Both the position numbers and the translations under genes were made by a program. The notes under the pieces are model-generated. The model was given only the letters and a program-made list of their open reading frames with translations, was not told the DNA's origin and did not search any database. From positions 1-64,000 of the forward strand of contig CAIYUO010000105.1 of assembly GCA_903929425.1 (NCBI GenBank): 64,000 nucleotides of DNA, given 5' to 3'. Of this stretch, positions 1 through 64,000 are shown one piece after another (within the stretch, counting starts at the first letter, position 1; every line of letters begins with the position of its first letter). Source of the stretch: an uncultured Bacteroidota bacterium. GTDB taxonomy: Bacteria > Bacteroidota > Bacteroidia > Chitinophagales > Chitinophagaceae.

Positions 1-885
1 AAAATTAACACCCCATATTAAGGAAGATAAAAAAATGATCATATGTTTATCGGCTAAAAAAGGAGCTAAAATAACAATTAATAATTGCCCCCTAATCACT
101 AATTCAGTTACATTGATAGTAGGCAAAATACTTAAACATAAAAATAAAATTGAAACCGAAACCACTAGCCATCCTGTGTCAATTTGAATTTTCAATAAGT
201 ATGCCACCCATATATATTGTACTAAAAAAATTAAATATCTTAAAAAGGAAAGTAGCAATAATTTTGCCTTAACACTTGTTGCAATTTGGACAACATTTAA
301 AAAACTTAGTTTTCCTTTCCATTGTTTGTTATAAAAAAATAAAAGGACCACCAATAAGCCTACAAAAGGACTTCCTAATTTTATAAAGTTTAACACGAGT
401 CCATTAATCCATGGATAAAAAGGCACATTTATATTTAATGCAATTGTTCCTAGTATCAGCGTAATTATTAATTGTGCATAAGATGCCCATGCTAAATGAG
501 CCATCCCAATTAATTTATTTTCTTTTTTTAAAAACAGCACCCTGCCTGCAAAATCACCAATTCTATTAGGTGTGAAAAATGCAAAAGATTGACCTACCAT
601 TACGCTTTTAAAGGCTTTTATAAATGTAATTGGTTGGGTGTTGGCAACCACCACTTTCCACTTTATTGATTCTATCAAAAAATTAAGACCCATAAGTATA
701 AATAACACTATCCATTGATAAAAAGCAATAGATAGCAACTGGGTTTTTAATAGGATGGCTAATAATGTCCAGTTTTCGTTAATTAATACGGAACGATAAA
801 TTGCATAACTACAAATAACGAACAGCATAAACCCAATACTTTTTTTCCCAATTGAAATAAATGAATTTAGGTAGTTGTTAAACAT
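1..885 (-). CDS. Multi-pass membrane protein, lysylphosphatidylglycerol synthase TM-region / UPF0104 flippase-like family (3' end truncated by window edge)
   Basis: Manual reverse-strand translation from ATG at 885 gives MFNNYLNSFISIGKKSIGFMLFVICSYAIY...VGQSFAFFTPNRIGDFAGRVLFLKKENKLIGMAHLAWASYAQ; the FxTPxRIGDxxGR motif and hydrophobic segments fit the family; absent from ORF track because it runs off the edge. Confidence 0.7.
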   Translation of the reverse strand, partial: MFNNYLNSFISIGKKSIGFMLFVICSYAIYRSVLINENWTLLAILLKTQLLSIAFYQWIVLFILMGLNFLIESIKWKVVVANTQPITFIKAFKSVMVGQSFAFFTPNRIGDFAGRVLFLKKENKLIGMAHLAWASYAQLIITLILGTIALNINVPFYPWINGLVLNFIKLGSPFVGLLVVLLFFYNKQWKGKLSFLNVVQIATSVKAKLLLLSFLRYLIFLVQYIWVAYLLKIQIDTGWLVVSVSILFLCLSILPTINVTELVIRGQLLIVILAPFLADKHMIIFLSSLIWGVNF

Positions 886-932
886 ATTGACAAAGTTCGG
901 AATTTGATATGATATCTGTAACTTTATTCTAC

Positions 933-1523
933 ATGAATAAAGCACCCATTATTTTAGGAATTGATCCTGGTACCACTATTTTAGGGTATGCATTACTAAA
1001 AGCCGGTCCTAAGCCTACTGTTATTGAAATGGATGTATTAAAGTTGAATAAGGAAAAAGATATTTATGCAAGGCTTCAAATGATTCATGCAAAAATAATT
1101 GAACTCATCATACAACATAAGCCCAGTCATTTTGCCATTGAGGCTCCCTTTTTTGGAAAAAATGTACAAAGTATGCTGAAACTTGGAAGGGCTCAAGGTG
1201 TTGCTATTGCAGCTGCTATGCACTATCATTTACCTGTTACCGAATATGCTCCTAAAAAAGTAAAGCAATCTATTACGGGTAATGGTAATGCCGACAAAGA
1301 CATGGTTTGGAAAATGCTTGAACAAGTTTTGTCTATCAAAAAACAACCTAAATACTTTGATGCTACCGATGCTTTGGGCGTTGCATTATGTCATTGGTAT
1401 CAAATGAGTGGACCTGTTTTACCTACCATATCAAAAACAGGTAAGGGCTCAAAGTTGTCGAAAAAATCAAATGGATGGGAGGCCTTCCTCACCAACAATC
1501 CAGGAAGAGTTAAAGTCAAATAG
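933..1523 (+). CDS. ruvC: Crossover junction endodeoxyribonuclease RuvC
   Basis: MNKAPIILGIDPGTTILGYALL...AIEAPFFGKNVQSMLKLGRAQGVAIAAA...DATDALGVALCH; likely ATG at 933, not the upstream 909. Confidence 0.95.
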   Translation: MNKAPIILGIDPGTTILGYALLKAGPKPTVIEMDVLKLNKEKDIYARLQMIHAKIIELIIQHKPSHFAIEAPFFGKNVQSMLKLGRAQGVAIAAAMHYHLPVTEYAPKKVKQSITGNGNADKDMVWKMLEQVLSIKKQPKYFDATDALGVALCHWYQMSGPVLPTISKTGKGSKLSKKSNGWEAFLTNNPGRVKVK

Positions 1524-1550
1524 TCCGAAATATTTATAATAATTTTGCAG

Positions 1551-1940
1551 TTATAATTTACTTACAATCAACTGCTGTATTTGTTGGAACTCCTCGGTTG
1601 TTAATTGGAGTTTAGGGTTGGCAAAATTAATATCATTGGCTTCATTTATAGGTATTAAATGAACATGGGCATGCGGAACTTCCAAGCCAACAGTAACCAT
1701 ACTTACTCTGTTACAAGGAAAGCTTTGCTCTATTGCTTTGGCAATAGGCTTAGTAAATTGCATCAACTCATTTAAATAGGTATCTGGCACATCAAATATT
1801 TTATCCACTTCCGTTTTGGGTACAATCAAAGTATGCCCTTTTTGTAAAGGGAAAATATCTAAAAAGGCATAGAACCTATCTGATTCAGCAATTTTATAGG
1901 AAGGTATTTCACCCTTAATGATTTTTGAAAAGATAGTCAT
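1551..1940 (-). CDS. HIT family (histidine triad) protein
   Basis: IFSKIIKGEIPSYKIAE...HAHVHLIP histidine triad motif. Confidence 0.93.
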   Translation of the reverse strand: MTIFSKIIKGEIPSYKIAESDRFYAFLDIFPLQKGHTLIVPKTEVDKIFDVPDTYLNELMQFTKPIAKAIEQSFPCNRVSMVTVGLEVPHAHVHLIPINEANDINFANPKLQLTTEEFQQIQQLIVSKL

Positions 1941-1984
1941 TTAAATTATTTAAAATTGAAATTAATCATTATACAGCGAACAAA

Positions 1985-2011
1985 AAGCCTTCACTCATGA
2001 TGTGAAGGCTT
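1985..2011 (-). terminator. Rho-independent terminator downstream of greA
   Basis: AAGCCTTCAC...GTGAAGGCTT inverted repeat followed on the minus strand by a T-run. Confidence 0.8.
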
Positions 2012-2042
2012 CATAAATAGCATAGTATTAACTATTTTGTAA

Positions 2043-2519
2043 TTAAATGGCAATATTATCAACCTTGAACTTTATAACACCATTAGGTGTTTGAACTTCA
2101 GCAATTTCTCCAATTTTTTTTCCAATTAATCCTTTGCCAATTGGGGAGGAAGCTGAAATTTTTCCAGCTTTCAAATCGGCTTCCTTTTCACCAACTAATT
2201 GATAAGTGACTGTTTTTTTAGTTGCTTCATTCGTAATAGTTACCTTAGTTAAAATGGTAACCTTACTTATATCAATTGTTTTAGTATCTACTATTTTTGA
2301 GTTTGAAATAGCTGCTTCCAATTGTTTGATTTTGGACTCCAACATTCCTTGTGCTTCTTTTGCAGCATCGTATTCGGCATTCTCTTTCAAATCACCTTTT
2401 TCTCTTGCCTCACCAATGGCTCTTGATGCAGCTGGTCGATCTACTGATTTTAATTTTTGTAGTTCTTCACGCATCTTATCAAAAGTCTCCTGTGTTACAT
2501 ATACATTAGTTTCACTCAT
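2043..2519 (-). CDS. greA: Transcription elongation factor GreA
   Basis: VTQETFDKMREELQKLKSVDRPAASRAIGEAREKGDLKENAEYDAAKEAQG; likely start ATG at 2519 (MSETNVYV) rather than ORF start 2621. Confidence 0.95.
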   Translation of the reverse strand: MSETNVYVTQETFDKMREELQKLKSVDRPAASRAIGEAREKGDLKENAEYDAAKEAQGMLESKIKQLEAAISNSKIVDTKTIDISKVTILTKVTITNEATKKTVTYQLVGEKEADLKAGKISASSPIGKGLIGKKIGEIAEVQTPNGVIKFKVDNIAI

Positions 2520-2545
2520 GTCCTTCGTTTTATATAAAAAAAATA

Positions 2546-2569
2546 CAACGCCACATAGTTGTAGCGTTG
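2546..2569 (-). terminator. Terminator-like hairpin in greA leader / downstream of dehydrogenase gene
   Basis: Minus strand CAACGCTAC-AACTAT-GTGGCGTTG followed by TATTTTTTTT; 9-bp stem including one G-U. Confidence 0.65.
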
Positions 2570-2576
2570 CAGTGTT

Positions 2577-2584
2577 CAAAGTTA
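2577..2584 (-). promoter_or_regulatory. Bacteroidota -7-like element upstream of greA
   Basis: TAACTTTG on minus strand matches TAnnTTTG; -33 element not convincing. Confidence 0.4.
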
Positions 2585-2637
2585 TTGAATTTAGTGCAAA
2601 TTTTAAGCAATCAATGCTCAAAATGGGGCAAATTAGG

Positions 2638-3567
2638 TCAAATTATGGCTAATTTTTCTAATATCACCTTCGCCATGTTGTAATACGCTTCCTGACTATA
2701 GCCAGCAATATGAGGAGTTATTAAACAATTAGGGAATTCCAATAATGATTCCAATTGGTGCTTTTCGGCAGGACTATATTTTGTAAGTTGCTCGTTTTCC
2801 AGAACATCCAAGCCTACCCCACTTACCAATTGATTTTGAAGTGCTTTTAAGATGGCAGCCGTATCTGACACCTGACCCCTGCAAGTACTTAAAAAATAAG
2901 GTTTAAGCTTACATGCTGAAAAAAAAGTATCATTTGCATAATGAAAGGTTAGTTCCGTTAAGGGTAAATGAAGACTTATTACATGGGCTTCCTCCTGTAT
3001 TTGTTGCAAACTCACTGCTTTTATTTTTTCTGTCTCGAAGCCAGTTTTATAAATATCATGTGCCAATATTTTCACATCAAATCCTTGTAATACTTTAGCA
3101 AATGCAGTTCCTGTATTTCCGAAGCCAATAATACCAATTGTTTTTCCTGTTAACTCGTCGGCTCTATTGGCATCTCTTATCCATTGTCCATTTTTTATCT
3201 CCCCATTACTACTATGTATTCGATTCATTAAACTCAATAATAAACCAAGTGTATGTTCTCCAACAGTAGTTCGATTTCCCTCTGGACTACTTACACAGGT
3301 TATACCTTTGCTATTCGCATAATGCACATCAATTAATTCCATTCCACTTCCCAACCTTCCTATCCATTTTAATTGAGTTGCTTTATCTAAAATAGCAGCA
3401 TCTATTTTTAATCGGGTGGTTACTATTAAACCAGTAGCCTGTGTAATTATTTCACACAATTGATCATAACTAATTGCAGGCTCGTAAATAATTTCGAACC
3501 CTTTTTTAGTTAAGGTCTCCATTAAATAAACATGTACCGGTGCTGTAATAATAACTTTAGCTGCCAT
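2638..3567 (-). CDS. D-isomer specific 2-hydroxyacid dehydrogenase (phosphoglycerate dehydrogenase-like)
   Basis: [21 protein letters not shown] Rossmann motif, LLSTCRG..., [10 protein letters not shown]; likely start [12 protein letters not shown] at 3567. Confidence 0.88.
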
Positions 3568-3568
3568 A

Positions 3569-4333
3569 TTATTTTTCGTTATGCATTTTAAATGTAAGTG
3601 CTGCATAATCCTCATAAGTAAGATTTTCGGCACGTTTTGTAAATATAGGATCTTCCAACTGTGCAGTTGTAAAATAAGGCTTTAAGGGATTGCGCAACAT
3701 TTTACGACGTTGGCCAAAAGCCATTTTTACAATATGATAAAAACTTTTTTCAGATGCCATATCTGGAAACTTTTCCTTACGTGTAAACATAATCACACCA
3801 CTATCTACTTTAGGAGGTGGATTAAATGCACTTGGTGGAACATCAAACAAGTAAGTGACATCATAAAATGCTTGGGCTAAAACACTTAATATTCCATACG
3901 CTTTTGAATGTGGCTTTGCAGCAATTCGCTCCGCTACTTCTTTTTGAAACATGCCAATCATAACAGGCACATTTTGTTTCCAATCCAATACTTTAAAAAC
4001 AATTTGTGTGGAGATATTATAGGGAAAATTTCCAACCAAAGTAAAGCTTTCTTCAAAGGGCATGGCTGTTGCTAAAAAGTCTTCATTAATAAGTTTACCA
4101 TTTAATGCTGGAAAAGTGTGCAATAAATAATTCACTTTTTCGGTGTCTAACTCAATGGCCTTAAACTCGGAACTTGGCACCTTATAAATATACTCAGTTA
4201 ATGCTCCTGCACCTGGACCCACTTCCACTAGCCTTTCCATAGGGAATTGCAGCAATTGCGCTAGTATCCTTTCGCAAACGGTCTTATCAGTTAAAAAGTG
4301 TTGCCCAAGGGACTTTTTTAGCGTGTATTGCAT
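3569..4333 (-). CDS. rsmA: 16S rRNA dimethyladenosine transferase (KsgA/RsmA)
   Basis: [18 protein letters not shown]...[14 protein letters not shown]...GNFPYNIST...[11 protein letters not shown]. Confidence 0.96.
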
Positions 4334-4377
4334 GTAGCAAAGTTAGGTTTTTGTGCGTACTTTTACATCCTAATAAA

Positions 4378-5475
4378 ATGGACATGAATCAGGAAATCAA
4401 AAAACCAATTATCGGCTTTAGTTGCGGGGATCTAAACGGCATAGGCATTGAATTAATCATTAAATCACTATCCGATAGTCGCTTATTGGACTTTATGGTT
4501 CCTGTCATATTTGCAAATAATAAAAGCATCAATTTTTATAAAAAATTTAGTCCTGAATTTCCCATCAACTACTCTTCGATTCCTGATTTAACTAAAATAA
4601 ATCCTAAACAAGTAAACTTAATAAATTGCTGGGAAGAGGAAGCGAATATTACGCCAGGCGAATTAACCGATGTTGGTGGAAAATATGCTTTTCTATCATT
4701 ACAACATGCAGTTGCAGCTTTAAAAGATAAAAAAATTGACGGATTAGTAACAGCCCCTATTCACAAAAAAAACATTCAGTCTCCTGAATTTAATTTTAGT
4801 GGCCATACCCCATACCTACAACATGCTTTTGGAAACACCGAAAATTTAATGTTATTGGTTGCGGAGAATTTAAAAATGGCATTGGTTACTGAACATGTTA
4901 CTATTCAAGATGTAGCTAAACATATCACTAAGGATAAGATTAAACAGAAACTGCAAATTTTAAATAGTAGTTTACAAAAAGATTTTGGTATTGATAAGCC
5001 ACGCATAGCAGTTCTTGCCTTAAACCCTCATGCTGGTGATGAAGGATTAATAGGTAAAGAAGAAATTGAAATTATTCGTCCTGCTGTAAAAGAAAGCAAA
5101 AATCAAATGTTGGTATTTGGTCCTTATTCAGCTGACGCATTTTTTGCAAGAGGTGCTCATGAAAAATTTGATGGTGTGTTAGCGATGTATCACGATCAAG
5201 GTTTAATACCGTTTAAATCACTTGCATTTGGCGAAGGTGTAAATTTCACTGCTGGATTACCTATCGTAAGAACAAGCCCTGATCATGGAACAGCTTTTGA
5301 TATTGCAGGAAAAAATAAAGCTGATGCTGCATCCTTTACTGCAAGTATTTTTGAATGTGTACGCATTATACATGCTCGACAAGGATATAGAGATATGCGC
5401 TTAAACCCACTTAAGAAAATAAGTGCAAGAATGATTGCTAATGCAGTGGATGAACGAATTGAAGGTGGCTATTAA
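4378..5475 (+). CDS. pdxA: 4-hydroxythreonine-4-phosphate dehydrogenase
   Basis: FSCGDLNGIGIELI...TAPIHKKNI...FSGHTPYL...MYHDQGLIPFKSLAFGEGVNFTAGLPIVRTSPDHGTAFDIAGK. Confidence 0.95.
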   Translation: MDMNQEIKKPIIGFSCGDLNGIGIELIIKSLSDSRLLDFMVPVIFANNKSINFYKKFSPEFPINYSSIPDLTKINPKQVNLINCWEEEANITPGELTDVGGKYAFLSLQHAVAALKDKKIDGLVTAPIHKKNIQSPEFNFSGHTPYLQHAFGNTENLMLLVAENLKMALVTEHVTIQDVAKHITKDKIKQKLQILNSSLQKDFGIDKPRIAVLALNPHAGDEGLIGKEEIEIIRPAVKESKNQMLVFGPYSADAFFARGAHEKFDGVLAMYHDQGLIPFKSLAFGEGVNFTAGLPIVRTSPDHGTAFDIAGKNKADAASFTASIFECVRIIHARQGYRDMRLNPLKKISARMIANAVDERIEGGY

Positions 5476-5489
5476 TATTTAGTACTGAA

Positions 5490-6119
5490 CTAATATATAC
5501 AATTAGTCAATATTTCTTTGATGGAAGTAAACCCCCAACTTGGCAGGTACTTTATTTTACCATCTTCTAAGTTTAATAATTTCTCAGCACGCTTTGCAAT
5601 GGGCAATGCATTATTACAACCACCCCCCAACAACTTTGGCAAATGATATTGCAAACTTGCCTCTAAAACATAAATGCGTGGATTATTATCATTTATTGAT
5701 TTTGCTTTTTGTAAACTTCCATATATCTTACTCTTATAACTCAACCATCTCAAAGCGGGGTTTACTTGCATTTTGATAGTATAGGCCAAACTTTCTGCAC
5801 AAAGTATTTCGTCATTAATTTGTAGCAGTTTGCATTTATTTACCCAATCAATCGCAATGTCAGCTTGAACATCCATCTTTTCCTTGCTTAATAATGCGAT
5901 TTTTATTTGTACCAAAGCAGCATAGTATTTAGGCAGCCACTCTTTGGGATAACTATTACTAAGTTTCACTAATTGCTTTAAAGCAATTGAGTATTGATCA
6001 TCCTTTGTAATATGATTAAAATAATTTGCTGCATCTGTGATGGAAGTTTCAAAATTCGCTGTTTGTGCTTTTGGGGGGCTAGCAATCAGCAGCAATAAAA
6101 ATATAATCAATGTACGCAT
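5490..6119 (-). CDS. Secreted hypothetical protein, TPR-like helical repeats
   Basis: N-terminal signal peptide MRTLIIFLLLLIASPPKAQ; helical repeat-like remainder. Confidence 0.6.
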   Translation of the reverse strand: MRTLIIFLLLLIASPPKAQTANFETSITDAANYFNHITKDDQYSIALKQLVKLSNSYPKEWLPKYYAALVQIKIALLSKEKMDVQADIAIDWVNKCKLLQINDEILCAESLAYTIKMQVNPALRWLSYKSKIYGSLQKAKSINDNNPRIYVLEASLQYHLPKLLGGGCNNALPIAKRAEKLLNLEDGKIKYLPSWGFTSIKEILTNCIY

Positions 6120-6147
6120 TATTCGTATGATTAATAATTACTTGAAT

Positions 6148-6853
6148 TTAAAACATAGTATTGGAAACCCCTTTATTGATAACGTAATTTGTATACGTGA
6201 TTTCTATCTTGCCTTTTTTATTTTTCAACGCTTTTTGTTTTGCGGTAGGATCATCATCCCCAAACTCTAAAGTAATTCCATTTGGTAGTTTATAATCCTT
6301 AGTATTAAATGCAAATATAATTTTACTTGGCAGCCCTAAGTTAGCATAACTCCCATACTCCATAGTAATTTCATAACTACCGTTTTCCTTGGTGGTGGTA
6401 AACGTTTTATATACCAACGCATCAGCTGGATCAATCCATAAAGTTGAAATAACCCAATCCAATTTATCATCTGTCGGCACTAATTTTATAACCCTCAGTG
6501 TTTTGCCATTATATTCCTGCGTTCCAGCTGGCAAGGCAATATATTGTTTGGTGTTTAATAATGAATTGATGGTTACTGAAACACCCCCTTTTGGTAATAG
6601 TGATATGCCCCCTTCTTTTTTCACCTTCAATAAATTGGGTTTTTTAAAATACACTTTTACCTTACCCAAACTTGCCTTAATAAAGGAAACATCGGTTTTC
6701 ATAACACCTTCCGCAACATAATCATTGACCAAGCCTAATTTTTGACTTACACGTTCAATCAATGGGTCAACTTGAGCCTGCAGACGGTTATTCAAAAAAA
6801 AATAGGCTTAATAACAAACCATATTTAACTAAAAGGGTCGATTTCTTATACAT
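6148..6853 (-). CDS. LolA-like outer-membrane lipoprotein-sorting protein with apparent +1 frameshift in the signal peptide
   Basis: ORF 6148..6795 has LolA-like content (GKVKVYFKKPNLLKV...) and only a TTG start; upstream ATG at 6853 encodes MYKKSTLLVKYGLLLSLFF then stops at TAA after a 9-T run; deleting one T joins it to LNNRLQAQVDP. Confidence 0.65.
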
Positions 6854-6859
6854 AAATAA

Positions 6860-7735
6860 TTAGCTTAAAATATCTTTTCGCTTAGTAATGATTACCGATG
6901 CTGATACAAATAAAATAATATGAAGTGTGAGTACTATCAGAGATGTTTTTATTTTAGCCAAATTTAAAATAGTCCCATAAATAGCTTCGTTGTTGTCATC
7001 GACCTTAATATCAAAAAATTCTTTCCAATTATTCATATGCGTTGTGAATAAATAAGGCTTGATAATGGAGAATAAAGGAATATTTAAAGTACTCAGTATG
7101 GTAAAAAATACAATGGCACTCATGGTACCTACAATTGGGCCAATGGAGTTATTGGCAATGCTGGACATTAGGAATCCAAGTGCGGTAACTGTTAATAATG
7201 AAAAACTTGCAAATACAAAGGCACCAACATATCGCCACAGCACATCTTTTTCCTGTATCAATACAACATAATTGGACTTCATTAAAAACAAATCATCGGT
7301 ACCAAAAATCCACATGCTCGCAAACAAGGCTAAAAAAGCGAGCCAAATTAATAATACAATCGTATATATACTTGCTGCAATAAATTTGCCAATAACCCAT
7401 TGTGTACGACTATAGGGCGTTGTAAATAATAACCTCAATGTTCCTAAATTGGCTTCCCCCGAAATCATATCAGCTGCAATTAAGGCAACCAATAAGGGGA
7501 CATGCACTAATAACAATTGTAATAATATATAACAAATTAAATAGCCATTCAACACTTTCCCGTCAACTGTCAATGTATCATTAATGTCTTTCATTAAAAA
7601 TCCAGCATATGATTGACCATCCATTTTTAAGCCAAACTGAATTACCATAATCAAGGCTGCTATAGCTGCAAAAGCAATGTAAGTTCTAGGTCGTCTAAAA
7701 ATTTTATATAATTCTATGGAAATAATTTGTTTCAT
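6860..7735 (-). CDS. ABC-2 type transporter permease
   Basis: MKQIISIELYKIFRRPRTYIAF...LGTLRLLFTTPYSRTQWVIGKF, six hydrophobic segments; start overlaps stop of ATPase gene (TAATG). Confidence 0.88.
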   Translation of the reverse strand: MKQIISIELYKIFRRPRTYIAFAAIAALIMVIQFGLKMDGQSYAGFLMKDINDTLTVDGKVLNGYLICYILLQLLLVHVPLLVALIAADMISGEANLGTLRLLFTTPYSRTQWVIGKFIAASIYTIVLLIWLAFLALFASMWIFGTDDLFLMKSNYVVLIQEKDVLWRYVGAFVFASFSLLTVTALGFLMSSIANNSIGPIVGTMSAIVFFTILSTLNIPLFSIIKPYLFTTHMNNWKEFFDIKVDDNNEAIYGTILNLAKIKTSLIVLTLHIILFVSASVIITKRKDILS

Positions 7736-8643
7736 TAATTTGAATTTGAAGTAACCTGTAAAAAATAATCTTCTAATGAATTTCTAGTTTCCACCCCTAT
7801 TAATCCTACACCTGCATTCACTAAGGAAGTATTAAATAATGGAATTTCATAATCCGGCATACACAAATGAATACCATCTGTACGTTTTAATAAATAATTG
7901 CTGAAACTGCCAGACATAATGAACTGTAATGCTTGGGCATCATTTGTTGTTTTTACATGAACAACCATTTTATTAGGATCTAGCAATTTTTGAATGGGTC
8001 CTTCGGCTATTTTTTGCCCCCTGTGAATAATCATGATTTGAGTAGCCATTTGTTCGATTTCTGAAAGCAAATGAGAGGATACCAAAACCGTTTTCCCTTC
8101 CTGTTGCGCTAATTGTTTTATTAAATTTCTAATGTCCGATATGCCTTGTGGATCCAATCCATTGGTAGGCTCATCCAAAATTATGAGTGACGGATTATGC
8201 ACTAGTGCAATCGCAATACCTAAACGCTGTTTCATGCCTAATGAAAAAGTTTGCACTTTATCCTGAGCTCTTTCTAATAAACCAACTTTAATTAAGGTGT
8301 CATCAATCCTGGAGGTTGTTATTTTCTTACTCCTTAATTTGGCAAATAATTGCAAATGCTCTCTCGCCGTTAAATAAGGATATAAATCAGGACGCTCAAT
8401 GATGGCCCCAACTTCTTCCAAAATCTGATTTCGATTAGTCTCCATTGACTTCCCAAATAATTCAATGCGTCCACTTGTTGGATGAATGAGCGATAATAAC
8501 ATGCGAATAGTAGTACTCTTACCTGATCCGTTTTGACCCAAAAAGCCAAATACTTCACCTGCATTAACACTAAAGCTTAACTGATCCACCGCTTTCAGGT
8601 TGCCAAAATGTTTACTTAAATTATTTACTTGAATAACAGACAT
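7735..8643 (-). CDS. ABC transporter ATP-binding protein
   Basis: GFLGQNGSGKSTTIRMLL Walker A, FSLGMKQRLGIA signature, LIILDEPTNGLDPQG Walker B. Confidence 0.95.
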   Translation of the reverse strand: MSVIQVNNLSKHFGNLKAVDQLSFSVNAGEVFGFLGQNGSGKSTTIRMLLSLIHPTSGRIELFGKSMETNRNQILEEVGAIIERPDLYPYLTAREHLQLFAKLRSKKITTSRIDDTLIKVGLLERAQDKVQTFSLGMKQRLGIAIALVHNPSLIILDEPTNGLDPQGISDIRNLIKQLAQQEGKTVLVSSHLLSEIEQMATQIMIIHRGQKIAEGPIQKLLDPNKMVVHVKTTNDAQALQFIMSGSFSNYLLKRTDGIHLCMPDYEIPLFNTSLVNAGVGLIGVETRNSLEDYFLQVTSNSN

Positions 8644-8655
8644 ACATAAATAACA

Positions 8656-8684
8656 AAAAACCCCGAACTAAGTTCAGGGTTTTT
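8656..8684 (-). terminator. Rho-independent terminator at end of atp operon
   Basis: AAAAACCCTGAAC-TTA-GTTCGGGGTTTTT on minus strand, T-tract. Confidence 0.88.
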
Positions 8685-8700
8685 CAAATATAGATTAGTA

Positions 8701-10278
8701 CTATTTGTATTGAGGGATCAAGCTATTAGCTAAATCAACCATTTGCTTAATGCCGTCTTCTGGTAAGTTTCCTTTTTTGAATTCAGCTAATACATTTGGT
8801 AATTTGTTAGTCATTTCCAATAAGAAATGTGCTTCAAATTCTTTTACGTTTTTAACCGCCACTTCCTTTAACAAACCTTGTGTACCTAAGTAAATGATTG
8901 CAACTTGCTTTTCAACGGTGAATGGAGTGTATTGCGCTTGTTTTAAGATTTCCACGTTTCTAGCACCTTTGTCAATTACGTTTTTAGTAGCTGGATCCAA
9001 ATCACCACCAAATTTAGAGAAGGCCTCTAACTCACGGTATAATGCTTGGTCTAATTTCAAGGTACCAGATACTTTTTTCATTGATTTAATCTGCGCGTTA
9101 CCACCCACACGACTTACGGAGATACCTACGTTAATTGCTGGACGAATACCTGCGTTAAACAAGTTACCTTCTAAGAATATTTGACCGTCTGTAATAGAAA
9201 TTACGTTAGTAGGAATATAAGCAGATACGTCACCCGCTTGTGTTTCAATAATTGGCAATGCAGTTAATGAACCACCCCCTTTTACCAAATGCTTGATAGA
9301 AGCTGGTAAGTCGTTCATGTTTTTAGCAATATCATCGTTTGCAATTACTTTCGCAGCACGCTCTAATAAACGACTGTGTAAATAGAATACGTCACCTGGA
9401 TAAGCCTCACGACCTGGCGGACGACGTAATAACAATGATACCTCACGATATGCAACCGCTTGCTTTGATAAGTCATCAAATACAATTAACGCTGGTTTAC
9501 CACAATCACGGAAAAACTCACCCACCGCTGCACCAGCAAATGGAGCATAGAATTGTTGAGGAGCTGGATCCGCTGCAGAAGCTGCAACAATTGTTGTGTA
9601 AGCCATCGCACCGTTATCCTCTAATGTTTTCATAACACCAGCAATTGTAGATGCTTTTTGACCAATTGCAACATATATACAATATACAGGCTGACCTGCA
9701 TCGTAGAATTCTTTTTGATTGATAATCGTGTCCACACAAATAGCTGTCTTACCAGTTTGACGGTCACCAATTACCAATTCACGTTGACCACGACCAATAG
9801 GAATCATCGCATCAATTGCTTTGATACCCGTTTGTAATGGCTCTTTTACAGGCTCACGGAAAATTACCCCTGGCGCTTTACGCTCTAAAGGCATTTCATA
9901 CAATTCACCTTGAATAGGACCTTTGCCATCTATTGGCTCACCCAACATATTAATGACACGACCAACTAAACCATTACCTACTTTAATAGAGGCAATTTGT
10001 CCTGTTCTTTTTACTTTATCACCTTCTTTAATAGCCTTGCTATCACCCATCATTACCACACCCACATTATCTTCCTCTAAGTTTAAGGCAATCGCTTTAA
10101 CACCATTTTCAAACTCCACAAGCTCACCACTGCTAACGCCATTCAAACCATATACACGAGCGATACCATCACCCACTTGTAATACAGTACCTACTTCTTC
10201 TAAATCAGCACTTGCATTAAAGTTGCTTAATTGCTGTCTAAGAATCGCTGATATTTCATCCGGTTTAATGTCCACCAT
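8701..10278 (-). CDS. atpA: F0F1 ATP synthase subunit alpha
   Basis: [53 protein letters not shown]. Confidence 0.98.
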
Positions 10279-10304
10279 AATAGTCTATTTTAATAAATGA
10301 TTAT

Positions 10305-10865
10305 TTAAATTTTTTCTACGAACTCGTTATGTAAAAATTGTTTTTTGATATCTTTTAAATCTCTTGCGATACTCGCATCCAATAAATTATTATCGAATTC
10401 TAATACAAAACCTCCAATAAGCGATTCATCGGTTTTTGTAGTTAATTCAATCGTTGCAAATTTATTTTCTGCTTTTACTTTGTCCTCAATAGATTTTTTC
10501 AATACATCACTTACTTCAACAGCTGTCGTTAAAGTAACTTGATGAATTCCTTTTAAAGCATTGTACTGTTCAATAAAAGCAGAAGCCATTTCAGGTAAAT
10601 CGCGTTCTCTTCCTTTTTTAACCAACAAAACAGTGAAGGCATTTGTAAGTGCACTTACTTTATCCTTAGTAACCGCATCGATAATACTATTTTTTTGATC
10701 TGCTTTTATGATGGGACTGCGCAATAAATTTACAAACTCACTGCTTGCTGTACATACAGCCTGCAAATATTTCATGTCAGTATATACCGCTTCCAATTGC
10801 CCTTTTTCAGTGGCAAGGTCTAATATACTTTTTGCGTATCTGCCTGCTAAACGAGCGTTTGACAT
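10305..10865 (-). CDS. atpH: F0F1 ATP synthase subunit delta
   Basis: ARLAGRYAKSILDLA...LLVKKGRERDLPEMASAF...ESLIGGFVLEFDNNLLDASIARDLKDIKKQF; position in atp cluster. Confidence 0.95.
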   Translation of the reverse strand: MSNARLAGRYAKSILDLATEKGQLEAVYTDMKYLQAVCTASSEFVNLLRSPIIKADQKNSIIDAVTKDKVSALTNAFTVLLVKKGRERDLPEMASAFIEQYNALKGIHQVTLTTAVEVSDVLKKSIEDKVKAENKFATIELTTKTDESLIGGFVLEFDNNLLDASIARDLKDIKKQFLHNEFVEKI

Positions 10866-10871
10866 TTTTTA

Positions 10872-11381
10872 TTAATTTAATTTAACTCCGTCTGCTAATT
10901 GCTTAATATAACCTTCTTGTTCAGCTTTATTAGACAACTCTTTTCTTAATACTTTTTCAGCAACTTCAATCACTAATGACCCTACTTGATTTTTAACATC
11001 AATTAAGGCAGCATTTTTTTGTTGTGTAATAGCTAATTGTGCATCCGCTAAAATACGATCGTATTCAGCCTTTGCTTTATCTTTTGCTTCAGCAACCATT
11101 TTCTCAGAAGCTTCTTTTGCTTCTTTAATTAAAATAGCTCTTTCTTCACGTGCTTTAGCCAACAATGCTTCATTTTCATTTTGCATGGCTGTTATCTCCG
11201 CTTTCATTTTGTCGGCCTTTAACAAAGCTTCCTCAATGCCGCTTTCACGGTCATGAATTGCTTTTAAAATTGGCTTCCAAGCGAATTTGCCCAATACAAT
11301 TAATAAAACCAAAAAAGCAATGGTATTCCAAAATACCAAGCCAATATCTGGCAACACCAAGGGGTTTATTTCTAACAACAT
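10872..11381 (-). CDS. atpF: F0F1 ATP synthase subunit b
   Basis: N-terminal TM then coiled coil; FAWKPILKAIHDRESGIEEAL. Confidence 0.95.
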   Translation of the reverse strand: MLLEINPLVLPDIGLVFWNTIAFLVLLIVLGKFAWKPILKAIHDRESGIEEALLKADKMKAEITAMQNENEALLAKAREERAILIKEAKEASEKMVAEAKDKAKAEYDRILADAQLAITQQKNAALIDVKNQVGSLVIEVAEKVLRKELSNKAEQEGYIKQLADGVKLN

Positions 11382-11440
11382 AAAACTCTATTTATATTAT
11401 TTATTTATAATTTCTATTCTATCTTTCAATACTTAAAAAA

Positions 11441-11474
11441 TTATAGGCCCATCGCCCTGTGCTAGGGCCTATAA
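11441..11474 (-). terminator. Intra-operonic terminator/attenuator-like hairpin between atpE and atpF
   Basis: Minus strand TTATAGGCCC-TAGCACAGGGCGAT-GGGCCTATAA followed by TTTTTT; perfect 10-bp inverted repeat. Confidence 0.7.
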
Positions 11475-11516
11475 TAAGTTTGTGAAATCTGGTCTATGAC
11501 CTAAATTCCAACTTGA

Positions 11517-11747
<231 letters not shown>

Positions 11748-11774
11748 TTATTGAAAAAAATCTTTAATTATTTT

Positions 11775-12893
11775 TTAGTGATGAGCCGCTCCTTCATGTG
11801 CCTCGTGATGATGTTCCTCTGTTGCCATTCCAATATACATTGCTGCTAACATGGTAAAGATGAAGGCTTGCAAAAATGCAACCAACAACTCGATCAAACC
11901 AATAAACACTGCGAATGGAACTGCAATTGCAGAAGCAAAAACCGTTTTGAATATGAAGATTAAACAAATCAGACTTAATACAAGAATGTGGCCTGCAGTA
12001 ATGTTCGCGAATAAACGAATCATTAAAGAAATAGGCTTTGTGAATACACCTATCAACTCAATGGGGGCCAAAAATAACTTCATGCTCCAGTGCATACCTG
12101 GCATCCAGAAAATGTGTTCCCAGTAACTTTTATTAGCACTCAAATTCACCACTATAAAAACACAAACTGCTAATGTCATGGTGAACGCAATATTACCACT
12201 CACATTCGCTCCACCTGGAAAGAACGGAATTAAACCTAAAAAGTTATTCGTTAAAATCAAAAAGAAAATCGTTAATAGGAAAGGCATGTACTTCCCAGAT
12301 TTTTTTGCACCAATATTTGGGATAGCAACTTCGTCTCTAACAAATAAAATGATTGGCTCCATGAAGGATTGCAATCCTTTAGGAGCTGTTTTAACACCCG
12401 TTTTTTTATAAGCAGCTGCTGAGCTTAATAACACCACCAACAAAATAAAAACAGATACAAACAAGCTTGCTACGTTTTTAGTAATAGATAAATCCCATAA
12501 TTGCTTGCTAGCGGCTGCATCTAAATTTCCACTGGCATCTACAATTTTTGTTTTGCCTTCAATTAATTTATAATCAAAGTTTCCTTTGTAAACAACAGGC
12601 TCATGATGCTCGTCAACAAATTTTTCAGAAGAAAAAACTTCAAATCCTTTTGATGTTTTTAAAATCACTGGCAAGTGAATGGAAGTATGTCCCCACAAGT
12701 GCCAACTATGATCGTCCTTAATGTGCTCCAAAATTGTTTCAGTAACATTAAAGTCACCTTCTTTTTTCTCAGCATTAGCAATTTGCCCTTCTGCAGCAAC
12801 CGTACTTTCATTGGCAAATGAATTGGTTACACTTAACAAAGCAAAGAGGCTGAAACACGCTACCAGTAAAGTTTTTAATCGTAATAAGGACAT
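11775..12893 (-). CDS. atpB: F0F1 ATP synthase subunit a with long N-terminal periplasmic-type extension
   Basis: C-terminal subunit-a domain (ELIGVFTKPISLMIRLFANITAGHI); N-terminal signal-like MSLLRLKTLLVACFSLFALLSVTNSFA; start 12893 preferred over 12947. Confidence 0.94.
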   Translation of the reverse strand: MSLLRLKTLLVACFSLFALLSVTNSFANESTVAAEGQIANAEKKEGDFNVTETILEHIKDDHSWHLWGHTSIHLPVILKTSKGFEVFSSEKFVDEHHEPVVYKGNFDYKLIEGKTKIVDASGNLDAAASKQLWDLSITKNVASLFVSVFILLVVLLSSAAAYKKTGVKTAPKGLQSFMEPIILFVRDEVAIPNIGAKKSGKYMPFLLTIFFLILTNNFLGLIPFFPGGANVSGNIAFTMTLAVCVFIVVNLSANKSYWEHIFWMPGMHWSMKLFLAPIELIGVFTKPISLMIRLFANITAGHILVLSLICLIFIFKTVFASAIAVPFAVFIGLIELLVAFLQAFIFTMLAAMYIGMATEEHHHEAHEGAAHH

Positions 12894-12913
12894 GATGTGC
12901 TCAAAATTTGCGG

Positions 12914-12921
12914 CAAAGATA
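12914..12921 (-). promoter_or_regulatory. Bacteroidota -7-like element for the atp operon
   Basis: TATCTTTG on minus strand 20 nt upstream of atpB ATG; matches TAnnTTTG. Confidence 0.5.
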
Positions 12922-13029
12922 GGAATAAAGCAGTTGAAATTGAGCAATTTTTAATAGAAAATTAAGCCCAAATCTAAAAAAGCAAATTGTTGTATCTTAT
13001 TGAAAATCAATATATTAAAAAAATGTTGA

Positions 13030-14829
13030 TTATTTTTTTTCCACAAACTGCATTTCATTCAATGCCGTGTAAAAACCACCCAATTGTAATAACTCCTGAT
13101 GACTACCCATTTCCACTATCTCCCCTTTTTCTAAAACAACGATTTTATCGGCTTTTCGGATGGTAGAAAGGCGATGTGCAATCACGATAGAGGTACGCCC
13201 TTTAATGAGCGTTTCAATGGCATGTTCAATTAATAATTCACTATCGGTATCAATAGATGATGTTGCTTCATCCAAAATTAAAATGGAAGGATTATATAAA
13301 AGAGCTCGAATGAAACTTAATAATTGTCGCTGACCTAGGCTAAGGGTAGCACCTCTTTCCATTACATGGTAATCATAACCACCAGGAAGTTGCATAATAA
13401 AATCATGCATGCCAATCATCTTAGCTGCTTCCTGCACTTGCTCTTTTGTAATGTTTGTATTTCTTAAAGTGATGTTGTCATAAACCGAGCCGGAAAATAA
13501 AAAAACATCCTGTAAAACAACTCCAATGGAAGCCCTTAAACGATTCAAAGAATAGTTTTCAATTGGATGATCATCTAATATAATCTGACCTGATTGATAA
13601 GGATATAATCTGTTTAAAATACTTATAATAGACGTTTTTCCACTTCCCGTATGTCCAACTAATGCAATGGTTTCACCCGGTTCAACTTTGAAATCAATTC
13701 CTTTCAACACCCAGTTAGGTTCATCGTATGCAAAATGCACATTTTTAAACTCAATTCTTCCTTGAATGATCGCAGGTTCATATTGCCCCATGTCTAAGGT
13801 TACATCTTCATTGTCTAAAACCTTAAAAACACGTTCTGCAGCGACCATTCCCATTTGAAGTACATTGAATTTATCCGCTATCATCCTTAGCGGTCTAAAT
13901 ATTTGATTTAAAAATAAAATAAAGGCTACCAACAATCCAGCATCTAATGACTGACCTGCTACCCACCAAACAATTAAGCCAATACTTAATGCCAATACCA
14001 CTTCGACTACTGGAAAAAAAACAGAGTAGGCAAATATGGCTTTGATGTTCGCTAATTTATGCTGCTCATTGATTTTTTTAAACTTTTGCATTTCCTTTTC
14101 TTCTGCAGCAAAAGCTTGCACCACTTGCATGCCTGAAATATGTTCTTGCACAAAAGCATTTAAAGCAGCAACTGCGTTTCGAACTTGAATAAAACTTTTA
14201 TTAACGCTTTCTTTAAAAAAATAAGTAGCTATTAAAATGATGGGGAATGGAATTAAGCATATCAATGTTAATTCCCAATTGATAAAAAACATAGTGGTTA
14301 AAGTCACAATAATAGTTAACAAATCGGCTAATATAGGAATCAATCCATCTGAAAAAATGTCATTAATACTTTCAATATCATTAATGGTTCTGGTGGTTAA
14401 TGTTCCAATGGGTGTTTTATCAAACTGACGCATTTCCCAATGCATTATTTTATCATAAACCGTATTCCTTAAATCTCGAACCACTTGTTGGCCTAGCCAA
14501 GCCATACCAAATGAAAAAAAGAATCGCATGATGGTCTCCATCAAAATAAAAACAACTTGAAACAAGGTAATGGCTATGATTAATTTAACCGTTTGGCTAA
14601 ATGCATCAGCAGGTAAAAAAAAATGAACCCAATGAGGAATATCAACTTCCTTGCCAATTGAAAGGTTCACCGTTAATTGAATAAGATAAGGTCTTACAGG
14701 TGTTGCAAATGCCAATAAAATAGCTAAAACTAGATTCGCTAAAAATAGATAATGGAAAGGACCAATAAAAGAAAAAACTCTTTTTAAAAGTGCTCCTTTA
14801 AACATGGTTGATGATGGCTTTGAAGGCAT
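13030..14829 (-). CDS. ABC exporter, fused permease/ATPase (MsbA/MdlB-like)
   Basis: TM domain plus VGHTGSGKTSIISILNRLY, LSLGQRQLLSFIRAL, LILDEATSSID. Confidence 0.94.
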   Translation of the reverse strand: MPSKPSSTMFKGALLKRVFSFIGPFHYLFLANLVLAILLAFATPVRPYLIQLTVNLSIGKEVDIPHWVHFFLPADAFSQTVKLIIAITLFQVVFILMETIMRFFFSFGMAWLGQQVVRDLRNTVYDKIMHWEMRQFDKTPIGTLTTRTINDIESINDIFSDGLIPILADLLTIIVTLTTMFFINWELTLICLIPFPIILIATYFFKESVNKSFIQVRNAVAALNAFVQEHISGMQVVQAFAAEEKEMQKFKKINEQHKLANIKAIFAYSVFFPVVEVVLALSIGLIVWWVAGQSLDAGLLVAFILFLNQIFRPLRMIADKFNVLQMGMVAAERVFKVLDNEDVTLDMGQYEPAIIQGRIEFKNVHFAYDEPNWVLKGIDFKVEPGETIALVGHTGSGKTSIISILNRLYPYQSGQIILDDHPIENYSLNRLRASIGVVLQDVFLFSGSVYDNITLRNTNITKEQVQEAAKMIGMHDFIMQLPGGYDYHVMERGATLSLGQRQLLSFIRALLYNPSILILDEATSSIDTDSELLIEHAIETLIKGRTSIVIAHRLSTIRKADKIVVLEKGEIVEMGSHQELLQLGGFYTALNEMQFVEKK

Positions 14830-14899
14830 AGGTGAACAAAGTTACAATATCTAGCTGTTGTTTGTAAAAATCATGTGGTTTTACGTAATTTCGTAATAA

Positions 14900-17158
14900 G
14901 TGGAATATACCGAAAATGATATCACCCCAGTTATTGTAAGCAACTACAATCTAGATGTGGAACAAGAAAAAAAAGAAATTGTTCGACAGTATCGTGCATT
15001 GTCTCGCGCACTAAGACCAAAAATCAAAAAGGGGGATAAGGAATTATTAAGAACTGCATTTGAAATGGCTACTAATGCCCATAAAACAATGCGACGTAAA
15101 AGTGGTGAGCCATATATATTTCATCCCATTGCGGTAGCCATGATTTGTGTTGAAGAAATTGGATTAGGTGTGCGAAGTACCATTTGTGCTTTACTACATG
15201 ATACCGTTGAGGATACAGATATTACATTGGATGATATCAGAAACGAATTTGGAAATGAAATCGCAAAAATTGTTGATGGATTAACAAAAATTTCGACCGT
15301 AATGGATACGAATAGTAGCCAGCAAGCCGAAAATTTCAAGAAAATTTTATTAACGTTAACGGACGATCCAAGAGTAATATTAATTAAGCTAGCTGATAGG
15401 TTGCATAATATGCGAACGCTCGACGCAATGAAACAAGAGAAGCAACTCAAAATTTCATCGGAAACTATTTGGGTATATGCTCCACTCGCACATAGGATGG
15501 GTTTGTATAATATCAAGACGGAGTTGGAGGATTTATCCATGAAATATTTGGAGTCTGATACCTATAAAGAAATTGCAAAAAAATTAGCCGAAACGAAAAG
15601 AGAAAGAACAAAATATATAAATGAATTTGTTCGTCCTTTAAAAGAAAAATTAGCGGCGACAGGTTTTGATTTTGAAATTTATGGCAGGCCAAAAAGTATT
15701 CACTCCATTTGGAACAAAATAAAAAAGAAAGGGGTAAGTTTCGAAGAGGTTTATGATTTATTTGCCATTAGGGTAATTTTAGATGCTCCTATTGAAAAAG
15801 AAAAAGAAGAGTGCTGGAAAGTTTACTCCTTAATTACCGATGAGTATTTACCATCACCAGAAAGACTAAGGGATTGGTTAAGTAACCCCAAGAGTAATGG
15901 TTATGAGGCTTTACATACCACCGTAATGGGCCCCCAAGGAAAATGGGTTGAAGTTCAAATCAGAACTAAAAGAATGAATGAAATTGCTGAAAAAGGTTTA
16001 GCTGCCCATTTTAAATATAAGGAAGGAAGTCAAACTGAGGATCGTTTTGATAAATGGTTTATGCAAATTAGAGAAGCCCTCGGAAATCAAGATGAAGGTG
16101 GAATTGATTTTTTACAAGACTTTAAAACTTCCTTCTTAGCTGAAGAAATATATGTTTATACACCCAAGGGGGATGTAAAAATGTTGCCAACTAATAGTTC
16201 AGCTTTAGATTTTGCTTTTTACATACATACTGCCATTGGATCAAAATGTATTGGGGCTAAAGTCAATCATAAATTGGTGCCCATTAGTCATAAATTAAGA
16301 AGTGGTGATCAAATTGAAATCATTACTAGTAACAAACAAAAGCCATCTGAAGATTGGTTGAATAGTGTTGTAACAGCAAAGGCAAAAAATAGTATCAAAG
16401 ACGCTTTAAGAGAGGAAAAAAAGATAATTGCGGAGGAAGGTAAATATACCCTCCAAAGAAAATTGGAAGGCATTGGAGCAGTTTATAATCCTTTCAATAT
16501 TGACCAAGTAATGAACTATTATAAATTACATAGTCAACTAGATTTATTATACCGAATTGCAACCAAAAATATTGATTTAAAAGAGCTTAAATTATTTCAA
16601 GTATTAGGGGATAAAATTGAAGCTCCAAAGCCTATTCAAGTTTTAGTAGAGCCGACTGGTGAAAATAATACCCATAAACCATTATCCAAAAAAGATTCGG
16701 AACTGATTATTTTTGGTGAATCCAGCGATCAGATAAAATATAACTTAGCTAAATGTTGTAACCCTATTCCGGGTGATGATGTATTTGGTTTTGTGAGTAC
16801 TGGAAAAGGGCTAATCATTCATAGAACAACCTGCCCAAATGCAACTCAATTATTGGCAAATTATGGGCATCGAGTTGTTAAAACAAAGTGGGCTAAGAAT
16901 AAAGAAATTTCTTTCCTAACGGGTCTTAGTATTATTGGAATGGATGATGTTGGGGTTGTAAATAAAATAACCAATATAATTAGCGGGGAACTCAAAATAA
17001 ATATTGCAGCCTTAACAATTGAATCCAAGGAAGGATTATTTGAAGGAACCATAAAAGTATTTGTGCACGATAAGGAAGAATTGGAGGAATTAGTAGATAG
17101 AATTAAATCCTTGAATGGAATTCAGCAAGTTAACAGATTCGATGCCGAGGCTGTGTAA
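14900..17158 (+). CDS. RelA/SpoT bifunctional (p)ppGpp synthetase/hydrolase
   Basis: HD domain CALLHDTVEDTD, synthetase YDLFAIRVIL..., TGS EIYVYTPKGDVKMLP, ACT domain at C-terminus; GTG start. Confidence 0.95.
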   Translation: MEYTENDITPVIVSNYNLDVEQEKKEIVRQYRALSRALRPKIKKGDKELLRTAFEMATNAHKTMRRKSGEPYIFHPIAVAMICVEEIGLGVRSTICALLHDTVEDTDITLDDIRNEFGNEIAKIVDGLTKISTVMDTNSSQQAENFKKILLTLTDDPRVILIKLADRLHNMRTLDAMKQEKQLKISSETIWVYAPLAHRMGLYNIKTELEDLSMKYLESDTYKEIAKKLAETKRERTKYINEFVRPLKEKLAATGFDFEIYGRPKSIHSIWNKIKKKGVSFEEVYDLFAIRVILDAPIEKEKEECWKVYSLITDEYLPSPERLRDWLSNPKSNGYEALHTTVMGPQGKWVEVQIRTKRMNEIAEKGLAAHFKYKEGSQTEDRFDKWFMQIREALGNQDEGGIDFLQDFKTSFLAEEIYVYTPKGDVKMLPTNSSALDFAFYIHTAIGSKCIGAKVNHKLVPISHKLRSGDQIEIITSNKQKPSEDWLNSVVTAKAKNSIKDALREEKKIIAEEGKYTLQRKLEGIGAVYNPFNIDQVMNYYKLHSQLDLLYRIATKNIDLKELKLFQVLGDKIEAPKPIQVLVEPTGENNTHKPLSKKDSELIIFGESSDQIKYNLAKCCNPIPGDDVFGFVSTGKGLIIHRTTCPNATQLLANYGHRVVKTKWAKNKEISFLTGLSIIGMDDVGVVNKITNIISGELKINIAALTIESKEGLFEGTIKVFVHDKEELEELVDRIKSLNGIQQVNRFDAEAV

Positions 17159-17248
17159 AAATTAGTTCAAATATTAGTAGGATTTATATTAGGATAAATA
17201 GGTAATGCAATTTTCAGGACTTATTTTTGTGTCCTCAAACAATCAAAC

Positions 17249-18511
17249 ATGGTAGACGTAATTTTAGGACTTCAATGGGGTGACGAAGGCAAGGGTAAGA
17301 TAGTGGACTATTTTGCACCAAAGTATGACATCATAGCAAGATTTCAAGGAGGGCCAAATGCAGGACATACATTATATGTGAATGGAACAAAAATGGTATT
17401 ACATCAAATACCGTCTGGTATATTTCACCAGGATAAAATAAACATTATTGGGAACGGAGTCGTATTAGACCCTGTTACCCTTAAAAAAGAATGTGATGCT
17501 GTTGCAAGCATGGGGGTGGATGTAAAAAAGAATTTATTTATATCGGAGCGTACCAACATTATTATACCAAGTCACCGTGCATTGGATAAGGCATCTGAAT
17601 TGTCTAAAGGCGAAGCAAAAATTGGTTCTACTTTAAAAGGCATAGGTCCAGCTTACATGGATAAGACAGGTCGAAACGCATTAAGAGTGGGTGACTTATT
17701 GGACAAGAAATTCATTAGCAAGTATATTGCTTTGAGAATGAAACATCAGAAAATTTTAGATAGTTACAATTTCAATGAAGACATCAGTGAAATGGAATCT
17801 GAATTTTTCGAAGCGATTGAATTCTTGAAGACTTTGAATATCATTAATTGCGAATATTTTATTAATGACCAAATTTCAAAAGGCAAAAAAGTATTAGCTG
17901 AAGGGGCACAGGGCTCTATGTTAGATATTGATTTTGGGACCTTCCCTTTTGTTACTTCAAGTAATACTATTTCAGCAGGTGTTTGTACAGGTCTGGGTAT
18001 TTCTCCAAAACAAATTGGTGAAGTGTTTGGTATTTCAAAAGCTTATTGTACACGTGTAGGTAGTGGGCCCTTCCCAACTGAATTGCATGATGCTAAGGGC
18101 GAGGAACTAAGAAAAATTGGAAGTGAATTTGGAGCTACCACAGGAAGACCACGTCGTTGTGGTTGGATTGACTTAGTGGCCTTGAAATATACTTGTATGA
18201 TTAATGGTGTAACACAAATCATTATGACAAAGGCTGATATATTAGATTCATTTGAAACATTAGACTTAGGTATAGCTTATGAAATGGAAGGAAAGGAAAT
18301 AAACTATGTTCCGTTTCAATTAGTTGGCACACCTGTAACGCCTATTTGGAAAACAATGCAAGGATGGAATGTTGACTCTACAAAAATGAAAAATGACAAA
18401 GAGTTGCCAGCAACCATGAAGTCATATATTGAATATATAAATACTTATTTAGGGGTGCCTGTAAAGTTCGTTTCAAATGGACCTGGTAGGGATCAAATAA
18501 TACATCTTTAA
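17249..18511 (+). CDS. purA: Adenylosuccinate synthase
   Basis: VDVILGLQWGDEGKGKIVDYFAPKYDIIARFQGGPNAGHTLY. Confidence 0.98.
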   Translation: MVDVILGLQWGDEGKGKIVDYFAPKYDIIARFQGGPNAGHTLYVNGTKMVLHQIPSGIFHQDKINIIGNGVVLDPVTLKKECDAVASMGVDVKKNLFISERTNIIIPSHRALDKASELSKGEAKIGSTLKGIGPAYMDKTGRNALRVGDLLDKKFISKYIALRMKHQKILDSYNFNEDISEMESEFFEAIEFLKTLNIINCEYFINDQISKGKKVLAEGAQGSMLDIDFGTFPFVTSSNTISAGVCTGLGISPKQIGEVFGISKAYCTRVGSGPFPTELHDAKGEELRKIGSEFGATTGRPRRCGWIDLVALKYTCMINGVTQIIMTKADILDSFETLDLGIAYEMEGKEINYVPFQLVGTPVTPIWKTMQGWNVDSTKMKNDKELPATMKSYIEYINTYLGVPVKFVSNGPGRDQIIHL

Positions 18512-18618
18512 TTTCAGAAAATTGTTTTTTTACTTTAATTTTTAAAATAAAAAAAGTCATTTTTTTTTGGCAAATAAAAAAAATGGGTGAAATTTTACAG
18601 TGTAATCTTCAATAAACT

Positions 18619-18960
18619 ATGTCAGTAAAAACAATTAAAGAAAAAAAGTCCGTTGCTAAAAAAACTGATTTAACGCCTTCAGAAAAATTAAGCAAAACAG
18701 CAGCTAAGAAAAAAGTTGTTGAAGCCGATGATGATATCGATGAAGAGGATGAAGTAGAAGATGATTGGGCAAAAACAGAAGAAGATGATTCTTGGGATCC
18801 AGATTTTGAAGAATTTGATATGCCAAAAAAATCAACCAAAAAAGCAGGTAAAGGTAAAAAAGGACAGGACGAGGATGATGACCTTGGTTTAGATGACGAC
18901 TTAAATTTAGAAGACGACGACTTATTTGACGAGAAGGATGAATTTGATGACGATTTTTAA
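18619..18960 (+). CDS. Low-complexity protein with Lys-rich N-terminus and Asp/Glu-rich C-terminus, unknown function
   Basis: MSVKTIKEKKSVAKKTD...DIDEEDEVEDDWAKTEEDDSWDPDFEEFDMPKKSTKKAGKGKKGQDEDDDLGLDDDLNLEDDDLFDEKDEFDDDF. Confidence 0.75.
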   Translation: MSVKTIKEKKSVAKKTDLTPSEKLSKTAAKKKVVEADDDIDEEDEVEDDWAKTEEDDSWDPDFEEFDMPKKSTKKAGKGKKGQDEDDDLGLDDDLNLEDDDLFDEKDEFDDDF

Positions 18961-18967
18961 TGATCGC

Positions 18968-20062
18968 TTACTCCTGAATATTATATAAAGATTGTAAAGA
19001 GGCCTGTAAAATATCATTTTTATGGGCCTCAAATTTTTCTAAATACCCCTTTGGTAATTTTAATGAATACATCTTCCCTGAAGAAACAATTTGATCAAAT
19101 TTAGGATTAAAATTTGCCAACTCACTTGGATCAATATTTAAGTATTTTGCTATCAAACTTATTTTAAACCTACCCGAAACTTCAACTTCTTGAAACTGGG
19201 TTTGCAATAATAAACTACTGGTTTTATTATCCTTTGCTTTATTTAGTTTATTCCCTTTATCGAATGCATTTACGTAATTCCCTTCATCGAATGCATTTAC
19301 GTAATTCCTTTCATCGAATGCATTTACGTAATTCCTTTCATCGAATGCTGACGCATTCTCTGACTCGAAAACATACTGAGTAGCAATAAATTTTTTCACA
19401 TGATTCCTGGTTTCTAATGGGAGGTCATATTCAATTTTCCAAAAATCTTTAGAACCTACTTTTTCAATGGCTCGACTAACACGACCAGCTCCGCCATTAT
19501 AAGCAGCCACTACCAATAACCAATCACCATATTTTGCATATAATTCTTTTAATATGGTAGCAGCCGCCTGTGTGCTTTTATGATAATCGGTTCGTTCATC
19601 ATTTGGATTTAGTTTTAAACCTAACCTAGTAGCTTCGGCAGGCATTAACTGCCATGGACCAACAGCACCAGCCCAAGATGTTAAATTTGAACTTAAATGG
19701 CTTTCTATAACACTCAAGTATTTCAATTCAACTGGCAATCCATTTGCAATTAAAATTTCATCATATAAATTAAAATAAGGTTTGGCCCAGGTTTTCATTT
19801 TAATTAAAGCAGGTCCTTGCTTATCCATATAAGTCTGAATAAAACTAACGGCCCTTGAATTTAATTGAAATTGAAAGGGCTTTTCAGCATTACCGGTAGA
19901 TGTGATATTGAATAAAGTTGAAAACCCAATTCTTTCTTGTATTAAACTATCCGTTTTTTTATTGGATTGCTGTCCTATAGCAAAAGCAAAAGGAGCGGTG
20001 CAAAAAAATAGTACTAGTGTGATTTTATAAACCTGATGATTGAATTGAAAAAACCATTTCAT
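18968..20062 (-). CDS. Lytic transglycosylase (SLT domain) with C-terminal LysM-like region
   Basis: LKYLSVIESHLSSNLTSWAGAVGPWQLMPAEATRLGLKLNPNDERTDYHKSTQAAA...AAYNGGAGRVSRAIE; signal peptide. Confidence 0.93.
   Translation of the reverse strand: MKWFFQFNHQVYKITLVLFFCTAPFAFAIGQQSNKKTDSLIQERIGFSTLFNITSTGNAEKPFQFQLNSRAVSFIQTYMDKQGPALIKMKTWAKPYFNLYDEILIANGLPVELKYLSVIESHLSSNLTSWAGAVGPWQLMPAEATRLGLKLNPNDERTDYHKSTQAAATILKELYAKYGDWLLVVAAYNGGAGRVSRAIEKVGSKDFWKIEYDLPLETRNHVKKFIATQYVFESENASAFDERNYVNAFDERNYVNAFDEGNYVNAFDKGNKLNKAKDNKTSSLLLQTQFQEVEVSGRFKISLIAKYLNIDPSELANFNPKFDQIVSSGKMYSLKLPKGYLEKFEAHKNDILQASLQSLYNIQE
19251..19348. repeat. 27-bp tandem repeat (about 3.6 copies) within the lytic transglycosylase gene
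   Basis: Consecutive units at 19251-19277, 19278-19304, 19305-19331 plus partial, consensus TTCCTTTCATCGAATGCATTTACGTAA; encodes 9-aa repeat AFDERNYVN. Confidence 0.97.
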
Positions 20063-20071
20063 GTGAATTGA

Positions 20072-21523
20072 TTATTTTGTTTCCATCATTTTTTTAGAAA
20101 ATTGAAGTAAGGCTACTTCATTAAAGGAAGCTGACATCACTTGTAAACCAAAAGGCATGCCATTAGAATGCTTAAATATTGGAATTGATATAGCGGGTAT
20201 ACCCACTAAGTTTGCATACACCGTATAAATATCTGCTAAAAACATTTCAGTAGCCGAGTGATTGTGTGTGCCAATTTTAAATGCGGTCGTTGGCACGGTA
20301 GGAGAAACGATGAAATCGTATTTCGTGAATAAATCATTAGTTAAGTCAACTAGTTTTCGTCTTACCTGTTGCGCTTTTGTGAAATAAGCATCAAAATATC
20401 CAGCACTTAAAACGAATGTGCCTAATAAAATTCTCCTTTGTACCTCGGCTCCAAATCCCTCAGTTCTTGATTTTTTATATAAATCGGTTAAATCATCTAT
20501 TGCATCCTTTGTTCTATGGCCAAATTTAATGCCATCAAATCTGGATAAGTTACTTGATGCTTCAGCAGTTGTAAGCACATAATAAGTAGGCACTAAATAA
20601 GACAGTAAATTAAAGTCAATGGCTTCAACCGTATATCCTTTTTCAGTTAAGGATGCTAAATAAGCAAGGGTTTGATTTTTAATTTCAGGATCCAACCCTG
20701 GATGTGATAACGTCTCTTTAAAATAAGCCACTTTTTTAGGAACTGGCTTTTCATTTCCATTATTAATATTAGAAAGCTCCGCTGAATAATTAGGTACATT
20801 TTTTGATGAAACAGTGCTATCAAAATTATCGGCACCCGCAATCACTTCTAATATCAATGCGGCATCATCAATGGTGTGTGAAAAAATACCAATTTGATCA
20901 AAGGAGGATGCATAAGCAATTAAACCATATCTCGAAATGCGTCCATAACTTGGTTTGAGTCCAATTACGCCACAAAAATCAGCGGGCTGGCGAACAGAAC
21001 CTCCCGTATCAGAGCCCAAACTAATCATACACAAGTTAGCTTGAATGGCAACCGCTGATCCACCGGATGACCCACCAGGAACGTAGGAATTGTCTAAAGC
21101 ATTTTTAACTGACCCATAAGCAGAATTTTCATTACTGCTACCCATTGCAAATTCATCACAGTTTTGTCGTCCAATAATAATAGCACCCTCGTCTAATAAT
21201 TTTTGAACAGCAGTTGCTGAAAATATAGCTGTGTAATTTTCTAAAATTTTTGAAGCTGCACTTACTTTGTGTCCATTATAACATAACACATCTTTGATAC
21301 CCACTACCACACCATGTAATTTGCCCAATGGTTTACCTGCTGCGATTTGCGCATCTAATTCTACTGCACGTAATTTTGCCTCATCGGTAAAAACTTCTAA
21401 AAAAGAATTCAGCTGTTGGTGCTCGATAATTTGATCCAAGAAAAAATTAACCGCTTGGGTAATAGACGTCTCACCAGCTAATAAGGAAGCATGGTAGTCT
21501 TTGATTGTATTAAAACGAAACAA
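20072..21523 (-). CDS. gatA: Asp-tRNA(Asn)/Glu-tRNA(Gln) amidotransferase subunit GatA
   Basis: GKLHGVVVGIKDVLCYNGHKVSAASKILENY, YVPGGSSGGSAVAIQANLCMISLGSDTGGSVRQPADFCGVIGLKPSYGRISRYGLIAYASSFDQIG. Confidence 0.97.
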   Translation of the reverse strand: MFRFNTIKDYHASLLAGETSITQAVNFFLDQIIEHQQLNSFLEVFTDEAKLRAVELDAQIAAGKPLGKLHGVVVGIKDVLCYNGHKVSAASKILENYTAIFSATAVQKLLDEGAIIIGRQNCDEFAMGSSNENSAYGSVKNALDNSYVPGGSSGGSAVAIQANLCMISLGSDTGGSVRQPADFCGVIGLKPSYGRISRYGLIAYASSFDQIGIFSHTIDDAALILEVIAGADNFDSTVSSKNVPNYSAELSNINNGNEKPVPKKVAYFKETLSHPGLDPEIKNQTLAYLASLTEKGYTVEAIDFNLLSYLVPTYYVLTTAEASSNLSRFDGIKFGHRTKDAIDDLTDLYKKSRTEGFGAEVQRRILLGTFVLSAGYFDAYFTKAQQVRRKLVDLTNDLFTKYDFIVSPTVPTTAFKIGTHNHSATEMFLADIYTVYANLVGIPAISIPIFKHSNGMPFGLQVMSASFNEVALLQFSKKMMETK

Positions 21524-21571
21524 AGGCTTAAGGTGTTAAAGGATAAATAATAGAAAAGAAAAAAGAGCTAA

Positions 21572-21754
21572 TTATTTAGCGTCTTTTTCATTGATGCCAT
21601 CTTCTAATTCTTTCTTCACATTATTTTTAGCATCGTTAAACTCACGGATACCTTTACCTAATCCTTTCATGAATTCAGGGATTTTTCTTCCGCCAAACAT
21701 TACTAAAACGACTACACCAATAATTAATAATTCTTGAAATCCTAAGTTGCCCAT
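21572..21754 (-). CDS. tatA: Twin-arginine translocase subunit TatA/TatE
   Basis: [35 protein letters not shown]. Confidence 0.95.
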
Positions 21755-21893
21755 AACGTTAAATTTAGAAGATTAAAGGTAAGGTAATTCTAAAACAGAA
21801 AGTTCAATTTTATATGAATTAAGGAAAATATACGCATTACTTTAACAAATGCTAATATAGGTCAAAATGAGATAGTTGGATAGTTACAAAAAA

Positions 21894-21919
21894 ACGGACC
21901 CCGATATATCGGAATCCGT
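21894..21919 (-). terminator. Rho-independent terminator downstream of rplS
   Basis: ACGGAxxCCGATATATCGGxxTCCGT stem with A-run/T-run flanks. Confidence 0.82.
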
Positions 21920-21957
21920 TTTTATATTTTGAATAAGAAAGGTTTCCCTTTCGAATA

Positions 21958-22308
21958 CTAGAATCTTTTTTCCTTGATACGAGCACTCTTACCACTACGA
22001 TCACGTAAGTAGTATAATTTAGCACGACGTACTTTACCAGACTTATTTAACACGATACCATCGATGTTTGGAGATAAGAAAGGAAACAAACGCTCTACAC
22101 CTACACCATCAGAGATTTTACGAACAGTAAAAGAGGCTGTAGCACCGTTTCCTTGTGTTTTGATAACATCACCACGGAAACTTTGGATACGCTCTTTACC
22201 ACCCTCTACAATCTTGTAGTTTACGGTAATATTATCACCAGCTTTAAATGCTGGGTAGTCTTTTTTTGCTGTCAATTGCTCGTGTACGAACTTTACTGCT
22301 TCGCTCAT
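21958..22308 (-). CDS. rplS: 50S ribosomal protein L19
   Basis: [29 protein letters not shown]...[26 protein letters not shown]...[24 protein letters not shown]. Confidence 0.98.
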
Positions 22309-22330
22309 AATTCTTGTTTTTTGCGGACGG

Positions 22331-22362
22331 CAAAGGTAGGGTTACCCATGCTATTATCCAAA
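22331..22362 (-). promoter_or_regulatory. Bacteroidota-type promoter for rplS
   Basis: Minus strand TTTG-N20-TACCTTTG, matching the primary sigma TTTG/TAnnTTTG pattern, about 22 nt upstream of rplS ATG. Confidence 0.75.
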
Positions 22363-22409
22363 TTATTTCAACCAAATATTAAATTCCTGCCTTTTTAGGC
22401 CATGTTAGC

Positions 22410-23975
22410 CTATCTAGCAATGTTTACTGCTCTCTTTTCACGTATCACCGTAACTTTAATTTGACCCGGATAAGTCATTTCAGTTTGAATTTTTTGTGCA
22501 ATTTCAAAGCTTAATTGGTCAGATGACTGATCAGTTACCTTTTCAGCCTCGACAATCACCCTCAATTCACGACCAGCTTGGATAGCATAGGCTTTTTCTA
22601 CCCCTTGGTAGTTCATAGCCAAGTTCTCTAAGTCCTTGATTCTCTGAATGTATTGTTGCATGATTTCTCTTCTTGCTCCTGGTCTAGCACCACTAATGGC
22701 GTCACAAGCTTGGATAATTGGAGAAATTACATATTGCATTTCCATTTCATCGTGGTGAGCTCCAATGGCATTTACCACCGCTGGGTTTTCACCGTATTTT
22801 TCGGCTAATTTAGCCCCTAATAAGGCGTGGCTCAATTCAGTTTCCTCGTCTGGTACTTTACCAATATCGTGAAGCAAACCTGCTCTCTTAGCTAATTTAG
22901 GATTCATTCCTAACTCAGCAGCCATGATACCACATAAGTTAGCTGTTTCGCGAGAGTGCATTAATAAATTTTGTCCATAAGAGCTACGGAAACGCATTTT
23001 ACCTACAATACGAATTAACTCCTTATGTAAACCATGAATACCCAATTCAATAACGGTACGCTCACCTATTTCTATAATTTGTTCTTCTAATTGACGGCGT
23101 GTTTTTTCAACAACTTCCTCGATACGTGCAGGGTGTATACGTCCGTCAGCCACTAAACGTTGTAATGATAAACGTGCAATTTCACGACGTAATGGATCGA
23201 ATGAAGAAAGTAAAATAGCTTCTGGTGTATCATCTACAATCAAGTCTACACCTGTTGCAGCTTCAATGGCACGAATATTTCGACCTTCACGACCAATGAT
23301 TTGACCTTTCATTTCATCTGACTCCAAGTTAAACACCGTCACTGTATTTTCAATGGCTACTTCAGCGGCAGTGCGTTGAATAGATTGGATAATTATTTTA
23401 CGAGCTTCTTTATTTGCTTTTTGCTTCGCATCCTCAATAATGTCTTGTTGTAAAGACAAAGCCTGTGTTTGCGCCTCATTTTTGAGGCTTTCAATTAATT
23501 GTTGCTTAGCATCGTCAGCACTTAAATTGGCTATTTTTTCCAAACGACGAATATGTTCCTCTTGGTGCTTTTCTAATTCAGTGCGCTTCACATTCACCAA
23601 ATCAATTTCACGATTTAATTTTTCTTTGATGACATCGTTGTCCTTAATTTGTTTGTCAAGGGCCGCAACTTTCTGATTAATATTAAGCTCGTTTTGCTTA
23701 ATTCTATTTTCAGCTTCACCCATTTTTTTGTTCTTCTCTAAAAGCTCACGATCATGATCGGCTTTTAATTGTACAAAACGCTCTTTCGCTTCTAACTGCT
23801 TTTCCTTCTTTACAGTTTCTGCTCTTAATTCAGCTTCTTTTAAAATACTAGCTGCTTGTGCTTCCGCATCTTCTACTTGTTTTTTGGTATTACGGGCAAA
23901 TACTAATTTGCCTACCAGGAGTCCACCTACTAATGATGACACTCCTATGATGATCAATAATATTGATTGGTCCAT
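22410..23975 (-). CDS. rny: Ribonuclease Y
   Basis: N-terminal TM, coiled coil, KH ([45 protein letters not shown]), HD ([10 protein letters not shown]). Confidence 0.97.
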
Positions 23976-24019
23976 TGTTTAAATCTTGTTTTTTAAAATA
24001 AATCATACTCCCCTTTTCA

Positions 24020-24140
24020 TTTGAATTATAATTGACAAAACGTTGATAGTCATCTAAGCAGCTTCATTTTCATAAAACACAGCAAGATTACCTATTACGA
24101 ATTAATATAATGCGTCAAAGGTTCAGCTACGAAGATAAAG
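24020..24140 (-). ncRNA. Candidate 6S-like (SsrS / 6S-Flavo type) RNA between zapA and rny; boundaries approximate
   Basis: About 200-nt ORF-free gap, preceded on the minus strand by a terminator-like hairpin after zapA, with long-range complementarity (GTAGCT/AGCTGC, ACCT/AGGT, ATTA/TAAT, TTGAC/GTCAA). Confidence 0.3.
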
Positions 24141-24161
24141 AATTAATGGAATGATTTGTTG

Positions 24162-24178
24162 AAAAAGGTATGCTACCT
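24162..24178 (-). terminator. Short terminator-like hairpin after zapA
   Basis: Minus strand AGGTA-GCA-TACCT-TTTT. Confidence 0.5.
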
Positions 24179-24183
24179 AATAA

Positions 24184-24498
24184 TTATGTTCCTGAAACCG
24201 CTTTTTCGATACTAGCGGTGAGCGCATCTATTTGATTTTGAAGGCTTTCCACTTCATAAAGGTTTTGACCATTGGACTGCTGTTCAGTGGTAAACCATAA
24301 TAGAACCATGGAGATATAATCTTGCATATCCTTTCCTGCATAAATGTTTTTGAACTCAACCATTTTTTGATTGATGAGGGCTGCCGTCTTCCGAACAGCT
24401 TCCTCGTCATTGGGAGCAATTCTAACCCTATAATTACGATCGGCAATCGTAATATTTACAGGTATCATTTCATTTTCACTATTTTGGAATGCAGACAT
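24184..24498 (-). CDS. zapA: Cell division protein ZapA
   Basis: IPVNITIADRNYRVRIAPNDEEAVRKTAALINQKM...MVLLWFTTEQ. Confidence 0.88.
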   Translation of the reverse strand: MSAFQNSENEMIPVNITIADRNYRVRIAPNDEEAVRKTAALINQKMVEFKNIYAGKDMQDYISMVLLWFTTEQQSNGQNLYEVESLQNQIDALTASIEKAVSGT

Positions 24499-24531
24499 GC
24501 TTAAAATTGGGGATTAATTAGATTGAAATAA

Positions 24532-24822
24532 TTAAGGGTTCAAATTATGAATACTGTGGTCAATTTCTTTAATAAATTGATCGATTTTCTTAACCAATTT
24601 AGCCTTTTCTGCTGGATCCATGCTTGCACCCTGATTCATCAATGCCGCTGTTAATTGTGTTTGCCCATCAATTACCTTTTGGGACAATTCTTGATTCAAA
24701 TTTGTTTGTTGCAAAAGATTTGCCTTCAACTGTTGATTTTCTTTTTCTAAATGGGCATACTGTTTCAATAAAGCTGTTAACTTTTCTTGAAGTTGACCAA
24801 TTGCACTTTTTAAATTAACCAT
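24532..24822 (-). CDS. Small coiled-coil protein next to zapA (possible ZapB-like role)
   Basis: Heptad-rich IGQLQEKLTALLKQYAHLEKENQQLKANLLQQTNLNQELSQKV. Confidence 0.65.
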   Translation of the reverse strand: MVNLKSAIGQLQEKLTALLKQYAHLEKENQQLKANLLQQTNLNQELSQKVIDGQTQLTAALMNQGASMDPAEKAKLVKKIDQFIKEIDHSIHNLNP

Positions 24823-24858
24823 GCTCCGGCTTTATTTACAATGATATTTGTAATATAG

Positions 24859-27270
24859 TTATTTTCTAATTTCAGCTTGTATATTTTTTTCAAATAACTG
24901 AATTAATTTCTTCATCATTGCATCAATTTCAACATCCGTTAGGGTTTTATCAGGTGCATTGAAAACAAAATTAATGGCCACTGATTTTTTTCCTGCGCCT
25001 AGTTTATCACTTTCAAAAATATCAAAAACGCGCGTCTCTTTTAAAGCAACTAAGTTGGCTTCTTGAATACTAGATTCAATAGCAGCATAAGTAATTGCTT
25101 TATCAATCACCAACGCTAAATCTCTTTCAATAGATGGGTATTTTGATACTTCCTTATAAATTACTTTTTTACTTTGATAAGCATTCAATAAAGAGGCAAT
25201 ATCAAAATTGATATAAAACACGGCTTGCTTGACACCAAAAGCCTGTAGCTTTTTAGCACCCATTATTTCAAAATGACCAATTGCTTTTTTATTCCAAACC
25301 AATTCTGTTAATCCATTAGCAGCTGTTTTTTCTTGCACACCTTGAATACCTAATAAATCCACTAATGATTTAGCAATACCCTTCACCACAAAATAGTCCT
25401 GATCAGTTCCTTTGGTTCTCCAACCATCCGCTTGCTGTTTGCCCGAAACATAAATTGCCAATTGCTCTGACTCATAATATTTTCCAGCATTGGATTTACC
25501 ATAAACCTTTCCTATTTCAAAAAATGAAATGGCGCTGTTTTGTCTATTTAAATTATAAGCAATGGTCTCTAGTCCAGTCTCTAACATACTTGGACGCATT
25601 ACATCTAATTCCGCACTTAAATTATTCAACATCTTCACGGAACTTGCTAAAGTGGCTTCGTCAAAATAAGCACTATTGGTAATCGAGTTCGTCAATATTT
25701 CTGTGAACCCACGACCCACTAAAAAATTCGCCATTTTCTCTTTGAACTTCTCTTTTTGTTCCAATGGATCAATAGAAGGACTCATGGTAATGGAGCTTGG
25801 AATTTCGATATTATCTAAACCATCAATTCTCAATACCTCTTCCACTAAATCAGCAGGTAAACTAATATCTGGCTTATGATGTGGAACTGCAACTTCAATA
25901 CTGTCTGCTGTTTCGTTTATCATTTCAAATCCTAAACTCGATAAAATAGTTTTTACTTTTTCATTAGGGTATAACTTTCCGCTTAACTTTTTTAAGTAAG
26001 CATAGGTCAAAACCACTTTCTTTTTCATAGCAGGATTAGGATAAATATCTACCACTTCACTGCACTTTCCACCAGACAATTCTTGAATTAACTGAGCAGC
26101 TCGCTCTAATACATTTACGGTGCCTGCGATATCCACTCCCTTTTCAAATCTAGTAGCAGCATCGGTTCTAAGTCCATGATGTAATGAGGTTTTGCGCACA
26201 TGTATGTTTTCAAACCAAGCACTTTCTAAAAATAAATTAGTTGTATGAGCAGTTACACCACTTTTCAACCCGCCAAAAACACCAGCAATGCACAAAGGTT
26301 TTTCGGTATCACTTATCATTAAATCATGTGCAGACAATTTTCGTTCATTACCATCTAAGGTCACAAATAAACTACCCGCAGGATATTTTTTTACAACAAC
26401 AGTTGAATCCTTTATTTGATTTGCATCAAAGGCATGTAAAGGTTGTCCTGTTTCGTGCAAAATATAATTCGTAATATCTACTATATTATTAATGCTTCTT
26501 ACACCAATCGTTTGCAATCTATTTTTCAACCAAGTTGGTGATGGAGCCACATTTACACCTTCAATCACCAAACCACTATATCGCGCACATGCTGATTGAT
26601 CCTCGATAATAACTTTAAAAGGTTTTACAGCAGCATCTTTTGTTGACACTTTGGTAAATGGACTCACGGCAGATGTTGGCGCTTCATGATAAGATAAATA
26701 TGCACATACATCCTTAGCTACACCATAATGGCTCATAGCATCCATTCTATTGGGTGTTAAACCTATTTCATAAACCCAGTCTTGATAATATGAATACAAA
26801 TCTGATACAGGCGTGCCTACTTTTATTGCAGCATCTAAAATAATAATACCACTATGATCATCACTCACTCCAATTTCATCTTCAGCACAAATCATACCCT
26901 CACTTTCTTCGCCTCTTATCTTAGCCAATTTCATGGTAATTCCGGCATCAGCTCCTTTTGGATAAATTGTGGTCCCTACAACAGCTACAACCACTTTTTG
27001 ACCCAAAGCAATATTACTTGCGCCACAAACTATATTTAACGGACGATCCCCACCCGTATTCACTTTTGCTAATTTTAATTTATCTGCATTTGGATGTTGG
27101 CTTAATTCAACCACCTCTCCCACTATCAAACCAGCTAATCCTCCTTTAAAATTTTCTATTTTTTCAAGCGATTCCACTTCTAAACCTATGGAAGTTAAAA
27201 TCGTAGCTAATTTCTCGGGGCTAATGGTCGATGGTAAATATTCACTCAGCCAATGGTAACTAATGGTCAT
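24859..27270 (-). CDS. pheT: Phenylalanyl-tRNA synthetase subunit beta
   Basis: MTISYHWLSEYLPSTISPEKLATILTSIGLEVESLE..., tRNA-binding domain, B5, anticodon-binding C-terminus. Confidence 0.97.
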   Translation of the reverse strand: MTISYHWLSEYLPSTISPEKLATILTSIGLEVESLEKIENFKGGLAGLIVGEVVELSQHPNADKLKLAKVNTGGDRPLNIVCGASNIALGQKVVVAVVGTTIYPKGADAGITMKLAKIRGEESEGMICAEDEIGVSDDHSGIIILDAAIKVGTPVSDLYSYYQDWVYEIGLTPNRMDAMSHYGVAKDVCAYLSYHEAPTSAVSPFTKVSTKDAAVKPFKVIIEDQSACARYSGLVIEGVNVAPSPTWLKNRLQTIGVRSINNIVDITNYILHETGQPLHAFDANQIKDSTVVVKKYPAGSLFVTLDGNERKLSAHDLMISDTEKPLCIAGVFGGLKSGVTAHTTNLFLESAWFENIHVRKTSLHHGLRTDAATRFEKGVDIAGTVNVLERAAQLIQELSGGKCSEVVDIYPNPAMKKKVVLTYAYLKKLSGKLYPNEKVKTILSSLGFEMINETADSIEVAVPHHKPDISLPADLVEEVLRIDGLDNIEIPSSITMSPSIDPLEQKEKFKEKMANFLVGRGFTEILTNSITNSAYFDEATLASSVKMLNNLSAELDVMRPSMLETGLETIAYNLNRQNSAISFFEIGKVYGKSNAGKYYESEQLAIYVSGKQQADGWRTKGTDQDYFVVKGIAKSLVDLLGIQGVQEKTAANGLTELVWNKKAIGHFEIMGAKKLQAFGVKQAVFYINFDIASLLNAYQSKKVIYKEVSKYPSIERDLALVIDKAITYAAIESSIQEANLVALKETRVFDIFESDKLGAGKKSVAINFVFNAPDKTLTDVEIDAMMKKLIQLFEKNIQAEIRK

Positions 27271-27328
27271 ATAAGCACTTTAAAGTATGGATTCAAAAAT
27301 AAGCAATTTTTTGACCCCTAGTTTGTCC

Positions 27329-27372
27329 AAAGGTGAATAACCTCAAAATTTGAGTGTAAAAAAGGTGAATAA
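27329..27372. repeat. Direct repeat AAAGGTGAATAA x2 (32-bp period) in the pheT/dnaB divergent intergenic region
   Basis: Copies at 27329-27340 and 27361-27372 flanking near-palindrome CTCAAA-A-TTTGAG (27342-27354). Confidence 0.6.
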
Positions 27373-27485
27373 GCTTAAAATCATGTGCATTGTTGACCTG
27401 AGAATTTGTGGATATCCTAAATTCAAAATAAATTTCATGATCTCCATTTTAGAGTGGATTTTCGCAATAAGAAAATAGCTTCAAT

Positions 27486-29060
27486 ATGTCGATTCCAAAT
27501 ATCAATACAAACACTAAAAACCGAAAAAAAACATCAAGCATAGATATTAGTTCTATGATGTACGGTAAAATTCCTCCTCAAGCAAAAGAATTAGAAGAGG
27601 CCGTGTTGGGTGGTATTTTATTGGAAAAAAGTGCCTTTGATACGGTTACAGAAATTTTAAAGCCCGAGTGTTTTTACACGGATGCCCATCAAATGATTTT
27701 TCTTGCAATGCAAGGTTTACAAAGCGACAATCAACCCATTGACATGTTAACGGTTGTAGAAGCATTGAAAAAAAGAGAACAATTAGATATTGTAGGCGGA
27801 GCCTACTACATTTCAAAACTTACCAATGTTGTAGTGTCAACTGCGAATATTGAGGCACATGCAAGAATTGTTTTACAAAAATTTATTCAAAGAGAGTTAA
27901 TTAGAATAAGTGGTGAAGTCATTGCCAATGCATATGAAGACAGTACCGACGTTTTTGATTTACTAGATGACAGTGAAACAAAAATGTTTAATATTACTAA
28001 CAATTATCTAAAAAAGAATTTCGTAGATATTCAAAATGCATTAGCTGATGCAGTTAATAGAATAGATGAATTAAGGACTAAAAAAGATGAGATTTCAGGA
28101 GTACCTAGCGGTTTTACTGCACTTGATAGAATTACTTATGGATGGCAGCCAACAGATTTAATTATTTTAGCGGCAAGACCTTCGGTAGGTAAAACTGCAT
28201 TTGCATTAAACCTAGCTCGTAATGCCGCATTGCATCCTACCAAACCTCAAGCAGTTGGATTTTTTAGTTTGGAAATGAGTGCATCGCAATTGGTGCAAAG
28301 AATTTTAAGTGCTGAGAGTGAAATTAAAATGGAGAAAATTTCACGAGGTAAATTAGAGGATTATGAATATCAGCAATTACAAAGCAAAGGAATTAAAAAA
28401 TTAGAAACTGCTCCTATTTATATTGACGACACTGCAGCTTTGAATATTTTTGAATTTAGAGCAAAGGCAAGAAGACTGGTTCATAAACATCAAGTGAAAA
28501 TTATTATTATTGACTACTTGCAATTAATGAGTGGCTCTGGTGATAGAAATTCAAATAGAGAGCAAGAAATTAGTAACATTTCGAGGAGTTTGAAGGCACT
28601 TGCTAAAGAACTTGAAATACCCATCATTGCTTTATCTCAATTAAGTCGTGCTGTGGAAACAAGAAAAGAAAGTAAAATGCCACAATTGAGTGACTTACGT
28701 GAGTCTGGAGCCATTGAACAAGATGCCGATATGGTTATGTTCATATACCGTCCGGAATACTATGAAGTGATGAGTAACGAGATGGGCGAAAGTACGCAAG
28801 GCGAAACCCATATTAGAATTGCGAAACACAGAAATGGCTCACTTGATTTAATTAAACTAAGGGCTCGATTGGATATTCAAAGATTTGAAGAGTGGAATGG
28901 TGACAGTGGTGGCATACCTGGACTTCCTAACAATTATAAACCCACTTCAAGTTTTAATAATCCTGCTGCTGATGGTGACGGTGGTCGATTTTTTATTCAA
29001 GGAAGCCGGATGAATGGAGGTGAATTTGATGAAGGTGTCAACGATGAAAACCCATTTTAA
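27486..29060 (+). CDS. dnaB: Replicative DNA helicase DnaB
   Basis: PPQAKELEEAVLGGILLEKSAFD..., LIILAARPSVGKTAFALNLARNAA, DYLQLMSG, EIS(N)ISRSLKALAKELEIPIIALSQLSRAVE. Confidence 0.97.
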   Translation: MSIPNINTNTKNRKKTSSIDISSMMYGKIPPQAKELEEAVLGGILLEKSAFDTVTEILKPECFYTDAHQMIFLAMQGLQSDNQPIDMLTVVEALKKREQLDIVGGAYYISKLTNVVVSTANIEAHARIVLQKFIQRELIRISGEVIANAYEDSTDVFDLLDDSETKMFNITNNYLKKNFVDIQNALADAVNRIDELRTKKDEISGVPSGFTALDRITYGWQPTDLIILAARPSVGKTAFALNLARNAALHPTKPQAVGFFSLEMSASQLVQRILSAESEIKMEKISRGKLEDYEYQQLQSKGIKKLETAPIYIDDTAALNIFEFRAKARRLVHKHQVKIIIIDYLQLMSGSGDRNSNREQEISNISRSLKALAKELEIPIIALSQLSRAVETRKESKMPQLSDLRESGAIEQDADMVMFIYRPEYYEVMSNEMGESTQGETHIRIAKHRNGSLDLIKLRARLDIQRFEEWNGDSGGIPGLPNNYKPTSSFNNPAADGDGGRFFIQGSRMNGGEFDEGVNDENPF

Positions 29061-29093
29061 TAATACTTTTAAATAAGTAATTGATTGAATCGT

Positions 29094-29795
29094 ATGACTG
29101 TACCCTATTTTTATGAACCTACTTTAGCTGCTCAAACATCAACTCATTTATTATCGGAAGAAACGAGCAAGCATTGCATTCAAGTACTAAGGATGAAACA
29201 AGGAGACCGTATGGATTTAACCAACGGTCATGGAATTTTATTTGAAGCAACCATTACAGTGGCGCATAAAAAAAATGCGAGTGTTCAAATTGAATCACAA
29301 AAATTTATTGAACGATCACAACAGCATATCGTCCTTGGCATATCACTTTTGAAAAATGCAACTCGATTAGAATGGCTTTTTGAAAAAGCAACTGAAATGG
29401 GTATACATACAATTGTTCCATTAATTTGTGAACGCACTATTCACGAGCGATTTAAAATGGACAGAATGCAAAATATTTTACAATCAGCCATGATTCAAAG
29501 TCAACAAACTTGGTTGCCGATACTAACAATGCCAATTGATTTTGAAAATTTTTTTACAATTCATAAAGCATCACAGCAATTGATTGCACATTGCGAACCA
29601 ACTGATAAAACAAATATTAAGGAATTAATTCCAGGTAATGATTGCATATTACTCATAGGACCGGAAGGTGATTTCAGTCCCCATGAAATCGAAAAAGCTA
29701 AAATGCATAACTATGAAGCGATTCATTTAGGGCCTACTCGATTAAGAACTGAAACGGCCGGAATTTTTGCACTCAGTGTGTTGAAAAAAATTTAA
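29094..29795 (+). CDS. rsmE: 16S rRNA (uracil1498-N3)-methyltransferase
   Basis: HCIQVLRMKQGDRMDLTNGHG...LLIGPEGDFSPHEIEKA...HLGPTRLRTETAGIFAL. Confidence 0.95.
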   Translation: MTVPYFYEPTLAAQTSTHLLSEETSKHCIQVLRMKQGDRMDLTNGHGILFEATITVAHKKNASVQIESQKFIERSQQHIVLGISLLKNATRLEWLFEKATEMGIHTIVPLICERTIHERFKMDRMQNILQSAMIQSQQTWLPILTMPIDFENFFTIHKASQQLIAHCEPTDKTNIKELIPGNDCILLIGPEGDFSPHEIEKAKMHNYEAIHLGPTRLRTETAGIFALSVLKKI

Positions 29796-29804
29796 ATTGC
29801 CAGC

Positions 29805-30992
29805 ATGCAAGTAATTTCTGTCAATACCCCTGACCTACTAAGTTCCTTTCTGGATTTTAATGCGATTGCCAATAAAGACAATCCTAATTATATCCGCCCA
29901 TTAGATAATGAAGTGGAAGCTGTTTTTAATCCTTCCAAAAATAAACTTTTCAAACAAGGCGGGGCAGCAAAAGGCTGGATCATACAAAAGGAAAACGGCG
30001 AGACCATTGGTCGCATCGCAGCTTTTTATTATCCTAATTATAAAAATAAAGGAACGGAATATCCTGTGGGCTGTGTTGGATTTTTTGATTGCATTAATGA
30101 CCAAGTAACCGCTAACTTATTATTTGACACTGCGAAGTCATGGTTATCTGAAAACGGGATGGAAGCTATGGATGGACCTATTAATTTTGGTGATAGAGAC
30201 AAATGGTGGGGGCTCATGATAGATGGATTTAACAGACAACCAATGTATGGAATGTCCTTTAATCCAAGTTACTATCAAGATCTTATTGTCAACTATGGTT
30301 TTCAAAATTACTATGATCAGTACTATTATAGGGCAAATATTTTCGAGGAATTACCTGCTCGCTTCAAAGAGCGTTATGAAAAATTTAAATCAAAGCCTGA
30401 CTATCAAGCAAAGCATTTAAGTAAATCACAATTAGCAAAATATGCGCAGGATTTTGTAACCATTTACAACTCGGCTTGGGCGCAACACGGAGAAGCAAAG
30501 GCCATTACATTAGAACAAATCATGAAGTTATTTAAAACATTGGAGCCCATTATGGACCCAAGGGTAATTTGGTTTGCTTATTATAAGGAAGAACCAATAG
30601 CGATGTTTATAAATATCCCCGACGTGAACCAGTATTTCAAACACTTTAATGGCAAATTAGACCTATTGCAAAAAATACATTTAATGTGGATGAAATGGAC
30701 AGGAAAAAACAATCAACTAACCGGGTTAGCCTTTGGAGTAGTGCCTAAATACCAGGCGTTAGGAATTGATAGTTTCTTAATTTATTCCTGTTCACTTTTA
30801 TTATTGAAAATAAAAAAATACAAAGAATATGAAATGGGTTGGGCTGCCGATTGGAATCCAAAAATGCTCAATATTTACAAAAGCCTAGGGGCAAAACCAA
30901 GTCGTCACATGGTTACCTTTAGATATATTTTTGATACGCAAGCGCACCCATTTGAGCGTCACCCAGTTATGGAATATCATACAGGTGGGTAG
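29805..30992 (+). CDS. Uncharacterised Bacteroidota protein, GNAT-like fold suspected
   Basis: Long intact ORF; GRIAAFYYPNYKNKG, GVVPKYQALGIDSFLIYS resembles acyltransferase segments. Confidence 0.6.
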   Translation: MQVISVNTPDLLSSFLDFNAIANKDNPNYIRPLDNEVEAVFNPSKNKLFKQGGAAKGWIIQKENGETIGRIAAFYYPNYKNKGTEYPVGCVGFFDCINDQVTANLLFDTAKSWLSENGMEAMDGPINFGDRDKWWGLMIDGFNRQPMYGMSFNPSYYQDLIVNYGFQNYYDQYYYRANIFEELPARFKERYEKFKSKPDYQAKHLSKSQLAKYAQDFVTIYNSAWAQHGEAKAITLEQIMKLFKTLEPIMDPRVIWFAYYKEEPIAMFINIPDVNQYFKHFNGKLDLLQKIHLMWMKWTGKNNQLTGLAFGVVPKYQALGIDSFLIYSCSLLLLKIKKYKEYEMGWAADWNPKMLNIYKSLGAKPSRHMVTFRYIFDTQAHPFERHPVMEYHTGG

Positions 30993-31090
30993 GCGAAAAG
31001 CCATATCATTATAGCCAATTGCGCTCTATTACAATGTGCATAAAAGGGACTTAAAATTTATAGGGATAATGTGTATATTGCGCGTCTACT

Positions 31091-32947
31091 ATGGATAATT
31101 TTGTTGTTTCTGCCCGAAAATATAGACCCCAAAACTTTAATACAGTGGTGGGTCAGTCGCATATCACGACTACACTAAAAAATGCCATTTTAAACAATCA
31201 TTTGGCGCATGCCTTTTTGTTTTGTGGACCTAGAGGTGTGGGTAAAACAACCTGTGCAAGAATTTTAGCAAAAACAATAAACTGTACCAATATCACAAAG
31301 CAAGGTGAAGCTTGTAATGAATGTGATAGCTGTACCTCTTTTGAAAAAGGTGCTAGTTTAAATATACATGAATTAGATGCGGCTAGTAACAATTCAGTTG
31401 ATGACATTAGGGCATTAGTTGAACAAGTTCGCTTTGCTCCACAAGCTGGTAAATACAAAGTATATATTGTGGATGAGGTCCATATGTTAAGTGCCAATGC
31501 ATTTAACGCATTCTTGAAAACCTTGGAAGAACCTCCACCCTATGCAATTTTCATTTTAGCAACCACCGAGAAGCATAAAATATTACCTACCATATTAAGT
31601 AGATGTCAAATTTTTGATTTCAAACGAATCACCTCCAATGACACCGTAGTTCATTTGGAAGAAATTATTGAAAAAGAAAACATTCAAGCAGAAAGAAACG
31701 CACTACAATTGATTGCTCAAAAAAGTGAGGGTTGTATGCGTGACGCTTTAAGTATTTTAGATAAAATTGTAAGTTTTTCAAATGGCGCGCTAACCTACAA
31801 AAACACCCTTGAACATTTAAATATCTTAGACGAGGAATACTTTTTTAAATTACTTGAATACCTAACTAAACAAGATTTAACAAATGCCATTTTGCTTTAT
31901 GATGAAATCAATCAAAAAGGCTTTGAGGGTGATACCGTTTTAAATGGCTTAGCTAGCTTCATCCGAAATATATTAGTATGTAAGGATCAAGCAAGTGCTA
32001 AATTATTAGAATCGATTGAGGGTTGGAGAGATCAATATATTTCCACTGCAAAAGCAATTAGCACTCCGTATTTAGTAAGTGCTTTAAACATATTGAACGA
32101 AGCAGAAATTCAATTCAAAATGGCACGCAATAAAAGATTGCATGTTGAAATGGCTATTATTAAATTGAACTTTCTAGCACAAGCAATTGAGTTAAGTTTG
32201 GAAGACAACCAAATAGTAAAAAAAAAACTAGTTGATGCACACTACCCTATTCGCTTAAAGAAAATTCAGCCATTAAGTAATATAATGGTTAACAATGAAG
32301 CAAAATTAGTCATTGAGACCAACGAAATAGTTACAAAACAAGTTAAACAGCAACCTGCAAATAACGAAAGCTCTGCAAATAGTATTTCAGATGCAGCTGA
32401 AAGAGTAAAAGGAAATAGTTATAACGAACCGGTTTCAAAAAGTCCTGTTAAACCCATCACTCCTATTCCAACTGAGCCTGCTACAATAGGTACTAAAAAG
32501 AATTTATTGGAAGCATTACAACATAAATATGGGAAGGAGTATGATATTGAAGAAGTGAAAGAATCACTTTCCTTAAATATGGAAACGCTAAAAAATTGCT
32601 GGGATGACTATGCGGTATTTTTAGAAGCAAACGCAAAGCATGCATCATCGGGTACATTTAAAATTGCGCAATTAGAGATTATTGATGAGATTCACTTTAC
32701 CGTAACGGTGGGCGCTTTAACTGCTCAGAAATTTGTTGAGCAAGAAAGAATGAATTTGCTTGAAAAATTATGGGATATATTTCAAAACAGGGCTATTCAA
32801 TTTGATATTTTAGTTGCAGCTAGTGAAAAAGAGGATGTTCCTTTACACATGCGATTAAACAGCAAACAAAAATACGATCGAATTGCACAACAATTTCCTT
32901 TGGTAAATGATTTAAAAAATAGATGTAATTTAGAAATCTATTTCTAA
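31091..32947 (+). CDS. dnaX: DNA polymerase III subunits gamma/tau
   Basis: SARKYRPQNFNTVVGQSHITTTLKNAI...FLFCGPRGVGKTTCARILAKTINC...CNECDSC...ELDAASNNSVDDIR. Confidence 0.97.
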   Translation: MDNFVVSARKYRPQNFNTVVGQSHITTTLKNAILNNHLAHAFLFCGPRGVGKTTCARILAKTINCTNITKQGEACNECDSCTSFEKGASLNIHELDAASNNSVDDIRALVEQVRFAPQAGKYKVYIVDEVHMLSANAFNAFLKTLEEPPPYAIFILATTEKHKILPTILSRCQIFDFKRITSNDTVVHLEEIIEKENIQAERNALQLIAQKSEGCMRDALSILDKIVSFSNGALTYKNTLEHLNILDEEYFFKLLEYLTKQDLTNAILLYDEINQKGFEGDTVLNGLASFIRNILVCKDQASAKLLESIEGWRDQYISTAKAISTPYLVSALNILNEAEIQFKMARNKRLHVEMAIIKLNFLAQAIELSLEDNQIVKKKLVDAHYPIRLKKIQPLSNIMVNNEAKLVIETNEIVTKQVKQQPANNESSANSISDAAERVKGNSYNEPVSKSPVKPITPIPTEPATIGTKKNLLEALQHKYGKEYDIEEVKESLSLNMETLKNCWDDYAVFLEANAKHASSGTFKIAQLEIIDEIHFTVTVGALTAQKFVEQERMNLLEKLWDIFQNRAIQFDILVAASEKEDVPLHMRLNSKQKYDRIAQQFPLVNDLKNRCNLEIYF

Positions 32948-32974
32948 TAGTTCGTTTTAAGAATTAATCAAACT

Positions 32975-33319
32975 TTACAATTTAGCTTTATTATATCCTT
33001 TTTGTTGGAGGTATTGGAAAACCTTTTGACGATGGTCTCCTTGTATGATAATTTCTCCGTCTTTTACGGAACCGCCAGTACCGCAATGATTTTTCAATGC
33101 TTTTCCTAATACATTCATATCTTCTTCCTTTCCAATAAACCCATATATAACTGTCGCAGTTTTTCCCGCCCTATGCTTCGTTTCCAATATCACCCTTAAT
33201 GGTTGTTGGTCTGTTGACAAAGTTGCTACTTCAGCTTCATCTTGAATAGGTGTAAAATTCGGGTCAGTACTATAAACTAATGGCGATCCTGCGGATTTGT
33301 TTTTTTTACTCATATACAA
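32975..33319 (-). CDS. SUI1/eIF1-like translation initiation factor family (YciH-like)
   Basis: QPLRVILETKHRAGKTATVIYGFIGKEEDMNVLGKALKNHCGTGGSVKDGEIIIQGDHRQKVFQYLQQKGY. Confidence 0.92.
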   Translation of the reverse strand: MYMSKKNKSAGSPLVYSTDPNFTPIQDEAEVATLSTDQQPLRVILETKHRAGKTATVIYGFIGKEEDMNVLGKALKNHCGTGGSVKDGEIIIQGDHRQKVFQYLQQKGYNKAKL

Positions 33320-33327
33320 TACTTATG

Positions 33328-33717
33328 CTAATTCACTCTTATGCTAACTATGGATATCCCCTTTTTGGACTCTTGTAATAGTAAAGTGAGATTATATTTT
33401 GATGTACCTGATATCAATTTACCTGTTAAATAAACAGTCGTGCCCACTTTTCGTTCGCCGTTTTTCTCAAAACCAATGATATTGTTTTTATTGAAAAAAT
33501 TACTTAATAAATCATTAGCTTCCTTTGCATTATATTGCTTTTGGGCAACCAAATAAGGCATACTAACCTCAACCTGGATATCCCAAAAAGAACTTAAATT
33601 ATTGAAATTTGATGTTTGTAAATTTTGAATCAATGATTCAGTATCATTTTGAGCTATCAAGCTTTGACTTAAAAAAACAAAAAATAATAAAAGAAATATT
33701 TGTCTAACGGGTTTCAT
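33328..33717 (-). CDS. DUF4783-type secreted protein
   Basis: Signal peptide plus SSFWDIQVEVSMP...NAKEANDLLSNFFNKNN. Confidence 0.75.
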   Translation of the reverse strand: MKPVRQIFLLLFFVFLSQSLIAQNDTESLIQNLQTSNFNNLSSFWDIQVEVSMPYLVAQKQYNAKEANDLLSNFFNKNNIIGFEKNGERKVGTTVYLTGKLISGTSKYNLTLLLQESKKGISIVSIRVN

Positions 33718-33831
33718 TTTTTAATATTAGTTGTAAAGATAACTACTTAAATTTGCCAAAATAAAGGGGTCATTCCTTTACTGTACAATTTAGCAAATAA
33801 TTAATTGTTCCACGTAACAAAAATAAAGAAT

Positions 33832-35349
33832 ATGTCAAAAAAAGTAATACTCGTCATAATGGATGGTTGGGGTTTAGGGAAAGTGCCATTATCAGATGCA
33901 ATACAACAAGCAAAAGTACCCTTTGTAAGCAGTTTATATAACAAATATCCTCACTCAACACTTATTACTTGTGGCGAAGAAGTTGGACTTCCCGACGGTC
34001 AAATGGGTAATAGTGAAGTAGGCCATTTAAACTTAGGGGCTGGTCGTATTGTTTACCAAGAATTACAACGAATAAATGTTGCAGTAAGAGATGGTGAGTT
34101 AGCAAATAATAAAACATTGATAGACACTATTCAATATGCAAAAGAAAATAATAAACCTTTACATTTATTAGGTTTGGTGAGTGACGGTGGCGTGCATGCA
34201 CATACCACCCATTTAAAAGCCCTATGTGATATTTGTAAAACAAATGGATTAACAAAAGTTTACATTCATGCTTTCACCGATGGAAGAGACACAGATCCAA
34301 AAAGCGGATTAGCTTATGTTGAAAATGTAGAAGCGCATTTAAAAAATTCAGTAGGAAAAATAGCCACTGTAAGTGGGAGATATTATGCGATGGATCGTGA
34401 TAAAAGATGGGAAAGAGTTCAATTGGCATATGATGCATTAGTGAATGCAAAGGGTCCAACTGCCAACACTGCTTCAGAAGCTATTAAAGAAAATTATGCA
34501 AAGGATATTACCGACGAATTTATAAAACCAACTGTATTAATTGAAAATGGTGCTCCTATTGCAACTATTCAATCAGGTGATGCAGTTTTATGTTTCAACT
34601 TTAGAACTGATCGTTGTAGAGAAATTACAGAGGTCTTATCTCAAAAAGATTTTCCTGAATTTGGCATGAAAAAGTTGGATTTGCATTATACTACTATTAC
34701 TAAATACGATGAGACCTTTAAAAATGTAAACGTCATTTTCGAAAACGACAACCTAGTAAATACCTTGGGTGATGTGTTGGCACAAAATCATAAAAAACAA
34801 ATTCGTATTGCTGAAACTGAAAAGTATCCGCATGTGACTTTCTTTTTTAGCGGAGGTAGTGAAGTTCCTTTTGAAGGAGAGTCGCGCATTATGGCGCCAT
34901 CACCAAAGGTTGCCACCTATGATTTACAACCTGAAATGAGTGCTCAAGAATTGACTGATAAATTAATACCTGAAATTAATGCTGGCAACCCTGATTTTAT
35001 TTGTTTAAATTTTGCCAATGCGGATATGGTGGGACATACTGGTATTTTTAGTGCCGTTGTAAAAGCAGTTGAAACGGTAGATGAATGTGTTGAAAAAATT
35101 GTAACAGCAGGTTTAAACAATGATTATACTATTTTCCTAACAGCCGACCATGGCAATGCCGACTATATGATCAATGAGGATGGAAGCCCTAATACGGCCC
35201 ATACTACTAACTTAGTACCTTTCTTTATTATTGATAAGGACTGGAAAGGAACCATACAAGCGGGCAAATTGGGGGACATTGCCCCAACCATTTTAACGAT
35301 GATGGATGTAGCCATTCCAAAGGAAATGACTGGAAAAGTGTTGATCTAA
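33832..35349 (+). CDS. gpmI: 2,3-bisphosphoglycerate-independent phosphoglycerate mutase
   Basis: KKVILVIMDGWGLG...MGNSEVGHLNLGAGRIVYQ...HAFTDGRDTDPKSG...GRYYAMDRDKRWERV. Confidence 0.97.
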   Translation: MSKKVILVIMDGWGLGKVPLSDAIQQAKVPFVSSLYNKYPHSTLITCGEEVGLPDGQMGNSEVGHLNLGAGRIVYQELQRINVAVRDGELANNKTLIDTIQYAKENNKPLHLLGLVSDGGVHAHTTHLKALCDICKTNGLTKVYIHAFTDGRDTDPKSGLAYVENVEAHLKNSVGKIATVSGRYYAMDRDKRWERVQLAYDALVNAKGPTANTASEAIKENYAKDITDEFIKPTVLIENGAPIATIQSGDAVLCFNFRTDRCREITEVLSQKDFPEFGMKKLDLHYTTITKYDETFKNVNVIFENDNLVNTLGDVLAQNHKKQIRIAETEKYPHVTFFFSGGSEVPFEGESRIMAPSPKVATYDLQPEMSAQELTDKLIPEINAGNPDFICLNFANADMVGHTGIFSAVVKAVETVDECVEKIVTAGLNNDYTIFLTADHGNADYMINEDGSPNTAHTTNLVPFFIIDKDWKGTIQAGKLGDIAPTILTMMDVAIPKEMTGKVLI

Positions 35350-35412
35350 ATTAATTAACTTACATTTAAACTATCAACAAAATAGTTGACAAAACATTCA
35401 AAATCAACGTTT

Positions 35413-35916
35413 ATGATTAAGAAAATTTTAATGGTATTGCTTCTGGCATTGATAGTTATTCAATTTATTAGACCAACCAAAAATAATTCAGGTGAAAAAT
35501 TAAATGATATTTCAACCAAGTACAAAATGTCCGATACTGTTCGATTGGTTTTTGACAAGGCTTGTGCCGACTGTCATAGTAACAGTACAAAGTATCCTTG
35601 GTATGCATCGGTTCAACCTGTTGCTTTTTGGTTAAACGATCATGTTATGGATGGGAAAAGACATTTTAATTTAAACGAGTTTGCGAGTTACAGAATTGGT
35701 AAACAAAATAAAAAATTAGAGGAGTGTATTGAGCAAATTGAAGAAGGTGAAATGCCCTTAAGCTCATATACCCTTATTCATAAAGAAGCCGTGCTTTCGG
35801 AAAATGAAAAAACAACCTTAATTAAATGGTGTAAAAGTGTTATGGATACTATTCATGCAAATTATCCTGAAGATAGTTTGAAATTAAAACGTCCACAACA
35901 AGCCGCTGGGAAATAA
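35413..35916 (+). CDS. Haem-binding domain protein (single CxxCH, Haem_bd-like)
   Basis: N-terminal TM, FDKACADCHSNSTKYPWYASVQPVAFWLNDHVMDGKRHFNLNEF. Confidence 0.85.
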   Translation: MIKKILMVLLLALIVIQFIRPTKNNSGEKLNDISTKYKMSDTVRLVFDKACADCHSNSTKYPWYASVQPVAFWLNDHVMDGKRHFNLNEFASYRIGKQNKKLEECIEQIEEGEMPLSSYTLIHKEAVLSENEKTTLIKWCKSVMDTIHANYPEDSLKLKRPQQAAGK

Positions 35917-35928
35917 GAGCAACGCAAT

Positions 35929-36582
35929 ATGAAAATTAACAAAGCAACTTATTTAATTTCTAGTCCAGGATTTGAGCAATGTCCAAAATTGGATCAACCT
36001 GAATACGCATTTATAGGTCGAAGTAATGTAGGCAAGTCCTCCATTATCAACGCAGTATGTAATCAAAAGAATTTAGCTAAAACATCGGGGACACCAGGTA
36101 AAACTCAGCTCATTAATCATTTTGAAGTAATGAGTTCAAATGCAAAGGGTCCATGGGACAAATGGTATATTGTAGATTTGCCAGGGTATGGCTTTGCAAA
36201 AGTTTCACAAAGCAGTAGACGCAGATGGGAACAAATGATAGAAAATTATTTAAGAAAACGACCTAACTTAAATAGAGTATTTGTACTAATTGATAGCCGC
36301 CACGCTCCACAAAAAATTGATTTAGAATTTATAGAACAAATGGTGAAATGGGAAATACCTTATACCCTTATATTCACGAAATCAGACAAGGAAAAGCCTG
36401 CAGTTGTTGCTCGAAATGTTCAAGCGATGTTTGATACCTTAAGGGAAATATTACCTTTTTTACCTCAAGGTTTTATAACCAGTGCGGAAAAAAAATTGGG
36501 CGTGGAAGAAGTGGTAGCCTGCATTGATCAATACAATCGTTTATATGCTGACGAGAAAAAGGAGTCATCAAATAACAAATAA
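35929..36582 (+). CDS. engB: Ribosome biogenesis GTP-binding protein EngB/YsxC
   Basis: EYAFIGRSNVGKSSIINAV...KTSGTPGKTQLINHF...IVDLPGYGFAKVS...TKSDK. Confidence 0.96.
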   Translation: MKINKATYLISSPGFEQCPKLDQPEYAFIGRSNVGKSSIINAVCNQKNLAKTSGTPGKTQLINHFEVMSSNAKGPWDKWYIVDLPGYGFAKVSQSSRRRWEQMIENYLRKRPNLNRVFVLIDSRHAPQKIDLEFIEQMVKWEIPYTLIFTKSDKEKPAVVARNVQAMFDTLREILPFLPQGFITSAEKKLGVEEVVACIDQYNRLYADEKKESSNNK

Positions 36583-36613
36583 CCTTATACCCAATCCCCT
36601 ATAGATTAATTAA

Positions 36614-36639
36614 TCGCCCGCTTAGCAATAAGTGGGCGA
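36614..36639 (+). terminator. Strong hairpin (GCAA tetraloop) downstream of engB
   Basis: TCGCCCGCTTA-GCAA-TAAGTGGGCGA, 11-bp stem, followed by CTTTGTTTATATTT. Confidence 0.65.
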
Positions 36640-36675
36640 CTTTGTTTATATTTACGCCTATTATATTTAACAATT

Positions 36676-38445
36676 ATGAAAATACTATTTCAATATATTC
36701 GACCCTTTAGAAACCTTGTATTTATTGCGTTTATTTTGGCTGCCATCAACCAAACATTTTCCATGTTTGACCCCATGTTATTTGGTAGGTTAATTGATGA
36801 ATTTGCAAAAACACCATTTGTAGATGCATTAGGGCATATTAGAACTGAACCTATCTATTTAAAAGGCATTGGTAACATTCTATTATTATTAGTAGGTACA
36901 GCAATGGTAAGTAGAATTGCAAAGGCTTTTCAGGATTACACCGTAAATGTAATCATTCAAAAATTTGGCGCTTCCTTGTTTACCGATGGTTTAAAGCATT
37001 CAATGCAATTACCTTATCAAGCATTTGAGGATCAACGAAGTGGAGAGACCTTGTCAATATTAACCAAAGCACGTGCTGACTGTGAAAAATTTATTAGTTA
37101 TGTAATTAATGTAGTATTTGGAATTGTTGTGAGTATTGTATTTATATCGATTTATGCTACCAAGCTTCACTGGTCCATTATGCCTATTTATATTTTAGGA
37201 GCCGGAACTATAGCTTATGTAACTAATTTATTGAGTAAGCGAATTAAGTCAATTCAAAAAAATATTGTAAAGGAAACCACTACCCTTGCTGGTACAACTA
37301 CCGAAAGTTTGCGCAACATTGAATTGGTAAAAAGCTTAGGACTAACTAATCAGGAAGTAGACAGGCTTAATAACAATACCTACAAAATTTTAGCATTAGA
37401 ATTAAAAAAAGTAAAAAACATACGTTCTTTAAGTTTTATACAGGGAACGATGGTTAACTTTTTAAGACAGGTTATCACCTTTACTTTAATGTGGTTAATT
37501 TTCAAAGAGATTTTAACTGTAGGGCAATTAATTTCACTGCAGTTTTATAGCTTTTTTATTTTTGGTCCACTACAGGAAATTGGCAGTATCATTATGAGCT
37601 ATCGTGAAACCGAAGCGTCCTTGAATAATTTTGATGCGTTAATGAAAAAAGAAATTGAAATAAATCCTGCGGATGCGGTTCCTATTGGCAATATTGAGCA
37701 TTTGGCATTTGACCATGTTGGATTTCAACATCAAACGGCAAATTTCAAAGCCATGGATGATATTAGCTTTGAGGTTAAAAAGGGGGAAACTATTGCTTTT
37801 GTTGGACCCTCAGGTGCTGGTAAAAGTACTTTGGTAAAGCTGATTGTAGGATTGTATCAAACACAAGAAGGGCAGATCGTTATCAATGGAGTCAATAGCA
37901 AACAAATTGACATGAATGAACTTAGAAATCAAATAAGTTTTGTTACACAGGATACCCAATTGTTTGCAGGTACAATTCGCGAAAACTTAGCCTTTGTTGC
38001 ACCAAATGCTAGTGAGGAAGAAATGTTAATTGCCTTACAAAAATCAAGTTGTAGTAATATTTTAGATAAAGGTGGTAATGGATTAGCTACTGTCATCGGA
38101 GAAGGTGGTTTAAAGTTAAGTGGTGGTGAAAAACAAAGACTATCCATTGCTCGTGCATTATTAAGACATCCACACTTATTAATATTTGACGAAGCTACTT
38201 CTAGTTTAGATAGTTTAACCGAGGAGTCCATTACCGATACCATTCGTGAATTATCTGCCGAGCGTGAACAAATTACGATTATGATTGCACACCGCTTAAG
38301 TACCATCATTCATGCAACAAGGATATATGTATTAGAAAAAGGGAAAGTAATTGAGCAAGGTAATCATGAATCATTGCTTGCAGAAAAAGGTTTGTATTAT
38401 GCTATGTGGAGACAACAAATTGGGGAGCGTAAGCCAACTCATTAA
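36676..38445 (+). CDS. ABC exporter, fused permease/ATPase
   Basis: VGPSGAGKSTLVKLIVGLY, LSGGEKQRLSIARALLRHPHLLIFDEATSSLD. Confidence 0.95.
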   Translation: MKILFQYIRPFRNLVFIAFILAAINQTFSMFDPMLFGRLIDEFAKTPFVDALGHIRTEPIYLKGIGNILLLLVGTAMVSRIAKAFQDYTVNVIIQKFGASLFTDGLKHSMQLPYQAFEDQRSGETLSILTKARADCEKFISYVINVVFGIVVSIVFISIYATKLHWSIMPIYILGAGTIAYVTNLLSKRIKSIQKNIVKETTTLAGTTTESLRNIELVKSLGLTNQEVDRLNNNTYKILALELKKVKNIRSLSFIQGTMVNFLRQVITFTLMWLIFKEILTVGQLISLQFYSFFIFGPLQEIGSIIMSYRETEASLNNFDALMKKEIEINPADAVPIGNIEHLAFDHVGFQHQTANFKAMDDISFEVKKGETIAFVGPSGAGKSTLVKLIVGLYQTQEGQIVINGVNSKQIDMNELRNQISFVTQDTQLFAGTIRENLAFVAPNASEEEMLIALQKSSCSNILDKGGNGLATVIGEGGLKLSGGEKQRLSIARALLRHPHLLIFDEATSSLDSLTEESITDTIRELSAEREQITIMIAHRLSTIIHATRIYVLEKGKVIEQGNHESLLAEKGLYYAMWRQQIGERKPTH

Positions 38446-38464
38446 AAAAATGATCTTCCTTAAT

Positions 38465-38908
38465 TTAATCTCGTTCAAATTTCTTTTTTAAATATTCCAT
38501 TACGGTTGGATCTTCGAGACCTTCCATATCGCTTAATTCAATTTCAATAGCTTTTGTACTTAACCTAATTTCAATAAAAGAAAGTAAGATAGACCATGAA
38601 AATGAAATTAAACTAGCGGCAAAAACAAATTGTGCTATACGTTGGGAATCAATGTAAATAAAGAACATTGAAACAATAGAAAACAACAAAGAGGCTACAC
38701 CATATGTTTGCATGTTTCTAATGAGTTTAAGACGATATTTTAAATTCTTAATTTGGATAAAAATTAAATGCCTTTGCTCCTGTGTTTGATATTTGTCGTG
38801 CAGTGCCCTAACACGGCTAGACAAGGCTAAAAAACGGTTGGTATAAGCCAGCATGATTAAACTAATTGCTGGAAAAAGAAGTGCGGGTATATTTACAGTT
38901 AATTCCAT
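38465..38908 (-). CDS. DUF2721-like membrane protein
   Basis: IPALLFPAISLIMLAYTNRFLALSSRVRALHDKY; three hydrophobic segments. Confidence 0.8.
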   Translation of the reverse strand: MELTVNIPALLFPAISLIMLAYTNRFLALSSRVRALHDKYQTQEQRHLIFIQIKNLKYRLKLIRNMQTYGVASLLFSIVSMFFIYIDSQRIAQFVFAASLISFSWSILLSFIEIRLSTKAIEIELSDMEGLEDPTVMEYLKKKFERD

Positions 38909-38959
38909 AGCACAAAAATATAAAGTATTTTTGTGCTATCGGTGTAATTGCTACAATAA

Positions 38960-40759
38960 ATGGAAAAAGAGCTTTTTAAGAAAATACAGGATAGTCTCCC
39001 AAATGAACCTGGCATTTATCAATATTTTGATGAAAAGGGTAATTTATTATATGTTGGCAAGGCTAAAAATATTCGTAAAAGGGTTAGCTCCTATTTTTTA
39101 TCCAATCATCAACATACGCTTAAGACCATTGAATTGGTTCAGAAAATAAAGGATATTCAGTTCACCATTGTGAATTCGGAGCACGATGCTTTTATCCTTG
39201 AAAACGAGCTCATTAAAAATTACCAGCCTAAATATAATATCAATTTAAAGGATGATAAAACCTACCCATATATTGTTATTAAAAAAGAAAACTTCCCAAG
39301 GGTATTTTTAACTAGACGAAAAATAAATGACGGAAGCACTTATATTGGTCCATTCACACATGTAATGGCAGTGAGAGAATTAATTGACCATATAAAACAT
39401 ACCATTCCTTTAAGAACTTGCACCCTACCCCTTACTGAAAAAAATATTAAACAGGGAAAATTCAAAGTTTGTTTAGAATATCATTTAGGCAATTGTTTGG
39501 GACCTTGTCAGGGCTTTCAAAGTAAGGAAGCTTATAGCCATTCCATTGAGCAAGTGCAACATTTATTGAAAGGAAATGTCAAACCAGTCATTCATAATTT
39601 AAAGGCACAAATGCTTGATGAAGCAAATGCAATGGCCTTTGAAAAAGCAGCTATTACTAAAAAGAAAATCGAAGAACTAAACCACTACCAAACCAATTCA
39701 GTGGTGTATACAAAGCAACAGCACGCCATGGATGTGTTCTCAATTGCACACGAATCGGATCAGGCTTACGTAAGTTATTTGATGGTTGAAAACGGTAGAA
39801 TCATACAAACGCATATACTACCTTTATCTGTTCCTTTGGAGGAAAGCAAGGAAACCATATTAATTTTTGCGATTCATTATTTTAGAACCAATTTAAGTAG
39901 TCGGGCGAAAGAAATTATTGTGCCTTTTGAATTAGGCGAAAAAGTATTTGATGTAAAATATACGATTCCCCAGGTTGGAGATAAAGAACAGTTATTAGCA
40001 CTTTCTCAAAAAAATGCAAACTATGCACTCAAAGAATGGAAGCATAAACAAGCATTGTTAAGTGTAGAGACAATTGAATATAGTGAGGTGCTTGAGGAAA
40101 TGAAAGAAGCTTTACACTTAAAACAAACCCCTAATCATATAGAATGCTTTGACAACTCCAATTTTCAAGGAGCATACCCTGTATCCGCCATGGTTTGTTT
40201 TAAAAATGGCACACCCAGCAAATCAGACTATCGAAAGTTTAATATTAAAACAGTGTTGGGGATTAACGACTTTGCCAGCATGAAGGAATCAGTTGGGAGG
40301 CGCTATAAGTCCGTTATAGAAAACAAACAACAACTACCGCAACTCATTATTATTGACGGCGGTAAAGGACAACTTAATGCAGCTTTAGAGGCTTTAACTG
40401 AATTAGGTATACAGGATAAAGTAACCACTGTAGGCTTGGCAAAAAATATTGAAGAGTTATTTTTCCCGGGCGATAGTAAATCTATTATTTTAGATTGGCA
40501 TAGTGAAGCCCATAAATTAATTCGAAACATTCGGGACGAAGTACACCGATTTGGCATACAGTTTCATAGGAGTAAACGTTCCAAAGGGGCACTTGAAACA
40601 GGGCTTGATCATATTGTAGGTATTGGACCAAAAACCAAAGAATTATTGTTACTTCATTTTAAATCAGTGCAAAAAATAAAACAAGCAAAGCCTACTTTAT
40701 TGGCTCAACTTATAGGCGATAAAAAAGCCGCTATTTTATTAGCGGCTTTTGAAAAGTAA
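38960..40759 (+). CDS. uvrC: Excinuclease ABC subunit C
   Basis: PNEPGIYQYFDEKGNLLYVGKAKNIRKRVSSYF (GIY-YIG), IECFDNSNFQGAYPVSAMVCF, LIIIDGGKGQLNAALEAL, HhH C-terminus. Confidence 0.97.
   Translation: MEKELFKKIQDSLPNEPGIYQYFDEKGNLLYVGKAKNIRKRVSSYFLSNHQHTLKTIELVQKIKDIQFTIVNSEHDAFILENELIKNYQPKYNINLKDDKTYPYIVIKKENFPRVFLTRRKINDGSTYIGPFTHVMAVRELIDHIKHTIPLRTCTLPLTEKNIKQGKFKVCLEYHLGNCLGPCQGFQSKEAYSHSIEQVQHLLKGNVKPVIHNLKAQMLDEANAMAFEKAAITKKKIEELNHYQTNSVVYTKQQHAMDVFSIAHESDQAYVSYLMVENGRIIQTHILPLSVPLEESKETILIFAIHYFRTNLSSRAKEIIVPFELGEKVFDVKYTIPQVGDKEQLLALSQKNANYALKEWKHKQALLSVETIEYSEVLEEMKEALHLKQTPNHIECFDNSNFQGAYPVSAMVCFKNGTPSKSDYRKFNIKTVLGINDFASMKESVGRRYKSVIENKQQLPQLIIIDGGKGQLNAALEALTELGIQDKVTTVGLAKNIEELFFPGDSKSIILDWHSEAHKLIRNIRDEVHRFGIQFHRSKRSKGALETGLDHIVGIGPKTKELLLLHFKSVQKIKQAKPTLLAQLIGDKKAAILLAAFEK
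40723..40750 (-). terminator. Terminator for gldN located inside the last codons of convergent uvrC
   Basis: AAAAGCCGCTA-ATAAAA-TAGCGGCTTTT followed by TT on minus strand, 27 nt past gldN stop. Confidence 0.82.
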
Positions 40760-40776
40760 TTTTAAGATAACCTGTT

Positions 40777-41766
40777 TTAATATACCCATCGATCTTGTTC
40801 AAAATCATCAATTCGTTGACGAATTTTATCAGATTCTAGTAATCTTTTTTTAGGGTCTTTTATGGTGTTTTTCAATTCCTTATTGGTATAATTCTCATAA
40901 GAAGTCTTAATAATATGGGAATCAAAATATCTGTTCTCCATAATGTATGCCCAATCACTGATTGATTTTTGATTTTTAGGATTGTACACTTTGTACTCCG
41001 CTAAATTTTTTCTCAATTTTGGATAATATAACCAAAATAAAGTTTTCATATAAATAGAATCGCGTTCAACGGTTTCACCATTAGGTAAAACAACTGGTAT
41101 TTTTTCTTCCATTCTAGCAACGGGAGCAATGCCTAGAATTCTATAGTACATTCTACTTGTTCTATTATCAAAAATATGTTGAGCTTTAATTCTAAAAGTA
41201 GTAATATTATCAACCAATGGGGTTTCTGATGTTTTATCATAAAAAGATAAAGTATCTTTAACTCCTGTTTCTGGATTAGTTCTTGTCGTAACCATTATTT
41301 TACCATTAAATATTCCTCTTAAACTATCTATACTTAACGGAGTAGTGAATCTGTCATTATTAGTTGCATATGCTTTTATATTAGCGGTATCAGAAACTAA
41401 AATTTTGATTAATATCGCTATAAAACGTTGATCCCCATTTTCATCATCATCATTTGATTGATAAATAAAATGTCTATTTTTTTTCTCTCTTGCATCAATA
41501 TCTTCAATAATAGTTTCTGAATACAAAATATCCTCTTTTCTTAAAATAGGCATTTGTAATGAATATTTTTCAGTCTTTTTTGCCTCTATCAAAGAATCTG
41601 GGAAAAAAGTATAGTTATACTCTAAACTGGGTTCTATCTTAGTTTTAATATTTCCAAAATCATTTACGTCATATTGAGGCTTAATTTGAGCATAACTATT
41701 AGAAACTATTAATAGTACTAGACTTAATATTAAGGTTGATTGAGTAAAAATTAATTTGTTTTTCAT
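40777..41766 (-). CDS. gldN: Gliding motility / type IX secretion protein GldN
   Basis: Terminal gene of gldKLMN order; EKYSLQMPILRKEDILYSETIIEDIDAREKKNRHFIY..., LFWLYYPKLRKNLAEYKVYNPKN. Confidence 0.93.
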   Translation of the reverse strand: MKNKLIFTQSTLILSLVLLIVSNSYAQIKPQYDVNDFGNIKTKIEPSLEYNYTFFPDSLIEAKKTEKYSLQMPILRKEDILYSETIIEDIDAREKKNRHFIYQSNDDDENGDQRFIAILIKILVSDTANIKAYATNNDRFTTPLSIDSLRGIFNGKIMVTTRTNPETGVKDTLSFYDKTSETPLVDNITTFRIKAQHIFDNRTSRMYYRILGIAPVARMEEKIPVVLPNGETVERDSIYMKTLFWLYYPKLRKNLAEYKVYNPKNQKSISDWAYIMENRYFDSHIIKTSYENYTNKELKNTIKDPKKRLLESDKIRQRIDDFEQDRWVY

Positions 41767-41808
41767 GAATATTTAGTTAGCCAGATTTGTTATAATTATT
41801 GAACTTAT

Positions 41809-43386
41809 CTATTTTAAAGAGAAACCAATAGTATTTGTCATTCTTTGTTCCGTCTTAGCAGCATCTAACGCAATGATATCAGAAATAATAACACTCGTTC
41901 CAGAAGTACATCTATTCATTAAAGCAGTCGCACCTGATAATGTTGCTCCTTTTAAAGTTATTGTTTCAGTATCAGCAAATCCTTTACCAGAAAAGCTCAT
42001 TTTGAAAGAACTCACCGTGTAATTAACACCTTCCAATATAAAACCAGGCAACGATACTTCTAACCTATTTTGTAATTTAAATTCACCTGCACCTACAACA
42101 CCACCATTTGGATGAGAAAAATTGTCAGTACCCGTCAGAATTACTTTCGTAGGAGGTGGTAGTTTTTTAGAAGGGATAACAACTTTTGAAGTCGTTTTTC
42201 CATCGGAAACTGAAAGTGTAATTGGACCTTCAGCAGATGTAATCACCTTATAAGAACCTGGTCCACTTTCACTTACTGTTGCAGCACCAGACACCACATT
42301 TATTTTAATGGCTCCAGCACCACCAGCTGCACCCGAAACAGATAATTGATTACCTCCAGGTGCACCAATGTAAAATACCCTTGTTGCATCCGTTGAAACA
42401 GCTAATCCAGCAGGTACTCCAACTTTGTATTTAATATCAGTTGATGTTGTTTTTTGTTCACCTGAAGGATCCTTATATGAAATAGTAATGTGCTTTGTAT
42501 AATCTCCTGGATTTGATGCGATGGTTTTATAAATAGCTTGTCCATCAGCATTTAAAGGAACATTTGCACCATCAATTGTAATAATGGGTCTAGTATCATT
42601 ATTGTATGCACCTAGACCAGCTGTAATTGAAAATTCATCACCTGTCATCACCAATGTTGAACTCGCATTTGCAATAACTCCAAATTTATTAATTGGAATC
42701 ATAATTGAATTAATTTGTGAATAACAGTATTCAATCAACTGCGTTTCACTATTTCTAATATCATTTTGAAATTTAGAAAGAATTGCTAATGCCGCAACCG
42801 ATGGTGTCATGTGAAAATAAATATTAGCCCATGTTTGAGCAGGTGTCATCGCTGACAATGCATTGTTATTAGAAGTTGGAATACTTGTAAAATCAGGTAA
42901 TGTATTCACTTGATTTTCTAAAGTATTGTCTATTTTTTTTAATTCCTCTTTATACTGACTTAACATGCCAAACAACTGATCTCCTTTTGTTTGTCCAGCA
43001 CTTCCATTTAGAAACATTCTTGTTGCTGCTTCTAAATCATCTTCTTTAAAAGGACCATTTGAAACTTTTTGTCCAGACTCTTTTTTCAAATCAGTTTTTA
43101 AAGTTTCTAATTGATTGAACAGATTTTCTGAAATTTCTTTCACTTTTTCAGCCCTTGGTTTCCAAATTGCAACTTTCGATGCAAACTGTTTATTTGAATC
43201 GTCGGAAAAATCTTTAATTAACTTTTCACTACGTTCAGCTAATCCTTTGTTAGATTTACCAAAGCTTTCATCGATTGTTTTAAATGCATTCAATATTTCA
43301 CTTGAAACATTTAGTGCAAGTATTGCAGTTAATACCAAATACATGATATTAATCATTTTCTGCCTCGGTTCTTTAGGTAAAGCCAT
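41809..43386 (-). CDS. gldM: Gliding motility / type IX secretion protein GldM
   Basis: MALPKEPRQKMINIMYLVLTAILALNVSSEILNAFKTIDESF N-terminus typical of GldM; Ig-like repeats. Confidence 0.96.
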   Translation of the reverse strand: MALPKEPRQKMINIMYLVLTAILALNVSSEILNAFKTIDESFGKSNKGLAERSEKLIKDFSDDSNKQFASKVAIWKPRAEKVKEISENLFNQLETLKTDLKKESGQKVSNGPFKEDDLEAATRMFLNGSAGQTKGDQLFGMLSQYKEELKKIDNTLENQVNTLPDFTSIPTSNNNALSAMTPAQTWANIYFHMTPSVAALAILSKFQNDIRNSETQLIEYCYSQINSIMIPINKFGVIANASSTLVMTGDEFSITAGLGAYNNDTRPIITIDGANVPLNADGQAIYKTIASNPGDYTKHITISYKDPSGEQKTTSTDIKYKVGVPAGLAVSTDATRVFYIGAPGGNQLSVSGAAGGAGAIKINVVSGAATVSESGPGSYKVITSAEGPITLSVSDGKTTSKVVIPSKKLPPPTKVILTGTDNFSHPNGGVVGAGEFKLQNRLEVSLPGFILEGVNYTVSSFKMSFSGKGFADTETITLKGATLSGATALMNRCTSGTSVIISDIIALDAAKTEQRMTNTIGFSLK

Positions 43387-43419
43387 CTAGAATTAATTTA
43401 TTATGAATTAGTTAATTTA

Positions 43420-43962
43420 TTATTTGCCTTTGATTGCGTGAATCATATTGCTATACACTTGATTTAATTCAGTCAAATTATTTGCTAAAGCATTTAATTG
43501 GTCTTTTGTACGCGCTGCTTCACCAGCTGAGTTTGTCATGGTCTCAGTTACATTTTTCAAGCTGCCGTAAAAGTGATTTAACGCATCCAATGTTTTACCC
43601 ATTTCATCAAACTTGGAATTTAAATTTTGCAAACTCTGAGTTGACGAACTAATGGCCCCTAAATTATTATTTGTGTTGTCAATGGTTTGTTTAACCTCAT
43701 TCAATGCATGAATTAATTCAGCGCTATCTAATGTTGCAGATCCTCCAACACTTGCAACTTCACCATGATCATCTGAAGGTAAATAAGCATAAATCAAAAA
43801 GATCAAAGCCTCCGTTAACATACCAACAATCAATAATTCATTAGCGAATGGCCAGTGTAAAATTTTAAATAAAGCACCAACAATTACAACCGCAGCACCA
43901 ATTGATACCGCTTTGTCTACCCAAAATTTAAAATCTTTCTTTTGTGTTTGATCTTTACTCAT
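43420..43962 (-). CDS. gldL: Gliding motility / type IX secretion protein GldL
   Basis: Two TM segments (KILHWPFANELLIVGMLTEALIFLIYAY) plus coiled coil; synteny. Confidence 0.95.
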   Translation of the reverse strand: MSKDQTQKKDFKFWVDKAVSIGAAVVIVGALFKILHWPFANELLIVGMLTEALIFLIYAYLPSDDHGEVASVGGSATLDSAELIHALNEVKQTIDNTNNNLGAISSSTQSLQNLNSKFDEMGKTLDALNHFYGSLKNVTETMTNSAGEAARTKDQLNALANNLTELNQVYSNMIHAIKGK

Positions 43963-43994
43963 AAATTGATTTTTATTAATTTTTAATGATTTAG

Positions 43995-45323
43995 TTAGTA
44001 CTTAGGAGGTGCAGATAACACACATCTGAAACCTATATAAGACTTAGCGTTAAATTGATATTCGTAATTTCTAGTGCTTACTTGACAATTGTACGCAATA
44101 TCCTTCCATGAACCACCACGGATTGATTTACGTGAACGAGCATCAGAAACCTCACTAGTTTCTTCAACATCATATTGATAGTTTGGGTTGAAATCGGCAG
44201 GTCCACCCGATTCGTCAAAAACAGTACTTGTCCATTCAGCAACGTTACCGGCCATATCATATAATCCAAATCCATTTTCCGAATAGGATCCTACTTTTAC
44301 GGGAGTAATTCCATCTATTTTAGTGTCTCCTCCAAAATAATCACCTCTGCCAGGTTTGAAATTAGCCATTAATCTTCCTTCTTTTGTTCTTGCAAAAGGA
44401 GCTCCCCATGGAAACATTGCATTTATTTTAGCATTACCTCTTGCAGCGTATTCCCATTCTGCTTCTGATGGTAATCGATATACTCCGTCAATTATATAAT
44501 CCTTCTTACCTGGTCTACCTTGAAAATAATCACTATGTTCAGTTCTCCAATGACAAAAAGCAGTTGCTTGTTTCCAAGTAACTCCTACAACAGGGTAATC
44601 AGAATATGATTTATGTGAAAAATACATAATCATTAGAGGATCATTTTGAGACATAGAAAAATCTCTTCCCCAAACTAAGGTATCAGGGTAAATTGCTTCA
44701 TTTTTTGTGACCTTAAAAAGATTTTTAGCGTTGATCAAACCTTTTCTAGAATTTGAAGTATCTGCCGCCTTTTTTAAATCAACAAAATAGTAACGATAAA
44801 TCATTTTTTTAGGATCCAATTGCAAAGGATGTCCTTTCATTCTATCCTGTTGTTGCAATACTAGTTCAGTTAATTTTGAAGATAATAAATCCTCAATTGA
44901 CTTTGCAGTTTTAGCATTTGAAATATTCCTATTCATAGAAGACACTTTATTCCAATCAACTTTTAATGTGTCATCATCAGGGATATCAATGGTTTTCAAA
45001 TAATAGTTTAAATATTTTAAGGAATCAGAAACATAATTTACAAACTTATGGTACTGTTCATTCGTAATTTCTGTTTTATCCATCCAAAAACTTGAGACAG
45101 AAACTAATTTTTTATGATTCATTAATGCATTATCTACCTGCTCGTCGCTTGCACCCATGTAATAACTACCCCCAGGTATATAAGCCATATTTGGGTCGAT
45201 TTTTAATTTTGGCTTACGAAAAATCTGATTAGACTCGAATGCAAAAAATAATAAAGTACTCATCGTTAAAACGAGTAACATTGAAAGAAATCTAAACCTT
45301 GCTATTTTCAAATTCTTAACCAT
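43995..45323 (-). CDS. gldK: Gliding motility lipoprotein GldK (formylglycine-generating-enzyme-like domain)
   Basis: YIPGGSYYMGASDEQ...SFWMDKTEITNEQYHKFVNYV...RLPSEAEWEYAARG...GSWKD; synteny. Confidence 0.95.
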   Translation of the reverse strand: MVKNLKIARFRFLSMLLVLTMSTLLFFAFESNQIFRKPKLKIDPNMAYIPGGSYYMGASDEQVDNALMNHKKLVSVSSFWMDKTEITNEQYHKFVNYVSDSLKYLNYYLKTIDIPDDDTLKVDWNKVSSMNRNISNAKTAKSIEDLLSSKLTELVLQQQDRMKGHPLQLDPKKMIYRYYFVDLKKAADTSNSRKGLINAKNLFKVTKNEAIYPDTLVWGRDFSMSQNDPLMIMYFSHKSYSDYPVVGVTWKQATAFCHWRTEHSDYFQGRPGKKDYIIDGVYRLPSEAEWEYAARGNAKINAMFPWGAPFARTKEGRLMANFKPGRGDYFGGDTKIDGITPVKVGSYSENGFGLYDMAGNVAEWTSTVFDESGGPADFNPNYQYDVEETSEVSDARSRKSIRGGSWKDIAYNCQVSTRNYEYQFNAKSYIGFRCVLSAPPKY

Positions 45324-45452
45324 AACTATTATTTAAAACAAAACTGGACATGCCAAGATTTGTAATATTTTAATTTTATTTTATACGTTTTATGCACTTA
45401 CTCTTGTAAGTATGGATAAAGTTAATAAAATTAACCCTTTATGAGGTGCAAA

Positions 45453-47507
45453 TTAAGAATTTAGTTGATTGATATTTGTTAAAAAATCGTTGTGGTTTGA
45501 AAAAGGGGCTAAACAATTTCCATTTTGACATATAAAGTATTGATTATCAATAACTTTTTTCCCATATGTTAAGGATATGGTATCATCAAGTTCAGCTGAA
45601 AATAAAACCATTTTGAAGGGTAAAAAAGAAGAAAAAAGAGGTAAAATGTCATTTTTAGCCTTAGGACCAATACTAACAAGTTCAATAAAACCCATGGCCA
45701 CTAAAGTAAAACTTTGAGCCCATATGCTAAATGATGATGGGTACTGCAGTATCATTTTACGCATAACAAAAATCATTTGCTGCGCTTGTTGTGTCCAATT
45801 TGGGACATTGAACATATTGGCTAAATACAACAAATTATATGACATCATCGCATTTCCACTTGGTTGTGCCCCATCGTAATTTTCTTTTTTTCTAATCACT
45901 AAATCCTCCTGATAAGACGGCGTGAAATAATAAAACACCTTTTCATCATCTAAGAAATTGAATTGAACATATTCCGTCCAATGTTTTGCTTTATATAAAT
46001 ATTGGGTGTCTCCTGTAACTTCTTGTAAAATAATATAAGCTTGAATTAAACTGGCATAATCATCTAAAAAAGCAAAGTTACTATTGATCCCGCTTGTTTG
46101 TACATGATAAAAATATTTTTCTTCCTCATGATACATATTCTTTTCTAACCAGGACATGGCTTCCACGGCTTTTTCTATTAAATCCTTTTCACTCAATGCT
46201 AATCCCGCTTTACACAAAGCCGAAATCATTAAACAATTCCATGATAAAATAATTTTATGATCTGTTGAAGGTCTTATTCTTTTATCACGAATGGACAATA
46301 ACAACTTCTTAATTTCCTTAAATACGGGTGTTTCACTTTCTAAAAAATCATTTTGGGTCCATAAAATATTGGTATGTTCCCAATTGCCTTCTTTTTTTAT
46401 TTGATAGTAGTTGCAAAATTGTTCAAAATTATTTTGCGGAATTAAGGTTTGTAAACTTTCATAATCCCATGTGTAAAACTTTCCTTCCACTCCTTCGCTG
46501 TCAGCATCCAATGCTGCAAAAAAAACGCCATTATCATTGGACAACTCCCTATATAAAAATTGAATGGTTTGTTGAATGACAATTTTATAGGATTCTTTTT
46601 TTGTTACCTGATAGGCTTCAGACAAAACACTTATCAAAAGTGCATTATCATAAAGCATTTTTTCAAAATGTGGAGCTTGCCATTGACTATCGGTACTATA
46701 CCTTGAAAAACCTCCTCCTAAATGATCGTATATACCACCTTGTATCATCCGATCCAATGATAAAGTAACATGCTGTAATGAATTTGTATCCTTGAAAATA
46801 TGGAAATGTCTAAGTAACATTTGCAACGAAAAAGTTTGTGGGAATTTTGGTGCATTACCAAACCCTCCCCATTGCTTATCAGCATGCTGCAAAATTCTAT
46901 TGGCAATGATTTCAATTTCATCCTTACTAGCGACAGTTCTATTTGCTATATCAAGATTATTTTCTGAAGCACTTTTTATATTGCTGCCTATTAAATGATT
47001 GGATAAATGAGTTGCCTGTTCCTCAATTTTATGGTAATTATTTTCAAATGCTTGATGCACGCCTTTTAAGGTATCCATCCAAGAAGCCCTATTTTGGATT
47101 GCTATCGGCGGAAAATAGGTGCCCCCATAAAATGGTTTTCCATTCGGTAATAAAAAAATATTTAACGGCCAGCCACCTGATCCCGTCATAGCTTGAAGGG
47201 CTTCCATATATAAATGATCCACATCAGGGCGCTCCTCCCTATCCACTTTTACGTTAATAAAATGGGCATTCATAAATTCAGCAACCTCCTCAGATTCAAA
47301 ACTTTCCCGTTCCATCACATGACACCAATGACAGGCAGCATAACCTATGCTTAATAAAATAGGTTTATTTTGTTGTTCCGCTAAAGTGAAATTGGAAGCA
47401 GACCATGCTTTCCAATGTACTGGATTGTGTGCATGTTGAAGCAAGTAGGGACTTGTCTCCTTAATAAGTTCATTGGTAAACTTTAGGGTTGCATTCATGG
47501 AATGCAA
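45453..47507 (-). CDS. Thioredoxin-domain protein of the YyaL/DUF255 family
   Basis: [23 protein letters not shown]...[32 protein letters not shown]. Confidence 0.93.
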
Positions 47508-47508
47508 A

Positions 47509-48312
47509 TTATTTCTTTTTGGTTAATTGACTTAAATATAAATCTAAGCCAGCAATCATGCTAGGCGTTTGTGGGCTTGGAACTTTGATGTGTAAAGTAA
47601 GTCCTGCTTCTTCCACAGCTTTGCATGTGTTTGAGCCAAATGCACAAATGGCCGTACCATTTTGAACAAACTTAGGCTTGTTTTCATATAGACTTCTTAA
47701 GCCACTAGGTGTAAATAAACAAATAACATCAAAATCATTTTTATCAAATACCACTTTTAAGTCACTACTTACTGAACGGTACATATAGGCTAAATCAAAA
47801 GTGCAACTATGGTCCTTTAACCAATTTACGATTTCATTATCCTGCTGATTTTCGCTACATACATATAAAAAACGTTCAGTGCTTTTATGTTTGTTTAAAA
47901 CATCAAATAACTTTTTATTTGAGCCATCAGATCCAAAGAAAACTTTACGCTTTCGATACATAATAAATTTTTGTAAGTATAAAGCGACTGACTCAGTGAT
48001 ACAAAAATATTTAGTTTCTTGACTTACATTAACTTTAAGTTCGTCACAGGTTCTGAAAAAATGATCAATGGCATTTTTACTTGTAAATATAACAGCCGAA
48101 TAAGTGGCAATTTCGATTTTTGTTTTCCTGAATTCCTTAGCTGGAATTGAAACCAATTCGATTAAAGGATGAAAATGTAAATCAACCTTATATTTTCTTG
48201 CCAAGTCAAAATAAGGAGACCTTTCACTTTCGGGTTTAGCTTGTGAAATAAGAATTTTTTTAATGGACTTACTAGTCGCTGCTTTTTTTTCTACACTTGT
48301 TTCTTTTGCCAT
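47509..48312 (-). CDS. hemD: Uroporphyrinogen-III synthase
   Basis: [34 protein letters not shown]...[11 protein letters not shown]...[12 protein letters not shown]...[16 protein letters not shown]; likely start 48312. Confidence 0.85.
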
Positions 48313-48328
48313 TTTACACTTTTCAACT

Positions 48329-49345
48329 TTAAAAAGTTCCTCCGAAAAATTGCACAATGAATTTATACAAAATCAAAAGAGGTAATATTTCGAATGCACA
48401 AAGGTATAGAAAAAAATGAAAGGAAGATATATGTAATTTGTTCCTAACAGACGTTAATGAAAATAAATATCGGTATAAAAATAATAATAAGGTCAAAATG
48501 GCAGCACCAAATATAGAAAATGAATTAAATACAGGCTTTGAAAAAGCCACTAATAAAATAAATGGAACAAATAAAATACCGAGTACCTTATTAACCATAA
48601 ATACCACAAAAACATAAGTTGCTACTAGTTCCTTAGTACTAAATATATAACCTACTATTTGCAAGGTCAGATATTTACACAAATACAATACCAGAAAAAA
48701 AACACAAATGTAAAAATATACCTGCCAAAAAGATATAGGCAATAAATGTTGTTTAAAAATAAGCAAAGTAGCCATTAATGAAAAACTTAAAATAAAATTT
48801 ATATTAGATGCTAAAGAGGCGATTGTGTTTTGAACCAATTGCTCTCTGTTTTGAAGCATTCTTAAAGAGGATTGGCTAAACTGGCTAAATAGTTTAGGAT
48901 AATATTGAGGATATAAATTATTGATGACACCATATAATAAAAGAATGAAAATAATTAGGTAAAATAATGTGTCTTTATCAGGTAACGAATAACGCTGTTC
49001 AACTTTATAAATAATTTGCGCTCCTTTTACTTTTTTATTATTTACAAAATACAATTGGAATGCATTATTTTTTTGAGCATAATAACTTTGATAATCATTT
49101 AAAATATGAATACTCGTATCCGTTGCATTTAAATGCATTGATTGGATAAACCATGCATCCGTTTTTAAATAACTAATGGGCACAACAGATATATACTTTA
49201 ACCACAAAGTATCTTTTTTCATTGTACTATCCACCCTCATATTAGAAGTATCCATGGGAACCTGCTTTGCAGCATTTTGCCCATGTATGGAAATTACAAA
49301 AAGGCAAATAAAACCAATTAAAAAGTATCTAATATTTGATATCAT
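48329..49345 (-). CDS. DUF4271-type multi-pass membrane protein
   Basis: Signal peptide, about six hydrophobic segments, adjacent to hemD. Confidence 0.75.
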   Translation of the reverse strand: MISNIRYFLIGFICLFVISIHGQNAAKQVPMDTSNMRVDSTMKKDTLWLKYISVVPISYLKTDAWFIQSMHLNATDTSIHILNDYQSYYAQKNNAFQLYFVNNKKVKGAQIIYKVEQRYSLPDKDTLFYLIIFILLLYGVINNLYPQYYPKLFSQFSQSSLRMLQNREQLVQNTIASLASNINFILSFSLMATLLIFKQHLLPISFWQVYFYICVFFLVLYLCKYLTLQIVGYIFSTKELVATYVFVVFMVNKVLGILFVPFILLVAFSKPVFNSFSIFGAAILTLLLFLYRYLFSLTSVRNKLHISSFHFFLYLCAFEILPLLILYKFIVQFFGGTF

Positions 49346-49416
49346 TCATGCAAAAATAAGTATACTCACTCAGAATTAGTAACTAATAAGTAGCTTTGTT
49401 ACACACAAGCATTACT

Positions 49417-50544
49417 ATGTCAGGTATTTATATTCATATCCCTTTTTGTAAAAAAGCCTGTCATTATTGTAATTTTCATTTTTCTACGCAAATTGAACAC
49501 ATAAATGACTTTGTAGATGCCTTATTGAAAGAAATGTCATTGCAGCAAAATTATTTACATCAACCTGTTCAAACTATTTATTTTGGAGGCGGAACTCCTT
49601 CTTTATTAAATGAAGCCCAATTGCATAAAATCTTAAAAGCCATTGACGCAAATTTTGTTAGTTCACCTAACATTGAAATAACATTGGAAGCGAATCCTGA
49701 TGATATCAATATCGAAAAAACAAAAATGTGGTCAAGTCAAGGTATTAATCGATTAAGTATTGGTATACAAAGTTTTCAACAGGAAGCACTTAATTGGATG
49801 AATAGAGCGCACAATACGAATCAATCCCATCAATCCATTGAAAATGCTATAAAAGCGGGTATCAACAATTTAAGTATTGACCTTATTTATGGTACCCCTC
49901 ATTTAACCAATGAAGCGCTGATAAATGATATTGAAATATTAAATACTTATCAGATTCCGCATGTTTCCTGTTATGCGTTAACGGTTGAAGAAAAAACTGC
50001 TTTGCACACACTCATTAAAAATAAAAAAATACAAGATGTAGATGCCAACAAACAAGCATTACATTTTGAAATAATTGTTGATCAGCTAGAAAAAAATGGA
50101 TTTGAACATTATGAAATTTCAAATTTCGCAAAACCTGGTCATCAAAGCAAACACAATAGTAATTACTGGAAAGGAGTTCCCTATTTAGGATTAGGTCCCT
50201 CTGCGCACTCATACAATGTTCATTCAAGACAGTGGAATATTGCCAACAACATCTTATATATTCAAAATATTAACAAAGGTATTATTCCTTTTGAAATTGA
50301 AAATTTGGAAACAGTAACAAGCTATAACGAATATATGATGATTTCGCTAAGACTATCAGCTGGTGTTGAACTTGAAGAAATTAAAAACCGCTTTGGAGAC
50401 GCCTACCTTTCACACACTTTAAAAGTTAAGGAGCAATTCAATCATAATGGTCAATTACTAAATACGCAACTTGGTTTTACGATTTCCAAAAATGCAAGAT
50501 TTCTTGCCGATGGAATTGCAAGTGATTTTTTTATAACCCCTTAA
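49417..50544 (+). CDS. hemW: Radical SAM heme chaperone HemW (coproporphyrinogen oxidase-like)
   Basis: GIYIHIPFCKKACHYCNFHFS, TIYFGGGTPSLL, RLSIGIQSFQ, YEISNFAKPG. Confidence 0.94.
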   Translation: MSGIYIHIPFCKKACHYCNFHFSTQIEHINDFVDALLKEMSLQQNYLHQPVQTIYFGGGTPSLLNEAQLHKILKAIDANFVSSPNIEITLEANPDDINIEKTKMWSSQGINRLSIGIQSFQQEALNWMNRAHNTNQSHQSIENAIKAGINNLSIDLIYGTPHLTNEALINDIEILNTYQIPHVSCYALTVEEKTALHTLIKNKKIQDVDANKQALHFEIIVDQLEKNGFEHYEISNFAKPGHQSKHNSNYWKGVPYLGLGPSAHSYNVHSRQWNIANNILYIQNINKGIIPFEIENLETVTSYNEYMMISLRLSAGVELEEIKNRFGDAYLSHTLKVKEQFNHNGQLLNTQLGFTISKNARFLADGIASDFFITP

Positions 50545-51554
50545 ATTAGGATCAGTTCAATTTCTTTGAATGCCGCTTTAGGCTCAGCTCCTTCCCACAA
50601 AATTTTATAAATTGATTGTATTATGGGTATCGGTGCATTTAAATTTTCATTAATAGCCACAATACATTTACATGCATTGTATCCTTCAGCAACCATGTTC
50701 ATTTCTAACTCGGCAGCACGGACTGAATAGCCCTTGCCAATCATATTACCAAAAGTTCTGTTTCTACTATGCAGTGAATAACAAGTCACTAATAAATCAC
50801 CTAAATACACAGAAGCAGAATAATTTACCTTATCACAAACTTGTTCATTTTGTATCATAATGGCTTTAAGCAATTGCCTCATTTCGTTTGCAGCATTAGC
50901 AATATATACACTTAAAAAATTATCACCATATTCTAACCCATGCGCAATACCCGCTCCTAATGCAAATATATTTTTTACGATACTTGCATATTGCACACCC
51001 AATATATCATCATTAACAACGGTATTGATATAATCGTTTTTAAAATAAGCAGCAACTTGATTTGTTTGTTCAATATGGATACCCGAAAAAGTTAAATAAG
51101 ATAATTGTTCAGCAGCAACTTCTTCAGCATGACTAGGCCCAAGTAAAGTATAATAGTCGCCTAAAGGGAATTCAAACTTATCAGCTAGATATTGATTTAA
51201 TAAAATATTAAATTTAGGAATTACACCCTTCACCGCCGAAACTACTTTTTTACCTTTTAGTATATTTGCATCCAATTCCTTTAATGAAGTTTCTACATAT
51301 ATGGAGGGAACTGCAATAACGATGATATCTGAATTTTCGACCACTTTTTTTACATCTTCGGAAAACTGAATTTTTGTAACATCAAAATAAGCATTTCTTA
51401 AATATTGTGGATTATGGTGACGTTTCTGAAAATAATTTATATGCTCAGCTTTTCTAACCCACCAATTAATGGAATGACCATTATCTGTGACAATTTTTGC
51501 AATAGCAGTAGCCCAGCTTCCACTTCCAATGATTCCTATTTTTTGTGTACTCAT
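50541..51554 (-). CDS. gpsA: Glycerol-3-phosphate dehydrogenase [NAD(P)+]
   Basis: IGIIGSGSWATAIAKIV, VVSAVKGV, LLGPSHAEEVA, KNIFALGAGIAHGLEYGDN. Confidence 0.96.
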   Translation of the reverse strand: MSTQKIGIIGSGSWATAIAKIVTDNGHSINWWVRKAEHINYFQKRHHNPQYLRNAYFDVTKIQFSEDVKKVVENSDIIVIAVPSIYVETSLKELDANILKGKKVVSAVKGVIPKFNILLNQYLADKFEFPLGDYYTLLGPSHAEEVAAEQLSYLTFSGIHIEQTNQVAAYFKNDYINTVVNDDILGVQYASIVKNIFALGAGIAHGLEYGDNFLSVYIANAANEMRQLLKAIMIQNEQVCDKVNYSASVYLGDLLVTCYSLHSRNRTFGNMIGKGYSVRAAELEMNMVAEGYNACKCIVAINENLNAPIPIIQSIYKILWEGAEPKAAFKEIELILI

Positions 51555-51582
51555 ATTTCAAAGATACGAAATCATAAAAAAA

Positions 51583-51608
51583 GGAGTGTATCAATTAAGT
51601 ACACTCCT
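51583..51608 (-). terminator. Rho-independent terminator between efflux adaptor gene and gpsA
   Basis: GGAGTGTA-tcaattaag-TACACTCC with A-run/T-run flanks. Confidence 0.85.
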
Positions 51609-51631
51609 TTTTCTTGCTTTTTTATGAGCAT

Positions 51632-52984
51632 TTATTTTTTCTCTTCATATAATTTATCCTTTGATACAATTTTCACTAAACTTCCGTCCTTTAAAAGCTT
51701 ACTCACCGTACTATATGGACCTGTAATTACCTCCTCACCTACTTTTAACCCAACTACTTCAATATAATTAAGGTCTTGGATCTCAGTTTTAACTTTTACC
51801 ATTTTCACTTTGCTATCCTTTTGCAATACAAATACAACTTCGTTAATATCATCATCTTTGTTCTCTGAAGGTGCAGAATTTTTTTCATCCGTTTTTGTAG
51901 TCACTTTTGTATCCTTACCATTGCCTTCTTTGTCTCTTGTTGTAACTGCGTTTAATGGTATTGAAATTACGTTCAATTTAGATTTAGTTTGAATATCAGC
52001 ACTTGCTGTCATACCTGGACGGAATGGGAATTTACTGTTTTCTTTAATTAAGTCCTCATAGCTTGAAGGCTCTAATCTGATATGTACTTTGTAATTAGCA
52101 ACTTCGGCGCTTGATGAAGCAGATGTAGCCAATGCAGAAACTGGGTTTGCAATTTTATAAACAATGCCCTTAAATTTTCTATTATTGTATGCATCGACTT
52201 CCACTAAAGCGGTGTCACCAATTTTAACTTTTGTAATATCATTTTCTCCAACATCAACTCTAACTTCTATACTTTTCGTATCTGCCACGCGCATCATTTC
52301 AGTACCCGCCATTTGTGCTGTACCAACTACACGTTCACCTTTCTTAACACTCATTGAACTAACAATACCATCCATTGGTGCGGTAATAGTGGTACGAGCT
52401 AAATCTTTTTCAGCACGTGATAATTGGGCTCTTACACCCTGAATTTGAGCAGCTCCACTTTTTATTGTTTGCAATGCACCTAAATAACTAGATTCTGCTG
52501 AACGGTAACTTTGTTCAGTTTGTTCAAGTTCTGATCTTGAAACTATTTTATCATCCAATAACTTCTTATATCGTTCATAAGTAGTTTTTGTATTCTCGTA
52601 ACTAGTTTTTAAGCCACTTAAGGAAGCTTTAATATTTTCGTATTGAGCTTGAAACTGATTAACGTTGGCTGTGGCTTGGTCTTTTTGCGTTGAATAAATA
52701 TCAGCGTAAATTTTTGCCAGCACCTGTCCTTTAGTTACTTTATCACCTTCTTCTACAAATAAATTTACAATCTCGCCAGAAATATCTGGGCTTACCTTTA
52801 CTTCAATTTCAGGATATACTTTACCACTAGCATTTACAGATTCTGTAATGGTACGTAATTGAACTTTTTCAGAAGTTACTTCCTCTCCAGTTTCCTTACC
52901 AATTATCCCTGCTTTTTTTAATCCAACTAACAGGATAATGATAGCAGCCAATCCTACAAGTACCCAAATTAATTTCTTATTCAT
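51632..52984 (-). CDS. Efflux periplasmic adaptor subunit (HlyD/MacA-type membrane fusion protein)
   Basis: ASGKVYPEIEVKVSPDISGEIVNLFVEEGDKVTKGQVLAKI, coiled coil, RTTITAPMDGIVSSMSVKKGERVVGT. Confidence 0.94.
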   Translation of the reverse strand: MNKKLIWVLVGLAAIIILLVGLKKAGIIGKETGEEVTSEKVQLRTITESVNASGKVYPEIEVKVSPDISGEIVNLFVEEGDKVTKGQVLAKIYADIYSTQKDQATANVNQFQAQYENIKASLSGLKTSYENTKTTYERYKKLLDDKIVSRSELEQTEQSYRSAESSYLGALQTIKSGAAQIQGVRAQLSRAEKDLARTTITAPMDGIVSSMSVKKGERVVGTAQMAGTEMMRVADTKSIEVRVDVGENDITKVKIGDTALVEVDAYNNRKFKGIVYKIANPVSALATSASSSAEVANYKVHIRLEPSSYEDLIKENSKFPFRPGMTASADIQTKSKLNVISIPLNAVTTRDKEGNGKDTKVTTKTDEKNSAPSENKDDDINEVVFVLQKDSKVKMVKVKTEIQDLNYIEVVGLKVGEEVITGPYSTVSKLLKDGSLVKIVSKDKLYEEKK

Positions 52985-53021
52985 ATTTCTCTATTTATTT
53001 ATTGTAACGTTTTTTATAATG

Positions 53022-54482
53022 TTATAAGGACAAAGACTCCCCTTTATAAAATTCAAGTAACTTAATTCTAAACACATATTCGTATTGAGCTGATTTATAA
53101 TTCACTTTTGCTTTTAGATAATTATTTTGATTATTAAGTAGTTCGATAGTTCCTAGTAAACCTAAATCATATCTTTTGGTTGCAAAAGCAAAAGTTTTTT
53201 CAGCAGCCGCTAATGCTTTTTGATTGGCCGCTAACTTATTAAAAGCAACAACGGCATTATTATAGGCAGTATAAATATCTTGCTTTAGCTTAAGGTTCGT
53301 GTTTTCTTTTTGCAAATTAGCATTGCGATAATTTAACTTTGCTTGTTGATAATTGATTTTAGATTGATTACCATTAAAAATAGGTATGGACATTTGAAGT
53401 CCAAAGCTTTGTCCAAAATTATTATTTACTTGATTACTCCATCCATTCCAAATATTTCCCCAATTTCGCTTAGTCGTTGTAGGTGAGTATACTGGGCTTT
53501 GAATATAATATTTTGCATTACTTACGGTAACAAAAGGTGTTGCTGCATTAGGTGTACTTAATCCAGTTAAATTATATCCACTTATATAATTAAAAACATT
53601 TGAAAAGTTAGAACTTAAGTTATATCCAAAACTTAAGCTTGGATAAAACCCTGATTTTGCAACTAACTCATTTTTGGAAGCTGCTTTTACTCTTAGGTCT
53701 GCCGCTTTTACACTTGGTAAATTTTGAGCAGCAACATTATAAACGTAATCAGGTTGTAAATCGGCAAAGGATTGTAATTTAATGTCATCAACCGATTGAA
53801 CTTGTATGTCAAAAGGTTGGCTTGCATCTAAATTTAAAAGTGCCTTCAATTGCATTTTAGTTTGTTCAATATTGGCGTTTGCAGAAATATAGGTACTACT
53901 ATCATTTGCTAATTGCGTTTCCAATTCTAATAAATTTAATTCAGGCAATAAACCTACCTCAACTCTTTTTTTCGTTGCCGCTAATTGTTGTTTGGTTTGA
54001 CTTATTTGAATTTTTGAAATTTCAGTTTGCTCAATAGCAGATAATACTTGTAAATAAAAAGTGGCCACACTAAGGGATACATCATTAACTGCATTGAATT
54101 TATCAGCCTCAGATGCTAGCCAACTAAAATTTGAAGCTGCTGCTGTGTTGGTCAATCTACCTGCGTTAAAAATTTGAATACCCCCATTTAGGCCAAAATT
54201 ATTGTACAAAAACTGTGTATTTGTAAATCCATTTGTAGTAGGATCAATAGACCTACCTAACCTTAAACCCATTCCAGTTGAACCATTAATAGTAGGCAAT
54301 TGATTTGACTTTGCTAATTCAGCTTGTAATTTTGCTATACGTGATTGAATATCAGCTTGTTGTACCGATATATTGTGCTCAATAGCATATTCAATACAAG
54401 TCTTTAAATCCCATTTAGCAGGATTTTGAGCACTTGAGGATATTGAAAAAATTATTAATAATAAAAATAATATGTATTTCAT
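53022..54482 (-). CDS. TolC family outer-membrane efflux protein
   Basis: WDLKTCIEYAIEHNISVQQADIQSRIAKLQ..., tandem OEP-type coiled-coil repeats. Confidence 0.94.
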   Translation of the reverse strand: MKYILFLLLIIFSISSSAQNPAKWDLKTCIEYAIEHNISVQQADIQSRIAKLQAELAKSNQLPTINGSTGMGLRLGRSIDPTTNGFTNTQFLYNNFGLNGGIQIFNAGRLTNTAAASNFSWLASEADKFNAVNDVSLSVATFYLQVLSAIEQTEISKIQISQTKQQLAATKKRVEVGLLPELNLLELETQLANDSSTYISANANIEQTKMQLKALLNLDASQPFDIQVQSVDDIKLQSFADLQPDYVYNVAAQNLPSVKAADLRVKAASKNELVAKSGFYPSLSFGYNLSSNFSNVFNYISGYNLTGLSTPNAATPFVTVSNAKYYIQSPVYSPTTTKRNWGNIWNGWSNQVNNNFGQSFGLQMSIPIFNGNQSKINYQQAKLNYRNANLQKENTNLKLKQDIYTAYNNAVVAFNKLAANQKALAAAEKTFAFATKRYDLGLLGTIELLNNQNNYLKAKVNYKSAQYEYVFRIKLLEFYKGESLSL

Positions 54483-54614
54483 GTGTTTAGTTTATCGAGC
54501 AATTTTTACATTACAAAAGTAAGTCATAATAACCTACTTGTCTAATTTTTAGACAAACGGAAAAGCATGATTCTTAAATGCATTTTTTGATAGATAAAAG
54601 GCTTAGATAAATTG

Positions 54615-55952
54615 CTAATTAGCAATTGCACTTGACTTTTTATAGTAAAAAAGCCTGTACAATATCAGCACTATAATGATAAGCGCAACTGCAGTCAATG
54701 CAGCATAAGGTTTATCTATCACAACCGCAACCGCTACAAAAGCATATGACAAAACAAAAATGCCTGCTAAAATTGGGGTCCACTTTTTTAAAGCACCCGT
54801 AACGGATGCATCTCCTTGTCCTTTGCGTCTTAAAATAAATAAGGTTGCTGCTGAAGTACTCATTCCCATGCAATCTAAAAAGATACTAAAACTTAAAACA
54901 TCGTCTACCCCCTTACCAAAAAAGGTTACTAAAATAGTAGTAATCGCAAACACTGTCAACCCTGGCACCAAGGCATCGGTTTTAGGATGTTTTGATTGAA
55001 ATATTTTAGGTAATACTTTATCCTCACTCATCGCAAACATCACACGTGGATTACTCATCAAAATTACATTCACATAGGCAAGCACACTTAATACCATAGC
55101 AAAGTCAAACACCTTTGCTCCATAAGTTCCAAACCATGCTTCAAATAATAGAGAACCAATCGCATTAGCATTTTTCATTTGATCAAACCCAATAACTTTA
55201 ATATAGGTGTAATTAATAGCTAGGTATAAAAACAAAACAATAAAAATTCCTAGCACAATACCCCTTTGCATTGTTTTAGCTGATTTTACTTCCGATCCAA
55301 AATTGATTGTCTGTTGATAGCCGCCATAAGTAAAGAAAACAGACACCAAACTAACTAAAAGTAATAGACCCCCATTTTCTCCATTGTAGACTCTTATTTC
55401 CCCTTCATTCACACCATGTATTGGCACTGTTACTCCTTTAAAGAAGGAAGAAATTAATAAAAGTATTAAGCTGATTTTTACAATCATTAAAACATTTTGT
55501 GTTCTACTACTAGTTTTCAAACCCAATAAATTAACAATGTAAAAAAGACCAACGGACATGGAAGCAACACAAACATTAAAAAAAGTACTTGAAGGGTATC
55601 CAAACAATAAATCACTTACATAGTCAGCTCCAATTAAAGCAACCACCGCAAGCGAAGCTGCATTGCTAATTAATATAAGTACGTTAATGGTAAAACCTAC
55701 ACCGGGATGATAACAATGCGCAAATACTTTATAATATCCACCCATCACCGGCAAACGTTGTCCAATTTCAGCATAAGTAAGTGCCCCAAATAAGGCAACC
55801 ACGCCACCAATAATCCATGCAGCGAAAAATATAAAGGTGGTTCCAGACTTAGCAGCAATCGTTGCAGGTGTTTTAAAAATACCCATACCAATCACTAAGC
55901 TTATTACAATCATTGTAAGGCTGAAAAAATTTATAGCTTGCTTTTGCTTCAT
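54615..55952 (-). CDS. APC superfamily amino acid permease
   Basis: SLVIGMGIFKTPATIAAKSG...WIIGGVVALFGALTYAEIGQRLPVMGGYYKVF, 12 hydrophobic segments. Confidence 0.93.
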   Translation of the reverse strand: MKQKQAINFFSLTMIVISLVIGMGIFKTPATIAAKSGTTFIFFAAWIIGGVVALFGALTYAEIGQRLPVMGGYYKVFAHCYHPGVGFTINVLILISNAASLAVVALIGADYVSDLLFGYPSSTFFNVCVASMSVGLFYIVNLLGLKTSSRTQNVLMIVKISLILLLISSFFKGVTVPIHGVNEGEIRVYNGENGGLLLLVSLVSVFFTYGGYQQTINFGSEVKSAKTMQRGIVLGIFIVLFLYLAINYTYIKVIGFDQMKNANAIGSLLFEAWFGTYGAKVFDFAMVLSVLAYVNVILMSNPRVMFAMSEDKVLPKIFQSKHPKTDALVPGLTVFAITTILVTFFGKGVDDVLSFSIFLDCMGMSTSAATLFILRRKGQGDASVTGALKKWTPILAGIFVLSYAFVAVAVVIDKPYAALTAVALIIIVLILYRLFYYKKSSAIAN

Positions 55953-56087
55953 TGTGCTTTTTTTAATCCCAATTATTTAATTAACGTGAATATTATCCAA
56001 ATATTTGTTAAGGTTAAATATATAAAATGTTGGCTAGTTTTCAACAAAGCGTTAATAATTAAAATAAAGCGGGCCATAATTAAGCAA

Positions 56088-56095
56088 TAAGTTTG
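56088..56095 (+). promoter_or_regulatory. -7-like element upstream of cobalamin riboswitch
   Basis: TAAGTTTG matches TAnnTTTG; -33 element not evident. Confidence 0.4.
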
Positions 56096-56104
56096 TACTG
56101 AAAT

Positions 56105-56290
56105 TAGGTTCATGTAAATGATTAAAAGGGAATCCAGTAAATGCTGGAGCTATTCCCGTAGCTGTAAGTTTATCGTTGTTAGCAACGAATTGCAATAATC
56201 CACTGAAGCAATTTGGGAAGGATGCAATTTAAAAGAACAAGCCAGAAGACCTGCCTAGTTAATTTATAACCAACAGCTTTCGGGTAAAAA
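56105..56290 (+). promoter_or_regulatory. Cobalamin (B12) riboswitch upstream of btuB
   Basis: GGGAATCCAGTAAATGCTGGAGCTATTCCCGTAGCTGTAA core and B12 box GCCAGAAGACCTGCC (56241-56255), followed by downstream CTTTCGGG element. Confidence 0.93.
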
Positions 56291-56415
56291 GCAGGATTGT
56301 AAAACATTGTTGAAAAAGCAAATGGTCTTACTTTAATGTAAACTATATTTTTCCCAACAGTCAATTATGGTTCTTTTTTCCAGGAAGCTCATTGTTAACC
56401 AACAAAAACAAAACA

Positions 56416-58365
56416 ATGAGCAAAAAATTAATCACGCTCTCGGTCGGCTTAATAGCTACCGCCCTTCTCTTTGGGCAAAAAGATACCCTTTCTAACAAAT
56501 CTTCGCCAAAAAACGTTGTTGAAAAAACTGCTAGCACTTTAGACGATGTAATTGTAACTGCCAATAAAATAGAGCAGAAACAAAATACAACTGGCAAAGT
56601 AGTTACAATTATCAACGCAACACAATTAAACGCACATGCTGGTCAAACCATTGCACAGGTATTAAGTGAACAGGCCGGCTTGTATTTACCAGGCGCTTTA
56701 AGTAATGCAGGTACAGTACCCAGTATTTATATGCGCGGGGCCTCTAGCGGTCGTACTTTAATTTTAGTTGACGGTGCACCTGTTGGCGATCCTTCTATGA
56801 TTAGCAATGAATTTGATTTGAACCTTGTTCCATTAGCACAAATTGAAAGAATAGAAATTTTAAAAGGTTCTCAAAGTACGCTTTATGGATCAGATGCTAT
56901 TGGTGGCGTTATTAATATCATTACCAAGAAAAACGCGGGTAGTTTTCTTACTGTAGGTGCCAGTGCGGGAACCTATGGTACCAAAACAAATCAACTTGCC
57001 GTAAATGGTGTACTTGCTAAAATAAATTATACAGCAGGTTTTGAAAATCAAAAAGCAAATGGATTTTCATCGGCCACTGATAAAAACAATGCAGGTAATT
57101 TTGATTTAGACGGATATAAAAACAATAGTTGGTTTACGAAGTTGAATTATAAAATGAACGACCAGTGGTCAGTACAAGCAAATACACGCAAAACAGCTTA
57201 TAAAGCAAATATTGATTACGGCGCCTTTAAAGATGATAAGGACGAATATTTTAACAATGCAACCACTATGTCAGGCTTACAATTAAAATATAAAAAAGAT
57301 AAAACGGTTTTTCAGTTTCAATATCAATACACTACCCAAGAACGAAGTTATTTAAATGATAGTGTTGACAAGCAATATATCAAATATGAGAACAATCAAT
57401 ATGTTGGCAAAACGCATTTCGCAGATGCCTTTTTAGCTAAATCAATGGGTCAAAATGCACAATGGATTATAGGGACAGATTTTAGATATGGATCCTACAA
57501 TCAAACCTACGCTAGCATTAGTGAATATGGCCCCTATAACGAAAATTTCAAAGATACTTTCCAATTTCAAAATGCAGTATACGGTTCATTAATCATCAAT
57601 GACGCTTCTAAAAAATGGTTGCTAGAATTGGGCACAAGATACAACCATCATTCCCGTTATGGTGACAATCAAACCTTTACAATAAGTCCTTCTTATGTCG
57701 TAAAACCAGGCTTACGCATTATTTCCAGTATTTCATCAGGCTTTAAAGCACCTAGCTTATACCAAATTAGTTATAACACAAAATTAAAAGCAGAAACCTC
57801 TGTAAATACTGAAGTTGGAGTTGATTATAGATCTGCTCCAGTTGATGCTAGGGTGGTTTATTTTAACAGAACCATTAACAACGGTATTGATTACAATTAC
57901 ATTGATTACAACTTTTTTAATTTCATCAAGCAAAAAGTAAATGGATTGGAAGTAGAATTGAGTCATCGTTTACCACATCATCAATGGGTAAGCGTAAACT
58001 ATACCTTATTAAATGGACAAGAAACCAATCAAAACAGAGTGACCACCATAGATACGATTACTTATAATTACTTATTAAAAAGACCAAAGCATAGCTTGCA
58101 ATTGCAATACAATATTGGTTACAAAAAATGGGAAGCTTCCATTTCAGGCAGATATATAAGTAGCCGCAATGATGTTGGCGGTTATGCAACACCTGACGTA
58201 AAACTAGATTACTATACTTTAGTAAATGCGCATGTTCAATACCAAGAAAATAAGTGGCTTAGCTTTTTTGTAGATCTGCAAAATATATTTCAAGATAAAT
58301 TTCAAGAAATATATGGTTATAATACGATGGGAAGGACCATGCAAGTTGGATTTAGACTTCATTAA
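56416..58365 (+). CDS. btuB: TonB-dependent vitamin B12 receptor (BtuB-like)
   Basis: Plug domain LDDVIVTANKIEQKQNTTGKVVTIINATQL...YMRGASSGRTLILVDGAPVGDPS...RIEILKGSQSTLYGSDAIGGVINIITKK; downstream of B12 riboswitch. Confidence 0.92.
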   Translation: MSKKLITLSVGLIATALLFGQKDTLSNKSSPKNVVEKTASTLDDVIVTANKIEQKQNTTGKVVTIINATQLNAHAGQTIAQVLSEQAGLYLPGALSNAGTVPSIYMRGASSGRTLILVDGAPVGDPSMISNEFDLNLVPLAQIERIEILKGSQSTLYGSDAIGGVINIITKKNAGSFLTVGASAGTYGTKTNQLAVNGVLAKINYTAGFENQKANGFSSATDKNNAGNFDLDGYKNNSWFTKLNYKMNDQWSVQANTRKTAYKANIDYGAFKDDKDEYFNNATTMSGLQLKYKKDKTVFQFQYQYTTQERSYLNDSVDKQYIKYENNQYVGKTHFADAFLAKSMGQNAQWIIGTDFRYGSYNQTYASISEYGPYNENFKDTFQFQNAVYGSLIINDASKKWLLELGTRYNHHSRYGDNQTFTISPSYVVKPGLRIISSISSGFKAPSLYQISYNTKLKAETSVNTEVGVDYRSAPVDARVVYFNRTINNGIDYNYIDYNFFNFIKQKVNGLEVELSHRLPHHQWVSVNYTLLNGQETNQNRVTTIDTITYNYLLKRPKHSLQLQYNIGYKKWEASISGRYISSRNDVGGYATPDVKLDYYTLVNAHVQYQENKWLSFFVDLQNIFQDKFQEIYGYNTMGRTMQVGFRLH

Positions 58366-58386
58366 TGGAACTTGGGATCCCTTAAT

Positions 58387-58421
58387 AAAAAAAGCTTTGT
58401 ATCTTCATACAAAGCTTTTTT
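58387..58421 (+). terminator. Terminator-like hairpin after btuB, abutting the marC start codon
   Basis: AAAAAAAGCTTTGTAT-CTTC-ATACAAAGCTTTTTTT. Confidence 0.85.
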
Positions 58422-58422
58422 T

Positions 58423-59001
58423 ATGGAATTTCATTTTAGCGAATTAGTAACTGTCATTTTCACATTGTTTGCCGTAATTGATATTGTGGGATCAATTCCT
58501 TTACTAATTGCTATGAAGGAAAAATCTGGAGTCATTAAATCAGTACAAGTAACTTTAATATCAGGTGGTTTAATGGTCGCCTTTTTATTTTTGGGTAAAC
58601 CCTTTTTAAGTGTACTAGGATTGGATGTAAAGTCATTCGCGGTGGGCGGCTCTATTGTGATATTCCTATTAGGCTTAGAAATGGTATTAGGACATGAAAT
58701 ATTTAAAGGAGATAAAAACGGACATTCAGGATCAGTTGTTCCCATTGCTTTCCCAATAATTGCTGGAAGTGGAACGCTAACAACGATTATGTCGCTCAAA
58801 GCCAACTTTGAAGAAATTTATATACTATTAGGTATTTTAGTAAACCTTATTATTGTCTTTGCTGTATTGAAATCATTGAATATAATAGAAAAACTGCTAG
58901 GGCCCGGAGGCTTACTAGCAGTTCGTAAATTTTTTGGTGTTATTTTATTAGCAATCGCCGTTAAAATATTCTCGAGTAATGTAGGCGCTTTAAAACGTTA
59001 A
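58423..59001 (+). CDS. MarC family integral membrane protein
   Basis: FTLFAVIDIVGSIPLLIAMKEKSG...GGSIVIFLLGLEMVLG...VPIAFPIIAGSGTLTTIMSLK. Confidence 0.9.
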   Translation: MEFHFSELVTVIFTLFAVIDIVGSIPLLIAMKEKSGVIKSVQVTLISGGLMVAFLFLGKPFLSVLGLDVKSFAVGGSIVIFLLGLEMVLGHEIFKGDKNGHSGSVVPIAFPIIAGSGTLTTIMSLKANFEEIYILLGILVNLIIVFAVLKSLNIIEKLLGPGGLLAVRKFFGVILLAIAVKIFSSNVGALKR

Positions 59002-59046
59002 AAAGAATATATATTTTCATTAAATTGCATCAAATCAACATTGTTT

Positions 59047-59559
59047 TTGAAAAGAGTAATTGCCATTTTTTTGTTGAGCCTATTTATAATGAGTCAAATA
59101 GGACATCATTTAGTTTTTAACTTAGCTAAATGGAATGCAAAAAATATTGTAAAGCAACATTTAAAAGCACTTATTGTAGACGATTTAGTCGAAAAAATAG
59201 CTGATAATCCCAATATTAATTGGGAAGAGAAAAATTCCGAATTTGAATTGTCAGGACAGATGTATGATGTGATTAAGTCACAAGAAATTAATCATAAACT
59301 AGTGTATTATTGCATAAACGATAATAAAGAAAGTAGTTTATTGCTATTATATAATAATTGGATTCAAAAAAATACAAAGGACAATCATCAAAAAAATAAA
59401 ATTGAATTAAAATATATTAGTATAGAATGTGAATTGCCAAATAATATAGAAAAAAAAGCTGCCATTTTAATATCAAATGACCATCTGCTATTGTTTAAAA
59501 ATAACATCTCTTCGATTTACTTAAAAGTGGAAGGTCGCCCACCCCAATACTTAGCATAA
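59047..59559 (+). CDS. Small membrane-anchored/secreted protein of unknown function upstream of iron/heme receptor; non-ATG (TTG) start likely
   Basis: MKRVIAIFLLSLFIMSQIGHHLVFNL...; uninterrupted ORF; only TTG starts available before ATG 59089. Confidence 0.6.
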   Translation: MKRVIAIFLLSLFIMSQIGHHLVFNLAKWNAKNIVKQHLKALIVDDLVEKIADNPNINWEEKNSEFELSGQMYDVIKSQEINHKLVYYCINDNKESSLLLLYNNWIQKNTKDNHQKNKIELKYISIECELPNNIEKKAAILISNDHLLLFKNNISSIYLKVEGRPPQYLA

Positions 59560-59594
59560 TTTTTAATTAAGCTTTATTAATCTGATTAAAAATT
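59558..59594 (+). terminator. AT-rich inverted repeat, possible terminator
   Basis: AATTTTTAAT...ATTAAAAATT followed by ACAATTTTTTATT; long AT-only stem. Confidence 0.35.
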
Positions 59595-59674
59595 ACAATT
59601 TTTTATTGCTACAATTCAAAATCCCTATTGGTTTAAATAAGGGAAATTCACAGGTGTATAATTAAAATAAAAAA

Positions 59675-62098
59675 ATGAAAAGTATATTACTGAATGTAAT
59701 GTTATTATTTATAACTATTACAAATGCATTTGCACAACAAAATATAAAAGGACAGTTGCTTGATGTGTTTACAAAAAAACCTTTGGTCGGCGCTAGTATC
59801 ACAATAGCTGATAAAAAAAATACTACAGATAATAATGGATATTTCAATTTTCAGTGCACAGGAAAAGAAGTCATTAAAGTTAGTTTTGTTGGATATGAAA
59901 CTAAAATTGAAAATAATAAAAATTGTAATGCTAGTTTTGTTATTTATTTAACGCCTTCCGTTTTAACATTGGATGAAGTAGAAGTTTCAAATTCATCTAA
60001 TAGTAATAAAACATTATTATATCAGCCGGCTGCCATTACAAACTTAAATCAAACAGATATCAAAAGAGGAACGGGTCTATTTTTTGATGATGCGATACAA
60101 ACAAATGTACCAGGCGTTCAAATGGCTAGAAGATCCGTTGGTGGTGGGCAACAATTTAATATTCGAGGATATGGGAATGGCGTAAGAGGTAAAAACGGAG
60201 CTAGTAGTAATTTTGACGGCCAAGGTTCAAAAGTGTATTTAAATGGCATTCCTGTGACTGACGCTGAAGGTATCACGACAATGGATGATATTGATTTTGG
60301 CTCAATAGGCTCAGCAGAAATTGTAAAAGGCCCTGCTGGTTCATTATATGGATTGGCTATTGCAGGTGCCATTAATTTAAAAACCATTCAGCCTGAAAAA
60401 GGAAAAACAAGTATTGGGCAGGAATTGATTACAGGTAATTATGGTTTAAAAAGAAATACAACTACTTTCCAAACTGCAAACAACAACTCTTCATTATTAG
60501 TAAATTATGGTCATCAAGAAGTAGAAGGGTTCACTATTCATAATGCATCCAAAAAAGATTATGCTAATTTAGTTAATGTATACAATCCTAGTGAAAAACA
60601 AACCGTGAGTACCTATTTTGGATATAGTAATAGTTATGATCAACGTGCTGGTGAATTAACGATAACACAATATGACAACAATGATTATACTGGAAATATT
60701 GATTACATAAAAAGAGACGGTCATAGCAATGTGATTACTTTTAGAGCAGGTATCACTAATAGCTATAAATTAAATCAACACTTAACAAGTAATACAACAT
60801 TTTATGGCACGAGTTTTACAAGCAATGCAAGTTCTGCTGCTGGCTGGACTGAAAAAGCAACAGGAAATTATGGTATTAGAGCAACCCTTGATTCCAAATT
60901 TGAATTAAATGATAAAATAAAGCTTTCTGGCATTACGGGTATTGAATCTCAAAGACAAGATGCCCATGTTGTTGGATATAATATGAAACAAAATCCAACC
61001 GATACTGCAAGTGTTTGGAAATATGATGTAAATCCATATTGGGTATTGAATGCAACAACTTCAGATCTAAACTCAGTAAGTACCACATCGTCTTTATTTT
61101 CAGAATGGACATTAAGTTTACCAAAGGATATTTCTGTTACTGCAGGTATAGGTTCAAGCAATATGAAAATTACATTGAATGATAGATTCAATCCTGCTTT
61201 GATAACTCGACCTGCTAGATTTGAAAAAGAATACACAGGAATGGTATCACCTCATTTTGCCATAAATAAAATAATCAACAAACATATTTCTTTGTATGCC
61301 TCTTACAGTAAAGCCTATAAGGCACCCGTTAGTTCTTATTTCTATATAACAACACCTGCCGTTACCACTCCTGCTACTCCAGCAACGGGTAGAGTGAATG
61401 AAACATTAGTTCCTGAAGTAGGTACGCAAAAAGAATTTGGAACGAAAGGTCAAATCTTTGAAAATAAATTAATATATGAATTTGCTTATTTCCATACCGT
61501 ATTTGATCATAAAATGACTGCCATTTCAGTAGTTTCTCCTGCATCTAAATCAACTACATTATATTCTTATGTAGTTAATGGCGGCGAACAAAGACATTTT
61601 GGTGTTGAAGGTATGATTAAGTATAATTTAATAAATAAGAATGTAGGCTTCCTAAAATTAGTAAGCCCATTTGCAAATTTCACAAAAAGTGATTTTAGTT
61701 ATGCCAATAATTTCACCATTCAAAAATCGGTTACAAGTATTGAAAATTATACCGGCAAACAAGTAGCGGGTGTACCTAAATGGATCGTCAATGCTGGATT
61801 AGATATGCAATTCAAAGGTGGATTCTATGCAAATTTGACTTACAACTATAAAGACAAAACGCCTATTAGTGGATTAAATGATTTTTATACAACCAGTTAT
61901 AGTTTATTAAATGGTAAAATTGGCTTCAGTTCATTAATAGACAAACATTTTAGTGTGGACGCTTATTTAGGAGCAACGAATATGACAAATACCAAGTATT
62001 ATATTATGGTTTTTGCCAATCAATTACCTGACGCTTATTTACCTGCTCCCAAAAATGCAATGGTATTTGGCGGTGTTAATTTAAAATATACCTTCTAA
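59675..62098 (+). CDS. TonB-dependent receptor with N-terminal carboxypeptidase-regulatory-like domain (probable iron/heme-type)
   Basis: KGQLLDVFTKKPLVGASITIADKKNTTDNNGYFNF..., plug QFNIRGYGNGVRG...GSAEIVKGPAGSLYGLAIAGAINLKT, beta-barrel C-terminal ...GGVNLKYTF. Confidence 0.92.
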   Translation: MKSILLNVMLLFITITNAFAQQNIKGQLLDVFTKKPLVGASITIADKKNTTDNNGYFNFQCTGKEVIKVSFVGYETKIENNKNCNASFVIYLTPSVLTLDEVEVSNSSNSNKTLLYQPAAITNLNQTDIKRGTGLFFDDAIQTNVPGVQMARRSVGGGQQFNIRGYGNGVRGKNGASSNFDGQGSKVYLNGIPVTDAEGITTMDDIDFGSIGSAEIVKGPAGSLYGLAIAGAINLKTIQPEKGKTSIGQELITGNYGLKRNTTTFQTANNNSSLLVNYGHQEVEGFTIHNASKKDYANLVNVYNPSEKQTVSTYFGYSNSYDQRAGELTITQYDNNDYTGNIDYIKRDGHSNVITFRAGITNSYKLNQHLTSNTTFYGTSFTSNASSAAGWTEKATGNYGIRATLDSKFELNDKIKLSGITGIESQRQDAHVVGYNMKQNPTDTASVWKYDVNPYWVLNATTSDLNSVSTTSSLFSEWTLSLPKDISVTAGIGSSNMKITLNDRFNPALITRPARFEKEYTGMVSPHFAINKIINKHISLYASYSKAYKAPVSSYFYITTPAVTTPATPATGRVNETLVPEVGTQKEFGTKGQIFENKLIYEFAYFHTVFDHKMTAISVVSPASKSTTLYSYVVNGGEQRHFGVEGMIKYNLINKNVGFLKLVSPFANFTKSDFSYANNFTIQKSVTSIENYTGKQVAGVPKWIVNAGLDMQFKGGFYANLTYNYKDKTPISGLNDFYTTSYSLLNGKIGFSSLIDKHFSVDAYLGATNMTNTKYYIMVFANQLPDAYLPAPKNAMVFGGVNLKYTF

Positions 62099-62116
62099 AT
62101 ACATTAAATTTAAAAT

Positions 62117-63004
62117 ATGAAAAAACTCATTTTTATAGTTATTACTAGCATTGTTCTTGCTGCTTGTGGTCGCTTTTCAAATAAGGAAGAAAAAACACCA
62201 GGAAATATGCGTATTGTTTGTGTATCAAAACATTTAACTGAAATGGTTTATGCACTTGGTCAAGGCAAAACATTGGTGGCAGTTGATTTAAGTAGCACTT
62301 ATCCTGATAGTGCTAGACTTTTAAAAACAGTTGGATACCATAGAGCATTAAGCCCAGAAGGAATTATTGCAATGACACCCGATTTAGTAATTCACAGCAA
62401 TGATATAGGCCCTGAAACCGTCATTCCTCAAATCACTAAAGTAGGATTAAATATAAAAACATTTGGATCTGCAAACACCATTGACAGTGCAAAATTAACT
62501 TTAAAAGAGTTAGCCAACTTTTATGGAGTGCCTGCAAAAGCAGACTCTATTATTAAAGAAATGAACGCATCCATTAATGCAGCTGCGGATTCATTGAAAG
62601 CACTTAATATTACTAAAAAGCCAAAAGTGATGATTATTCATTTTGGACGCGCAAGTAATATTTATTTTGTCATGAGTGGACGACATGGTGTGGGCGATAA
62701 AATGATTGAATTAGCTGGAGGAGAAACAGCTTTATATGATGCCAAGGGCGCAAAACAATTATCAGCAGAAGCCATTGCAACTGCAAATCCAGATGTAATT
62801 ATTGCAACAGATTTTGGTTTTGATCAAATGGGTGGTATGGATCAATTTATTGCAGGTGTGCCAGGAGTTGCATTAACAAATGCAGGAAAAAATAAAAACA
62901 TAATCCGTTTTGAAGAACACGACTTGGTTTATTTCGGACCTAGATCCGGCAACAATATTTTATCATTAATGAAACAATTACATCGTTTTAAAAATGTTAA
63001 ATAA
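62117..63004 (+). CDS. hmuT: Periplasmic substrate-binding lipoprotein, HmuT-like (heme ABC uptake)
   Basis: Lipobox VLAAC; RIVCVSKHLTEMVYALGQGKTLVAVDLSSTYPDSARLLKTVGYHRALSPEGIIAMTPDLVI; GGMDQFIAGVPGVALTNAGK. Confidence 0.8.
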   Translation: MKKLIFIVITSIVLAACGRFSNKEEKTPGNMRIVCVSKHLTEMVYALGQGKTLVAVDLSSTYPDSARLLKTVGYHRALSPEGIIAMTPDLVIHSNDIGPETVIPQITKVGLNIKTFGSANTIDSAKLTLKELANFYGVPAKADSIIKEMNASINAAADSLKALNITKKPKVMIIHFGRASNIYFVMSGRHGVGDKMIELAGGETALYDAKGAKQLSAEAIATANPDVIIATDFGFDQMGGMDQFIAGVPGVALTNAGKNKNIIRFEEHDLVYFGPRSGNNILSLMKQLHRFKNVK

Positions 63005-64000
63005 AAAAAATGCGATATACATTATTTCAAGCATTTTGCTTTGTTTGATTATAATAGCTTCCATTCAATGGGGTGCTGTAAACATAACAAATAAGCAAAT
63101 GGTGGAAGCTGTTCAACATTTTTTTCAGGGAAAAACACCTTCATCAATATATGAAGGTGTTTTTTTACAAATAAGATTACCTAGAGTTATTTTATGTATG
63201 TTTTCGGGTGCCATTTTAGCTGTATCAGGCGTTTTCATGCAAGGCTTATTTAGAAATCCATTAGTAGAACCTGGCATAATCGGCACTAGTGCTGGTGCAG
63301 CTTTTGGAGCTTCCATTGTTTTTGTATTAGCAGCTTATATCCCAATTGAATGGAAATCATTAATAGGACCTTTGCTGGTCCCTTTATTTGCTTTTACGGG
63401 TGCCCTTGTTGCTACCTATATAGTATATGCAATTTCAAAAAGTCAACAAAAAACAAATGTCTTGTCTATTTTATTAGTAGGTCTTGCTATAAATTCAATG
63501 GGTTTAAGTGGTATGGGCTTCATGACTTATATCGCCAGAGATCCACAAGCAAGAAGTATTAATTTTTGGAACTTAGGTACTTTTTCTGGTGCCAATTGGC
63601 AGCAAGTTTTAATTGTGTTTTCACTTCTTATAATAGTTATTCTATCTATTTTTAAGTTTATAAAACCATTAAATGCATTATTACTTGGAGAGGATGAGGC
63701 ATTGTATTTAGGCATTAACATAAAAAAATTTAGAAGAAAAATATTATTAATAAACACCCTAATGGTAGCCATCGTTACTTCTTTTGTGGGAGTCATTGGT
63801 TTTGTTGGTTTGATTGTTCCTCATATTGTAAGACAATTTGTAGGTAGTGATCATAAAAAATTATTGCCTGCCTCCATGATCATTGGCGCCTCAGTTTTAT
63901 TGATGGCTGATTTAGTTGCTAGGTTATTATTAGCGCCTTCAGAAATCCCTATTGGTATCATTACCTCATTAGTGGGTGCTCCTATTTTTATTTTATTATT
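62994..64000 (+). CDS. hmuU: FecCD-family ABC permease, HmuU-like (3' end truncated by window edge)
   Basis: Manual translation MLNKKNAIYIISSILLCLIIIASIQWGAVN...RLPRVILCMFSGAILAVSGVFMQGLFRNPLVEPGIIGTSAGAAFGAS...GFVGLIVPHIVRQFVGSDHKKLLPASMIIGASVLLMADLVARLLLAPSEIPIGIITSLVGAPIFILLL; overlaps hmuT end by 11 nt. Confidence 0.88.
   Translation, partial: MLNKKNAIYIISSILLCLIIIASIQWGAVNITNKQMVEAVQHFFQGKTPSSIYEGVFLQIRLPRVILCMFSGAILAVSGVFMQGLFRNPLVEPGIIGTSAGAAFGASIVFVLAAYIPIEWKSLIGPLLVPLFAFTGALVATYIVYAISKSQQKTNVLSILLVGLAINSMGLSGMGFMTYIARDPQARSINFWNLGTFSGANWQQVLIVFSLLIIVILSIFKFIKPLNALLLGEDEALYLGINIKKFRRKILLINTLMVAIVTSFVGVIGFVGLIVPHIVRQFVGSDHKKLLPASMIIGASVLLMADLVARLLLAPSEIPIGIITSLVGAPIFILL
63131..63164 (+). 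terminator. Terminator-like hairpin inside hmuU-like coding sequence
   Basis: AAAAACACCTTCAT-CAATAT-ATGAAGGTGTTTTT followed by TT; perfect 14-bp stem. Confidence 0.6.

Follow-up and report, generated by a model that had tools for sequence, protein, structure and literature searches.

It has long been asked how one ATP synthase operon yields about 10 c subunits for each b dimer. Bacteroidota do not solve the problem of c-subunit excess by Shine-Dalgarno strength, and work on Flavobacterium johnsoniae described Bacteroidetes mRNAs as being without Shine-Dalgarno sequences (PMC6847099). The question is considered here for the atpE-atpF spacer of an uncultured Chitinophagaceae bacterium, in which an earlier note had placed a terminator or attenuator as a possible RNA-level route to excess AtpE. 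The window analysed here was the whole stretch of 64,000 nucleotides containing this spacer, and the features of the locus were the following, in the order in which they are read:

11775-12893, minus strand: atpB, subunit a (PF00119 ATP-synt_A; ATG start inferred from the ORF)
11517-11729, minus strand: atpE, subunit c, the upstream gene (PF00137 ATP-synt_C)
11483-11510, minus strand: small second hairpin GGAATTTAGGTC-ATA-GACCAGATTTC (fold of -9.8 kcal/mol, z -3.6; closest relatives only, spacers L003, L008, L011 and L036)
11440-11475, minus strand: atpE-atpF spacer hairpin, with an 11-bp outer stem, a 2/3-nt internal loop, a 2-bp upper stem and an ACAGG pentaloop (sequence, inverted repeat, fold and covariance model)
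11465-11475, minus strand: 5' arm ATTATAGGCCC (sequence and inverted repeat)
11454-11462, minus strand: conserved apical motif GC-ACAGG-GC, with the pentaloop ACAGG at 11456-11460
11440-11450, minus strand: 3' arm GGGCCTATAAT (sequence and inverted repeat)
11435-11440, minus strand: T6 tract at the 3' end of the stem, beginning with the last paired base (sequence and T-tract enrichment in relatives)
10872-11381, minus strand: atpF, subunit b, the downstream gene (PF00430 ATP-synt_B)
8701-10865, minus strand: atpH and atpA, downstream in the same operon (PF00213 OSCP and PF00006 ATP-synt_ab)

The gene order a, c, b, delta, alpha was confirmed by Pfam, and the atpE stop codon occupied positions 11517-11519. 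A strong terminator-like hairpin lay 3' of atpA (8654-8686, minus strand), with ABC transporter genes next; atpG did not directly follow atpA in the window. The sole Rfam match at gathering level in the window was a cobalamin riboswitch (RF00174, 96.4 bits, 56089-56272, plus strand).

Read on the minus strand, the spacer hairpin was ATTATAGGCCC-TA-GC-ACAGG-GC-GAT-GGGCCTATAAT-TTTTT. Its arms were 100% complementary over 11 bp; throughout the 5.5 kb searched, no perfect non-overlapping inverted repeat within 60 nt was longer. The minimum free energy was -19.0 kcal/mol, compared with -9.0 +/- 2.8 kcal/mol in dinucleotide shuffles (z = -3.56; 0 of 200 as low). Such a stable GC-containing hairpin is characteristic of intrinsic terminators, and a strong 3'UTR stem-loop inside an operon is likewise characteristic of the stabilisers of selective RNA processing and stabilisation (SRPS). 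Both the sequence and the coordinates previously quoted for the hairpin were correct, and its 5' arm, counted from the limit then used (11474), does begin 42 nt past the atpE stop. A generic terminator scan missed the hairpin because the loop exceeds the 8-nt limit of the scan. Covariance models scored it at 38.4 bits (R1) and 57.0 bits (R2, which was partly built from it). The small second hairpin (core GGUC-AUA-GACC) preceded the main one, 3' of the atpE stop; about six close relatives (L008, L011, L036 and L040 among them) seemed to have compensatory changes in it, and it was absent elsewhere.

Across relatives, the best hairpin of the atpE-atpF spacers had a median of -21.4 kcal/mol (z -3.9), with 90% at or below -15 kcal/mol, against a median of -2.4 kcal/mol (z 0) for the atpB-atpE spacers. 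The atpF-atpH gap was at least 40 nt long in 57 of 197 relatives, about half of these having strong hairpins of their own.

Up to 100 congeneric genomes supplied spacers, of which 92 were read, some of them overlapping loci from one genome. In each of the 92 the motif GYAMAGGRC occurred exactly once, enclosed in a long stem. The stems, mostly of 9-13 bp, varied in sequence (TATAGGCCC, TATACAGACC, TTACTGCATCG, ATACAAGGTCT, AACTGCACC and others), each with a matching 3' arm, and the apical part GC-ACAGG-GC was nearly fixed (variants AAAGG and GU-ACAGG-AC). In some species the upper stem had changed from GC/GC to GU/AC with its pairs maintained (C-G to U-A covariation). The internal loop was usually of 3x3 nt in the genus, and of 2/3 or 3/4 nt in the clade of the window.

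Pairing was quantified in two alignments. Among 15 symmetric sequences, aligned with MAFFT without gaps and not fitted to the model, 99.4% of the cells were paired and 11 of the 12 pairs showed double changes. The corresponding values for 55 distinct sequences on a helix of 10+2 bp were 98.9% and 11 of 12, this alignment being fitted to the model and biased towards it. None of 500 shuffles reached the covariation of the 55 sequences, a control not to be taken as a probability, and slid controls were paired at 22-40%. Covarying pairs thus occurred together with conserved unpaired positions, as in structured RNAs, at levels far above the slid and shuffled controls. Compensatory changes conserved the pairing in close and distant relatives, and the idea of the earlier note thereby passed the test of conserved pairing that the note itself had set; that note had overlooked the apical pentaloop, the 3x3 internal loop and the conservation well beyond the family. 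The presence of G-U pairs on the coding strand pointed to an element acting as RNA. By these comparative measures, the hairpin is an RNA structure conserved in ATP synthase messages of Bacteroidia.

The R2 covariance model had exactly one match per genome in 129 of 150 Chitinophagaceae genomes (93 of 103 genera), the E-values of such short models being only rough. One R2 match, in genome G370, was counted as chance, lying on a different contig from its atpE. When 21 family genomes lacking an R2 match were opened, 19 had a findable atpE; in 11 of these 19 the core was the same but the stem had diverged, and most of the remainder had a hairpin with another loop. In the window's own genome the next match was at noise level: it (C85:62799, 18.9 bits) had a mismatched upper stem, lay at another gene and was attributed to chance. 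A mobile or genome-wide repeat was rejected on this single copy. Contigs in five genomes (G015, G042, G058, G069 and G070) started or ended within atpE, or had a second partial atpE, probably from assembly breaks at a conserved gene.

In other Bacteroidia families the same spacer held a hairpin with a GGUUG, GAUUG, GUUAG or GAAUG pentaloop. Distinct spacers (325) were divided into an RNARG class (151), a GNNNG class (82) and other, weak or very short cases (92), the two classes being defined by loop patterns ending in G, which makes the invariant last G partly a matter of definition; some of the "other" spacers contained this motif as well, their fold giving it a loop of 3 nt. The 233 classed hairpins included 105 ACAGG and 35 AAAGG loops in Chitinophagaceae, and 56 GGUUG, 13 GAUUG, 5 GUUAG and 4 GAAUG loops in the other families; the loop-closing pair was C-G in 218 of the 233. 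GGUUG or GAUUG was carried by Flavobacterium, Pedobacter, Fluviicola and Taishania, among others, and GUUAG by Algoriphagus and Echinicola. One spacer (L318) combined both forms, with a Chitinophagaceae-like 3x3 internal loop and a GGUUG loop. The GGUUG form was 96.6% paired, with double changes at all 13 pairs. A model of this form (R3) matched 78 of 247 genomes of the class; of its genome-wide matches, the 30 best lay just 3' of atpE in 28 cases, and so did 31 of the 35 others that allowed a check. Two R3 matches away from atpE (L400 and L402) were set aside, looking like ordinary hairpins at other genes. Matches in three genomes from other classes of the phylum were not placed at atpE, and the one in L450 had no atpE nearby. 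In six spacers (L330, L331, L341, L344, L347 and L370; Hymenobacter) UUCG, UUCA or other loops stood in place of the conserved pentaloop, on hairpins of very high stability (-36 to -47 kcal/mol). Several Bacteroides and Prevotella had short atpE-atpF spacers without the hairpin, which is therefore not essential to the ATP synthase. On the sequences compared, the pentaloop is conserved across most sampled Bacteroidia.

The proposal that the hairpin is a terminator found partial support. At least 5 T in the 8 nt after the stem were found in 81% of RNARG hairpins (34% when shuffled) and in 72% of GNNNG hairpins (28% when shuffled), and a T-run of at least 4 in 67% and 66% respectively (19% and 16% when shuffled), far above chance. 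In 595 kb of the window's own genome, hairpins between convergent genes had T-runs of at least 4 in 87% of cases and of at least 6 in 61%, and those between divergent genes in 21% and 4%. The atpE hairpins of the family, with 67% and 23%, were above the divergent negative control (p = 3e-5) and, for runs of at least 6, below the convergent gene ends (p = 6e-5), both p-values being only a guide with hairpins related by descent. The tract was thus weaker than at the ends of operons in the same genome. In the window it directly follows the stem as T6, and about a third of the relatives had no T-run of at least 4, which argues that intrinsic termination is not the conserved function everywhere. 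The T-tract pattern supports partial, rather than full, 3'-end formation as the probable outcome.

The explanation we favour, on a slight balance of probability, is that of a leaky stem-loop which would make or protect a 3' end after atpE and so favour c over b, delta and alpha. The element would be a single-copy stem-loop about 8-40 nt past the atpE stop, with a C-RNWDG-G pentaloop. A share of the transcripts would have their 3' end there, either through weak intrinsic termination or through downstream cleavage with a block to 3' exonucleases, or through both, so that short atpB-atpE messages would outnumber the full atpBEFHA messages, and this excess would contribute to the several-fold excess of c over b, delta and alpha. 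In this way the hairpin probably sets the output of the c subunit relative to the following genes. The loop and internal loop were the most conserved part and were retained where the T-run was poor; since a fixed loop is needed neither for termination nor for blocking exonucleases, a factor that binds the loop is likely. We infer a putative protein that would read the loop, stabilising the hairpin or tuning termination, or else a special loop fold common to RNWDG pentaloops. Several points count against the explanation as a whole: about a third of the hairpins are poor in T, several Bacteroides and Prevotella do without the element, c excess is achievable by translation alone, as in Escherichia coli, and the form of the loop differs between families.

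A plain leaky intrinsic terminator, for which only stem stability and the U-tract would matter and the loop would be kept for fast or stable folding, like UUCG and GNRA in other terminators, would account for the T-tract enrichment and for an anatomy of hairpin and T-run resembling that of convergent gene ends. It was considered a doubtful candidate, because the third of hairpins that are poor in T still keep loop and stem, and because the 3x3 internal loop of Chitinophagaceae would weaken termination. Moreover, in the 595 kb covered of the own genome, 0 of 92 other hairpins had such a loop, and a generic terminator loop was rejected on this count.

We give the same low standing to a processing or stabiliser stem (SRPS), in which an endonuclease would cut the full-length transcript within the 50 nt of AT-rich sequence that precede atpF, while the 3' end of atpBE would be shielded by the hairpin. 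The strong stem (median -21 kcal/mol) and the AT-rich stretch preceding atpF agree with it, and stem-loops of this kind are proposed for ATP synthase operons of Clostridium (PMC8219983); the T-tract enrichment would however be superfluous for a stabiliser, and a fixed loop unnecessary for blocking exonucleases.

A regulatory switch, in which a loop-reading protein (or small molecule) would control read-through into atpFHA according to the energy or assembly state, appears slightly less probable than these two. It would fit the fixed apical and internal loops and the single copy at one gene, but the spacer has no second conserved domain, the conserved unpaired positions are few for a ligand pocket, and an alternative fold was not conserved. 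The competing inner pairing (GCCC with GGGC) suggested earlier would cost at least 9 kcal/mol, with a pair probability near 1e-6 (-6.6 or -9.9 vs. -19.0 kcal/mol for the hairpin); it was possible in 43 of 233 relatives. The switching attenuator was accordingly abandoned, its inner pairing being energetically negligible and not conserved.

That the hairpin terminates the operon fully and atpF has a promoter of its own is very improbable. The T6 tract of the window is in keeping with this, and the Bacteroidota -7 motif TAnnTTTG was mildly enriched before atpF (18 of 233 spacers vs. 7.9 expected); more than 90% of the spacers nevertheless lack such a promoter, including that of the window (no TTTG between hairpin and atpF), and the U-tracts were weaker than at real operon ends. 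With the promoter so rare, atpF is probably read from the atpE transcript and full termination is unlikely. Finally, a palindrome acting at the level of DNA, for example as a regulator site or cruciform, has the perfect inverted repeat in its favour and can practically be discounted, as the arm sequences vary freely while the pairing stays, G-U pairs are tolerated and the conservation lies in the loop and not in the arms; a DNA regulator site was rejected on the covariation and the G-U pairs.

A wider reading can be put forward tentatively, at clearly less than even confidence: an unrecognised RNA element widespread in Bacteroidia, at one site per genome, whose pentaloop would be read by a putative protein and which would set or regulate the ratio of c to b, delta and alpha without recourse to Shine-Dalgarno strength. 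With a class-wide RNA element at a single site, directly after the gene whose product is needed in excess, the stoichiometry question becomes testable in genetically tractable species such as F. johnsoniae, and a protein-bound loop would offer a route to a new RNA-binding factor.

Several known systems serve the same need or have a similar form. In the E. coli atp operon, a translational enhancer lies 5' of atpE and c excess is achieved by translation alone; it answers the need for excess c subunit, as proposed for the hairpin, but acts on translation from the 5' side, whereas the Bacteroidota hairpin is 3' of atpE. The targets of NusG paralogues, such as LoaP/dfn, are small RNA hairpins whose specific loop is recognised by a transcription factor; they are located in 5' leaders, unlike the spacer hairpin, for which the reading factor is only putative. 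The cyanobacterial ATPC RNA motif is also a structured RNA beside the c-subunit gene of an ATP synthase operon, but belongs to another phylum and to another spacer (between the a and c genes). No Rfam 15 family, ATPC included, matched the element at gathering score in the window and 19 related loci. No report of the element was found in the literature, which is not proof of absence as not all RNA-motif surveys were covered; the text of the survey of Weinberg (2010) does not mention ATP synthase or atpE.

Internal terminators in Clostridia have a lower U content and tune operon stoichiometry (PMC9045158). Those of ABC importers in cellulolytic Clostridia (PMC9045158) are, as here, intra-operon stem-loops 3' of a gene needed in excess, and the atpE hairpins share with them a U-tract weaker than at operon ends; the Clostridia terminators are individual stem-loops, whereas the atpE hairpin is one homologous hairpin whose pentaloop is kept across families. 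The SRPS elements (PMC8219983) are also intra-operon 3'UTR stem-loops, with ATP synthase operons among the predictions; the parts of the paper drawn on here describe no conserved loop, and the atpE hairpin adds T-tract enrichment and loop conservation. In its presumed function the element is closest to internal terminators (PMC9045158) and to the stem-loops of SRPS (PMC8219983), and it is set apart from both by its conserved loop and its conservation across families.
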